This document shows, in pieces, positions 1-64,000 of a stretch of 64,000 nt of DNA; within the stretch, counting starts at the first letter, position 1, and the number at the start of each line of letters is the position of its first letter. A program made the position numbers and the translations under genes. The DNA comes from Parietichytrium sp. I65-24A. Taxonomy: Eukaryota > Sar > Bigyra > Thraustochytrida > Thraustochytriidae. Where the stretch lies: NCBI GenBank assembly GCA_012862575.1, contig BLSF01000031.1:454626-518625 (forward strand), in the 5' to 3' direction. The notes under the pieces are model-generated. The model did not search any database. It was not told the origin of the DNA and was given only the letters and a program-made list of their open reading frames with translations.

Positions 1-3000
1 CGATGTTTTGAATATGGTCGTCCGTGGACACATCCAATGACGAAGTCGGCTCGTCCAGCACCACAATCTTGCGACTGTTCTCATCGCGAAGTAGAGCTCT
101 TGCCAAGCTAAGCAGCTGCTTCTCGCCGACACTCATCGAAAGAGCATCAGACTGCGTAGCTTTAGGTGTAGAATCTGTGACAGCCTTCTTGGAGGCACCC
201 TTTTCTAGACTGAGACGCTTGCTGGAGGCGCCCCGAAGCTTGAGCAAAAGCTTGCTCTTGGCCTTTGCGAAGGACTTCTTCTTTGGCTTGGACTGATCCT
301 CCGCCGCTTCCTCGTCATCCTCCAGAGGCCCAGCGTACAAAAACTCTGGGTTGAGACCGACTTTCTCCATCACTGCGTGGAGCTGGGCGTCGGTATACTC
401 GTCGAATGGGTCCAGATTTTCTCTCAAACTCCCGCGCAACAGCAAAGGAGATTGCGGGATGATTGTGAGGCTGGAGCGCAAAAGTTGGAGCCCGACTTGC
501 TTGATATCTTGGCCATCAATGAACACGCGGCCAGTGGCGCATTCGTGCACTCGAAAGAGCAGAAGAGTAATGCTGCTCTTGCCTGCTCCCGTGCGGCCAC
601 AAACGCCGTGCTTTTCTCCGCCCTGGAAAGTGACACTAAAGTTCTTGACCGCAGGTGCAAGTCCGACGCGATATACGAGTGAAACATCTTCAAAGCGAAT
701 CGTTCCGCGTGACGGCCAAGCTTTGGTGCCGGAGCTCACCACGTCGCCTTCGCTAGAAGAAGGTCGCTTGAAAGAAGTTGATAGGCTCTTCGCCTCCTCG
801 TCTCCTGAGGAGACTACGATGGAGGGAGATGCAGAGCCATACTCTACTAGAGCTTTGTCGACATCTTGATACCACTGAGGCTCCTGTGGAATGCGATCGC
901 CACGATACTCTAGAATTCGCTCCAGGCACGTGAGAGCTGCAAAGCAGATAGGAAGCACGATGGACAAGATTCCCAAAAAGTACGGGACCAGGAAACTATA
1001 CGCCAACGCCAAACCCACAAGAGCTGGGTCATAGGAGTCCTTGCGGAAAACCACGATGAAGGCCGCCCCGGCGGAAAGAAAGAAGCTGATTACACCGCTC
1101 AACAGTGTCGCAAAGTTCACCAAGGAATGCGTCATGTACACGTTGGAAGTGTACCGGTCCACATGTGCATAGTGACGGTCGCAGAAATATTTTTCCAGCT
1201 GCATGCAGCGAATCAGGTCTCTTGCACCAACGGTCTCAGCGAGGTTGGTGAGGATAGGAGCGAGACTTTGGTTTGTGTAGCGCTTGACTTCTCTGTTGGT
1301 GCGGTCGATGGCGGTAATTTCCCAGATGAACGCGGCGATGCCAAAAGCAACGATGGCAACCAAAGGCGGAACGATGTAGCAGATGATTACGACAAGCGCC
1401 AAGAGGAGAAAGGTGAACTGGAAAAAGTCGTCAAACATGAACGCCATCTGACGATCTACCATGGACAGGTCGCCACTGAATCGACTGATGATGCGACCGG
1501 AAGGGGTTCCCTCATACCAAGAGATCGGCGCGTGAAGGAGGTAGTCGATGCTAGAGTCGTGTACATTCTTGGAGGCTCTCACGGACGATTGGGTATTAAA
1601 GAGCGACAAGCACTCAATACCGAGCACATTAAAGAGTGACAAGATGATGTAGACGTATGCTCGCGACAGGTGATCCTCTGAGCCTGCGGATCCGTTATTT
1701 GCAGATTTTACCCAGTTTGCCAAATAGAGATCTGCAGCAGCCATAAACGCATACGCAGAAATGGCGATTATCAAAGACACGGGCGCGCGGTAGATGCCTT
1801 GCATTCGCAGATACTCCATCGCGATGGATCCGCCCACGGACCCCTTCTTCCCGGTCTCTTGTGAGATCAGGACGTGATGCTCTTTTTTCTCTGCCTCCTG
1901 TTCTTCCTCTGCCTGCAAGATGCTTTGGATTGGTTGGCCATCCACCACTCCCTCCATGGAAGTGGCTCGTTCTTGCTCCATGCGGCGGGCTGCCCTCGCT
2001 TCCTTTCTTGACTGGCGCTCAGCCTTCTCTTTCTCGAGATGGGCTTCCATATTTCCGTCGCTGGCGGTTTCGAGACCAGACATCATGTGTTTGAGGACAC
2101 CTTCCGGGCGAGCACACAGCTCATCATAAGTGCCTTGCTCCGCAATCAAGCCGTCCTTGAGCACAATGACATGGTCGAAATGCGGAAGGAGGTGCAACTG
2201 GTTAAGAGACATGAGAACGGATCGTTTTTGTACAGAAGGCAAGCGACTCGGTTCCAATGTGCTCGGGGGGCGATCCTCGTAAATGTCTCCGAAGCGGCCG
2301 AGAAATCCGAGCACCGTTCGGCGAAAGAGGTTGTTCGCCACTTCAGGGTCCACTGCGCTGAGAGGGTCGTCCAAAATGAGAAGTTCCGGGCAATGATAGA
2401 GAGCGCGAGCAATTCCGACTCGCGCGGCTTGGCCCCCCGAGATGGTCTGACCGCGCTCTCCAATCTCAGTCTCGATGCCGTCGGGGAGATTCTGCAAGTC
2501 CACGTCGAGGGCCGAAGCGCGCAGCACTTGCTCGAACAAGTCCTCGTTGAGAGGGTGGCCCATGAGTACATTGTCGGTGATGGTTCCGCTCATGACGAAG
2601 GCTTTTTGCGGCACGAGGGCAACTTTTTCGATCATCTTCACCGAGCCGCGCTCAGCGTACATGGACCCGAGCACGCTGCTCAGGAGTGAAGACTTGCCGC
2701 TTCCCACCTTGCCAACGACAGCGACAAGATGGTTGTCCCGGTTCACGGTGAGATTGATGTTGCGCATCTTGAAGTCCTGCAGCGAAGTGCGCATAGTTGA
2801 CCCTGCGGATGGATTTACCTCAGGAGTGGATACGCTGTTGTCCACGGCCAAGTCCTTAGACGGATTCCAGGAGAAGTCAGCGTCCTTGATAAGGACGGCG
2901 TGTTGACTGGACTCGGGAAGTGGCTCAGGCGGAGGAGAGTCGTCCAAGTTGAGAAAACGCTTGATACGACCAAAGGAAACCAAGGTGTTGCCCAGCATTG

Positions 3001-4312
3001 CAAGCTGCATGGGAATACTGATGAGCGGCAGACGCAGACCTTGGAGGGATGAAATGGCCACGAAGATGGTGGACGGCGTCAGGTTCTCCGGGTCGCTGTT
3101 TGCGATCATGAGGATGGAGAACGAGGCCGCAAGGACTGGAGATGCGCGGCCGAGGTTGACAGAAGAAGCAGTGTACCAGCGGTACCTCCCGATGTATTTG
3201 GTTTCCATCTTGCGCGCGTGAACGAGTAGTTTCTGGAAAGGGACCTCCCACGCCATCATCTTGATGGCCTTGATGCCGGAGAGGATTTCCCTCAGAATGC
3301 TGATTCTGCGGTCGCCGAAAGCAAAGTCCTTCTCCTCTACCTTCTGCACGATCTTTGTAATTTTGACGTTGGCAAGTGCTATGGAGAACATAATTGCGAA
3401 AGCTATGAGTGACGCCATCTTGAGAGTGACGGCTAGAATGACGATGCCACCGATGAGAGACACGAAAGCATACGGGAGAAGGCACATCCACCTCCAGTCC
3501 TCCACCATTCTTGTGACATCACTCCCGACAAGGGACGACTCTTGCAAGCCCGCCCTGCTGACCGCAGACGCGGACACGATGGTGGACTTGCGGTGAATGA
3601 GGCTGGACATCCAGCACGTGAACCGCGCACCGACTCGGCAGGAGAGGAGTTGCTTGACCTGTGCCTGAATAATTCCTTCGATCATGATTTCCAATGAGAA
3701 GAGCAGGGCAAACCCGACACCTTCTGCTAAGGAGCTAGAGTCGTCCGACACGATGAGAATCATCCGTTTAAGTAACAAAGGACGAGCCACAGAAAATAGA
3801 AGCCCGTATACGAGGGACAAGAAGAGGCCAAGGTACAGCTCGAAGGCCTGCAATTTGAACAGCACGCGTACTAAAGAAGCCTTTTCGCGTCCATGCGTTT
3901 TAATCTCCTCAGCCCAGAGCTGCTCGGCGCGAAGGGCCAACGGAGCAGCTCGATCCTCGGGCGAGTTGAGCGGGACCTGATGCTCCTCCAGCGGTTTCTT
4001 GTACCCCTTCACGATGTACCTCACCCATTTGAAAAAGAACAGGTCGGCAAATTTTCCGTGCCGCACTGGCCGGGTCTTGTTGCTCTCGAGCTCAAACAGC
4101 AGCGCCTGGTCACCAACTCGGTGTCGCTGTTTCTTCTGCTCCTTGTCTTGTTCTGGCCGCTCCGAGCTGGGAGGCCCATTCTTTTCCGCCGTACTCTCCG
4201 CTTTCACGGTGGCCATCGTGCCGCTGCTTTCCGATGGAGCAGGCTCTTCTTGGCTCAGCTGCTGTTGCTGATCTGATGACATCTCTGCGCCTTGGCCGTC
4301 TTGGGAGGCCAT
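1..4312 (-). CDS. ABCC/MRP-family ABC exporter, C-terminus cut by window edge
   Basis: A full-type ABC transporter that would use ATP to export organic anions or conjugates across a membrane. The frame is open from ATG 4310-4312 (A at -3, G at +4) to base 1, giving 1,437 codons without intron. The order is a polar N-terminus, TMD1, NBD1, TMD2 and NBD2; no extra N-terminal TMD0 is apparent. NBD1 has Walker A GKVGSGKS (residues 534-541), signature ISGGQ (about 623) and Walker B LLILDDP, with Asp in place of the catalytic Glu as is usual in ABCC NBD1. NBD2 has Walker A GRTGAGKS (1239-1246), signature SVGEKQ and Walker B with DEP. The H-loop and tail of NBD2 lie outside the window. Two oddities are seen: a Lys/Ser-rich insertion of roughly 45-50 residues before the NBD2 signature, and Asn where the NBD1 H-loop His is expected. 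The substrate cannot be told. Confidence 0.93.
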   Translation of the reverse strand, partial: MASQDGQGAEMSSDQQQQLSQEEPAPSESSGTMATVKAESTAEKNGPPSSERPEQDKEQKKQRHRVGDQALLFELESNKTRPVRHGKFADLFFFKWVRYIVKGYKKPLEEHQVPLNSPEDRAAPLALRAEQLWAEEIKTHGREKASLVRVLFKLQAFELYLGLFLSLVYGLLFSVARPLLLKRMILIVSDDSSSLAEGVGFALLFSLEIMIEGIIQAQVKQLLSCRVGARFTCWMSSLIHRKSTIVSASAVSRAGLQESSLVGSDVTRMVEDWRWMCLLPYAFVSLIGGIVILAVTLKMASLIAFAIMFSIALANVKITKIVQKVEEKDFAFGDRRISILREILSGIKAIKMMAWEVPFQKLLVHARKMETKYIGRYRWYTASSVNLGRASPVLAASFSILMIANSDPENLTPSTIFVAISSLQGLRLPLISIPMQLAMLGNTLVSFGRIKRFLNLDDSPPPEPLPESSQHAVLIKDADFSWNPSKDLAVDNSVSTPEVNPSAGSTMRTSLQDFKMRNINLTVNRDNHLVAVVGKVGSGKSSLLSSVLGSMYAERGSVKMIEKVALVPQKAFVMSGTITDNVLMGHPLNEDLFEQVLRASALDVDLQNLPDGIETEIGERGQTISGGQAARVGIARALYHCPELLILDDPLSAVDPEVANNLFRRTVLGFLGRFGDIYEDRPPSTLEPSRLPSVQKRSVLMSLNQLHLLPHFDHVIVLKDGLIAEQGTYDELCARPEGVLKHMMSGLETASDGNMEAHLEKEKAERQSRKEARAARRMEQERATSMEGVVDGQPIQSILQAEEEQEAEKKEHHVLISQETGKKGSVGGSIAMEYLRMQGIYRAPVSLIIAISAYAFMAAADLYLANWVKSANNGSAGSEDHLSRAYVYIILSLFNVLGIECLSLFNTQSSVRASKNVHDSSIDYLLHAPISWYEGTPSGRIISRFSGDLSMVDRQMAFMFDDFFQFTFLLLALVVIICYIVPPLVAIVAFGIAAFIWEITAIDRTNREVKRYTNQSLAPILTNLAETVGARDLIRCMQLEKYFCDRHYAHVDRYTSNVYMTHSLVNFATLLSGVISFFLSAGAAFIVVFRKDSYDPALVGLALAYSFLVPYFLGILSIVLPICFAALTCLERILEYRGDRIPQEPQWYQDVDKALVEYGSASPSIVVSSGDEEAKSLSTSFKRPSSSEGDVVSSGTKAWPSRGTIRFEDVSLVYRVGLAPAVKNFSVTFQGGEKHGVCGRTGAGKSSITLLLFRVHECATGRVFIDGQDIKQVGLQLLRSSLTIIPQSPLLLRGSLRENLDPFDEYTDAQLHAVMEKVGLNPEFLYAGPLEDDEEAAEDQSKPKKKSFAKAKSKLLLKLRGASSKRLSLEKGASKKAVTDSTPKATQSDALSMSVGEKQLLSLARALLRDENSRKIVVLDEPTSSLDVSTDDHIQNI

Positions 4313-5724
4313 CGTGAACTACTCCTTTCCCTCCTCTCTGTGGAGGCAAGACAATGGCTTTTGGTTGGTGAACTTGAGAGACCCCAGCAGCTCGAGCTAG
4401 AGGTTCACTCGATTTCTATTTTCTCAGCCCCTTGACTGTGAGTGAGTGGACGATTGAACGTATTTTCAACGGGAGACAATGAGCGGAAAGACAATGGACC
4501 ACGCAGCAGAGCTCGATGACTGCCTCACTCACTCACTCACTCACTCACTCACTATTAGATAGCAACACACCCGACTGAAACCCTCTGAGAATCTCTGAGA
4601 TCGTGGGACAACCGTGCCGGCACCTTGCTAAAACTAAACGTATGATCAACGACTCTCGGCACGAGAGAATACGAGAGAGAGAGTACGTCCGCTTTTGTGT
4701 GCTCACAGCCAAGCACTGTGTGCGCCCAGCAGCGAGAGCTCTGCTCCGAGAGAGAGAAATTAGACAGAGATATCCACTGGACAGAGAGAGGTCAAACGCA
4801 AGCATTCACAGTCAAATCAATCGTCCAGTCAATCAGTTACTCAAGTTATCCATCAATCAATCAATCAATCAATCCCAAAACACACAGACAGAAAGAAAAC
4901 AACTCACATTCAGACACAACTCAGCCACGTGGGCAGCTTGGACAGCAACTTTGGCCAGCAACTCCAACAGCTCCAACCTCTTTTAGCGGCGGACAGGAGA
5001 GACAGGAGAGACAGGAGAGACAGGAGACAACTTGTGAACGGCCTCGAGGAGCGGAATGACTGGAATGACAGGGATGACTGGGATGACAGTCCGTCCGACA
5101 CTCACTGGAAAGTGAAAGTGAAAGTGAAAGGGAAAGTGAGAGAGCGGAGGATGGCGACAAACAAAGCCAAAACATCAAAATTCAAAACAAAACAGTTTGG
5201 TTTTGTTTGTTTTGTCGCTCGATGTTATTATTATTTATCTGTGGTCATTGCATTTTCTTATTTTCATTGAAGGATTTAGTTTTGTTTTGATCTGAACTGA
5301 CAGTGACTGTGAATTCTGAATTCTGAACGAACGAATAAAGAAACAAATGATTTTGACTGAGACTCAGAAATGAAACAGCGATCACTCTTACGCCGAGTAG
5401 TAAGTACTCGCTACGAGTGCAAGCGCGTCCCACGCCTCCTCTCCTGTCTACCAAGGAGTACTACAATCAAATACTCGACACTGTTATTGACACATCCACA
5501 ATTTACAGTAGAACTAGTGCACATGCCAATGGGCCGGGACCTTCCACTAGTAGGTATAGCGGAAACGGTGGGAGTGCGCTCGCACGATAATTCGAGTGAG
5601 GGAGGGAGGACTTCTTCAGGGTGTTAGCGGGGAGTAAGAAAGGTTAAGGACTTTTGACGCAATTTCCTGGTGAAAATGGGCTGGCAAATGTCGGACTGAT
5701 TGAGACTCAGCTATTCTAAACTTT
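4313..5724. other. intergenic, microsatellite-rich
   Basis: No credible gene seen. It is the 5' flank of the ABC gene and holds an ACTC run (4524-4553), a CAAT run (4850-4874), an imperfect array of about 10-base GACAGGAGAGA-like units (4992-5027) and a GAAAGT-type run near 5105-5140. Frames crossing these repeats are low-complexity. Confidence 0.6.
4524..4553. repeat. (ACTC)n microsatellite
   Basis: About seven tetranucleotide units in the 5' flank of the ABC transporter gene. Confidence 0.9.
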
Positions 5725-6961
5725 TAATAGTTCATGGGAGAGGTTTCGTGTTGTGTTGACATTGTTCATTGTTCATTTTCTGAGGGTAGGATAGGTTATG
5801 GTTTAATCGTAAGAAAGCTGAGAGAGATTGTGTTCTTGTGGATGGAAGAACTTAGGACAGATGTCTATTTATAGTCTCGTGCCTGGCTACTTATTTACAG
5901 ACCAAAATACTCTTCAAGTTTTGAAATAGATTTTCTCTTGTGTTTCGATGTCGTCTGCATTGCTGTGGGTTACAAGTGGTTACAAGTCCAACGCGAAATC
6001 CTAGCGGACCAGAGAACAAAGTAAGGCTCTTCGAGACCTACCGAAACGCGGAGCGGAACGCGCTCTTGAGCTGACCATCAATCAAGCTTGGTGAAATGTG
6101 CACACTCAAGTTTCGCTCTTTTTGCGGAACAGAGACCATCGACAGTGACAGTGTCTGAAAAAAGTTCTGAAAGGTTCTGAAATTCTGAATGTAACTTAAT
6201 TGTCATAACTCGTCAAGGGAATGAAATCGAGCTAGTAAAAAGCCGCTGTCTAAAGATGTCGAAAAATGACAATCCAATCCAATCCATTCCATTCCATTTT
6301 CCATAGTTTGTCTCGACAGACTGTGAAAGTGAATCCTCTCAAGAATCGTCTTCACTTGCGTGATGCGCCTTGAAGGCGAACCAAAATCACCAAAGGCACT
6401 TGGAGGCACAAATCTCAGCGGCGACATAAAACAGGCGAGGTCTCGACTGCTTCGCTGCTCGACTAAGCTTATGCTCAACTGATGTACATTTCTTTTTTGT
6501 ACGTACGTAAACTTACTATTTAGTCCTGGGCTGCGCGGCTTGATGTTCTTCGAGTCAGCGTGCGGAACAGAAATCCGCGAGGTGGAAATGGAAACGGGAA
6601 CGCTTTCATCATTGTTTATCGCGAGACGACTTTTGGTTCGCCAGGCGGAGATGGATTGTTCTCCAAAGACTTCGTCTTTCCCTCATCGCAAGAAGGACTC
6701 AAAACGGCTTGTTCCATAGAACAGCTTCAGCTCGAGAACGCGCTCGGTTGTATCGTGGACAGGAAACGAGAAAAAACTTTCGACTGCAATACTCACAACT
6801 CACTCTCACAAATCTCACAATCAACTAATTATGCTCGTTAACAACGCATTCACCCTTATCCAATAGTCTGAATAGGTCTTATGGCGCGTCATGGTCGCCC
6901 AGCTCCGGGTTTCCGAATCAATTTCTTTCCAAGCTATGAGAAAGCGAATATTCAAGCATAG
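5725..6961. repeat. 1.2-kb duplicated unit, copy 1
   Basis: This 1,237-base stretch recurs directly after the N at 6962. Both copies begin with TAATAGTTCATGGGAGAGG and end with CGAATATTCAAGCATAG. They differ by scattered substitutions and small indels, for example near 6160 and 6280. Short frames inside (minus 6203-6478, plus 6560-6841) exist in both copies. The plus frame carries several amino-acid changes in about 80 codons, so there is no sign of coding constraint. Confidence 0.85.
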
Positions 6962-6962
6962 N

Positions 6963-8179
6963 TAATAGTTCATGGGAGAGGTTTCGTGTTGTGTTGACAT
7001 TGTTCATTGTTCATTTTCTGAGGGTAGGATAGGTTATGGTTTAATCGTAAGAAAGCTGAGAGAGATTGTGTTCTTGTGGATGGAAGAACTTAGGACAGAT
7101 GTCTATTTATAGTCTCGTGCCTGGCTACTTATTTACAGACCAAAATACTCTTCAAGTTTTGAAATAGATTTTCTCTTGTGTTTCGATGTCGTCTGCATTG
7201 CTGTGGGTTACAAGTGGTTACAAGTCCAACGCGAAATCCTAGCGGACCAGAGAACAAAGTAAGGCTCTTCGAGACCTACCGAAACGCGGAGCGGAACGCG
7301 CTCTTGAGCTGACCATCAATCAAGCTTGGTGAAATGTGCACACTCAAGTTTCGCTCTTTTTGCGGAACAGAGACCATCGACAGTGACAGTGTCTGAAAAT
7401 TTCTGAAAGGTTCTGAAATTCTGAATGTAACTTGATTGTCATTACTCGTCAAGGGAATGAAATCGAGCTAGTAAAAAGCCGCTCTTTAAAGATGTCGAAA
7501 AATGACAATCCAATCCATTCCATTCCATTTTCCATAGTTTGTCTCGACAGACTGTGAAAGTGAATCCTCTCAAGAATCGTCTTCACTTGCGTGATGCGCC
7601 TTGAAGGCGAACCAAAATCACCAAAGGCACTTGGAGGCACAAATCTCAGCGGCGACATAAAACAGGCGAGGTCTCGACTGCTTCGCTGCTCGACTAAGCT
7701 TATGCTCAACTGATGTACATTTCTTTTTTGTACGTAAACTTACTATTTAGTCCTGGGCTGCGCGGCTTGATGTTCTTCGAGTCAGCGTGCGGAACAGAAA
7801 TCCGCGAGGTGGAAATGGAAACGGGAACGCTTTCATCATTGTTTATCGCGAGACGACTTTTGGTTCGCCAGGCGGAGATGGATTGTTCTCCAAAGACTTT
7901 GTCTTTCCCTCATCGCAAGACGGACTCAAAACGGCTTGTTCCATAGAACAGCTTCAGCTCGAGAACGTGCTCGGTTGTATCGTGGACAGGAAACGAGAAA
8001 CAACTTTCGACTGCAATACTCACAACTCACTCTCACAATCAACTAATTATGCTCGTTAACAACGCATTCACCCTTATCCAATAGTCTGAATAGGTCTTAT
8101 GGCGCGTCATGGTCGCCCAGCTCCGGGTTTCCGAATCAATTTCTCTCCAAGCTCTGAGAAAGCGAATATTCAAGCATAG
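6963..8179. repeat. 1.2-kb duplicated unit, copy 2
   Basis: Second, 1,217-base copy of 5725-6961. It starts at the first base after the N and runs on into unique sequence after 8179. The exact edge-to-edge match suggests two overlapping contigs, or two alleles, placed end to end. Confidence 0.85.
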
Positions 8180-11100
8180 CTCTGCACAACAACGTCGCCA
8201 TTCAACCAATGCAGAGAGAGAAGGGGGAGCGCCGACTTTGTGCCAAGTGAGGTAACGCTGTTGTGGAGATCTGCGCACTCGATTGCTGCAGTCGCTCTCG
8301 CGTCATGCGTTCAGGATCATACCATATTCTTTCTTTTTCTCCACAATCAACACACCGCCAAATGCCAATGCCAATTCCAATGCCGTCAAGTATTCTTCCA
8401 GGGCTCAGGCTGCGAAGCTGGCGGCCTGGAGACTGTGGAAACTCTGCTGGAGCCGGCAAGCCCGGATGACGCGTGGAGCTGGCCCAGCCTAAGCCTCCGT
8501 TGCCATTTTCCAACGCGGGAGAACTTCCATACAATCATTGAACAAACAGAGAGGCTCGAATGCGCCATCTCGCATAAATTTATCTTCGCGCGTTCGCCGC
8601 CCACCACCAGCAACAAACATAGCGACTGAACTGTACTCAGTACTCATGAAATTCAGCCCCGCAAGTTACAACCGGGCTATCCTGAATGAAGTGCAAAAAC
8701 GAAAGAGGCTGTCAAAAGAAAAGGAAAAGAAAGAAATGACTTCTCTCTCGTCGATCCTCATTTTTGTGGAGTCCCGAGCCTGAATGCTACACCTGTTCCC
8801 CTTTAATGTGGGTTCGACGTTCCCTGTTTACGAAGGAAGCAAAGTAGTATTCGACCAAGCAATCTTGGCCGTTAGGAGGTCGAATGACGGACTCCCAAGT
8901 CTACGAACGTCACCAAGCCCACACTGCACAAGGTACTGACCTGCGACACCGATTGGCAAGAGAAGTCTTTTCTGTCGAGAGGGACGCGCTTGAAACACCT
9001 TGAAATCCGCAAACAGAAGCGGTGTTGGCATTTTCGTCAAGTGTTTCCAAATGTTCCACCGCAGGGAGTAGTTATCAGCACGCATCCGTCGATCCATCCG
9101 TCGACTCATTGTCGGAGTCTAGCGGTGCAAAAGTTCAATATTCGTTTGTAAATTGCAAACACAAGAGATCATTTTACCGCCCACCAAGCTTGTTTTCATG
9201 AACATACATCCCACCAACCCTGGTCAACTCAACGAAGGGATGGAAAGGTACTATCTGTAAAGAAGAGCGAGTTTCTCTTGACCGCAAAGCACGAACAAAC
9301 AAAGAAACAACGCTGCTATATTCGCCGGAAGCCTCTCGCGAGGCCGAGGGAGGGATCCATGAAAGGAAATGACCACCAGCAAGTTTTGAAATGGTGCAAC
9401 GCTCTGCCAAAGTACGTCACAGGCAGAGCCGCCGCAGGGACGGAAAGAGCACTTCTTCTTTCTTCCTTCCTTCCGACATTGACTTCGTTCACCTCTTTGA
9501 GTGAGATTCATTCACAGCCAACTCACACTGTCAGGCCCATCTCCGCGGTGCAATTCGCCGTCATGATTGTCATGATTGTCATGATTGTCATGATGGGCGG
9601 AAAGAGAGCATCTTCTTTCATCTCACTAGCCCACGAAAGCGAAATGAAATAGGCAAAATACAAGCATTTTAATTGATTTGCAGTTGACTTTATTCCAAGA
9701 GCAAAGAAAAGCGCCGTCTGTATTTGTTTTTTCCTCAGTCGCTTTCACTCATCCTCGACGGCAATGGCGACCAAATTCAGTCCATCTTTTGCCCCAAAAG
9801 AAAATGAAAAAATGAACAAAAATTCATGTTCATAATAATGAACAGAACTGCGAAAAGAAGAAAGAAAAGATTCTTCCTCGACCACGTCTTAGTCCCCGCC
9901 ACTAAAGCCTTACCATATACCTACCTATCACTTACCTTAGGGACGGCAGTGCACACCAGTCGTATTCGACCAACTTAGCTTGAACTGTAGGACCATGAGG
10001 GTCACTTGGCGTCGTCGTTGGCAGGAGGGGGAGTAGCAGTGGATTGGGGTAAACAGTAGAAGTGAGCTGGGATTGGCGAGAGTGAAAGAGGATTGCATTG
10101 CATCATACAAATGTGATGCATTTTTTCGAATTCAAGTTTTTCGATGTTAAAAAAAATGAAAGTTTGATTTGGCGGAAAGCCTTTCACAGTCAGCCAGAAC
10201 ATACACAACGCAAGAAACTTGATCAACGAACTGTGCAATTCATACATTCATTCATTCTTTCTTTTGTTCAACGTCAAGAGTGTCAAGAGCGAAGGAAGGT
10301 TTCCACAAGTCACGAGTCACATGTCACAATAACTCAGAATTCACGCGCTCGAGTCGTGCCAGCCAGCGTCTGAGGTTGACGCCCGGACATTGTGGAAACC
10401 GCGGAACTCGAGCCTCATCCTGTCTGTCGCTGTTGCCAACTGCTTCCATCTGTTTCTATAAGCTTCTAGATCTGATTCCATCTACTGCCGCGCGTTCTGC
10501 GATTGCGTGACATGCGGGCCGCGAAATTACCGTTCTGGTGATGCATTACTGTTGCTCGGCAGACACGGCAGTACTCAGTATCAAGTCGTTGACGTTGGCT
10601 TGGCGCAGCAAGTTGAGGAACGGTGACCATGGCCATGATGACCATGGTACTCACAGAACTCATAGTGTCAGTACTGAGTACTGACCTCCAAGTTTACTGT
10701 ACAAGGAAGGAAGGAAGGAAGCCAGCGCCGGCGAAATCTTTGACAAGACTCCATCATCCGGCGGCGTCATCTGCCTCTAGCGCAGGGGTACAGAGAGAGA
10801 GAGAGGCACGCCTTCTTTTCTTTGCTTTGCTTTACTTCCCTCCCGTCGTCGTTTTGTTTTGTTTCTTCTTCTTCTAGTTTGTTGTTGTTGTTGTTTGTTT
10901 TGTTGTTTTGTGTCTCGTTGTTTTGTCTCCGCGAGCAGGATGAAATAGGCAACGCTGATTTCCAGAGTCTCGCTACTCCGTACTGCCATGAGGGCACACA
11001 AGCACAGCACAGTGCTGTGCGGGGCTCTCGGCATCTAGTAGGATAGGCAAATTCGCACGGCTCACAACTCGCATCTGACTTACTTGACTGTTCAACTTGG

Positions 11101-12547
11101 ACGGATTGAGTAACCGCGCGACGGGCCGGGCGGTACTCACAGTCAGTACCTCGCACTGGCACAACAACAAGAAGGTTAAGTCAGCCTCAAATACTCACAC
11201 GCTCACGGGACCAGGAAGCTGTGCCACAGTGAGTGAGTGAGTTTGTGAGTGAACGAGTACTCACACTCAACCCAGCTCAGCTCTCTGTCTGTCTGTGTGC
11301 CTCTGTGTCTTTGTCTCTCTGTTTGTCATCGCGCGAGACCGGCCAGGCGCGTATACAAGTCACGCGCAACGACTAGGGACCGCCATCATCCGCCATCCCA
11401 TTTTTCCCGCTCAGCTTTCCAACCTCAGGCTCTCCCAGCTCTCCCAGCTCTCCCAGCTTTTGCATTTCGCATTTCGCAGACTTGAGAGCTGAGGCTTGAG
11501 AGCAGAGAGCAGAGAGCAGAGAGCAGAGAGACCAGCTTTCACATCACACATCACACATCACACATTACAGCAAGCCACTTGGCAAGCAAGCCAACGCGCT
11601 CATCTCAGTCCCATTGGCCAACGCGCTCGCTCATCGTGACCCGCATCTTGTCTATCTTGTCAACGAACGAGAAACACTCCGCGCCAAGAGACCAACAAGA
11701 AAGAGAGACAGAGCAGAGCAGAGCAGAGCAGAAAAAGGCAAACTGCTTTCTTTTTACAATCTTAAAATCAATCATGTCAATCATGTCACTCAACAATCTC
11801 AATCCAAAGGAAAGAAGGAAAGAAGGAAAGAAGGAGAGAAAGATGATGACGCCTCCTCATGCGCGACCGTAGATTAACCAAGCAAGTCGTGGCGTATAGG
11901 CATGTATAGGCGTAGAGACGGAAGAGTACTAGCCAGCTTGACTCTGAGAGAGACACGGACCGCTGCGCATTACACCCATCACACTACACGCTACTGAGTA
12001 CTCAGCACACTGCCATCTCTGCCATCTCTGCCATCCCACTTTGCCCATTTTCCCTTCGCCTAGCTAGCTACACTATCCACGTTACCCACTACTCAGTACT
12101 GAGTACCTCTGCCCACTCTCCACTCTCCACTCTGCACTCTGCACTCTGCACTCTGCACTCTGATTCTGCACTTCGCATTCGCACACCCGCCTCCTCCTCC
12201 TCCTCCTTCTTCTTTGCCTCCGTCGTTTGTTTACTCATTTGTATGGTGTAATGTGGAATGTGTAATGTGTGTTGCTTGGAGCTCTGGGCACAGTCAGGAG
12301 CAAGTCGACGTCCCAGTCTGCAATCGTCTGGCTTGTCCCTTGCGCAGCAAACTGTGAACTGTGAACTGTGAATTGTGAATTGTGGATTGTGGATTGTGAA
12401 CTGTGAATTGTAAACTATAAACTTCAGACGCTTGCGCGCGCAGTTGGCTGACACGGCGGCTGGCGGAGGAGCAGGGGCTCGTACTTGAGTGCACGTTGCA
12501 GGTGTTTGACGAGGTGGATTGCAAGATCGAGTTGAAGGTTTATCACG
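8180..12547. other. long intergenic region, repeats only
   Basis: I find no recognisable gene in these 4.4 kb. The region holds a CATGATTGT array (9561-9594), 10-base CTCCCAGCTCT units (11429-11460), GAGAGCA units (11497-11530), a GGAAAGAA run (about 11808-11835), CACTCTGC units (12112-12162) and alternating TGTGAATTG/TGTGAACTG units (about 12350-12420) just before the Nudix gene. Motifs of the AGTACTCAGTACT type recur at 8631, 10569, 10668, 11992 and 12091. Confidence 0.55.
12112..12162. repeat. CACTCTGC minisatellite
   Basis: Tandem 7- to 8-base CACTCTGC/CACTCTCC units, about 400 bases upstream of the Nudix start codon. Confidence 0.8.
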
Positions 12548-14092
12548 ATGAATGAGGTGGCCCCGAGCCCGCGGAAATGGACGGAAGAGGAACCCGTCGT
12601 GACAAAGCCGAAACTGCGCCGGATAGCCACGAGCATGGACGTGAAAGCGCTGGCAGAAAACGCCCGGCCTGCGCCGAGCCCACAGGAGCTGGGGTCGAAG
12701 AAGAACATCTTCAATAAAACCCCGCACGTTCTCCAGGATGTCCTGTCCTACCCGGTATCACATTTCGAATTAGACGGTGCCAAGCAGAAACGCCCAAGGG
12801 TCTTCATCAAGCAGCTGAATGGCAAACAAAAGCTCGCCCGTTACGGCGTGGACATGTTCTTGCGTGCAAAGATTTACATCGAGCGACCCCTTGTTGTCGT
12901 CAGGCAACAGCGCGACGGCGACGTGGTGGTTTCTTCCGTCCAGGCCTTGGACTGGCTCTCGGCCCTCTCCGAAAACTCCGAGGACACTGAGCTGCAAATT
13001 GTCCCCGCAGGGTCCTTTTCTTATCGGCGCTCGCTGATCGGGGCATCGGTCCGCCTTCTCATGAACCTTCACACATATGCAAACCCTGCTCGATTCTTCT
13101 GTGGCAAGCAGTACCCTCCCGTGCGGCTGGCGTGCGTCGTAATCCCGCGCGTATTTTACAGGGGCAAGCATTGTCTCGTCATCACGCAGCGCGTTACCAA
13201 GAACAAGGGCACCTACAATAACATGTACTGCTTTCCGGGCGGCCACGCAGAAGCTGGCGAAACCTTGGAAGAGGCCGCTTCGCGGGAATGTTACGAGGAG
13301 ACTGGCTTGAGGGTGGACCCGGATACCATGCGACTTCGCTGCTGCTGGCAGGAAGTTTTACCCGCCAAAAAGTACCAGTTCCTCATGCTCGTTTATTCGG
13401 GTGACTATGTGAGTCCAAGCAACGCAGTAGGCGAGTTCGACTGGAACGACGTCTTGCTTCAGAAGGAGGAGGTCGAGAAGCTCGTCATCCTCCCAGAAGA
13501 CATTTGGTCAGGCGTTGCGAATCGCTGCGACTTGCCGGACGTTCGCTGCGAGGCTCTCATTGCTAGCAGGGAAACTGGAAACTATGACCGCGGCTTTGTG
13601 CCTGCCAACGACATCTCCGGCTACCACGCCGGGTTTCTCCAGGGCATCGGGTCCGGTCACCGGTACGCCCTCGCGCAGTATCTGGACCCTTTCGACAAGC
13701 ACATCTTTGGCGAAGACAGCAGGCACAAAGCGGCGTCCTCGCTGTCGAAAAGCAAGAGCATCGACGAACCTGCGAGCACAAGAAGCGCCAGCACGGGTTC
13801 CACCGCCTCCGATGATTCGATGTCGCGCGTGGACACCGAGGTTTACGTAAGGAACGGCTACCGATCCAGTTGGAGGCAGAGTTTGAATCAGCTCGTCATT
13901 GGCAAACATGGGAATGGGCTGCGCCAGAGTATGCGCAGAACATCAAGCACACCGTCCGTGCCACGGTCCAAGCACTCCCAGTCCAGCCTTGTGTCCGCAA
14001 AGCTGATCGACCTCGAAGAAGAGGAAGAAGAAGAGGAGGAGGGTGGCGACAAGCGCAACAAGCGTATGGAGGCCGAAAATGTCGTATTTTGA
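12548..14092 (+). CDS. Nudix hydrolase with long N- and C-terminal extensions
   Basis: A 514-residue single-exon protein. Residues 232-254 give a complete Nudix box (GHAEAGE, then REC, then YEETGL) that fits GX5EX7REUXEEXGU, so it should bind Mg2+ and cleave a nucleoside diphosphate linked to another moiety. The Nudix fold spans about residues 190-310, with a beta-strand RLACVVIPRVFY before the box and hydrophobic strands after it. The N-terminal 190 residues and the Ser-rich C-terminus are not recognised. The C-terminus ends in an acidic run (nine consecutive Glu) followed by a short basic stretch. The total is longer than typical Nudix enzymes of 150-350 residues. Which substrate is hydrolysed (CoA, NAD, ADP-ribose, a cap or other) cannot be decided. 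No targeting peptide is evident. Confidence 0.9.
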   Translation: MNEVAPSPRKWTEEEPVVTKPKLRRIATSMDVKALAENARPAPSPQELGSKKNIFNKTPHVLQDVLSYPVSHFELDGAKQKRPRVFIKQLNGKQKLARYGVDMFLRAKIYIERPLVVVRQQRDGDVVVSSVQALDWLSALSENSEDTELQIVPAGSFSYRRSLIGASVRLLMNLHTYANPARFFCGKQYPPVRLACVVIPRVFYRGKHCLVITQRVTKNKGTYNNMYCFPGGHAEAGETLEEAASRECYEETGLRVDPDTMRLRCCWQEVLPAKKYQFLMLVYSGDYVSPSNAVGEFDWNDVLLQKEEVEKLVILPEDIWSGVANRCDLPDVRCEALIASRETGNYDRGFVPANDISGYHAGFLQGIGSGHRYALAQYLDPFDKHIFGEDSRHKAASSLSKSKSIDEPASTRSASTGSTASDDSMSRVDTEVYVRNGYRSSWRQSLNQLVIGKHGNGLRQSMRRTSSTPSVPRSKHSQSSLVSAKLIDLEEEEEEEEEGGDKRNKRMEAENVVF

Positions 14093-16261
14093 GATGAGGC
14101 AGAGTGGAAGGCACATCCTCTCAGTGTTTATTTGGGTGTGGACACATCTTGTCTCTCTTTCTAGTATAGTTTCAAGCGCCGGCTCACAGTCTGCTTTCCA
14201 CTGACAGTAGGTCAGGTCGGGAAGGAAATTGTGATGCAAAGCGCGTCCGTAGTAGATTTCCGTTTCTGTACACTGTGAACAATGTCCTTTTGTTTTCGAT
14301 TTACATCCGTTCACATGAACTTTCCCCACTCTTTTCTCTCTGCCATCAATCGCACCTGGACGACGTTGGAAGAGGAGCACCTATGTTTAAGAGCAGCATG
14401 CCGGGGTCCAGAATGCTGGCACAGTCCAGGTGTAAACTGCTCCGAAAAAAGTTACAACTCAGCCATATTCTTTTGTTTTCAACAACAAGAGAGGACTCTA
14501 AATCTCCGTTTTCCTCCATTGTTTTCCCTTCTCACTCTCGTATTATCAAGATGCCTTGTCTTCCTCCAAATTTCCCAATCAATCAAAACAATTAAAAATC
14601 AACAACACGTCCATGAAACAGGAAAAAACAACTAAAACAACAAGGTCACTTAGGAATGCTCCTTTGTTCCTCTCCCACTTCACAACCAGGGGAAGGTTCA
14701 TTCGTTCGCTGCTCCATACGTGCCCTAAGCCATCCTACCGGCGTCAACACAGCCGAAAACATAGAACATAATAGACCCACATATCACCGGCATAATGCAG
14801 GTGACAAAAACTCGCTTATTTCTCGTCAAAAAAGCGCCGTGTCAATATCAAGCTGCAGCTAGCGCGATTACTAAGGACTTACAGTCAGGAGCGACGAATG
14901 TGCGTGACAAGTTGAGCGATCCTGTGAGGCTAGCGTAGTGTAGTGAGAAGCAGCGCGTTTGGAAGAATTCGGAATTGGTTGGAATTGGACTAGTTGGAAC
15001 ATGCTGTTCCTAAGCACCAACCAACATGCAACAACAAGATCATCAACATCAAAAGAGCAACCGGCGTGCAGGCAGATAGGTGATACGTAGATGTTTGGAT
15101 AGATAGACAGACAAAGCCAACCAAATGCAAAGTGCGAATGGAACAACTAATGACAACGGCCCCGATGCTGTCGGAACAGATCAAAAGTCAAAGCCAAGCT
15201 GCTTCCTTCTTTTATTCCCTCATTCCTTCCTTCCTTCCTTCCTTTCTCAAAATAATCATCCAAAGCAAAGCACTCACCACCGTCCTCAGCTCAGCGTCCC
15301 GCTACTCCTCCACATCCGCTCGCCCTCCGCTCTCGAGGATACGCGAGTCCTGTACGCGGGTACACACTCTTGCCAGATTTGCATGAAGGGCGGGTTAGCT
15401 GAGAGCTTCTAAAAGTATGCCACTTACAGTTACCGGTACCAATCGGTAGCGGTTGTTCCCATAGTTCCCATCACAGTGTTCACAGTTAATGTTGTTTGCT
15501 TAAGAGTCGTTAGTTGATGGTTATTGTAGCCGGGTAAGGGGTGGTAGTGAAGGGAGCTACTGACAGTGGGAGTGAGGTGGGAAGGCTATGGTAAATGGTA
15601 GATAGTCGTTGCGAAGCTGGGTCACTTACAGAGCAGGAGGGGAAGCTTGGGAACTAAGATGAATGAAGCATGGATCGAACTGCCCTTCTCCACCTAACTG
15701 TGAAACAGTATGCTTCAAAACGAAACTGCACAAAAGAAAGAAATGAGCGGAAACAGTCAGTTGATGAATTCGCTTTCTTCAATGGCCACAAGTGTCTTTC
15801 TATGTGACTAAGAAAGAGCCTGAAAGCTGCTCTTTGATTGGCTGAGAATATCTGCATACCGCTGAGTGTTTGCAATCAGAGCCAGGAAATTCAGAGTTCT
15901 TTTTTTCTAAGCAGGCTTTTGGGTGTGTGAAGCCCGGCCACGACCCACCAGCTGCAAACCCAAAGCTGCAAAAATTGTAATTAATGACCGAAGCGATGAC
16001 CAAAACTCATCGCTAAGGCACTGCACTTGCCATCTTGAACGGCACTCAGACTGAGATGAAGTGTCACGGCTCTGGCTTGCATTGCTTGTTGCCTGGTCAA
16101 GTTTGCAAATTAAATTAGTCTCCAGTTTCGCGGACTTGCGCTTCAAAGTGATCTTGGTATTTATTTACGATAAAATCGAGTCATCCCTTTTTTCTGTTGT
16201 AGAGGCAATAAAATAGTGGTATTTTGGAGGAAAGCACGAGGATGAAACAGGTATCATTCAC
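14093..16261. other. intergenic between convergent genes
   Basis: This lies between the Nudix gene (+) and the signal peptide peptidase gene (-), both ending here. I see no gene, only short low-complexity frames and a TTCC run near 15225-15245. Confidence 0.5.
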
Positions 16262-17764
16262 TTATTTGTCCTTCTTAGCCTCCTCGGCCGGCTTTTCCTC
16301 GGCCTTTGGAGCATCATCTAACGAGATCATGGTATCCTCAACGACAAAGTCAAAGAGTGCTTTGACCTGACCTTTGACAGCCGCAGTTGTGAAAGAGGAG
16401 AAGATTATGTATGGAACGATGTAGAGAAGCGCCGGCTGCGCGTGGTTGAACACAAGCATGACTAGAACTGTGGTGATCAAACTGAGAGCATAAGAAAGCG
16501 TGGTCCAGCTCAAGTAATCCCATCCAGGACGCGCCTCTGCATCCGGTCGAGAGGTGTCGAACTTCGCGAGGAGACTCATGGTGACGCCAGGGACGACAAT
16601 GTCTCCAAGGCCAAGCATTGAAAACATCATGTTCCCGCAACCATCCTGCGACCTTGGGAACATGAGCTTGATTGGAGCCTCCACGCCGGTGGCGACCGTG
16701 ACCATCACATTGCTGCCAAACACCGACTTGCTACCAAAAACCCAGAATACGTCATACACAAAGAGCCCGCAGAGCATAATCAGGCCTGTCTTGTACGTAG
16801 CAATGCCAATGTGCTTGATTCCCAGAAGACAGAAAGACACGCCCATGATGTTGTTGATGATCCAATTTTTGGTCTGGATGTAGTACACGCCGAGGGCGCA
16901 AGAGATGATGTAAGAGACAACATCAATCCAAGTGACGCGAATATCGAAATAAGGGATACGGACGAGAGTCGAAAACTTTCCCAGCCCCCTGCTATTGTAC
17001 ATGACTGCAATGTATTGTCCCAAGTTGATTCCCAGGCCGTTCATGCACATCACGACGACATAAACGCTGAAGAGGTATTTGATCCACTCCGAGTTGAGGT
17101 ACTTGTAGACGATGAACAAACCAAAGAGGACCGCTGAGCCCATGATCGGGAACATGTACGCATCGCCGTCCTGGAGAGCGCTCTGCCCGATGTCCTCGTC
17201 CTGTTCAACGTCCTCCTTGTCCAGCTTTGGGTCCGGTTTTACGTAAAGCCACACAGAGTGTTTGCATCCCAGGTACATGACAACGACGGAAATCAAAAGA
17301 AGGTGAAGCGAGGGCTGGATCGACTGGAAAGAAAGCTTGTCTTCGGCTGCCTCCAAGGCCTCCCGCTTCGCAACCCACTCCCTATTCTTCGGGTGCCCAA
17401 TTGGGTACTCGAACGAGTCCTCCATCGAGACGTCGTCCGGGGCTACATCCTCGTTCTTGACCCACGTGACACCATCGGCTCCGAGGTGCTCTCCAAAATG
17501 CTCGTGGCACCTCGGGTACGGACCGAGCTCCACGGGGTCGAACTTTGTCAAATTGATGAGGCTGCCGTCCCGCAGCTCAAACATGCCATCCGGCACGGGA
17601 TGCGAGATGGCGAACGCCAAAGCCACGAACACGAGCACCACCCCTGCCAGCATCGCGTGCAGCGTCAAAATCTCCTCTCGCAGGCCCCTTCTGCGCTTCG
17701 GCCTGTCCTCCAGCGACTTGCTCTTCTCGCCAGCGGCAACCGCCTCCGTTTTCGTGCCCGTCAT
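16262..17764 (-). CDS. HM13: signal peptide peptidase (intramembrane aspartyl protease)
   Basis: A 500-residue presenilin-type protease of the ER membrane that would cut signal-peptide remnants within the bilayer. The catalytic pair is visible: YD at D338 (LFVYDVFWVFGS) and GLGD at D388 (MLGLGDIVVPG). The conserved QPALL motif follows at Q443-L447. About nine hydrophobic segments are spread through the protein, the first at about residues 35-55. The extreme C-terminus is KKDK, a dilysine KKxx ER-retrieval signal like that of animal SPP. The protein is longer than human SPP (377 residues), mainly because of a hydrophilic loop of about 95 residues between the first two membrane segments (residues 56-150) with a possible N-glycosylation site NLT at residue 71, and an acidic insertion at 178-198. 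It has a single exon. Identification is strong; SPP rather than an SPPL paralogue is inferred from the KKxx tail. Confidence 0.95.
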   Translation of the reverse strand: MTGTKTEAVAAGEKSKSLEDRPKRRRGLREEILTLHAMLAGVVLVFVALAFAISHPVPDGMFELRDGSLINLTKFDPVELGPYPRCHEHFGEHLGADGVTWVKNEDVAPDDVSMEDSFEYPIGHPKNREWVAKREALEAAEDKLSFQSIQPSLHLLLISVVVMYLGCKHSVWLYVKPDPKLDKEDVEQDEDIGQSALQDGDAYMFPIMGSAVLFGLFIVYKYLNSEWIKYLFSVYVVVMCMNGLGINLGQYIAVMYNSRGLGKFSTLVRIPYFDIRVTWIDVVSYIISCALGVYYIQTKNWIINNIMGVSFCLLGIKHIGIATYKTGLIMLCGLFVYDVFWVFGSKSVFGSNVMVTVATGVEAPIKLMFPRSQDGCGNMMFSMLGLGDIVVPGVTMSLLAKFDTSRPDAEARPGWDYLSWTTLSYALSLITTVLVMLVFNHAQPALLYIVPYIIFSSFTTAAVKGQVKALFDFVVEDTMISLDDAPKAEEKPAEEAKKDK

Positions 17765-19551
<1,787 letters not shown>

Positions 19552-21054
19552 ATGTCCAGGGCCACGACGATTGGGGCGGCGTTAGGCGCTGCGGTTCTCC
19601 TCGGAGCATGGGTGAGGTGGCGCTCTGCGGCTCCGGTTGTTCGCGAGAGGCAAATCGCCCAAGAGCTTGTCCCCCCTGAGAGCGAAGATGGATCTTTTGA
19701 GGAGCTGCTCACGGCTTATGAAGAGTGCTGGAGAGGAGTCTGGACGGATCTTATGTTTCGGTTTGAGACCAAGCTGGACTGGAAGCTGCTGAGAAGCTCC
19801 TTAAAACGAGCACTGAAAAGGTATCCGCTTATGGCAGGCCGTCTGAAAGTTGATACTTGCCATGGGTGCAAAGTGGTCGGCGCAGAAGGGGCTTTCTTTC
19901 AAGTCGTAGAGCTAGAGTGTGACAGGTTTGACTGGCTTCCGCACGCAAAGAGCAGCAGCGGGCCAATGCTTAACAAGCACCTCTTTGCGTTCTCCTGGCT
20001 CGTGTCCGTGCCAGGACCCGATGACCCATTGCTCCAGGTCAGAGTCGTTTATGCCGGAGATGACGTCACCTTTCTTTGTATGCGATTCAATCACGCGGTC
20101 ACGGACGCACAGTCCTGCAGCGACTTTGCGAACTGCTGGTCTGTCGAGTGCGAAGGCCTTCAGCGTGGGGTGTACGATCCAATTGAGCGCCCTAGCCATG
20201 CGTCAAGTCGCTTATACAAGCGTCATCCTGCAGTCAAGACTGTTGGAGACCTGTGCACTGTCCCGATTCCGGCAGATCCGCAATGCTGCGAGCCGCGATT
20301 GACGAAAATAGCAGTCCTGCGAACGCTTGCAGCATTGTGGTGGAGAGCGCTGCTCTTTACCCCAGTCGACATATTCGTTGACGCGCGCAAGCTAGATGCG
20401 TTGAAATCTCGACTGTGTAAGGAGCTCAGAGACGATGGCCTAGACGACGAGTACGTCACCACGTTCGAGGTCCTGTCCGGCTGTTTGCAGACCGCGATAG
20501 CCATTGCAGACGGACGCACTCCTGGACAGAGTGTTCCAGCTTCGGTCGTTGCAAATTTGCGCGGCCGTTCTCCGGATTACGCAGAATCGTATTTTGGTGT
20601 TGCAGTAGAGGGCGCGAATTTATCGTTCCTGATTCAAGACCCCTCCGACCCCCGCTGGAAATTGAAAGCCGCGCTCCAGATTCATCGAGCAATTCGGTCG
20701 TACTTGTCCAAAAGAGGTGATATGGGCTCTGACATGAAGTGGATGGAGTCCGCTCGGGCCATGGGCAAAGGCGCAGAGTTATGGAGCTTCCACATTCCTA
20801 AATTACTTGCCGGCGAACATTTCACTTTGAACAGCTGGGCAAAATACGATTTCTTCGATGTGCGATTTGGGAGCAAGAAGCCCCCAGCGTTCATGTGTTT
20901 TGCCTTTCCGCCTACTCCCCGACTGAGCGTTGCCGTGCCACGGACGGCTCAAGGGGATATCGCGCTCTCCTTTTCCCTCCCCAAGTACGCCGCTCGAAGG
21001 CTACGTGACTTTTCTGCTCTGCACGACCTGCCGTTCGAGTTCCTCTCTTCCTAA
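19552..21054 (+). CDS. BAHD-like acyltransferase, membrane-anchored
   Basis: A 500-residue single-exon protein of the CoA-dependent acyltransferase superfamily (PF02458-like). Visible hallmarks are MAGRL, near residues 95-100 where the family has LAGRL; the active-site HxxxD as HAVTD with H181 and D185; and a C-terminal YDFFDVRFGSKKP around D436-G440, in the position of the structural DFGWG motif. The first about 25 residues hold a hydrophobic segment (GAALGAAVLLGAW), suggesting a membrane anchor, which is unusual for the largely cytosolic plant enzymes. The Gly after the catalytic Asp is Ala, and DFGWG is degenerate, so this is a divergent member. Acyl donor and acceptor are unknown. Confidence 0.75.
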   Translation: MSRATTIGAALGAAVLLGAWVRWRSAAPVVRERQIAQELVPPESEDGSFEELLTAYEECWRGVWTDLMFRFETKLDWKLLRSSLKRALKRYPLMAGRLKVDTCHGCKVVGAEGAFFQVVELECDRFDWLPHAKSSSGPMLNKHLFAFSWLVSVPGPDDPLLQVRVVYAGDDVTFLCMRFNHAVTDAQSCSDFANCWSVECEGLQRGVYDPIERPSHASSRLYKRHPAVKTVGDLCTVPIPADPQCCEPRLTKIAVLRTLAALWWRALLFTPVDIFVDARKLDALKSRLCKELRDDGLDDEYVTTFEVLSGCLQTAIAIADGRTPGQSVPASVVANLRGRSPDYAESYFGVAVEGANLSFLIQDPSDPRWKLKAALQIHRAIRSYLSKRGDMGSDMKWMESARAMGKGAELWSFHIPKLLAGEHFTLNSWAKYDFFDVRFGSKKPPAFMCFAFPPTPRLSVAVPRTAQGDIALSFSLPKYAARRLRDFSALHDLPFEFLSS

Positions 21055-21956
21055 TTGGTCCGGGAAACACATGCATATACCTATACATTGACACATAAAA
21101 CGTCATGAGTGAGCAGAATTGCAATGACGCGATTGCCACCAAACGATATCTTTTCAGCATGTTGGTTCCCAATTCTTCTTCCCCAATCCCCAAATCAGCA
21201 TTCTGAATTCTGATTTCTGAATTCTGAATTCTAAATAATTCAGACACCCACAAATCAAGATAAATCAAGCCTCAAGTGCCTCAATTGCCTCAAGTGTGAA
21301 GTGCCCCTCGGACACTTGGCCAGCCAAACCCCACCGCACGACGTTCTGCAAGGAACAACGCGAACGCAGCGAGCATCACGAACAAAACCGAACTTCCGGC
21401 AGAACCCGTGCAATTGGGAATTCCCGGCGATTTGTCATTCCCAAAATTCCCAACTCCAATGAGTGTATCATAGTCTCATACACAACAAACAACAAACAAC
21501 ACATAAGCTTAGCCAATAACTGAGAGCGAGCGAGGACCAATACATACGGTAAAGTGTACTCGGCTTAGCTCTCACTGTCTCCAGCGTCACTGGTTGCACA
21601 CAAGTCAGTGGTTTGGTGCTACGCGAGAGGATCTGCACAAGTCTGAAAAGTCTGAAAAGTCTCACAAGTCTGGCAGAGCAAGCTTTGTCAAAACGCCTTC
21701 CTTCGCCACGGCGAATTGGAGCGGATTATTCCATTGTGCTGAAAGGGTTTTAAATTGTGTGTTGTGTGTTCTGGTTGTGCTGGTTGTGCTGTGCCAAGTT
21801 GTGGTTGCTGCAGTGCGGAATCGAGGACAACAAGATAATAGAGCGTTTAAGCGGGGACGAGATTTTGCATCGTTGGATTGGCATATACTTGCAATTCGCA
21901 AGGGTTGTGGAACTTGATTGCTGTGTGAAGGTCTTGGATTGCGTACAGTTGAGAGG
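21055..21956. other. intergenic, no gene seen
   Basis: Spacer between two genes read in the same direction. It contains AATTCTGAATTCTGA-type repeats at about 21200-21240 and short low-complexity runs only. Confidence 0.5.
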
Positions 21957-24237
21957 ATGAGGGAGGAGCAGATTGTTAATGCCGTCACGTTCTTGACGCA
22001 TCCGAAAGTCCAAGCGGCTACTCTGGAGGAGCGGCTCACGTTTCTGAGGAACAAGGGCCTTACTGAGGACGAAATCGAAGAGTCTGTCAAGCGGGCAGAG
22101 CTGCAAAAGGCCGGAGGAAAAGAAGGAAGTGCAAATGGCGACGCAGAGATCACACCAGGGGCGCAAGGTGTGACTACTGGAGCCCCACCACTGCAGCCGG
22201 GAAGCTTTCAGCCCCCACCGCAACCCCCGACGGCCAAGGACTCGTGGGTGACCAAGGTGTTGGTGCCGGGGACGCTGGCACTTTCTGCTGGGGCCGGACT
22301 CGCCTTTTTGTATAAAACGATGGTACTCAAGCAAAGCGCCCCGCAGCAGTGGTTTGGCCCATTCGGGCCTCCTCCTCCAGTAGCGAATGGCCAGATGCCA
22401 CCAAATGTGCCTTATTCCCCAACTCATGTCGCAGGCTCTGCACAAGGTGTGCAACAGCAGCAGCAACAACAGCAGCATCTGGTGGAGGATCATCGCTCGC
22501 AATCTCTGCCTGGAGCCCCGGGGGCGAAGGACGCGCTTGTGGCACAAGGAAAGCCAATTCCAAACATAGATACCTTCAGCGCCAACAACAGGGACGATGC
22601 TATGGTTGCATTGGATGCTTCCGCAATGTTCGGGAAGGCGCCGTACGCCAGTGCAGAGTCGATGATGTGGGGTGGAAATGGATACTCTGGCTCAAGTCAG
22701 GCGAATGAAGAGCTGATAAGTGCGGTCAAGCAGCAGAGCGAGCTGCTCAAAGATATGGGCTCCTCTTTGCAAGCGTTGGTGTCACAAATGAGCTCGAAGC
22801 CTTCACAAGGTGGTGAGGGTAGCTCTGCCTGGATCGCGACATTGGTAAGTCTTAGGTTTCGATCTCGGGTTGTCGTTTAAATGGCGATGGATTGCTAACC
22901 TGTTTGAATTTTTGAAGTCCCAAGCTCAAAGCGACATGCGATCTGAGCTCAACGCCATCAAGACGCTTCTTCTCGCTGGTACCCCTCCAAGCGACGTTGC
23001 CGCCAAACTGGCGGAGCTGGGGAGCAAGACGGCGGCGTCTTCCTCGGAAGACCCAGCCACCAAAGCGCAGGAGTCGGCGAGTCTACTGGACAACTTGATC
23101 CAGGCAGCATCTGCGGAGCGCTCTAGCACGCCGGCACCAAAGGAGGAGGAGCCAGCGAAGCCCACAAATGAGGAGATTGTGGAAACTCGGATGCAGGAGT
23201 CTCGGACTGCGTTGACGAAGATGGTTCAGGATTGCGCCAGGGAGACCCTTCGCCCAGCAGTGAACGTCCTCCTCATGTATTTTCGCAACTTGGTGAAAGA
23301 GCCACATGTCCCCCGCTACTGGCGAATTCAGCGGACCAACTCGCACTACATGTCCAGCTTGGGCAAGGTCGAGCACCATCTCGACTTCCTCAAGGCAAAC
23401 GGCTTCGTCGAAAAATCACAGGGCTTGGCCGGATCTTCTCGCAGCCCAATGTTAGAGTGGTCCGATCAGTGGCGTGACAACGTGGAGAACTGGTCCATCG
23501 ACGTTTTGAAGGATTCCATAAAAAATTTGGAGGAGGTCTTGAAGTCACTGGGTGAACCACAGAGAGCAGCAACCAGCAGCCCAGTCCCAAAACAAGAGCA
23601 GCAACAACAAGCTCCTGCAAAGTTTGTCGCCGAACCTTTCAAAATGCCTCAGACAGGGTCATCCTCTACCAGTGCGAATGCAGCGCCGGCAAGCCAAGCT
23701 CCCGAACCTGCGCCGGCGACAAGCAAGACTTATTTCCTGAATGACAACGCCAACACAAACACCTCAACCTCGGCATTTACTCCACCCAAACCCACCGAAG
23801 CTGCGAATACCGAAGCGCAGTCACAGAATGGATCCGAGGAGGGACAGCATCCCCAATCTTACGCAGACATTATCCGGATGGTGCAAGAGGGCAAGACGCC
23901 ACCGGGAGTTCGGAACATCCCGAATCAGCTAAGCCAAGATGCAGCGAACCCTTCCCAATCCAAACTCCAAGCCCCTCCAAAGCCTTGGGAGCTTGCGGCT
24001 TCTACCAGTGAGTCATTGCCACACAGCTTCACGAATGAAAGCGACGCTGCCACCGAGGAAGAAAATGGCAGCATGTACCATCCTTCCTTACTCGCTGAGG
24101 ACGACGAGGATGACAGTGCCGCCGCTACAAACGATGTCGTTGGCCAAGCTTCAACCTCGGACCCTTCTGAGCAGATGCTGGAGTTTTCTACGGCTGGCGT
24201 GCAGGGCCAAGCCTCCGAGGCGTCTTACATGCAATGA
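21957..24237 (+). CDS. PEX14: PEX14 peroxisomal docking protein with PUB-like domain
   Basis: Membrane docking factor for peroxisomal matrix-protein import (binds PEX5/PEX13). Exon 1 is 21957-22844 and exon 2 is 22918-24237. The 73-base intron (GTAAGT..AG) is in phase 0, giving about 735 residues. The start chosen (MREEQIVNAV) begins the conserved N-domain, residues 1-50, which includes FLRNKGLTEDEIEE. A hydrophobic segment follows at about 98-124, then a Gln run (about 166-174). The C-terminus has a Pex14 motif seen in plants and fungi: SYADIIRMVQEGKTPPGVR, then KPWE at about residue 650. Between them, at about 407-463, is a segment resembling a PUB domain (RYWRIQRTN, then LDFLKANGFVEK). An upstream in-frame ATG at 21918 would add 13 residues but falls outside the domain. 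Identification as PEX14 is strong; the PUB call is by eye. Confidence 0.88.
22845..22917 (+). other. 73-base spliceosomal intron of PEX14
   Basis: Donor GTAAGT directly follows an ATTG exon end; the acceptor is TTTTTGAAG. Removal joins two open frames in phase 0 within a region predicted to be coiled-coil-like (SSLQALVSQMSS, then MRSELNAIKTLLL). Confidence 0.85.
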
Positions 24238-24946
24238 TCTGCACCACATACATCACTTGACTGTCGTCGCCTAAATTATTTTTATTTTGTTTCGTGACTT
24301 TCCAACACAAGGCCGTCCAATCAGCCCACTGTTGCCAGCTCTAAAAATCGGCCTTTTCCCGTTCTGTCGTCTACTGAATCTGAACTCTGAACTCTGCACA
24401 GCACATAATTTGCTCAAATGCATGCACTGGAAACCGTTGAAGAGCATTCCGTCTTAATTAAAACTTTGGATTGAACTATGGACACATATACTTGGACTCG
24501 AAGCGACGTCAGCAGTGCACCGACGCTACCTGCGCAGCAGTTCACTTTCATCAAAGTTCTGCCAGAATAACCAAAACCCAACAAACCTTCGACAATCTCG
24601 ACAATCTCGAGACAAGAGGAACATAGAAAGAATGGCTCGTTGACATTCGTTGACTGTGAATGAAAACACATTCTAACTACAAGCTACCCCTCCCCGCGCA
24701 TGACGCCATCCCACCTGACTACGCCTTCACCCACCCTCATCTCTACCACCAAACCTTTCATGACGTCAGCCAGTCTTCCCAACCCCAATACCCCAATGCA
24801 CCCAAGAAGTTACTTACACGCGCACGTCCCCGCACTCCCCACAGCCCAACGCTAGCGCAATCTCAGCTCAACATCTAAGTAACCAGTAGCGCGCATCCAG
24901 TGTGCATCTTACAGCGTGCATCGCCGAATCATTCGCGGCTGGGAGT
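24238..24946. other. intergenic, no gene seen
   Basis: Spacer after PEX14. The first 60 bases are AT-rich (ATTATTTTTATTTTG) and may be the 3' UTR. No other feature can be supported. Confidence 0.45.
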
Positions 24947-26171
24947 ATGGGCGAGAAGGTGTACAGGCGAGGCGCGCCGGAGGAGGGAGACTTGGTGACG
25001 CAGATAGTGTACAGCCCCGCGGAAGTAGGAGGGGTGATGGGTTTTGAGAGAAGTGTGAGTCTTTGATTGATTGATTGATTGATTGATTGTTTGATTGATT
25101 GATTGATTGATGGATGGATGGATGGATTTATGGTTTGCTGTGTTGGTTGTGGTCGTGGATATCAATCAATAAACAACGATTGATTGATTGTTTGATTGAT
25201 TGATTGATTGATGGATGGATGGATTATGGTTTGCTGTGTTGGTTGTGGTCGTGGATATCAATAAACAACGATTGATTGATTGATTGATTGTTTGTTTGAT
25301 TGATTGATTGATTGATTGATGGATGGATTTATGGTTTGCTGTGTTGGTTGTGGTCGTGGATATCAATCAATAAACAACAACGACTGTTGGAAGGCGGGTT
25401 CGTTAATGTTGGAGTTGGAGCGTGTGGTGTTTGGGGTTTGGTGTTTGTTTAGTATGAGAAAAGAGTGTTCCACTGACAGTTGCATTGTATGCTTGGGATG
25501 TATCGTGGGATGCCTGATTTGCTTGCATGTTGGACTTGCATTGATGTTGGCGGTTGGCATGGCTGCTCGGTTGGTTGCTCCTGTGTGAAACTCGCGGCGA
25601 CCAATGTAAATTTGCGCAATAGGTGGAGAAAATCAAGTTGTTTCGCAGGAGCAAGCTTGCGTCAGAAGCCATCGCGTCGCGGAAGAAATTGGCTCGGTTT
25701 GGCGCTGCGCAAGGTGCGGCGGGCATGGAAAGGGGCGTGACAATGGTTGCCATGGATCAGGTTCTCATTGAGGATCCTCTCAGCGAAGAGGCCAGCAAAA
25801 CTGGAGAAGAAAGGCTGATCGAGCGGTTGAAGGCTACCGTCAAGTCGAAGGGAACGCACCGCGGAGATGACGGCGGCGACTATGACTCTTATTTGAGCAA
25901 TCTGCAACAGCAGCAAGGCTCTCGATCGCAGTCCAACTCAAAGTATCGCCAGTCTCCGTCTCGGTACAGAGCATCGAACGCATCACCAGGAAAGGGGAAT
26001 GGCCCAAACCGAAATGCGGGGGGCAGAACGTCGCCAGCATTCACAATGCGCAACGCACAAAACAATAGCAACCCCCGCGGAAATAAGTCGCCAGGCTACG
26101 GTCCGCAAAAGTCGAAGCCCGGCTCTTCTGCTTCGGCTTGGTCTCCTGCCAAGCAAAAACCATCGTCTTGA
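24947..26171 (+). CDS. unrecognised small basic protein, two exons
   Basis: Gene model from splice signals: exon 1 is 24947-25054 (36 codons, starting MGEKVYRRGAPEEGD), the intron is 25055-25622 (GTGAGT..AATAG), and exon 2 is 25623-26171. Both junctions are phase 0. The product is about 218 residues. Its first 90 residues are mixed charged/hydrophobic (KLFRRSKLASEAIASRKKL). After about residue 115 it becomes Ser/Asn/Gly/Gln-rich, basic and probably disordered. I recognise no domain. Exon 2 alone has no ATG near its start, which supports splicing. The intron is filled by a minisatellite. Confidence 0.55.
25061..25378. repeat. three-copy intronic minisatellite with (GATT)n
   Basis: Three direct copies of a roughly 100-base unit. 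Each has a GATT/GGAT tetranucleotide run, then TTTATGGTTTGCTGTGTTGG and GTGGTCGTGGATATCAAT, ending in AATAAACAACG. They lie in the intron of the preceding gene model. Confidence 0.85.
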
Positions 26172-27093
26172 TTCGATGAGCTCAGTAACCCTCGCCTTCG
26201 CGCTCTGACACGGTGGGTATTCTTAGTGTCGATTTGCAAGTTTGATGTGTTGGAATGGTCATTCAGCAAGGGCTAGTAAAACCTGAAATGACAAACCACG
26301 AAGAAAGTTTTGGCAAGGCCATCCCTCTCTCTCTCTACAGAATGAGAGAGGAACTGTCACACACGCACAATCGAGAAACGCAAACGAACAGCAAAGCTCA
26401 GCAGCGCAATGTAAAAGAAAATGTAAAAGAAAAAAGACAGACTTTTTCCGAAACTTTTGGAGTCCACGGCAGTGGCGTACGTACATTGTGGGGAGACGAC
26501 TCACCGAGATATGGACCATGAACGTTTTTGCCTCGTTTAGAAGAAAAACTCTTTCGGAAGAAGAAGAAGAAGAAAAAGAAGAATACAAGGAAGAAAATAT
26601 CAGGTAACAGTAACAGAAGGCGAACTAACTTGAGCAAAGGCTACTACGATACAGCGAAGCAATTCTTTCTCACCAAAGTCAAATTAGATCAAATCAATTC
26701 AGGTATCGTCGTATATGTCACGGAGATGTAACACTAAATGAACGAAAATCAGGTGTTGGAAAACTTTTTTGAGCTTCTCTCGCGGCGAGACTTTAAAGAA
26801 GGGAACGATGAAAGTCAAGGCAAAGCAAGTCATCAGGCACGCACTCGCAGAGACCGACCGACAGCCAGAGGAGAACGAGATGCAGAAAATCAGCAGCATG
26901 TCCAACTCGACACGGTCCCCCACCTCGCATGCAGATTGCGGCTGGCGGGTTTCTCCCTTGGAGACGCGCACTCTAACCAGTCGAGCGGTGGTCGCGCTAT
27001 GCTCCATACTTACTTTTGCGCTGAGAGCAGGCGAAAGCCAGCGAGCGGGAGGAGACAAGATTACAGCGAACAAGTCCAGTCAAGACTCGGGAC
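26172..27093. other. intergenic between convergent genes
   Basis: No gene seen. It contains an AAGAAG/AAAAAG purine run near 26555-26600. Confidence 0.45.
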
Positions 27094-28479
27094 TCACACC
27101 TCAGGCTTGACCCGGGCGGTAGGCGTGGAAACGGAATGTTTCAAGCTGCTTGAGCCACTGGTCTCTGACATGCCCATCGTGGATGCGCTGTCGTCAAACT
27201 CTTCCTCATTGTCAGAGCCTTGCTGAGCAGGGTTCGAAGGGGCCTTCTCGTTGGACTCCCAGAGGTTATTGATCATATACGTGCAGACCTTGTTCTTCTC
27301 AATCCACAAGAGAAACTTGGCCTGCTGTGTGGGGGTGATAGTGGACATGATCATGTCCATCTGCTTTTGCATAGACTCAAAGTTGGAGCCGACGCGAGTC
27401 TGCAGCTCCTTCAGGATGCGCATGCACTCGGCCACGTTCTTGCGCTGTTGCCTGATGCCGTGCCTCATTCCAAGAAGAGTCTTCTTTTGGTCGTCGCTGA
27501 GCTGCAGCTCGCTACACAACATGTTCCAGATCCCACCACCGAAGGTCTTTTGGTTGCGCTTCTCATCGTAAAACTCGTCGTCCTGCTGCAGGCTCCACAG
27601 AGTCATTTTGCTGACAGTGTTGGGGATGAGCAAGGACTTTAGCTGCTTCATGTGAAATTGGATGGCCATGTTACGCTCGTGGCCAAAATCGCTGTACATG
27701 TCCTTGTACTGTGCCAGTGGCGACTTCATTTCGGCTTCGGAGCACTTGCTCTCCAGCAGCTGGCGCATGGCGTTCAGCTCGCCTTGACGGGCGATCTCCT
27801 TGTCCTTGCCATCCTTGCCTTTGTTGACCTGCTTCTCGAGCTCCTGGTTGTACTGGCGCAGCCTCGCGACCTGATCCTCCAAGTTCTTGAACCTCTCACG
27901 CTTCCTGCGGCGGCAGGCTTTCGCAATCTCGCGGTTCCTTTCCAGCCTCTTTTGACGCTTAAAGTTTGGGTCACTTGGGTCCAGATCGCAGCCATCATCG
28001 GACACATCGGGAGACCCCGGTACCATCACCGCGGCGGCAGCTTTGCGCTTGTTCGCTCCTGCAGCCCGCGTGGTCTTGTGCGTGCTCTTGTCCGTGGATG
28101 CTGAGCCGCGGCCTTTGCGGGTGCGAGTGGCCGGTGCCGGTGGGGGTGGTACAGTTTGAGCATTTGAGCTCAGAGCTCCTGCACGTTGTGGCATCTGTTG
28201 TTGCTGTTGCTGCTGAGGAGGGTATCCGCTTTGCATAGGTTCGGGGAAGCCACCTCCGTTGGGCACAGGAAAGGACTCGTCCACGAGGAAAGGGTCCTCC
28301 ATGTCGAACATATTTGCGCCACGGCTGCTTGAACCAAGCAAGTCGCCGCTCATCACCAGCCAGCTCGTCAGATCGCTATCTCCGGGAGCCAAGTCATGCG
28401 CTCCTGAATGTGGCGCTCCTGCGACAAAATTGAGGGCATTGTCGCCGTTCATTTCCGCGTCGTCCAATATGTGATACAA
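27094..28479 (-). CDS. bZIP transcription factor
   Basis: A 461-residue single-exon nuclear DNA-binding protein. The basic region at about residues 174-197 contains the invariant N182-x7-R190 (NREIAKACR) followed by RRKRE. The leucine-zipper-like heptads (LEDQVARLRQYNQELEKQV) extend to about 230. Upstream are a Gln run (89-95), a Pro run and a basic stretch (about 120-147) that may add nuclear localisation. The C-terminal half has a second conserved-looking region with MRHGIRQQRKNVAE and ITPTQQAKFLLWIEKN, a TPxQxAxFLxW pattern also known from other protist and plant bZIP/homeodomain-associated tails (inference). Target genes are unknown. The gene is divergent from Lon, 9.5 kb away. Confidence 0.92.
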   Translation of the reverse strand: MYHILDDAEMNGDNALNFVAGAPHSGAHDLAPGDSDLTSWLVMSGDLLGSSSRGANMFDMEDPFLVDESFPVPNGGGFPEPMQSGYPPQQQQQQQMPQRAGALSSNAQTVPPPPAPATRTRKGRGSASTDKSTHKTTRAAGANKRKAAAAVMVPGSPDVSDDGCDLDPSDPNFKRQKRLERNREIAKACRRRKRERFKNLEDQVARLRQYNQELEKQVNKGKDGKDKEIARQGELNAMRQLLESKCSEAEMKSPLAQYKDMYSDFGHERNMAIQFHMKQLKSLLIPNTVSKMTLWSLQQDDEFYDEKRNQKTFGGGIWNMLCSELQLSDDQKKTLLGMRHGIRQQRKNVAECMRILKELQTRVGSNFESMQKQMDMIMSTITPTQQAKFLLWIEKNKVCTYMINNLWESNEKAPSNPAQQGSDNEEEFDDSASTMGMSETSGSSSLKHSVSTPTARVKPEV

Positions 28480-28639
28480 ATCTCTCGTCCAACCGGCGTT
28501 CTCACCACACCACTACGTGTTAAAACCTGTTCAAAACTTTCAAATGCACTCGCACAATTCCTAATCTCAAAGCTATCTCGCGCTTTTCACCTCAACCTTG
28601 TCCGATGAGTATCCCCTCAGTCCGCCAACCACCATACAA

Positions 28640-28642
<3 letters not shown>

Positions 28643-28674
<32 letters not shown>
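28643..28674. repeat. (AT)n microsatellite
   Basis: About 16 AT dinucleotides, 160 bases upstream of the bZIP start codon. Confidence 0.9.
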
Positions 28675-28679
<5 letters not shown>

Positions 28680-29765
28680 CGTATCTCGCAAGTCCCAGTA
28701 TCTCCTCCGTGTGCGCGCTGTATGCACCGCACTAGCGTAGAGAACGCTAATACCAACTAGACCGCAGGTAGCGACCGAATGAACGCGTCCCAGTGTACGC
28801 GCAGTGGGTCAGGGCGTATGTTGCAGTGTCCTCGGTGGAAGGTTGAGGTTAGGGATTTGTAGGGTTTAGTTTGTGAGGTGTAGGACTGGCAAGGACCTGG
28901 TGGGTGTGTGGCACTCCGGTGATTCCTCGATCCGGTAGAGTCGGCTGTGCGAAACGGTAGAACGCTGCGCGATTGGCGGGCGGTTCGACCAGCGGGAGGG
29001 AACGGGAAAGTAAGGGGAAATGTATGCGGACGGACCGACCAGGCTCTGTGCGTAGGTTTATCGCTAGCCGGTGAATAGCCTAGTGTCTGGATTTCCCGTG
29101 AGGGGCGCGTGCGATCGGACGTCTAAACTTGTCTACCGGATCGCGGTAGCAGCCAGAAGGGATGCACTGTGGAACGACGCAGGTGCGAGACGTCTTCTCA
29201 GCGAACAGACTGTGTTCTCTGGGTTCTGCTCGGGTTCTCGAGCCGGGAACCGGGAGGTGAGACGGAAAGCGACCTGTGTTGCTCGAGTAAAGCGAGCCAA
29301 TCAAAGTCCAGATTCGCGAACAGTTTCCTCAAATATATATCGCAAACCGTGAATTGGACAGACGCAAGCAGCTCGTAGACTAGACAGCGCCAGTCAAAAA
29401 GCAATGCGTCGCGTTGCACCGAGTCAATGACTTGCGATTGCGCGGGTTCGTTCAAGTTTGGTGTCTGCCCGAGTTTGACGACGCAACTTTATTCCCGCTG
29501 ACATTTGCCCAGTCCTTCTATGTCCTTCTGCCACCCTCCGCACTCCGCAGTGAGTGAGGGAGTTAGAGAGTGAGTGAGTGAGCCACTACACAGAGAGAGA
29601 GAGAGAGAGAGAGAAAGACTTCTTCGTTTGACTCGAACTGACTGTGAGTGAAAAGCGACAATCTATGGAATTATGAACTCCCTTCTTCTAACTGTGCATT
29701 ATGAATTTCGAAATATTTTGAAGAATGAAAGAAAGATGAACGAGAAGTTATAAACAAGCTACTGA

Positions 29766-29767
<2 letters not shown>

Positions 29768-29795
<28 letters not shown>
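29768..29795. repeat. (AG)n microsatellite
   Basis: AG dinucleotide run; a similar one lies at 29595-29616. Confidence 0.85.
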
Positions 29796-29799
<4 letters not shown>

Positions 29800-32700
29800 T
29801 GAGTCAGTGGCGAGCTGAAAACCTCAAGGTGGGAGGGGTGCGAGCCACGTGCAGCAAAACTAAGAGTGCGTGTGCGTGTGTGAGTGAGGAAGAGAAAGTG
29901 AGGGGGGAGGGGGAGTAAGGAAGGAATGGGATTAGCAAGTTAGCAAGTTGGGAGACTGAGGAGGAATAATTCTCACAGACAGCAAACAAAAGGACATGGA
30001 CATTTATCCTCACATTGCTCACACAGCTCACACAAAGCCAAAGTCAGTTTCTTCCCAACCCAAGAAAACCCCGGCCTTGCCTTCTCTCTCTCTACTGAAA
30101 GCGCTAGCTCTTAAGTAACAGTACTGACGGTGATCAGTACCTGGTACAGTACTTTGACCAAATAAATTTCTTCTCGTCTGTCTGTCTTATTTGTAGCTCG
30201 AACGCTAATTACTGGATTAGAGAAACGTTTCCCTACATGTCCTCTCCATTTGTTCTTCTTTCTCCTATTCTTTCACGCCAAAGCAATCAATCAATGCAAT
30301 CAATGAGTGGAAAGTAAGGGTGCTGAAGTACTATTACCAGTCACTTGAACTTTCGGGATCGATCGCTGGACCAAAATTCAAACAAACAATTATTTATGAT
30401 TGTAAATTCGAAATTTGATTGGACTTTGTTCTGAAAAAGCAATGATGAGAGCGTTGACTTTCGCGGGCAAATTGAATGGACGGAAAGGACGGAGAGCGGG
30501 AAGTTTCTCTCCTTGTCTGTGTCTCTATGTCTTTGTATCTCCGTGTCTCACTCTCTTTCTCTCCCTCTCTCTCTCGTTCTTTCTTTCCTTCTCCAAAATT
30601 GCCCACTCCGAAATCTCATCGATCGCCTTTTTTTTCCTTTTTTCTTCTGCAAACGAAAGAAGGAAGAAAGGAAGGAAGGAGGAAGAAGGAGTGACTGGGA
30701 GCTGGGCCGGCAGTGACGCTGGCTGTCTCCTCTTCCGAAATTGGTTCTTTCTGCGCCTTCTCTGTCTCTAAGCATGCACGGAATCTGTTCAGAAGTTAGT
30801 TATTCGACATTCGAGAGAAACGTATTTTGCCTTTTCTGGTTGAAAACGTTCTTTTGATTGAAACTTTTGAACATGTGAACGAATTGACAGGAGAAGAATT
30901 CTCACAAAAACTGGAATGCCTTTTTTCGTTTTACTCAGGCTCTACTGCAGTTTCCACCTTAATAAGTAGGAGTCCTCGCCTGCTTTCTCTCCGCCTCCTC
31001 CCCCACTCGCCCGTACAAAAAAAGGGAATCTTTTTATTGCAGTCAACGCGATCAAGAGAGGGGTGGCAATGGACTCCCCTCTCGTGGAAACTCACAAACA
31101 ACTTCAGTGCAGGAATTGTCCGTGAGGAATCCAGCAAGGCCAGCGCTCTTTCCCTCCCATAAGTAAAAAAGTAATACGAAGAGTATACGAAGGGCGGAGT
31201 GCCAGTACTCAGTACACATCCCTACGGCATGGGTATAGGACCAGCTCATGTCCACTAAATTACCGCACGGTAGAAAGCTGTAGAGGCCACAAATTTTGCC
31301 GTCTCCATCAACAGGGTCTATAGGAATCTTAATAATAACGGTAGAGTCAAAGGGAGCACAAAAGTTGTTTTGCTAATTTTGCCAGAAGAATAGGTCCATT
31401 TTCTTTCTGTCTACCAAACTTCAACACGTTCTTCTCTGCCCAAACAGGCAGATAAGTAAATAAATAAACAAACAAATAATTGAAATGAATCAAAGAAGAA
31501 CGGAGAAGCTCTACGTTCACCTTTCTCCCGGTTACCAATACACAGTCAATTCACAGCCAAACTGGTCAGGAGTGTGCGAAACTAGTGACGTCATTAGTCA
31601 ACCTTTATCGATTAATCACTGTATTCAGTAGTGGTATAGTTCACGCAATCGAAGATGACGTCACTTTGGAGCGATGCACTTTTCGGATTTCAGAACGCCA
31701 GCTTGGCTCAGAGGAGTTGGGCAGTTTAGTGTTGGATGGAGTATCCTTTAGGTACTGCTAGGTGGACTTTGCACCAAAGATCGCGTTGTTGGAACTCTCA
31801 TTCAACTCACATAGGATCCCATAGGAAGAGAGGATAGGGAGCAGCTCTGTGTTCGCTGTAATGAGCTCTCAGTGAATAAGCTAATAGTCTGTCTCTACGT
31901 GCTTTTCAATTGATTACTTTGAGTGATTGATCGTGAATGATTGATTGATTTGAGAGAATGGAATTCGGAGAGCAAGTAACGCTCAAAGACGTTGTTCTTT
32001 CGGTCTGCGCTTGTTCTGCTCATTCAATCAAGTTGTTGTTGAAGCTATGCAGCAAGAATGAGCAGACTGTGAACGTTTGAAGTTGCGTGTTTCGTTGTGC
32101 TCGGAAGAAGTAACCGTTCGTTCGGCAACAAGCCTTGAGACTGGGAGAAGAGTGTTTTTCGGAACTTGAAACATTTTTGCCAGCCGGTTCGTTCGCACTC
32201 GACGAGCCAATAACCAGCCAACATTCTCCAAAAAGTTTTTGCTGACTGTACATTCTACAAAAGTTGCCATCGTTTTCTATCGATGAACATGTCTTACAAT
32301 CGTCTTGATACGACGGTGTCGAGCAAAACGATCCAAACACTTATTTTGAGCAGAAATTGGGAAAAGGTGGCCATGGGTCGTTCTTCCTCGTGTAACTATG
32401 AGCAAAAGACAAGTGGTGAAGACCCGGATCTGTGAAGTCTAGCGGTATCACTTCGCGAAGAAACCGACACAGGAAGCATTTGCTTCGACAAGAGCAAAAG
32501 GTCCTTCCAGCAACAGCAACTGCGGCCGGGATCGGCTCGCAGCGCTCTGAAAGAATGCATGTCCTAAACACAAGAATTTAGAATTCGCAGTCAATGAGTT
32601 CAATCAGTTCAAGCGCCTTCAAATGCAGAGAGACTTCGAGACGGTGAGGGAGCTGAAAAGATCGGGCATGCATCGATGGGGTGACGCGCCACGCGGGCTA

Positions 32701-35700
32701 GAAAGAAAACTCTGCAGAGGAAAACTCGTAGGCCTCGTTGGTACTGTAACTTCGTTCGAGACGCACGAGTTGTACAGCTGGCCTTCCTCTCTTTTAGCTT
32801 GCTGAGCAGCAAATTTGAGATCATCAATGATTGCTAGGCGACGTGGCACTATGCCTTTCTCCCAAGGGCCTTTGGTGACGTTTGCGCCCTCCGCCCCCAA
32901 CACCCAACGCCCAACAAGGTCGTGTTTTCAAACTCGGACATTCCCTAGACTAGCTGAACTCTACTTAGAGATGATCGAGTCACTAATTGAATCCTCGGTC
33001 AGCTTGCGTCTTCTCTTTCTCTTTCTCGACTCCAGACATTCTCCTCTTCCATGTGGTCAGATCGTGGCCGCAACTGCTGGTGCATAAATTATCGACAGGA
33101 AGGGAAGCCCAACCAATGAAGATTCGCACACTTTTAAAGACTCGACAAGTCGCCCAACACGTTTGCTCTCTTGCTGGTGAGGCGGGAAGGGTTTCTTTTT
33201 GAGAAAGCGAGGAGCGGGATGCAAGTTTCTAGTACAAGTGCGTGCAGTTTTCCGGTGGCTGAGCACCACTACAAACAAAGATCTCTTTGCCTGACTGATC
33301 GCCGATAGACGCGTAAACATTCCCTGCCTCCACTAACTTTATTAACTGTAAAGTCAAGAACGAAACTTCTCTCGTTGAATTCATTCACTGTCAATCGAAA
33401 CAAGAAACAATCTTTTCTTCGTTGGCACTTTCGCCCTTCTTCCTCTTCCTCCGTGTGTGCTCCCTACAGTATCCATTAATAATAGTGCTACACCGGTACA
33501 ACCTTTGGCGGGAAATTGCGATCTTGGGCAATCAATCAATCAGGACTACCTACCTGCTGACTGTGAGTGATAAATAGTGCATGATAAGCTTCTTCAAGCT
33601 CACCTCACAACTCCTTCCACATAAGAGAGAACAGTAACTTTTTTGCAGGAGAGCATTGTGGCATATTGTGGCGCCTTCGCTCTCCTTCTTCACTGTCAAT
33701 CGAAAGAATAGATTATATGAAATCTTACAATGTTAGTTCACAGTCAGAACAGAAATTTACTTGTCCATTCATTCCACTTTCCAGTTCATGACTATTGGAC
33801 GCTCATGTAGTGAATCATACCGAAAAGTATAGAAACTACCATGCGCTAAGCAAACTCACAGTCAGGTCCCCAGTGCTCTTCTTAGGGCCCCCACTAAATA
33901 TTTATAGTGAGTACTATAGTACTGGTAGAGTTGAGAATACTGCACAGTAGAACCTAGTACTGATGCTCGTCGCAACATCGATCCAATCGTAAAACTCTCA
34001 TCGTCGTTAGTAAGTCTTGGTAGGATAGAGATAACAGTGACGTTTATTTTTTTTGTTTTTCGTAGAATTTAGAGAACATTTTTTGGAAGAATTCAATCAA
34101 GCTTTTTTTCTCAAATTGGAATAAGAAGCAAAAAAACACTTTCCAGTCAGTGAGTGCCTGCTGCTTCTGAATGAATTATTCTGAAAATTGAAAAATCTTG
34201 TCGAGTAGGTGCTTCTCAAAAGCGCTTCACAATCCCGTAAATCTCACCTCACAGACAGTCACCAGCTCACTCACAGAGAAGTTTGCACTGCCATTCTTGG
34301 CGATTGCCGTCCTAATCCGTCCTCTCGGGGAAACCTCCTCCCCTGCAGTTTCCTTTGTTTCCTGTTTTTGAATCAAAATAAAAATTAAAAATTAAAAACT
34401 CAACAAAATTTTAACTTTGGTTGACTGACAAAAATTAATCGATTGATTGCTTGCTTGCTTGATTGAGCTAAGTGGCACGGTCATGCGAGAGTAACTCAGT
34501 CTCAATCGACTGTGAAGCTCACTCACCTGTCAGTGTCAAACGAACTTGGCTCGTGGAGTATTGGCGTCTAGTCTAGAGAACGAGAACCCTGTTGCCAGCA
34601 CACAGGTTTTACGAGCTCAAGACTGACGATGCTCTCAGTACTCTCAGTCCAGTCTAGCTAGCCGGCTGTGAAGCGGAACTGCGCTACTAGTAGCTTTAGT
34701 GACACTAGTGACCACAGGCCGAGCAATCGTACCACTCACTCTCACTACCGCGGGAGGCACAGGATCCCCTCGCGTGAGTTTGACTCAGACTTCGTTCGAC
34801 GAGCGTGTGGCTGACTATAAGTTAAACACACAGAGGCGCTGGCACTGCAAAGACAAAGTCAAACGGACGAAAACAAGCGCAGGGGACTCCTCGACTAACA
34901 AAAAGTAACCTGCCCAGAGAACCATGCGAAGCCTGCGAGTGTGGATAGGAAATAGCCAAGTCATTCTCCGACGATGATGATGCTGATGTGAGTTTGTTTA
35001 GTCGATTATATAAACTAACAGTAAAAACGCTTTAGCCGACGACGTGGGACTTGGGTTGGATGAGAAAATTGCCCGCTAGCGCTCATCTAGTCTCGGTGTT
35101 TTTTCGCCATATCCGAATTCTCATCGTCTTTGGGAGATGTGGGTACGAGTACATTGAAGTTGAGGTGAACCGGAGGAGAGAGCACCATCGCTCTGTCGTA
35201 AAATCAGTCAAAACCACAAGAATTTATAATCAGTCAGAGAGAGTTTTTGGATGAAAAGGAAAGCGCTGGACCAGCACTGGACCAGGGTCAAGCGACTGTG
35301 GTCTCCACCAAGATTACACCGGGCAGCGGGAGTTTTTGGGCGGCGAGTTTATGATTAGGATATGAAAATTCTCACCAACCGGCCACGGACTATGCGTGGG
35401 AGGTCGTGGCCCAAACATGTGTCCCCAGGCCCTTCGGCAGAGGTCCAGAAAACTTCCGAGTTTGAAAACGTCCGAGTTTGAGTGTCCGAGTCTCCAGGTC
35501 AGTCGTTCAAGAGTCCGAGAGAGCAAGATGCTGACTGCGAGTACAGAGTCTTTCTAGAGTACAGCGCGCATATTTTTGATCCTGAATCGTGCTTCTTCAA
35601 GTGCCGGCCTGTCCCACACCCCACAACCACCATCACATCGACTGTGTTCGACAACACTTTTGATGAACAAAATCCTACCTTCAAGATTTGCGAGATAAAA

Positions 35701-38015
35701 AACGAGAAAAGGCCAGGATATGCTTGAAGCCATCAAAAATTATTTCACTGCTATTCAATGTGAGAACCAGCAACACTTTCAAGTCTACCGGCAGCAACAC
35801 TTTCAATTCTAACGCCAACACTTGGGAGGAAACGAGCTCTCCCAAAGAATATACTTCTAACTTTGTTCGCAAATCCCACCGTGCCACAACCAAGATGTTG
35901 CGAGTCGCAGAACACCCTTTTCAGCGACAGTGACGACCTACCACGTCGCAGAAAAGGTGCATTGCAAGGCATCGGTCGTGGCTCTGAAACGACATGGTCG
36001 GAACGTCCTCTGCGTTGAAGAGCTTGATTGAGCTGGGTCGTCATTGAGAGGGAGGCATGTTGGCGTTTCTGCCTTCTTCCTTGTATTTTTTTCGATTGCA
36101 GCAACCAATTCGGTCATCAAACACAAGTAAAACGAACTCATATCGCAGTCCAAATGCGCATTTTCTCCTTTGGCACCTTGCACCGTCGTAGCGCTTCTTC
36201 CGCCCCCTTTTCCGAACCTATCGACGACAGCGATCGGATCGCTTAAAGGCTTTCGTCAAGCTATTCTTCTTTCTTTGGATGGCAAAGTAGAATTTAGAAT
36301 AACTCCAGGATGGAGCCAAGCGTATTCCCAAGTTCACCGTTTTGATCTCACTCACAATCCCGCGTCCGCGAAGGCGACTGGTAAAATACCTCCGGCGTTT
36401 AAAGCGACGCTGGGGATGGGACGAGTGTCGAACACCACAGTCCCGGGCGGCGTTTCCTTCACAAGACGTCGATTTCTAGCAGCACCGGCACTTACGATGA
36501 AGCGAGTAGGACGGTAATACAAGCAGTGTGCTGCTTTCGGAGCTTGTCGACTCGACAAAAAATCTCCGAACAGAATGTGCACTGGAAACTGAGGGCAAGC
36601 CTTTCATGATCAGGACAGGCTTCTCGGATATCTGTCTGCTGGCATGAATGATAAGCTTACGGGAGAAGAGAGCACGTAGGCTGGCCGGCTGGCCGGCTGG
36701 TTCCGCCGGTACATAGTTTAGAGCTCACCACCCCACATTGATACCGGCGCTGCTTTCCAGGGTTTTCTTTCACTCAAGAGTGAACATGTGACTTGACGTT
36801 TTTGAAAGACTGGAGACTGGAGACCGGTTCGCTCTAGTTCGTCCAACATTCTCCCAAATCTACTTGCGCGCCAAATCAAGTCGACTTTTTTCAATAAAAT
36901 GTTTTTTTTGTTTCCGAGCTGGGACGGGGACTGTCTTGTATTTTGGGGATGAAAACATAACGACGAGAACAGAGCCAAACACGTAACACAGCCACACTTC
37001 ATCCTCTCAAAGCCCGTGTACTAGAACCGAGCTCTCGTGGGTTCCGAAAGCGGGTTCGATGCCAACATTCCGCCTCATTGACCATTCCGTTCCCGCTTCC
37101 TCAGATTTCCTCAGCGTGCATTACACACAATCTCCAATCCGTCAAATCACATCCACTCCCAAGCAAGCAGACTCTTGAATTTCCGTATTCCTGCGGGCAC
37201 TTACCCCATGGCCTATCACATCCTCCGCCACTTCTACTAGCTAGCACGACTTCCAGAACATAGAACACACCAGAACACCCGCACAGCTAGTGATTCCCTT
37301 ATCCACTCCTACGTGAGGCTGCCAGGCCTCGCCCCTAGCCCTCCATAAGCCAGACTACCATGGCTACCGCCATCTAGCGTTTCCCGTGAGTCAGCGAGCC
37401 ACGTGAGTCCGCGAGGACAGAGGCGTACGTGCGCGAAGAACCCGGGAACCCACGCAAAGAACTGACTGAAAGAACCGAAAGGACCGAAAGGACGGAGGTC
37501 CGGCCTGCCTTTGGTGGGAAATTTCGTGTCACAGTTTCACAGGTTCACAGTTTCATAGTAGCAAGAGCCAACGCCGACGAAAAGCACGAAAGACAAGTGA
37601 GATAGTGAGAGAGTGAGATAGTGAGACAAGTGAGAGAGTGAGAGAGTGAGAACGCGGTCTGTGAGAGAGCATTGCGAGTGGGATCATAGAATCATAGAAT
37701 CATAGATCATACTCGTTGACTCTTTGGATCATAGATCATACTCTTTGACTCTTTGGCTCTTTGACTTGTTGACTCGTAGACTCGTTGGGAAAACGGTGGG
37801 ACTGCCTTGTGCGTGGTTGGCGTTTTGCAGTGCGAAGAGTTGCGTTTGGAATAAGCAGGTTGGGATTGGGATCAATACGTTTCATTTCGTTGGCGTTTGG
37901 TTCGATTTGATCGGCGGCTGTCGGTTGAAAGGTCAAAGGTGAATTGGACGTTTGTTTGTTTGTTTGTTTATTTGTTTGAGGGAGATTGGCGGCGGTGCCG
38001 ACAAGCGCTTGAGCC

Positions 38016-41000
38016 ATGGCTCTGAGATTTGCGATTCGAGGAGCGCTGGCCAAGCACGAGCATCGGCGAGGCGTGGCAGAAGCTCATCACCAGTATCGTC
38101 TCGGTCTGCAGACTCGGTCCATGTCATCTTGGTGGTGGGACAAAGATCGGAAGTCGCCACTCAGTGCCAAAGACGAAAAGCACAAAGGCAATCAGGAAGC
38201 AGATGGCCAGGCAAACTCGTCTTCTTCAAAGCAGCCAGCTTCGGCCCAGGAAGGCGGCGCGAACGAGGCGAAGGAGGTGAACTCGCAAAAGCCCGATGGA
38301 CACCAGGCCAAGGGCGATTCCGGCGCAAACAAAACAGCCTCGGAGCCGGAGAATGGAAAAAGTCAGGCGTCGGGAGCGGGGCAAGGCAGCTCCGGCGAAA
38401 ACTCGAATGTTGCTTCCGTATTAGCTCTGCAGGGTGCGCCGAGGCAGCCCCAAGTCCTCGCCCTGCCTCTGGACCGTCGGCCACTATTCCCGGGGCTCTT
38501 GCACCCGATTCAGATCACCGACCGCGCAGTGTACGAGGCCTTGGTGCGCACTCGTGCGAGCGGTAACCCGTACATTGGTGTGTTTCTGCGGAAGCACGAT
38601 ATCAAAGCAAGGGATTTTGTGGAGCTGGCCCCGTCGGACCGGATCCTCAACGTCTCCGAGATTCACCAATTGGGAACATTTGCGCAGATCGTGCAGATGG
38701 AGCCTCTGCACAATCACGTGGAGAGCGCCGCAGTAGTGTCCTCGGACGAGCACGATGGTGACTTGGAGTTTCATAATCACGAGGAACAACAGCAGAGGCA
38801 GGACCTGCGAAAAGCGTTGTTTAATGAGCGACGTAGCGGTTCGGGCGGCATGTCTAGCAACAGCTTCCAACTCAACGACAGTGCTAGCCAGATGGTGGCC
38901 AATTCAAAAGAGGAGAGCTGGACGCTCGTAGTGAAAGCCCACCGAAGGATTCAGATAGAGGAGGTTTTAAACCCCGGCCCGCCGCCAATGGTCAAGGTGC
39001 AGCACATATCGGAGACTCCCCTGGGCAATTATGACATGGACACCATTCGCGCTTACACCAACGAGGTGCTTGCCACATTGCGGGACGTCATTAAGCACAA
39101 TCCCCTGCTGCGGGAACACATGCAGTTTTTCTCGACCCGCTTTGACATGTCTGACCCTCACCACGTGTGCAATCTCGCAGCCCATCTAACTTCGGCCGAC
39201 GGCAACGAATTGCAGGAGGTACTCGAGGCACTCAACTTGGAAACTCGTCTCCAAAAAGTCCTTGTCTTGTTGAAGAAGGAGGTGCAGCTGAATGCAATTC
39301 AGGAGGAGATTAGCAAACAGGTAGAGGAAACCATCAGCGCAAACCAGCGCAAGTACTTTTTGAATGAGCAGCTCAAGCAGATTAAAAAGGAGCTGGGCCT
39401 CGAGCATGATGACAAGGATGCAATTTTGCAAAGGTACCAAGAAAAGTACGCTCAACTGCAAAAGGTCATTACCGCCGCGGATTCCTTGGAAGAGACATCT
39501 GAGAAGTCTTCTTCCGAGGGCGACAGTGGCAAGGAGCAGGGCACTCACAAGCGACAGTTTGTTCAAAACGGCGTCCCTGCGGAGGTTAAGAAGGTGATTG
39601 AGGACGAACTGAAAAAGCTCTCAACCCTCGAGAAGTCTAGTCCTGAGTTTAATGTGTCTCGTGGCTATCTAGATTGGCTTTTGAGTCTACCCTGGACAAA
39701 GGCCTCGCTTGACAATCTTGACATCGAGCACGCGCAGAAAATCCTGGAAAGCGACCACTTTGGATTGAGCGATATCAAGGAGCGAATTTTGGAATTCATT
39801 GCCGTCGGAAATTTGCGAGGGACTGTGCAGGGCAAAATCATCCTTCTTGTTGGGCCTCCTGGAGTCGGCAAAACCAGCATCGGAAAGTCTATTGCCCATG
39901 CTCTAGACCGCGAGTTCTTCCGCTTCTCCGTGGGAGGTTTATCTGATGTATCCGAAATCAAGGGACATAGACGGACATACATTGGCGCAATGCCAGGCAA
40001 GCTCGTTCAGTGCCTAAAGACGGTGGGGGTCTCAAATCCTGTCATACTTATCGATGAAATCGATAAGCTGAGCACCGGGTACCGCGGGGACCCCGCCTCG
40101 GCACTGTTGGAGCTCTTGGATCCGGCCCAGAACTCCTCGTTCTTAGACCACTACCTGGATGTGCCGATGGACCTTTCCAAGGTGCTTTTTGTGTGCACTG
40201 CAAATTCCCTAGATACTATTCCTGGGCCGCTCCTGGATCGCATGGAAATTTTGCGCTTGTCCGGCTACGACCTTCCTGAGAAGGTCGAGATTGCCAAGAG
40301 GTATTTGGAGCCTCGTGCGAAACGAGACTGCGGTTTGATTTCTGCCGAAGAAGCTGCCTCGATACCTGGACCTGACGAGACGGAGAATATCGCGGAGAGC
40401 AGCACTCCAAAACCTTCTCCTGCGCTCAAAGTCCCAGAGTCCCTTGGCCTGGATGAGTCAGCCATAACGTCGCTGGCGCGGTGGTATTGCCGCGAGTCTG
40501 GTGTGCGCAAATTGGAGCAAGAGATTGAGAAAATTTACCGCAAGCTCACCTTGGAGCTTCTCAAGACCAAATCTGCAGAGCGAGAGACGCGCTCGTGGAC
40601 TGTGCGCGAAGACAACCTGGAAAAGTATGTTGGAAAACCGAGGTATCAATCGGAAAAGCTGTACGAGTCCGTGCCACCGCCAGGCGTGGTCATGGGTTTG
40701 GCTTGGTCGGCTTACGGTGGCTCTAGTTTGTACATCGAGACGACCGCCATTAAAAGAGTCTCAGCAGCCAGAACCGCAGGTGAAGAGACTGGTGAGAAAC
40801 CTAAGACTTCTGCTGGCGCAGGTCCCGTGAGCTTTTCTGTACACACTACCGGACAGCTCGGCGATGTGATGAAGGAAAGCACTAGTATCGCATTGACATT
40901 TGCAAAGCATCATCTCCAGAACGTGGATTCTGGCAACACATTTTTTGAGCAGAATCAAATCCATCTGCATGTTCCTGAGGGTGCAACTCCCAAGGACGGC

Positions 41001-41291
41001 CCTTCCGCGGGTGTGACGATGACCACGGCGCTCCTATCCTTGGCATTGCAAAAGTCTGTGAAAGCCGACCTTGCGATGACCGGAGAAATCAGTCTGACCG
41101 GCATGGTACTTCCCGTAGGCGGAATCAAGGAAAAGGTCATTGCAGCGCGTCGGTCTGGCGTGAACACGATCATATTACCAAATGGTAACCGCAAAGATGT
41201 GGATGAGTTACCAGACTACCTGAAAAAGGATCTGACGATTCATTTCGCGAAGCATTACGATGATGTATACAAGGCAGCGTTTGGACTTTAA
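38016..41291 (+). CDS. LONP1: mitochondrial Lon protease
   Basis: A 1,091-residue ATP-dependent serine protease that degrades misfolded or oxidised matrix proteins. The N-terminus is rich in Arg/Ala with no early acidic residues (MALRFAIRGALAKHEHRRG), typical of a mitochondrial presequence, followed by a low-complexity linker to about residue 145. The Lon N-domain begins at about 150 (LALPLDRRPLFPG) and carries a Gln/Ser-rich insertion. The AAA+ module has Walker A GPPGVGKT (613-620) and Walker B VILIDEIDK. The protease domain has the catalytic Ser997 (KDGPSAG) and Lys1040 (second Lys of GGIKEK), 43 residues apart as in known Lon dyads. It is a single exon, full length and intact. A peroxisomal Lon is less likely given the N-terminus and the lack of a C-terminal SKL-type signal. 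Confidence 0.96.
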   Translation: MALRFAIRGALAKHEHRRGVAEAHHQYRLGLQTRSMSSWWWDKDRKSPLSAKDEKHKGNQEADGQANSSSSKQPASAQEGGANEAKEVNSQKPDGHQAKGDSGANKTASEPENGKSQASGAGQGSSGENSNVASVLALQGAPRQPQVLALPLDRRPLFPGLLHPIQITDRAVYEALVRTRASGNPYIGVFLRKHDIKARDFVELAPSDRILNVSEIHQLGTFAQIVQMEPLHNHVESAAVVSSDEHDGDLEFHNHEEQQQRQDLRKALFNERRSGSGGMSSNSFQLNDSASQMVANSKEESWTLVVKAHRRIQIEEVLNPGPPPMVKVQHISETPLGNYDMDTIRAYTNEVLATLRDVIKHNPLLREHMQFFSTRFDMSDPHHVCNLAAHLTSADGNELQEVLEALNLETRLQKVLVLLKKEVQLNAIQEEISKQVEETISANQRKYFLNEQLKQIKKELGLEHDDKDAILQRYQEKYAQLQKVITAADSLEETSEKSSSEGDSGKEQGTHKRQFVQNGVPAEVKKVIEDELKKLSTLEKSSPEFNVSRGYLDWLLSLPWTKASLDNLDIEHAQKILESDHFGLSDIKERILEFIAVGNLRGTVQGKIILLVGPPGVGKTSIGKSIAHALDREFFRFSVGGLSDVSEIKGHRRTYIGAMPGKLVQCLKTVGVSNPVILIDEIDKLSTGYRGDPASALLELLDPAQNSSFLDHYLDVPMDLSKVLFVCTANSLDTIPGPLLDRMEILRLSGYDLPEKVEIAKRYLEPRAKRDCGLISAEEAASIPGPDETENIAESSTPKPSPALKVPESLGLDESAITSLARWYCRESGVRKLEQEIEKIYRKLTLELLKTKSAERETRSWTVREDNLEKYVGKPRYQSEKLYESVPPPGVVMGLAWSAYGGSSLYIETTAIKRVSAARTAGEETGEKPKTSAGAGPVSFSVHTTGQLGDVMKESTSIALTFAKHHLQNVDSGNTFFEQNQIHLHVPEGATPKDGPSAGVTMTTALLSLALQKSVKADLAMTGEISLTGMVLPVGGIKEKVIAARRSGVNTIILPNGNRKDVDELPDYLKKDLTIHFAKHYDDVYKAAFGL

Positions 41292-41424
41292 ATAATATAT
41301 TCAAAAGAGTGTTTCTTACTCACTTGCGCTCTCCATCTCCCATTTCCCATTTCGGGCTGAACACAAACACAAAAAAAAATTAAAAGAGCGCATGTTGCCT
41401 TCAGACGACGACACCGGTTCAAGC

Positions 41425-42994
41425 TTATTCCGCTTTCCCGGGCTCTTTCAAGTGCTTTGCTCGCACCACCCAAGTTCGGTACAGCTGGTCTGCACAGATC
41501 ATCCACAACATTACGATTCCAAAATACGCGGCAGCAAGGCCGTGAGAATTGACTCTTGCCATGCCAACGAGTGCGGCCCCAAAACCCATGCCACCCTTGT
41601 ACAAGAACGTGTCGATGACACTCTTGACAACGAAACGGTCCTTGCGGTCCAAAACACTGTACATAGATTCGCGAACGGGTTTGCTGACGGCGAAAGCGAT
41701 CACTCTGCGTGCGAATTCAAAAGTAAAAACTATCGGAGTCGCAGCCTCCGCTGAAGCAAATTCCAAGGCTCCAAAGCCGAGTCCCGTGACCAATGGCAAA
41801 CTCCACAGACCATAGCGAGTCGACAAGAGCGCGGAAGAATCTTCCCTCAGCGACATGTACACCTGAAGTGCCAACGTTCCTGCGGCGGAGATGAGACTGA
41901 GGTTGGCCGACATACTGGCAGCTTGTTCCGGGGAGGAGCCCAGATCCTCCACACTCTTCGTCCGCTCCAAGTATATCATCGACATTGTACAAGTGTAGCA
42001 CACCGTGGTGCAGGCAAATAAGGAGCAGAGGGGATCACGAATCACCTTCAAGAAAGACCCTGATGAAGTCGAGTCATGAAGCTCGGCGGACTCGCCTTTT
42101 CCTGTAGAGGACTTGCTGGTGGCACAGCTTTTCGCAAGCCATGAAGCACTTTCAACAGAAAGCCCAATCAAAGGAACTAGATGACGGGCCTTGAAGCCGT
42201 GTGAGAGCAGAAGTGACGACAAAGCTGCGCCAATTGCCTGCCCAATGGTGCAGGCGGCTCCAATCATACTGAAGAATTTGGCAGAGCTATACCCGGAAGC
42301 GGGTATCAGATCTGATGCAAATGACCATTGCAATGAGATGACGACGTTGACCAATCCCTGGCTGAGAACAAACACTGCACAATTCAGCAGGTACTGCGTC
42401 GACTCGAAGTCTCTCTGCACGCCAGAGTCGTCAACAAAGTACCCCAAACACACCACTGCAGCAAACCCTCTAAACATCCACGCCATCCTCTCCGCAGTCT
42501 CTTGCAGCGAGTCGCGAACCACGTACTGGCAGTTGCGAATCACACGTCAGTCAGCACCCGAGGGCAAGAAAAAGCAAACAGAAGCCGTCGAATGTCAAAC
42601 AAACAAACAAACAAAGCTTTGAAACTAAAAACCTACCTTTACCATTGGAGCGAATAGAAGCGTGCCCAACGTCGACAACGTGAGCAACTGGGAGCCGACA
42701 GATTTACCAGCCACTAGCATTTGCGCGTCACGCACGCTCTTCAATTCACCAACATTCTATCAGCGCTCCATTCAACGCCATTCAAGCCAACCTCGATCAT
42801 TTGACCGCCACCACTCAACTGCCCAAGTACAGCATCTCACCTGGCGCGCGAAGGCGAGCAGGAAGGACATGAACAACAAATGGTCCCACGACACAAAACA
42901 CCCAATCCCCCGTCCACACACTCACCTGCAGCAAGTAATTGGCAGCCATCATAAGCGCGAACGAAGCGCACAGTCTTTGACTTAAACTCGCCAT
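41425..42994 (-). CDS. Npt/NTT-like (ATP:ADP antiporter type) membrane transporter, three exons
   Basis: Exon 1 is 42994-42926, exon 2 is 42738-42637 and exon 3 is 42525-41425. The introns are 187 and 111 bases (GTGAGT, GTAGGT) and all junctions are phase 0, giving about 423 residues. The spliced N-terminus reads through YLLQSVRDAQMLVAGKSVG and then a membrane segment LLTLSTLGTLLFAP, as in bacterial Npt1/Npt2-type carriers (COG3202), where RD follows the first helix. Near the C-terminus, VRESMYSVLDRKDRFVVKS and DTFLYKGG match the conserved arginine-proline-aromatic/lysine block of that family. About 10-11 hydrophobic segments are seen, with a Ser-rich loop at about residues 190-210. Members of this superfamily exchange ATP/ADP or related solutes, but the substrate here is not known. 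The family call is by motif recall. The gene ends 133 bases from Lon, tail to tail. Confidence 0.65.
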
Positions 42995-43743
42995 CTCTCC
43001 TCTCTCCCTCTCTCTCTCTTTCTTTCTTTCTTGACTGAGGCAGAGAACGAACGTGCGCACTCTGGCAGCAACGTATGCACGTACGTGTACTCCACTCAGA
43101 GTACGCCCCAAGTGCTCAGTACTCGCAGTCAGACGGTGTATCGTTCCCGGGCACGGGTAGGTACTGACTGCGAGTTCTGCGAGTACACGTGTACACGTAC
43201 GTTCTACAGCACTGGACACTGCACACTTTGAAGACGCGTTGTGACACGAGCTGTTGTAGTTATCTCGAGGGCACTTCTAGTTGGTAGGTTACAGAGCTCG
43301 AAAAGGGACCAATCTCTGAGCTCGAGTAGCTCGAGTAGCTCGAGTATCCTGTTTAGTTGACAGGCATTGGACTCATTGGACTGTAAGATTGTGTTCAGGA
43401 ATGGGCTTGGGAGCTGGTAAGGCCACGAGTCCCCAAGATGGTAAGGCACAAGTGAGTGACAAGCGGCTGGCGTGCGAGCGCTGTGAGCTGCGGACAGAGA
43501 GGATTATCCGTGTCCGGAGATTTAAATGTTTACGTTATATCAAGTGGGAACGCCTCGCAGACAAAAGCCGGTCAAGCAAATGTTGGAGTCGAGGATTGGG
43601 AACGGGGTTGAAGGACACCTTTTCGCCTCGCGAAATCCTCATGTCAGGGATCATGTAAATGTTGGAACAAATGCCCTGATTCTCCGGGGTTGCATTCCTG
43701 TTTATAAAAAGGGGCGAAGGATGATCTGGTCAATGTGGCGCGT
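42995..43743. other. intergenic; ambiguous short frames
   Basis: Upstream of the transporter and downstream of the channel, both on the minus strand. Two overlapping plus-strand frames (43389-43658 and 43526-43762) look less random than average. GGTAAG donor-like sites occur at 43418 and 43441, so a small spliced gene is possible. I could not join them convincingly. A three-fold CTCGAGTAG run lies near 43320-43346. Confidence 0.35.
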
Positions 43744-46700
43744 TCAGTGGGTTTTGGTGTGAGGTAAATTTTCGGCACTCTGGCCAGGCGGCGTGATTGC
43801 AGCCGCAGCGGTCATGGCCAAGGCCTTGAACTGGTGGCGTTGAATGTAGCCTCGCATGGAGGACTGGACTAGCATGATGGCTCCGACCTGGCCTGCGCTG
43901 TAGAGTATGGCTTCTTTGCTCGCGCCGAGACTTTGCAGCACTTTGGCCTGCTGCAGGTCCTTTTTCCGCATGATTTTGCGGACAAGGTCGTGGTGCTCGG
44001 GGATCGGTGTTTCTGTCATCGCCGCGGTAGTCAGCTCCGAAAGCACGTCGTGGAAGGACACCATGCCTTTGACAGAGGGCACGTCGATTCTCCGAAGGAG
44101 CTGCACCGCTCGTTTGCGCCGGGTCAGACCACCAGACTCTGACGTTGGAGCGTCCTTGACACCAAGCGGGTAAGGTACTTGCTGCACAAGGCGAATGAGT
44201 TTGCACTCCTCAATGAACAGGCTCGCACCAGGGTCCATTTCGCTCCACACCTGTTTGAAGGCAAGTACATGGTTCGGCGTGACGGCGTTGTTTGCGAGAG
44301 CAGTGTTGTCGTCAAAGTTGTCCAAGATAATTGCAGTTATCATGCTGAGTAAGGTGTATGCCGCAAGCAACACGAAGCTTGTAAAGTAGAGCGGAGCAAT
44401 CACAGGAGCTCCGCAGTTCTTAGCCACCAGAGCATCGCAGTAGGGCTCTTGTATCATCAAGTCTCTCATGATTCCGTTAAATGACTCACCAGTGGATGCA
44501 CGGAAAAGAAGACTTACGGAGCTCGTGAAGGTTTCAAAATTGGCGTCTTCGCTGAGAAAGTCGCCATACTTGACTTTCGGGAAAAGATTCATGCCCAGAA
44601 TTGCGTAGATGAGCAAAAGCAACAGGTATATACTGCTGACATTGACGATGGACGGAATGGAAACGACAAGAGTCCTGAAAATTGTTTGCAGGCTCGAGGA
44701 CGACTCCACCAGGCGGAAAATTCTTGCCACACGAAATATTCGCAACAAAGACGGAAGGCTGCCGGTTCCCCCGATTCGGCTCACGTATCCGACTATGACG
44801 AGAAGGAAATCGAAGCAGTTCCAACCGCTGCGGGCATATGTTTTTGGACCGAATGCAACAACTTTCAAGATAGTCTCGATCGTGAAAATGACGAGGAAAG
44901 AAATGCCGAACGCGCTGATAACATCAGTTGTAACCTGACTGACCCCAGTTCCAGTGACCATCATCATTGCCGTGTTTAGCAAAATAACTCCCATAATGAA
45001 GACATCGAATTTTGGCGAGTTGACAACCCTGAACGCCAAGGCGCGGATTGGTTGGTTTGGTGGATCCGGCCGTAGCTGCGGTTTTTCGGCAAGGGTTCGC
45101 TTGATCATTTCCAGCCACAGCTTTTGATCGTCGCTAAGAAGGGAACTGCCATCCTGTTTTTCTTTCATCTGGTTAAAGTTGTCAATAATGACACCCACGA
45201 ACACGTTGAGCATGAGAAATGAGCATACAAACGTAACGAGAATGAACCACCAAGCCACCGCCCGGTTTTCTTGATGCGGCCATGAGAGCTTTGGTGAGTC
45301 GATTCCCGTGACATCCATGAGCTCGTACATGTAATCGGGCCACATCTCACCAGTGACGACTTCAAACACCACCAGCAAAGCTTGCCATACATTGTCGAAA
45401 TTAAATGTGTTGTGCATTCCTCCATTTGGCCCCCAAATTCGCGGGAACCCATCCCCATGATAGCAACTCTGGCAACCTGCTGTGCCATTCAGCAGGCAAG
45501 CTTGCACCATGGTTGAATTTGGCAGCAACGAGCAGAATTCACCAGAAGGGAACCATTGCCCGGTGCAGTCCTCCTTGAACAGACCAGGCGGATCCGGATC
45601 GTTGCACGAGTTGAGCCCTCCACTAAAATTGAGCACACCCATGATTGCAAAGATAAACATAAAAAGTACAACCACTAGCGTGACGTTTACAATGGCCGGA
45701 ATCGCAGCAATTATTGAGTTCACCACAAGTCTCATCCCAGGGTTGCGGCTGACTACGCGTAGGGGGCGGAGGGCACGAAGGGCCCGCAAGGACTTTAGCG
45801 CGCCGAGCACCCCGCTGCTTGAATCAGAGGCAGAGATGAAAGAGTTGACAACAATGACAAAGTCCAATATGTTCCATCCAGATCGCAAATATGCATGCTC
45901 ATGGCCAATCACGCCAAGAGCAAAGCACTTGAGCACAAGCTCTATAAGAAAGAAAACATTCATCACCATGTCCGCTGCGTTGATGGACCGATCAAGGCTC
46001 TTACACGTCGTGTCTTTGCATTGCTCAATCCACGGCTCATCGAGTGCCAGCAGGATTGTGCCAATGACGATAAGCAGCAGAATGAAGTTGTCAAATTTCG
46101 GGCTATTCACAAGATTGAAGACCTTGACCCTCAAGGTCATTTCTGGTCCGAACATATAAAAAGACTTGGCTGTGGGATGCAGAGTCAATTTGTTTGGATT
46201 CGAAAGAACTGAAGACTGATCCGCGAAGGACTGTGAGGCTGCCTCGCTGTCTGACTCTCCGCCCAGGTCATCGAGTTGCTGCGAGCTCTCACCTACCATT
46301 GAGAAGTTCGCTGAAATTGCTTCAGCAGGAGCGATTTTGGAGCCAAAACCTCGCTTCATCGGCATGCTTGTCCCCATGGGCATCGGCGCGACTGCGGCAA
46401 GATTTGAAACCTGCGGTCGCTTGATCTCGGCGTATGCTTCCTCTTCTTCAATATCGTCCTGATTCGGTCCGCTGAATCGCGCAAGCAAAATTGCCAGGAA
46501 CAGGTTCAGAACGACATAGTTTCCGATGATGTTGACCCCGAGGAAAAACACCCACGCAATTTCGCCATTGACCTTCTTGCCAACATAGATGAGGTAATTC
46601 CAATTCTCCTCAGTCAAAACCTGAAAAATTGTCACAAAGCCCCAGAAGAAGCTATCAAAGCTCGGACGGGGAGTATCTACGCTGCAAGCTTCATAATCGT

Positions 46701-48873
46701 CTGGATCCGCGCAAAAATATGCGGCTCTCCATTGGCCTCCAAAGAGCTGCATGCCAAGCAATGTAAAGATGCACATGACGATTCCCAGCAATACAGCAGT
46801 GTTTGCCACGTCTTTGACGGATTGGAGAATCGTAGAAAGCAACTTGCGCAAGCTTTTCCATGAACGCGCAAGCTTGAAGACACGCAACAAACGAAATGTT
46901 CGCAATGCACCAAACCCGCTGCTTCCATCTATATCACCGTCCTGCATGTCCATCTTGAGCTCAACAATGCTAATAATGACGATCGTGAAGTCAAATACAT
47001 TGAACCAGTCTCTCGAATATTGCCTGGGGCCCAAAGCGAGGAGTTTAAATGCCATTTCCAAGCTGAAAGCACCCGTGAAGACTATATTGCTCATGTCCAG
47101 AACGCGGTCCAGCTCCGCGGACATGTCATAAGAGGTCAGCGCGAGCGACAAGGTGTTGAGCAAGATCAACAAGGTGACAAAGCCTTCAAACTGCCGAGAC
47201 TGGACCAAGCGGAAGAGCGCTTCGCAGGCACGATTCCGAACCCACGGTTGTAGCCGACTTGACCAGGAGTGGCTGTGTCTGGGCTGGCTAAGCAATGCGC
47301 TTTCGTGACTTTGCTGATGTCCTTGATCCGAAGCTGCATCCAGAGCAGTGCTTGCTGCGGAGAGAGCCTCGATCACAGACGCTCGGTCATATGCATCGTT
47401 TATGATGGCCAATGTCAACTCCAGCATAAAGAAATTGCACAACCAAATCATGACGAAAAAATAAAGGAAAACCAAGCCGCTGTAACCAAAGCCAGATTGC
47501 AAGGCGTACATGACATCGGTCCAGCCTTCGAGTGTGATGCTCGTTAAAATTGTTAACCACGCATAGCCAATGTTATCAAAGTTTGCAAAGCCATCGCCAA
47601 CCTGGTTTACCCCTGTGTCCATGCAGAATGTTTGAAGCTGTAGTGTTGGCGACACCGGGTCGTAGAACTGCACAAACGTCCCATTGTCATTTAGAATCGC
47701 TTTGGAAGCTTCGAGCAGTATGCCACTCAAAGAATCTTGAAGCTGTGAAGGGAGCTCAACAGTGGTGCTCATGTTCTGGATCTGAGGTCCCACGAGCTCG
47801 TACCACGGGTTTAGGATAGTCGCTTCCCCACGTGCAGCGCAACTGTTGGCGTTCGGGTGAAGACAATCTGCAATATTTCTTGCCCACGGTGTCCACTCTT
47901 CTGTTGCCGCACAAGGAAGCGCACACGGCATGGGGTCGTCTTCAAAAAGAACGAGAAGGGCTTCCAGACTCTCTGGCGCGAATGTGCCGTTTCTGCTCGG
48001 ATCAATATAGTGGCAGCGCCCAGTAAGCACTCCGGCAAATACTTGGGCCCCTATGATGCCAAAGAGTGTGAACAGAAAAAGAGACAGCACACACACTTGC
48101 ACCATAGATTTGAGGCAAGAGATAACAGCACTCACGATCGGGCGCATGCCCGGAATGATAGAAAGCGACCGGAGCGGTCGAAGGACTCGGAACGTTCGAA
48201 GAGCAGAAGCTTTGCCGGGCGTGAGACTGGCGAACCCCATTGACACAGCCCCAACAGCAACCACGAAAAAGTCGACCACATTCCACCAGTCTCGCATGTA
48301 GGAGTTTGGGCTTGAAATGAATCCGACCGCTATGACCTTGACGATGAGCTCGGCACTAAATACCCAGTTGAAAACAAGTTCTGTATTTTCTTGCATCAAT
48401 TTCATCGTTTGTGGAGCACACAGATTGTAAATATCTGTTTCCGCGATGGTGATGCAGCATTTTTTTCCCAAGTTGGTCAACTTTCCATCCACAAACGAGT
48501 TCAGATAGCTCGTACTGTCGCAGAAGAGCGAATAATCCGTGGAGTTGACCACGTAGACGGCTGGGTCTGGCTGCTGAAAGCTTGCCACCTCCTCAGCCGT
48601 GCAGCACACCCCAAACGGCGAATTGAGGGCGAGGAGGATACAGTTTGCGAAGATCAGGGTCAAAACCGTATAGCTGAAGAGCTTGGATTGAGCGATGTGC
48701 ATGCAACACTTGCGGAGCGGATTGGTGCGACTGAAGACGAAAAGGGCACGTTCGCAAAGCTCTGGCGAAGCATCTCCCAACTTTCTTGAGGTCATTGTAG
48801 TTGAAGATTGCTCAGAACACGCGATTTTGTCGACCAGTTGCAGTTTTGAAGAACGCGCAGAAGTTGCCAACAT
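43744..48873 (-). CDS. four-domain voltage-gated cation channel (EEEE filter, Cav-like)
   Basis: A 1,709-residue, 24-helix pore-forming alpha subunit in one exon. Each of the four domains has an S4 with Arg/Lys every third residue (for example FRVLRPLRSL in DI and LRALRALRPLR in DIII). The four selectivity-filter residues are E449 (TLEGW), E756 (TEENW), E1176 (TGEMW) and E1463 (TGESF): an EEEE ring, which in this family means Ca2+ preference. The III-IV linker keeps the sodium/calcium-channel layout (FNQMKEK, then DDQKLWLEMIKR), but with SSLL in place of the IFM inactivation particle. After DIV comes an EF-hand-like segment (EVWSEMDPGASLFIEE) and a textbook IQ motif at V1669-R1679 (VQSSMRGYIQR), implying calmodulin binding. 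It probably resides in the plasma or flagellar membrane. Start at M1 or M27. Confidence 0.94.
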   Translation of the reverse strand: MLATSARSSKLQLVDKIACSEQSSTTMTSRKLGDASPELCERALFVFSRTNPLRKCCMHIAQSKLFSYTVLTLIFANCILLALNSPFGVCCTAEEVASFQQPDPAVYVVNSTDYSLFCDSTSYLNSFVDGKLTNLGKKCCITIAETDIYNLCAPQTMKLMQENTELVFNWVFSAELIVKVIAVGFISSPNSYMRDWWNVVDFFVVAVGAVSMGFASLTPGKASALRTFRVLRPLRSLSIIPGMRPIVSAVISCLKSMVQVCVLSLFLFTLFGIIGAQVFAGVLTGRCHYIDPSRNGTFAPESLEALLVLFEDDPMPCALPCAATEEWTPWARNIADCLHPNANSCAARGEATILNPWYELVGPQIQNMSTTVELPSQLQDSLSGILLEASKAILNDNGTFVQFYDPVSPTLQLQTFCMDTGVNQVGDGFANFDNIGYAWLTILTSITLEGWTDVMYALQSGFGYSGLVFLYFFVMIWLCNFFMLELTLAIINDAYDRASVIEALSAASTALDAASDQGHQQSHESALLSQPRHSHSWSSRLQPWVRNRACEALFRLVQSRQFEGFVTLLILLNTLSLALTSYDMSAELDRVLDMSNIVFTGAFSLEMAFKLLALGPRQYSRDWFNVFDFTIVIISIVELKMDMQDGDIDGSSGFGALRTFRLLRVFKLARSWKSLRKLLSTILQSVKDVANTAVLLGIVMCIFTLLGMQLFGGQWRAAYFCADPDDYEACSVDTPRPSFDSFFWGFVTIFQVLTEENWNYLIYVGKKVNGEIAWVFFLGVNIIGNYVVLNLFLAILLARFSGPNQDDIEEEEAYAEIKRPQVSNLAAVAPMPMGTSMPMKRGFGSKIAPAEAISANFSMVGESSQQLDDLGGESDSEAASQSFADQSSVLSNPNKLTLHPTAKSFYMFGPEMTLRVKVFNLVNSPKFDNFILLLIVIGTILLALDEPWIEQCKDTTCKSLDRSINAADMVMNVFFLIELVLKCFALGVIGHEHAYLRSGWNILDFVIVVNSFISASDSSSGVLGALKSLRALRALRPLRVVSRNPGMRLVVNSIIAAIPAIVNVTLVVVLFMFIFAIMGVLNFSGGLNSCNDPDPPGLFKEDCTGQWFPSGEFCSLLPNSTMVQACLLNGTAGCQSCYHGDGFPRIWGPNGGMHNTFNFDNVWQALLVVFEVVTGEMWPDYMYELMDVTGIDSPKLSWPHQENRAVAWWFILVTFVCSFLMLNVFVGVIIDNFNQMKEKQDGSSLLSDDQKLWLEMIKRTLAEKPQLRPDPPNQPIRALAFRVVNSPKFDVFIMGVILLNTAMMMVTGTGVSQVTTDVISAFGISFLVIFTIETILKVVAFGPKTYARSGWNCFDFLLVIVGYVSRIGGTGSLPSLLRIFRVARIFRLVESSSSLQTIFRTLVVSIPSIVNVSSIYLLLLLIYAILGMNLFPKVKYGDFLSEDANFETFTSSVSLLFRASTGESFNGIMRDLMIQEPYCDALVAKNCGAPVIAPLYFTSFVLLAAYTLLSMITAIILDNFDDNTALANNAVTPNHVLAFKQVWSEMDPGASLFIEECKLIRLVQQVPYPLGVKDAPTSESGGLTRRKRAVQLLRRIDVPSVKGMVSFHDVLSELTTAAMTETPIPEHHDLVRKIMRKKDLQQAKVLQSLGASKEAILYSAGQVGAIMLVQSSMRGYIQRHQFKALAMTAAAAITPPGQSAENLPHTKTH

Positions 48874-50612
48874 TGAAGACTGAGTAGCCCCGGCAGCCTA
48901 CTGGACTCGTGAATTGCTCTAGGCTGTCTACTGGGGCGCGTAAGTAAGGTGTCCGAAGGCGTGTTGCATTTGACACAAGGTTGCGTTCCATTTGCGACAC
49001 GAGGTTTCATCATTGGCTCCGTCTTAACAACCCAATCAAGTGGGGCTCTCCCGCGCACTGTGCAATTATCCTCATTAGGGGGAGCATCGAGTCCTTAGGA
49101 TTGGAAAAAGAGCCGGGAATCGTTGTTTGTCTGTCCACAACATAGAGACGGCACGAACGGGGGTCATTTGTACGCTAAAACGCGGGCCGCTTCCTAGCCA
49201 AACGTCCTTTCCGTACGAAATATATTTCCGTTCGTGACAGTGAGTACGAAACCTTGTCCCGAGGTAGCTCTGACTCTTTTTGTTTTACCATGTGTGCGTT
49301 AGGCTTGGGCCACATGTCGAGGGCTAATCCGCTGCTCACTGCGTTCTCTTCCTCTGACCCGAACTAAAACCAACGAGTCAATTCCCTCTTAGTTCGTAAA
49401 GTGCAACACTACACTCATCTTGCACAGCAACTCGGACTTTTACCTTTGTAACGGTTTTGTCTAATGAGGTTATGAGGTTGGGTTAGGTTAGTACGGTTTC
49501 AAGCGGGTTGAAACCAACCAGTGAGAATTTGCCAAGCGTTGAGCTCTACGCACCACCCGTCACCTTTACAACCTTTACCACCTTTATGGTGTCATTCTTT
49601 AGTCTTGGTGCATTTGCGATTACACCGTGCGCGAAAAGTTTTGCGCCACCCGCCCAAGAGATACCAACCGAATTATATTAGCTGGCAGGTCGAAATCTTT
49701 CAAGCATTTGTGCGCTTGCTTTTTTCTCAGGCCCGAGACTCGTCATTCCACCAACCCGTTCTCCTCACCCGCTTGTCTCTGCGCAAACAGAATACAAGTC
49801 CAACCAAACGGATTGCTTACAAGGAATTTGTCAGAGTAAAGACAAGATGATGTAAACTTTGGTCACAGTGGGTAATCGCTATGAACGTTGGACAAACACG
49901 GCTACGGCAAAAGGCAAACAAACGCAACTTTCTACGCATTTTATCCGCTTCTCACTCGAAGTCTGCTCGATCTGCTAATTTTCAACTGTACCATCAGCAC
50001 AGTTTGACATGTATCGTGAAAACACAGGTCCGTGCACGCATGTGTGCTCTTGTTCAAGTGACTTGATCATGATTGCAGCTTGAACTAGTCCATTTACCGC
50101 TGTCTTTGGAGAAAAAACATCCTTGAGTAATAGGCAAGGAAATAGAGAACAGCGAGCTCCGTGGTCGAAATCAGAATTCAGATTGTTTAGGCGAGACGAG
50201 ATTTGATTAGTATCCTAAAACGCCGACGCCGAATTGTTGAGATGGGGTAGCACGGCTTTGGAATGGATCAACAATCCAAGTTGCTCTTCCAGCACTGCCT
50301 CACCAAACCCACTTTGCTTCCGCCGAAGCTCGAAGAAAATCACCCTCAGGTTGCCCAACCTTGTGCAATCTTGAATAGCATGTCGAAAGCCTTGAGGTCA
50401 CGAAAGAAGAAGCTCAACACGATGAACCAGTAGCTTCAGGGGTTTTCGTCCGCCAAACCACCCGATCTTAGATCGGCTTTCGGAAGGGCGAAGTCATATG
50501 CGCTGGCAAAGCACGAGCCATCTTCAAATTGTCACCGACATGCTGACGCAACCTCGAGTCAGACCCTTTGCGTCTATTTTGTGTTTCTTGTATAGATAAC
50601 AACGGAGAGTGT
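48874..50612. other. intergenic, no gene seen
   Basis: 5' flank of the channel gene. It contains only short frames without recognisable motifs, with no notable repeat arrays. Confidence 0.45.
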
Positions 50613-50946
50613 CTATACCTTAGCCGATGCAAGCTCCGCCTTCAGAAGGGAAGCGATCTCCCCCGGTTCCGGCAGACGGCGCTTGTCTTTGTAGGAAAAG
50701 ATGAGCTTTCCTCTCTTCGTCGGGTGTTCCGCGTCCATAAGATACACATCAAATACTGTTCCCGGCTCGTCCAGCTCTCCAGGCTTCTTTCCTCTCACCC
50801 TTATCGCAAGCCCTTCGCAGTCCGCTTGCAACTGCATGATCTCGTCCCTTGCGTCGGCGAAATGGTGGTAAGAGGACACTCCTCCGCATCATTTGTTCGG
50901 CCAAACTATGTGCACGTCAAAGACGCGCTTCGTGGCTTCAGACATC
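50613..50946 (-). pseudogene. Rdx/selenoprotein-W-like small thioredoxin-fold protein, frame broken
   Basis: An open frame from just after a stop at 50907-50909 down to TAG 50613-50615 encodes SSYHHFADARDEIMQLQ, then GTVFDVYLMD, RGKLIFSYK and LPEPGEIASLLKAEL. This is the helix, strands and final helix pattern of the Rdx family (SelW/SelH/SelT). An ATG at 50944-50946 in another frame encodes MSEATKRVFDVHIVWPNK, a plausible first strand, then TGA. The two parts need a frame change near 50880-50895. No Cys-x-x-Cys/Sec redox motif survives in either frame. It may be a pseudogene, a sequencing error or a missed small intron. The family assignment is inference from fold pattern and short motifs. 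Confidence 0.35.
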
Positions 50947-51980
50947 TCGTCTGGCCCTCGCCCCGCTGCTGCCTTCCTTCAGAGCACCCGTACCTAGTAC
51001 CCAACCGTGAAAGCCAGACGCTCGTCTCGCAAATATTGGATCCTCAACACCTCAACAACTCAACACCTTGCACATAACTCACAACTCGCACTTTGCTCAC
51101 TTTGCTCCAGTTCGTTTTGGGTTTCTCTTGATTGATCAATCAATCAAAATCAACAATGAACGCGAACAATCAAGTTGACGCGTTGACTAACTGTCACGTA
51201 CCGGTACCGGTAACTGTATGTAAACCCCGAGAAAATGGTCCGGCATGGCGCAACTCGAGAGCCTAGGCAAGTAAGCCTGACTCTGGCAGGCGCAACTCGC
51301 GAAGATGAACTGCAAAGGCAACTCTCAAGCACGAAGAAGATCGCCGAAGGCGGGCGCACATTGGCTACATTGGCTTGTGAATTAGGAAAAAATATCAAAC
51401 CTGTAGATCGTCAGGGAAGAATGTTTCAAGTTTTTCCCTTGCTAGGTAAGTTTCTCTTTCTTGGCGGCTGAGGATTTCGGCATCTCCAAGAACGACGGGT
51501 CTAACAAAAGGCCAGGTAGACCTCAACGAACAAGGAATCTCAGGGAACAAGGAACTTTGACGAGAACAAATCGAACAAACGCTGAGCAACACTAATTAGG
51601 TTTTGACAATGTGTCTATACACCCCACTAAGCAGGGGTTACAGCTCACTTCTACAGGTGTCTACGGGACGAGCAGGAATTTTGGCTTGTCGGACAGATTC
51701 GGACAGGCTGAATACAAAACGCCAAATCATGCCAAATCTCCATGAAAGTGAGAGAGGTGGGCACCGAGCCCTTCCACGGCACTCCTCCTCACCGCCACTG
51801 TTTTCATGTCACAAGTGCCGCCTTCGAATCTCCGTGCAAATTTGTTAAAAAAAAAGGAAAGAGAAGAGAAATACTTTTTTTTCCATAGGATGTGAAACAT
51901 TGCGTGAGTCGCGTCGTGTGTGTAAGGGCTAGACAGAAAGTTCGGATTCCAGACTCCAGTTCGAGTCGCCGATTTCAGAA
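50947..51980. other. non-coding flank of LRR copy A
   Basis: This holds one copy of a 67-base dispersed repeat (51217-51283), a short sequence inverted relative to 60391-60418 (51528-51554), and from 51705 the start of the long duplication shared with 61351 onward (LRR gene 3' flank). Confidence 0.5.
51217..51283 (+). repeat. 67-base direct repeat, copy 1
   Basis: Begins TATGTAAACCCCGAGAAAAT and ends AAGTAAGCCTGACTC. It matches 60585-60651 in the same orientation with two visible differences, 9,368 bases apart. Confidence 0.85.
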
Positions 51981-54366
51981 CTAAAGAACGCACTCCTTGC
52001 GGGGGGCAATGCGCGCCTCGTTTCTTTTCAACAACTCCGTGATTCGCTCGCATGGAGGAGCGGGATATCCTGAGCAGTCGCTTTCGTCGTCTCCGTAAGA
52101 CCTCGTAAGACATTCGTCATCAAAGCTTTCCAGATTTGTTAGATCATCTCGCACCTCAGACACCGGCGATGAAACTTACTGTATTTCTGTGAGCGTGTAA
52201 TTCTCTTCAAGTGCGGCACAAAGCGTCTCCGCATTCTCGTCTGTGATGTTATTGTGAGACAGACTGTTAAAACAACGCAAAGAAACACTTTCGTTAATCT
52301 CGATTGTCTAGCCAGGACAGCCGCGCAAAGGCAGCAAGTTCAATTCCCAACTTCTTGCTGATTCGGAAATTCAATCGACGTACTCGAGAGTCGTCAAGGA
52401 CTTATTTTGTTTGAGCCCGTGCGAGATCGCAGCCATATGATTCTCAGATTGTAAACCATTATTTGCGGACAGACTGAAGAATGACAAAAAGTTACAGTTA
52501 ATCACTTCAACAGCAAACACTGACGAATGGACGCATCAACCTACTTCAGAAGGGTCAGTGTGGAGTTCATTTCCAGCGCGCGACCCAATTCTTCTGCAGC
52601 TTCGGTGTTTATCTTGCAGAGATTGAGGCTATATCAATATAAAAAAAGCCCACGTTAGTGAACGAGCCACACAAGTCACACAGTGCGCGATTTGCGGATC
52701 GAATCGAAGATGAAAAGCCTACCTCAGAAAGGTCAACGCTGTGTTCTTCTGCAGCGCTCGACCAATCGCCGCCACCCCTTCTCCACTCGTTGAATGGTTA
52801 AGGCCACCCGAGAGACTGATAAGATAGGTGTTAATTCAGCGCGTTGACACTCTCTATTCTTGCTCCAAGCAATTGCACAGCGACTCACGTGACCTTCGTC
52901 AATCCAGTGTTGTTTCCAAGCATCGAACCCATCGCGATCAAACCTTTATCTCCGTAGCCATTTTGATGCATGCTGTTTAGGTCGTAAAATCTCAATAATA
53001 TCAGCAAGACGTAGGCAAAGGTCCTTTTCAACGCCGCCCAATTCGCAAAAGCCAACACTGTTTCTCATGGACTTACCGGAGGCACTGTAGTGTGTTGTTT
53101 TTCTCCAGCGCATCAGCAATCGCGCAAGCTCCAAGGTCAGTGAAGGAATTCCATGCAACACTAGACGACTCAATATTACATGTCAGCATTTGGGTCTGGG
53201 CCGTTTAAGAATAATTGACTGAATATACTCATTCTCCTCCCGAATGATACACTTCTTCCAGATTAACGTACTCCAATTCTGTCAATGTACTATTCTCCTC
53301 CAAGGCACTCGCGAGTTCTACCGCCGAGGCATCACTCCTACCACAATAACATAAGCTTGAGGAGTGAAGTCGAATATTTTTTAATAGTCAGAGTGGTGCC
53401 ATCAGAGTCAATTTTGCACCGAAGCCGATGACAAGAGCAACTTACTTAAGATACGTCAGAGTAGTGTTCATCCTCAACACTGTACAGATCGCCCTGTGCC
53501 CACCCGGTCCGATTGCATTCATGGACAGACTAGCTCATTTACGTTTTCCTGTTAAATTTTCTTGAAGTTCATGCTCACCACCTGTGCTAAAAGGCTGGAT
53601 GCTTCCTTCAGCATTAACCAGGCAAATTAGAACGTACTCGAGAGTCACCAAACCTTGAACAACACAGGACCTGACGGTTCCATCATCTGAAAGAATACTG
53701 TAGAAACGAGTGAGACTGTTGGGTACAACGGGTGGTCGCAGTCAGTTTAAATAGGCCCCACTCTTTCTGTTGTCTTGAAATTCTTTACCAATTCAGAGCA
53801 TTGATCGATTTCTTAGAAAACAAAGAATCTGAGTCACTTGCAAGTCACGTACCCATGGAAAATAGCAAATTGCAATTCCACAAATGAACTCAGGGTCTCA
53901 ATACTATCAGGCCTTCCCATGAACCAACACTTCGAGTGAGTTTCACTCAAACTATACAAGTCAAGGAGTATCGTTAGTGTCAGCAAGAGTCTAAACATTT
54001 GGCTCAAAATCAAAACTGTAAACACTCTCGTCTCTCTTGTCAGGATCTTCAATGTCCTACATACTTGAGGGAAGTCAACGAGCAGTTTTCCGATAGCCCT
54101 AACCCGATTGCATTTAATCCATTGCCTATCGTGAAATTGTGAGCCAAACTTGAGCACATGAGAAAAGGGATACAAAAGTCAGATAGAATGAGCTCGTGAC
54201 GTGTTGCAGCCTCTGTTCTTAAGGCAAGACGATTGCCAACGTACTTAAGGGTACTCAGTACCGCATTTTGCCCGAGGCATTCACCGATCGAGATTGCTCC
54301 TTCTTCACCAATCTTATTTTGGGACAGACTGATGATAATTACGCCCTTCGTTAATTGACTGTGCAA
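51705..54366. repeat. segmental duplication, copy A
   Basis: Near-identical direct copy of 61351-64000, collinear with a few indels (for example about 19 bases near 53245). Similarity begins abruptly at AGGCTGAATACAAAACGCC. The copy continues past 54366, but its partner is cut by the window end. Confidence 0.92.
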
Positions 54367-55395
54367 AGCCGGACGTTTCTGTTGGATACCGTACAATAAC
54401 GACGTACTTTAGGTTTGTCAACGCAGCGTTCTTCTTGAGCCCATTGCTGAGACTGATTGCCCCTTCGTTTCCAATTTCGTTCTCGCTCAGACTAGTCACA
54501 TGAAGACAACAAGGGCGTGAGTATCGGCTTTCGACAATTGTATCTCCTAAAAAGGCTCAGCCTTGGACGACTCACTTCAAAGTTTTCAATGCGATATTCT
54601 GAAGCAGTCCATGGCCAATCCGTTTAGCACCTTCATCCCCAATGGAAGCAGAACTCAGGCTGGTAAAATGTTCAAGAGTGATGAAGAGTAAGCTAACGAC
54701 AATGCAAAGTGCAGTCCCTTCTCCAACGAAACAGTTCATGCACAGTGTTCAATATAACGCACTCAAGCTCAGTCAATGATGAGTTTCCTCCCAAAGCGTG
54801 GCCAAGTGGGGCTGGTATGTCCATTCTTCCACGTGGCTTCAGACTGTTCATGGTCAGGTGGGACAATTACATGTTAGCAGCTTTGGCAAGTCTCGGCCAT
54901 CGAATATGTGCATACTCACATGAGGGTTGCCAGCGTGTCATTGCTTTTGAGCACCTCTCCAATCACAGATCCGACGGACTGGCAGGAAAGAAGCCTAACA
55001 TCATCAAGGAATTTAGTAATTTCGGGTGAATCAGAACATGCGAAAGATTCCCAACTCAGCGCTCCGTGGCACTTCTATGCTGATGCTTTCATACAGTGAA
55101 TACTGTACTGCTCGTCGACCAAGAGGCTGCGTTGAAGTGCGAGGACTTACTCCAGATACACCAGCGTCTTGCTTCTTGCAACAGTCAAAGCTAGCTCTCG
55201 ATTCTCATTTGCTCTATTCCTCCTGCCAAGTGCCACCCTGCGCCAATATACAAGCAATCCGTGAGCGCCATTGGCCAAGGCCTGACCAGGTCACGAGAGA
55301 AGCACTTACCGTACCGCCCTCTCCCCACGCTCAATCGCCAAGCGTGCGTCAGAGAAGCTATGCAGCCACAAGACTCTGCGATCTGGGCCAGACAT
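51981..55395 (-). CDS. multi-exon leucine-rich-repeat protein (RNI-type), copy A
   Basis: Gene model from splice signals, 19 exons, high to low: 55395-55310, 55222-55151, 54994-54920, 54843-54763, 54659-54576, 54491-54408, 54328-54245, 54148-54065, 53951-53853, 53715-53638, 53529-53446, 53355-53272, 53160-53077, 52972-52889, 52815-52723, 52628-52545, 52473-52384, 52263-52180, 52101-51981. Every intron is phase 2, with donors such as GTACGT/GTAAGT/GTGAGT. The product is about 540 residues. Most middle exons are 84 bases and encode one 28-residue ribonuclease-inhibitor-type LRR (for example LSENEIGNEGAISLSNGL, then LTNL). The first exon starts MSGPDRRVLWLH; the last ends ITELLKRNEARIAPRKE. No nucleotide-binding, kinase or membrane domain is seen, so it is a probable intracellular protein-binding LRR scaffold or receptor-like protein. 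Individual weak exons (10, 12) could use alternative acceptors. Confidence 0.78.
53853..53951 (-). other. hypervariable LRR exon, copy A
   Basis: A 99-base exon, phase 2 at both ends, encoding LSETHSKCWFMGRPDSIETL and onward. It aligns without gaps to 63487-63585 yet differs at 22 bases, while the exons on either side differ at 0-8. Confidence 0.8.
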
Positions 55396-55928
55396 CCTTC
55401 TTTAAAATCAGCTCCGCGTCCGGCCACACGCCCCCTTTGTCCCACTTCCGCTCCCTGCGTCTTCCGATTCCCCCTCGACGGAGAGCCCTTCCACTTGCCA
55501 TTCGACTGTTTCTCAGCAGCGCAGGGTCACAATAGCTAACCAGAGGTAACACCTGCCACAGTTGCCACAGTAAGTAGGACCAGTAGGAGTATCCAATCTG
55601 AGTACGGTACTCAGTACTAGTACCTCCCTCCACCCTCTACGCATTCACAGCACTCACTGCACTCACAGCACTCACGGCACGATGGGGTGTGTGCCCTACT
55701 CTTAGTCAGTTCTACTGAGGACTCACTACAACTCACCACTCCTCCACACCAGCAAGTGAGTAGTGGCAGTGAGAGTCCTTGAATTTAGAGGTAAGAGTGT
55801 GCTGGTACCAGCCGATTCCAGGTCCTACGAGGCAGGCAGCCAGCTCGTAGGAGTCGGGGCTTGGTTGATGGTCGTGGTCTGCTTGACTTGGCTTGCGAGT
55901 GTTGGATTGGAATTGGATGGGTTGTTCA
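55396..55928. other. intergenic, 5' flank of LRR copy A
   Basis: No gene seen. It contains a palindromic GTACGGTACTCAGTACTAG motif (55602-55620) and repeated ACTCACAGC units near 55648-55678. Confidence 0.45.
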
Positions 55929-57240
55929 CTATTCATTGTTTATTTCTTCTGTGTGCAGCTGCCATCTGGCAGCTAAGGTGGCTCTATGCGCGGCTCGCAA
56001 AAGCTGTGTGTTGCTGAGATCGTGCTGTGCATTTGAGAGCGGCATGCCAGTAAGTTTACATCGGAAATACTCGAGTGTGAATATAGCGCAGTCATATCCA
56101 TTCGGTTGTTTGGGAAAGGTCTCCCCAGGGACAGTGAAGTTCGCGTTGATAGTGGGGAGCCAATGCCGGAGACGTGCCTCAATTGCAATGGCAGACCTAA
56201 CAGTGGTTTGGACGTTCTCAGATGGGTCTATAAGCTCGACCCGTGCATCTGGAAAAGATGTGGCGTCAAATTCAAAGAGAAGGAGGTGGTTCTGAAGATA
56301 TACCGGCGCAAGGACGCGTCTTCTTTGCTGCAGTATCTCGATGAAGTCAAGTGGGACGAGAGCATTGGCGAGGAAAAGGTGAACGGGATTTGGAGGCACC
56401 GTATAGCCCTGTCTTTGTTCGTCGGGAATTCGCTCCAGAAGAACTGTGACTAGAGTGCTCATGGCAAGATCATCAACCCATTCGCCAGCTTGGAGGCTCT
56501 CTATCGCGTTTGATCGGTCCGTTGCCGTAGAGGTGGCGCCAGCGAGCGCGGTGTCGTTGCCCCTCTCCGCTGCACGCGCTCGAGCTGTGATGCTGACGAG
56601 GGGTCGCGCAGGAGGCAAAGCGTCGTTAGTTCTATTCCTTTTTCGCGTTGGTGAAGAGTGGAGTCTTGCGGCCAGACTTTGTTCTTGCACGAGACCTGCG
56701 ACATGGTCCTGGCCGGCAGAGTTGCATGACGTAATCCACAGTTCACGCCTGGATTGACGTGTTTGCACTGCAAGCGTACGCAGCCGCGCCATGTCATGGA
56801 CCTGATCATACGAGACCGAGACGTCATCATTTAGCCACTTAAGGTAAACCTCTTTGAATGCAGGCTCGTTCCCGTTACAGAGCGGGGCAAGGATAGCGAG
56901 TTGTTGTATTGACTGTGCCCGACTCAACATTACATAGGCACTCCCCTTTTTTTTTCGTTCTGGCCAGGTACAATGCGCAGTTCTAGTACGAGCTTGACGC
57001 CTCTATCCCAGCGCATGGTCGCGCCCTGTACGCCCATGTCGGTAGCAGCTTTTTTTCAGCGCGGAGAAGCAGGAACCGCGCCCATGTCTCCAGAGTTAAT
57101 TGCTGCACATCGCGGCCATCATACCAGTAAGGAAACACGGAGCCGAATGCCCGAGGGAAGTAGTTGTCCTGGAACTCGTTCACAGGCTTCATATCCCCGT
57201 TCGGCGTTAAGATGATCGGATCCTAAAGGTATCTGTCGAG
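55929..57240 (-). pseudogene. decayed PIF1-like helicase C-terminus fused to Ulp1-type (C48) protease
   Basis: A 333-residue open frame (ATG 56928-56930) carries a Ulp1/SENP-like cysteine protease: WVDD at 151-154, His215 (QNHLLLF), Asp235 (LIDP), oxyanion Gln275 and Cys281 (KQPNGYDCAIF). Its first residues continue upstream as KKGSAYVMLSRAQSIQQL, a PIF1 helicase motif VI. Beyond a run of nine A (minus strand; T9 at 56947-56955) another frame gives TDMGVQGATMRWDRGVKL and KLVLELRIVPG (motif V). Beyond a run of seven A (T7 at 57050-57056) a third frame gives FGSVFPYWYDG and WARFLLLRAEKK. The fusion therefore appears broken by two homopolymer frameshifts and truncated upstream by a stop near 57241. 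The frameshifts could be sequencing errors. It is probably of mobile-element origin. Confidence 0.65.
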
Positions 57241-57247
57241 CACTCAG

Positions 57248-60200
57248 ATGGGGGCAGTGCAAGTAGCGCAGGTCGTTGTAGGAATCCCGGATCACTACTA
57301 CTCGCACAAAACTGTATACCTTGACTGGATGAAAATTGTGCAAGAACTTGCGACTCTAAATTTGCTCGATCTCACTCCGTTTGGCATTCCACTCTATGCT
57401 CAAACTATGCGGGTCACCGACGACGGCATCGTTACGCACTATCACGACAATACGACGAAAATAGACGTCTCTTCATGCCGGTTGAGCCCTTATGAGCTCG
57501 CTATGTGGACACAACAGTGCTCCAAAAAACAGGCCACTATTCCTTTCTCCACTGCCCATCCGCTCAATGACAAGAGAGGTCTTAAATTCGTAACGGAGAT
57601 GAACGTTCCAATCATGTGGAAAATTCCCAGGTCAGAGGACAAACTTGTTTTTGACTTATTCATCGCTACAATCGCGTCCCCAATGGCCGCTCAGCTTTTC
57701 AGCACCAATGAGCCGATTACCATGCAACAAATTCAAAGCTACAAGGTGGGTGCGATGCAGAATAAATGGGTACAAAAGCTAGTCCACAACATTCTTCTTT
57801 CCGAGCAAGCCGACAAACTCGCGAAGGCCCACTCGAAACAGATTGACAAAGAGAGAGACGGTATCGAAGACGATGCTGATGCCAACTCGGAAGAGAATTG
57901 CATTGATGAGGACATCGACTTTTACGACAAATTCCAACCGGAACGAGACTTGGTGGAACAGGAAGCCATTCTTGATATCATAGACGAAGAAGTCGAATAT
58001 TTGACAGAACATGACGCCACCAGCACTCACGCTCCGAGCATAAAGTCAACATGGGCAAAAGAAGGTGCACAGGCTTTCCAGAACTACGTACAGGCTCGGT
58101 TTCCATACTTTGGAGTTCCTCACGATACTCAGCAACTGCGCAACTTTCGTGACACGCATATGAATGACGACACAGAGGATTGTATGGTTGGAGCTGCGGA
58201 TGAGACTACGCGCCACGTCCTCGAAGCTTCCCGCAAAGAAGAGAAAGAGCTCGGCAGAATCTATCAGCGAATGCACAAAACTGATCCGCAGGAGCTCGCG
58301 CCAGTTTTAAGTGTACAAGAGCGCAGCAACGAGATCCTGAAATGGTTGAAACCCAGTCAAGAAGCTGACTTTGCGCGAACTCTGGACCCCGCCCAATGGC
58401 AAAAAATGGAATCACTGGTCGCTGCGGCGCTGGACAACTCTGTTCCGGCGACGGAATATGCCGAGCAAAGTCCCTCCTTGGACCATCCATCACGGCCAAT
58501 CCAGCCGTGCATGACCGCGGAGAGCGTAGCACAGATCTTTACACTGACCAAGGAGCAATTTTTGCCCTTTGTGGTCTTTGCAGAGTACGCTTTGAGTCTC
58601 AAACGATTCCTGCAAAACCCCAACTGCTTTCAGTGCCCCGCGCCTTTGCGCATGTGCATCGACGCCGCCCCTGGCGCAGGAAAGTCATGGGTGTTGAAAG
58701 CCATCATATTCTTCGCCTGGAATCAAGGCCTCATCCATCTGTGCAGAGCAACAGCTTACTCTGCTAAAGCGAGCGCCAACATCCACTCCGCTGTGCTCCC
58801 TGCGTCCACCACCCACTCTCTCTTCAGTATAAACAGGTGTGACACGAACACACCTCTAACGGCAAGAGCGCCTAAGGAGTCGTTAGGCTCCGTCGCTATT
58901 TGCTTCCTGGATGAGATATCCCTCATCTCTAGTGATTTCTTGGCAGTCATTAGCAACCAGTTCACCAAATTGAGCGCCAACACGCAAGCAGAAGGCTTCG
59001 GGGGTAGGTGCATCATTGCTTTCGGGGACACTTCGCAGCTCGTTTTGGGAGCACCACTCTGGAAAAGCCACCCAAACGAGTGTACAACGGACATTATCTC
59101 AGCAGGATTCGACCAGAGGAAACAACAAAATAATCTTCAGCTTCTCGGGCGGCAACTATGGCTACAGATGGACGTCTGCCAGCTGTACGAGGTGAATCGC
59201 TTCCTCCCAACGCCAGGCGGCAGGCAGCTGGCTGAAATTGTCCTCGACCTTCGGCGCGGCGTCTTGTCGGAGCAGACGTTGGATTTGCTGAATAGTCGCA
59301 CCTTGTCAGACGGCGTCGAGCTGTTCAGCAAGCCAGATCTGCCTCCAATATTTCTAAGCTCGAGAAATTTGGTTCTCTCTGAAGTGGCTGTTCATATGCA
59401 AATTGCAGAGGGGTTGGCGCAAGGCAAGCAAGTTTTCATTTGGCCTTCCTTGGACATCGACACACACAAGAACGCAAGGTTGTCAGCAACTCAGCAACTC
59501 ATGGCCAATGAGTTATGTTTTCGCAAGGCGGGAGAGTGCTTCAAGTATTACGTGTTCTTTCCCGGGGCGCAGTATGTCTTTTCACAAAATGTCTTGAAGC
59601 GGGTGGGGTGGATAAATCAAGGAGAAGCGCGCGCCATAGATATTCAGTTCCACCCTGAAGAGCCAACGCTGGCGCAAGGTCAGCAAGTAGTCTTTTTGAG
59701 GAGACAACCGCTTTCAATGACGATGGAGATTTCCTGCCCGCCAAAGCCATTTCATATCGATGGCTTGCCTCCAAATTGCGTGAAACTCTTTCGGAAGCGG
59801 ACCAAAACTTTCAAGCTTGAAGACGGCACGACATGTATACGATATGGTTTCAAGGATGTCTTCCCTGCTAATACGAAAACTGACTATATGGTTCAATGCG
59901 CAACAATACGCAGCCCTCAGAAAGTCATTATTGATCTTTCCATCCCACTCGACGGCAAGGTCAACGCAGGTTCTTGGCTCGTCATGCTTTCCAGAGCGGA
60001 GACGCTGGATCAGATTTACCTCGCAAGGCCCCTTTACACGACGTCACAAGAACGTGCAATATTTCTTCCGAAGGCAATAGCAAAGGCTGCTCTTCCGGAT
60101 GCCAAGCAGAATGAACTCGCTCGGATGCAAAGACGCAGTCAGGAGTTCAAACAAAAATACGCCTGGGCGGTCGACAGAGCGGCATGCCTTCCAGACTTTA

Positions 60201-60344
60201 GAACGGACACAATAGCAGCCCCTCAGACGCAATTTTCGTTCGTGTCTCAAGTACCACAGANCAGTACCACAGAAACGCAAAGCGCCCAACAAGAGCAAGG
60301 TCTCCAACAAAACCAAGAGACCACGAGCAAAAACGACACAATGA
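57248..60344 (+). CDS. PIF1-like helicase from a mobile element, C-terminus affected by an N
   Basis: A large single-exon ATP-dependent DNA helicase of the PIF1/RecD2 superfamily 1 type. Motif I is DAAPGAGKS (472-480), motif II is FLDEIS with D555-E556, motif III is IIAFGDTSQL, and motif VI is SWLVMLSRAETLDQIYL. The N-terminal about 450 residues are not recognised; no HUH replication-initiator motif of Helitrons was found. Read literally through the N at 60261 the frame runs to 60457 and ends in an odd tail made of 17-base repeats. If the 11-base sequence duplicated around the N is collapsed, the frame instead ends at TGA 60342-60344 with a Lys/Arg-rich tail (KRKAPNKSK), which looks nuclear-localising. 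It is divergent from the helicase/Ulp1 pseudogene and shares motif V-VI similarity with it. A cellular PIF1 is unlikely, given the context and the divergence. Confidence 0.75.
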
Positions 60345-60584
60345 TTCGGGGGACTAGTTCCTTATTCTCTGGGATACGGTGCTCTCTGGGATTCCTTGTT
60401 CTCTGGAATTCCTTGTTCTCTGAGCTTCCTTGTTCGCTCGAGTCTGTCATTACTTAGTAAATGCAACACAAAGAGCTAGCTACAAGTCCTAATCCTTCCT
60501 ATCATCTCGTCTTCCAAATTCCACTATCTCTCTACTAGCTAGGCACGCACTTCTGGCCCGGGGGGTTCTACCCCCCGTGAGTAT

Positions 60585-60651
60585 TATGTAAACCCCGAGA
60601 AAATGGTCCGGCATGGCGCAACTCAAGAGCCTATGCAAGTAAGCCTGACTC
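60585..60651 (+). repeat. 67-base direct repeat, copy 2
   Basis: Same orientation and length as 51217-51283, with two visible differences. It directly precedes the retroelement-like fragment. Confidence 0.85.
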
Positions 60652-60654
60652 CAC

Positions 60655-60900
60655 CATCAGCCTTCGCCCGATGGCCCCGCAGCCGACCGCGCAAGAGACA
60701 AACACCAGAAATACGACGCTGCAATCGCGAAAATTCCCCATGCTCTTTTGGTTCCTATGGTGCGGTATCTACGTGGAGGTTTTGGTCCTGAGGCTGAACG
60801 CTTCTTTGACTTCGTCAAAGATGAACTCAAGCATCGTGGTCGTGTAAATCCTTCCTTGGAAACAAACCGTTGCATGCGTTCACCTCAAGGCCACATTTAA
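60655..60900 (+). pseudogene. retroelement-like C-terminal fragment
   Basis: An open frame without its own start encodes DKHQKYDAAIAKIPHALLVP, then YLRGGFGPEAERFFDFVKDE, ending at TAA 60898-60900. The KH..Y, hydrophobic, GGFGxEA order resembles the C-terminal tail that follows reverse transcriptase in some protist LINE-type elements. No RT motif remains. The family assignment is tentative. Confidence 0.35.
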
Positions 60901-61618
60901 CGGCATCATCAAAGGAGCTAAAAAGATTCAAGTTGCAGTGTGGTGCAACGGCTCCATGTGGGCCACTGTTGGTGGCTTAACCCGCGAGATGGATGTTTTC
61001 ACTGATATCCACAATTTGCCTACGGGCTTGCACATGTCGGCTGCGCCCCCTGTGCTTGTTTGAAGGCTTCGTAGCTCAGTCTCTCTTTAGATAAATGTTC
61101 AATCCAAAATTTTACTCTGGAGACGTGCAAACAGGGTGGAAGGAGGAGCTCAATGGAGAAGCTTCCGCTCCTGTCTTTTACCCTCTACATAAGTGCAGTG
61201 AAAAGTTTGTGGGCAGCGCGCAGGTATCGGCTGGAAAGCAAACATTGGTGGATCAAACCCTGTCCACACCTATGAAATAGAGGGACCTATTGACGGTTGC
61301 AAGTCTTCCTGTTGGCGTCTGATCCACCCTCAGACGCGAGCACCGAGGAGAGGCTGAATACAAAACGCCAAATCTCCATGAAAGTGAGAGGTGGGCACCG
61401 AGCCCTTCCACGGCACTCCTCCTCACCGCCACTGTTTTCATGTCACAAGTGCCGCCTTCGAATCTCCGAGCAAATTTTTGTTATAAAAAAAAGAAAAGAG
61501 AAGAGAAATACTTTTTTTTTCCATAGGATGTGAAACATTGCGTGTGTCGCATCGTGTGTGTGAGGGCTAGACAGAAAGTTCGGATTCCAGACTCCAGTTC
61601 GGGTCGCCGATTTCAGAA

Positions 61619-64000
61619 CTAAAGAACGCACTCCTTGCGGGGGGCAATGCGCGCCTCGTTTCTTTTCAACAACTCCGAGATTCGCTCGCATGGAGGAGCG
61701 GGATATCCTGAGCAGTCGCTTTCGTCGTCTCCGTAAGACCTCGTAAGACATTCGTCATCAAAGCTTTCCAGATTTGTTAGATCATCTCGCACCTCAGACA
61801 CCGGCGATGAAACTTACTGTATTTCTGTGAGCGTGTAATTCTCTTCAAGTGCGGCACAAAGCGTCTCCGCATTCTCGTCTGTGATGTTATTGTGAGACAG
61901 ACTGTTAAAACAACGCAAAGAAACATTTTCGTTAATCTCGATTGTCTAGCCAGGACAGCCGCGCAAAGGCAGAAAGTTCAATTTCCAACCTCTTGCTGAT
62001 TCGGAAATTCAATCGACGTACTCGAGAGTCGTCAAGGACTTATTTTGTTTGAGCCCGTGCGAGATCGCAGCCATATGATTCTCAGATTGTAAACCATTAT
62101 TTGCGGACAGACTGAAGAATGACAAAAAGTTACAGTTAATCACTTCAACAGCAAACACTGACGAATGGACGCATCAACCTACTTCAGAAGGGTCAGTGTG
62201 GAGTTCATTTCCAGCGCGCGACCCAATTCTTCTGCAGCTTCGGTATTTATTTTGCAGAGCCTGAGGCTATCAATATAAAAAAAGCCCACGTTAGTGAACG
62301 AGCCACACAAGTCACACAGTGCGCGATTTGCGGATCGAATCGAAGATGAAAAGCCTACCTCAGAAAGGTCAACGCTGTGTTCTTCTGCAGCGCTCGACCA
62401 ATCGCCGCCACCCCTTCTCCACTCGTTGAATGGTTAAGGCCACCCGAGAGACTGATAAGATAGGTGTTAATTCAGCGCGTTGACACTCTCTATTCTTGCT
62501 CCAAGCAATTGCACAGGGACTCACGTGACCTTCGTCAATCCAGTGTTGTTTCCAAGCATCGAACCCATCGCGACCAAACCTTTATCTCCGTAGCCATTTT
62601 GATGCATGCTATTTGGGTCGTAAAATCTCAATAATATCAGCAAGACGTAGGCAAAGGTACTTTTCAACGCCGCCCAATTCGCAAAAGCCAACGCTGTTTT
62701 TCATGGACTTACCAGAGGCGCTGTAGTGTGTTGTTTTTCTCCAGCGCATCAGCAATCGCGCAAGCTCCAAGGTCAGTGAAGGTATTACATGCAACACTAA
62801 ACGACTCAATATTACATGTCAGCATTTGGGTCTTGGCCGTTCAAGAATAATTGACTGAATACACTCATTCTCCTCCAGTATTAACGTACTTCAATTCTGT
62901 CAATGTGCTATTCTTCTCCAAGGCACTCGCGAGTTTTACCGCCGAGGCATCACACATAACACAGTAATTTAAGCTTGAGGAGTGAAGTCGAATGTTTTTT
63001 TACAGGATCAATAGTCAGAGTGGTTGTATCAAAAATAAATTTTGCACCGAAGCCGATGACAAGAGCAACTTACTTAAGACACCTCAGTGTAGTGTTCATC
63101 GTCAACACTGTACAGATCGCCATGTGCCCACCCGGTCCGATTGCATTCATGGACAGACTAGCTCATTTACGTTTTCCTGTTAAATTTTCTTGAAGTTCAT
63201 GCTCACCACCTGTGCTAAAAGGCTGGATGCTTCCTTCAGCATTAACCAGACAAATTAGAACGTACTCGAGAGTCACCAAACCTTGAACAACACAGGACCT
63301 GACGGTTCCACCATTTGAAAGAATACTTTTGAAAGCAGTGAAACTGTTGGGTACAACGGGTGATCGCAGTCAGTTTAACTGTAAATGAGCCACATTCTTT
63401 CAGTTGAACTAAATTTCTTTACCGATTCAGAGCACTGATCGATTTCTTGCAAACCAAAGAATCTGAGTCACTTGTAAGTCACGTACCCATCGAGAATAGC
63501 CAATTGCAAATACATAAATAAATCCTGGGTCTCACTATTATCAGGAATTCCCGCGAGCGTACACTCCCAGAGAGTTTCACTCAAACTATACAAGTCAAGG
63601 AGTATCGTTAGTGTCAGCAAGAGTCTAAAGATTTGGCTCAAAATCAAAACTGTAAACACTCTCGTCTCCCTTGTCAGGATCTTCGATCTCCTACATACTT
63701 GAGGGAAGTCAACGAGCAGTTTTCCGATAGCCCCAGACCGATTGCAATCAATCGATTGCCTATCGTGAAATTGTGAGCCAAACTTGAGCACGTGAGAAAA
63801 GGGATACAAAAGTCAGATAGAATGAGCTCGTGACGTGTTGCAGCCTCTGTTCTTAAGGCAAGACGAATGCCAACGTACTTCAGGGTGCTCAGTACCGCAT
63901 TTTCCCAGAGGCATTCACCGATCGAGACTGCTCCTTCTCTACCAATCTTATTTTTGGACAGACTGATGATAATTACGCCCTTCGTTAATTGACTGTGCAA
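61619..64000 (-). CDS. multi-exon leucine-rich-repeat protein, copy B (5' part outside window)
   Basis: Paralogue of 51981-55395 with the same exon plan. Exons that could be placed include 61739-61619 (last), 61901-61818, 62973-62890, 63343-63266, 63585-63487 and 63962-63879, all phase 2. All compared exons remain open, including 62973-62890, where the acceptor shared with copy A (AAG) restores a full 28-residue repeat. It therefore looks intact rather than a pseudogene. Amino-acid changes relative to copy A cluster in the exons near 62700-64000, strongest at 63487-63585. The N-terminal exons lie beyond the window. Confidence 0.72.
63487..63585 (-). other. hypervariable LRR exon, copy B
   Basis: A 99-base exon encoding LSETLWECTLAGIPDNSETQ and onward. 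It is open and of the same length and phase as its counterpart at 53853-53951 but differs at 17 of 33 residues. Confidence 0.8.

Follow-up and report, generated by a model that had tools for sequence, protein, structure and literature searches.

Exon E9 of an LRR gene in Parietichytrium sp. I65-24A differs between two copies of the gene at 22 of its 99 bases, and all 22 differences replace amino acids. We lean toward the view that ordinary tandem LRR duplicates, gene conversion, and selection on E9 and the adjacent exon E10 together best explain this pattern. Both copies lie within a 64,000-nucleotide window of contig 31, which is the whole stretch of DNA analyzed here. All comparisons rest on one assembly, and the splicing of copy A is a manual prediction.

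Two copies of a ribonuclease inhibitor-type LRR gene

The features to which the comparison refers are as follows.

51981..55395, minus strand: LRR gene copy A (manual splice model with 19 exons, 18 introns, and 557 amino acids)
61367..64000, minus strand: LRR gene copy B, truncated by the contig end, with E7 to the 3' end present
54245..54328, minus strand: exon E7 of copy A, an ordinary 84-base, one-LRR exon
53853..53951, minus strand: exon E9 of copy A (99 bases, no LRR score, 22 replacement and 0 silent changes relative to copy B)
63487..63585, minus strand: exon E9 of copy B, the counterpart of E9 in copy A
53638..53715, minus strand: exon E10 of copy A (78 bases, no LRR score, 7 replacement and 0 silent changes relative to 63266–63343 of copy B)

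With predicted splicing, the copy A model is a single open frame of 557 codons plus a stop. Ten of its 19 exons are 84 bases in length, and 18 of 18 introns are in phase 2; joint skipping of E9 and E10 would likewise preserve the frame. A shorter E12 considered for copy A was dropped, as its acceptor is absent in copy B, and the version open in both copies was used instead.

Pfam identified LRR families only in copy A (LRR_6, 118.5 bits, cut-off 23.4), and a search of the PDB with the copy A protein matched 71 sequences, including ribonuclease inhibitors, NLRP chains, LRR34, and axonemal LRR proteins. Consecutive repeats of 28–29 residues with an LxxLxLxxN...L...L pattern are present, and the predicted product of copy A is a ribonuclease inhibitor-type LRR protein. 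It shares the 28-residue LRR and the LxxLxLxxN and IGxxGA-like motifs with ribonuclease inhibitor and NLRs (PDB 1dfj, 3tsr, and NLRP chains). Unlike NLRs, copy A has no NACHT or other effector domain detected by Pfam, and its E9–E10 segment is poorly matched to PDB chains.

Differences between the copies in E9

Ungapped alignment confirmed what had been counted by eye in E9, namely 22 differences in 17 codons and no synonymous change. The exon is read on the minus strand, in the sole frame open in both copies, and the altered codons (17 of 32 whole codons) are all replacements (NG86 sd 0, nd 22, S 18.3, N 77.7). Twelve of these codons carry a single change and five a double change, with the changes distributed 9:10:3 over the three codon positions. 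The resulting E9 peptides are 48% identical. The changes are scattered over the entire exon, unlike the pattern in LRR exons of the family. As had been claimed, E9 remains open with its length and phase kept, and both copies share the acceptor (...tgtatag) and the donor (gtacgtga); phase 2 is kept because 99 is divisible by three.

The surroundings of E9 are less diverged. Across the 11 other shared exons (E7, E8, and E10–E18), 0–10 of 78–93 bases differ; the low level of difference first described for neighboring exons stands, but its range had been put at 0–8 of about 84. Pooled, these exons have 32 nonsynonymous and 11 synonymous differences (nd and sd), corresponding to a pN of 0.047 and a pS of 0.051. 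The intron at 53952–54064 is little diverged (4 of 113 bases), and the intron on the other side of E9 (53716–53852) is moderately so (17 of 137, 12.4%), both as previously noted.

E9 and E10 fail to score as LRRs

E9 had been labeled an LRR exon, and this label was not borne out. An HMM was trained on 328 LRR exons from other family loci and applied to E2–E4, E8–E10, E12, E15, and E17. The score for E9 in copy A was −3.5 bits, and there was no listed match to E9 of copy B; E10 scored −4.6 and −4.5 bits in the two copies. Reversed decoy peptides scored from −3.2 to +3.3 bits, and E8, E12, E15, and E17 of copy A from 15 to 42 bits. Among the other copy A exons, E4 scored 12.3 and E3 7.0 bits, while E2 fails as well (−2.6 bits). 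We rejected E9 as an ordinary LRR exon of the family, its score being at the level of the reversed decoys. The HMM scores instead indicate that E9 is either a non-LRR segment or a fully eroded repeat, occupying the place of two repeats.

The two exons account for residues 223 to ~281 of the predicted protein (~59 residues). In the best 60 of the 71 PDB matches, the best-matching stretch stops at residues 222–226 in three of the top chains and starts at 273–279 in several others; in eight chains of these 60 it crosses the E9–E10 segment (e.g., 100–407). The segment probably interrupts the solenoid, and it probably forms a variable contact surface. E9 is presumably expressed.

Absence of silent changes

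The lack of silent changes was compared with neutral simulations, in which the same number of changes and transitions was placed randomly and only runs with an open frame were kept. E9 had no silent change in 15 of 40,000 neutral runs, against a mean expectation of 5.2; a smaller, earlier simulation of 4,000 runs gave 0.0005. Because E9 was chosen for looking extreme, a factor of ~12, the number of shared exons, is due, and the value for E9 alone then becomes ~0.005. The absence of silent changes among the seven in E10 occurred in 8.4% of neutral runs, and the pattern of the two exons taken together (29 replacement, 0 silent) in 1 of 40,000.

Other comparisons were less decisive. A weaker test, on third codon positions, gave 3 of 22 changes for E9 (binomial P 0.035) and 4 of 29 with E10 included (P 0.016). 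With sites back-calculated, replacement differences in E9 (22 of 78 sites) are 2.3-fold those in the adjoining intron within the diverged patch described below (p = 0.0055), and for E9 and E10 together p = 0.052. E9 has only 18 silent sites, and its pS of 0 does not differ significantly from the 12.4% of the intron (p = 0.22). Strong diversifying selection had been proposed for E9. The complete lack of silent changes and the excess over the intron support this, but the result with E10 added and that from silent sites by themselves do not. We consider positive selection on E9 to be real but moderate on these sequence comparisons, since the test loses significance with E10 and the silent sites are too few.

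A neutral reading is that E9 and E10 are decayed, often skipped exons, whose lack of silent changes reflects chance and the choice of example. The failure of both to score as LRRs and the low identity of the E9 peptides fit such decay, as do the divergence of the adjoining intron, the near equality of pN and pS in the rest of the gene, and the marginal third-position result for E9. We find it improbable nonetheless, given how rarely neutral runs reproduced the pattern, and given that the frame, the length, and both splice sites are preserved in both copies.

Mosaic divergence of the two copies

Copies A and B differ by 124 substitutions over 2,540 aligned bases, and these substitutions are unevenly placed. 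Two regions stand out.

53678..53937, no strand assigned: diverged patch with 46 substitutions in 260 aligned bases (17.7%), spanning the greater part of E9, the intron, and the 5' portion of E10
52041..52880, no strand assigned: apparently homogenized stretch with identical runs of 247, 254, and 255 bases, introns included

The identical runs are located at 52624–52880 (255 bases), 52353–52606 (254 bases), and 52041–52287 (247 bases). When the variable sites between the copies were permuted, the mean maximum run was 107 bases, and the longest observed run was equalled in 0 of 5,000 permutations. Likewise, the densest 99-base window holds 23 changes (permuted mean maximum 11.0; equalled in 0 of 5,000), and none of the 5,000 permutations matched either the densest 260 bases or the sparsest 800. 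The description of the copies as otherwise near-identical holds for the runs of ~250 bases but not for the whole, which is a mosaic that includes the diverged patch. The mosaic suggests that conversion between the copies has homogenized their 3' part.

The favored explanation would run as follows. Copies A and B would be tandem duplicates of one ribonuclease inhibitor-type LRR gene belonging to a large family with 84-base, phase-2 exons, and interlocus gene conversion would hold parts of them near-identical. The ~260-base patch of E9 and E10 would have escaped conversion or come from a diverged copy, so that an older divergence (12% in its intron) would be retained. Replacement changes in E9 and E10 would have been favored on top of this, the two exons probably forming a variable contact surface.

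Alternatively, the E9–E10 cassette may have been replaced by ectopic conversion from a diverged paralogue missing from the assembly, with the excess of replacements reflecting the history of the donor. Replacement by a cassette from another paralogue had been suggested, and no donor was found in the assembly. Searches of the 42.5-Mb assembly with DNA and with peptide, which score best candidates only and are limited in sensitivity accordingly, matched E9 in copies A and B and revealed no third E9. The identical 99-base sequence was looked for in other paralogues of the assembly and not found. A gene-region search returned the two copies and one 48-base match on contig 53, and local tblastn with E9 in 20 family loci gave weak matches only (best E 0.29). 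A known paralogue as the source of E9 was rejected, as no third copy was found in the assembly by DNA or protein. Within the sensitivity of the tools, this counts against an imported cassette, which by itself would also leave the 29 replacement and 0 silent changes unexplained. Such an import would, however, produce a bounded patch whose intron is also highly diverged, as is the case here, and other family genes look mosaic (e.g., pair P2). Copy B is truncated by the end of contig 31, and therefore a longer array may run past the contig end and further copies may be unassembled. On balance, we regard this alternative as rather unlikely.

The least probable of the alternatives is that the comparison reflects an assembly artefact, copy B being a misplaced or chimeric haplotype at the contig end; we give it very little weight. 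Contig 31 does stop within the duplicate, 415 bases past E9 of copy B, and there is a single N between copies A and B at 60261. The flanks outside the duplicate, on the other hand, share no match over 200 bases, only a 67-base repeat, and the divergence is mosaic rather than uniform. The lack of silent changes would, moreover, hold even for an allele.

The exon-array LRR family

The window gene has many relatives in the genome. A protein search yielded at least 172 matches (E up to 1) and a consensus search at least 219 (E up to 0.01), with both lists including LRR genes with long open frames, which are not of the exon-array kind. Twenty loci were picked for exon clusters among the matches listed. 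In these 20 and the window, 346 exons fit both the pattern AG-N-27 codons-NN-GT and the LRR profile, whereas 0 of 1,136 reversed candidates passed; the search pattern (AG-N-81-NN-GT) fixes length and phase 2, so that exons of other lengths are uncounted and phase is no independent test. By sequence, the family is built exon by exon, with one LRR per 84-base exon. Exon-plus-intron units are mostly ~150–200 bases apart, and in the chosen loci, among the matches listed, are ~69–98% alike in DNA over 150–3,600 bases. Similar tandem exon/intron units were not seen within the window gene.

Variability within the repeat is highest at codons 3, 2, 5, 26, and 8 (3.9, 3.7, 3.7, 3.1, and 2.8 bits, respectively). 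By the standard LRR register, these codons presumably flank the β-strand and point outward on the concave side; they are referred to below as exposed. Codon 14 of the family LRR encodes an Ile that hardly changes, and has a pS of 0.35, as compared with 0.11 at non-exposed codons.

Four loci (L017, L018, L020, and L025) have a gap of 412–432 bases in the exon array. In L017, L018, and L020 the gap holds a common 60-base open stretch (LDSTSMSAKGTLADRLWLA-like, with a weak donor), and in L025 and one gene of L018 it holds an 81-base open stretch.

Selection or exchange at exposed codons

Exposed codons were examined in four collinear duplicate pairs, the window pair included (L017, L018, L020, L031, and the window). 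Pair P2, a mosaic of non-corresponding units, was excluded for that reason. Relative to non-coding sites (281 of 5669, 0.050; E9, E10, E15, and E17 excluded from this baseline), exposed codons had more replacement differences (34 of 331, pN 0.103; OR 2.2, p = 1.2e-4) and also more silent ones (12 of 89, pS 0.135; OR 3.0, p = 0.0017). Replacement at other codons was below the non-coding level (p = 0.0015). In the four pooled pairs, dN was not found to exceed dS at exposed codons (p = 0.44), with NG86 counting some silent steps within multiply changed codons. Selection alone is unproven for the family, since silent sites are raised alongside replacement ones.

Individual pairs varied. In per-pair tests with back-calculated sites, and with E9, E10, E15, and E17 included in the baseline of the window pair, pair P1 had no excess of replacement (0.079 vs. 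0.074) and the other three pairs had an excess of ~2.7 to 3 times. In the eight canonical exons of the window pair, exposed codons have 12 replacement and 2 silent changes, as compared with 13 and 9 elsewhere.

A second comparison used 154 nearest-unit pairs, chosen to have no more than 16 exon differences and no more than 15% difference in the downstream intron. The pN and pS values are 0.319 and 0.274 at exposed codons and 0.049 and 0.110 elsewhere, with introns at 0.076, and in codons 2, 3, 5, and 26 the first, second, and third positions are about equally diverged. Since these unit pairs were preselected by similarity, the main test is that on the collinear pairs. There, 11 exposed codons have changed at more than one base, and a uniform rate would give 4.7. 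Variable LRR codons change as whole codons, with silent sites raised too.

Silent sites between the variable codons bear on how this arises. Where codons 2, 3, and 5 are all changed (66 pairs), the silent sites of codons 1, 4, 6, and 7 differ by 0.08–0.27; the same sites differ by 0.32–0.53 in random pairs and by 0–0.04 in 23 unchanged pairs. Regional hypermutation was rejected, the silent sites between variable codons being less diverged than in random pairs. The whole-codon pattern would follow from selection combined with ectopic exchange of short stretches, and also from a codon-targeted process.

A dedicated diversification process (hypermutation, or retroelement-borne or somatic exchange of cassettes) might act on the codons of these exons. 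The rise at exposed codons of replacement and silent differences at like rates, the surplus of multiply changed codons, and the near equality of the three codon positions are what it would produce. We nevertheless judge such a process highly improbable. The silent sites between variable codons rise only part-way, as selection with ectopic exchange would also predict, and the silent events are few, some of them steps that NG86 counts within codons changed more than once. In E9, silent changes are absent, and most of the altered codons carry a single change. A targeted diversification process had been raised in the sequence-only reading; nothing found for E9 points to it directly, while the codon-wide rise at variable LRR codons of the family is compatible with it. 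The fuller form of this idea, in which LRR cassettes would undergo programmed or codon-targeted diversification and E9–E10 would be a hypervariable, antibody loop-like, non-LRR module renewed in each gene copy, seems to us similarly remote.

Comparison with known LRR exon arrays

Tetrahymena has thousands of LRR genes made from 90-bp, phase-2 exons, and the authors who described them were unaware of comparable arrays in any other organism (PMC6564038). Their report describes features also found here: tandem one-repeat exons of fixed length, all or nearly all in phase 2, and similar exon/intron units. The exons here differ in being 84 bases in length and in encoding a 28-residue, ribonuclease inhibitor-type repeat, as compared with 90 bp in Tetrahymena (PMC6564038).

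Brown algal LRR-ROCO genes, as described in PMC11378527, which cites Zambounis et al. 2012 on them, have 72-bp, phase-2 LRR exons that encode 23-residue repeats with positively selected concave sites. They have in common with the genes here one LRR per phase-2 exon, shuffled exons, and variable sites on the concave face. Two differences are evident: the brown algal ROCO proteins have a ROC-COR domain, none being found in copy A by Pfam (PMC11378527), and positive selection was detected in the algae by site models, whereas dN was not found to exceed dS in the family here (p = 0.44, as given above). The part consulted of a paper on zebrafish NLRs (PMC11192531) yielded no exon lengths.

A search covering part of the literature found no description of such an 84-base exon-array family. 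The family adds an 84-base, ribonuclease inhibitor-type case to the exon-array LRR genes of Tetrahymena and brown algae, suggesting an architecture that recurs wherever receptor-like diversity is of use. Within it, E9–E10 would be a fast-changing non-LRR insert in an LRR exon array. The codon-wide rise, silent sites included, poses a concrete puzzle as to whether selection with exchange or a targeted process is responsible.

Possible mobile elements and other features of the window

Two open reading frames between the copies have domains that were scored by Pfam.

55929..56930, minus strand: Ulp1 (Peptidase_C48) ORF (21.7 bits, cut-off 20.7)
57248..60457, plus strand: Pif1-like helicase ORF with one ambiguous base (PIF1 23.9 bits, under the 25.9 cut-off; AAA_19 30.5 bits, over the 25.1 cut-off)

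The Ulp1-domain ORF is possibly borne by a mobile element. The Pif1-like helicase protein has 39 matches in the genome (E up to 1e-20), counting itself; of the 38 further pieces, 27 have in-frame stops. Merged by hand, the 39 matches make up 30 loci. Six of these 30 are within 10 kb of LRR places of the exon-array kind, as compared with 2.3% of the genome (P 4.9e-5, or 4.4e-4 without the window), with the LRR places hand-listed from among the matches listed and with both kinds of locus perhaps simply sharing contig ends.

Pif1-like pieces near LRR arrays recall the retrotransposon beside the Tetrahymena LRR exons. Varying exon number and nearby transposable elements are common to both cases, and the nearby element differs, being Pif1-like/Ulp1 here and the LINE-like REP in Tetrahymena (PMC6564038).

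The 67-base repeat mentioned above (97% identical) occurs at 51217–51283 and 60585–60651, on the left side of each LRR copy. Part of a 96-base query was also found at 21 other places in the genome, and the repeat may therefore mark where a mobile element ends. The window also contains a direct repeat of ~1.2 kb, arranged head to tail at 5725–6961 and 6963–8179 and 97.5% identical; a single N at 6962 separates its two copies, which may mark an assembly join.
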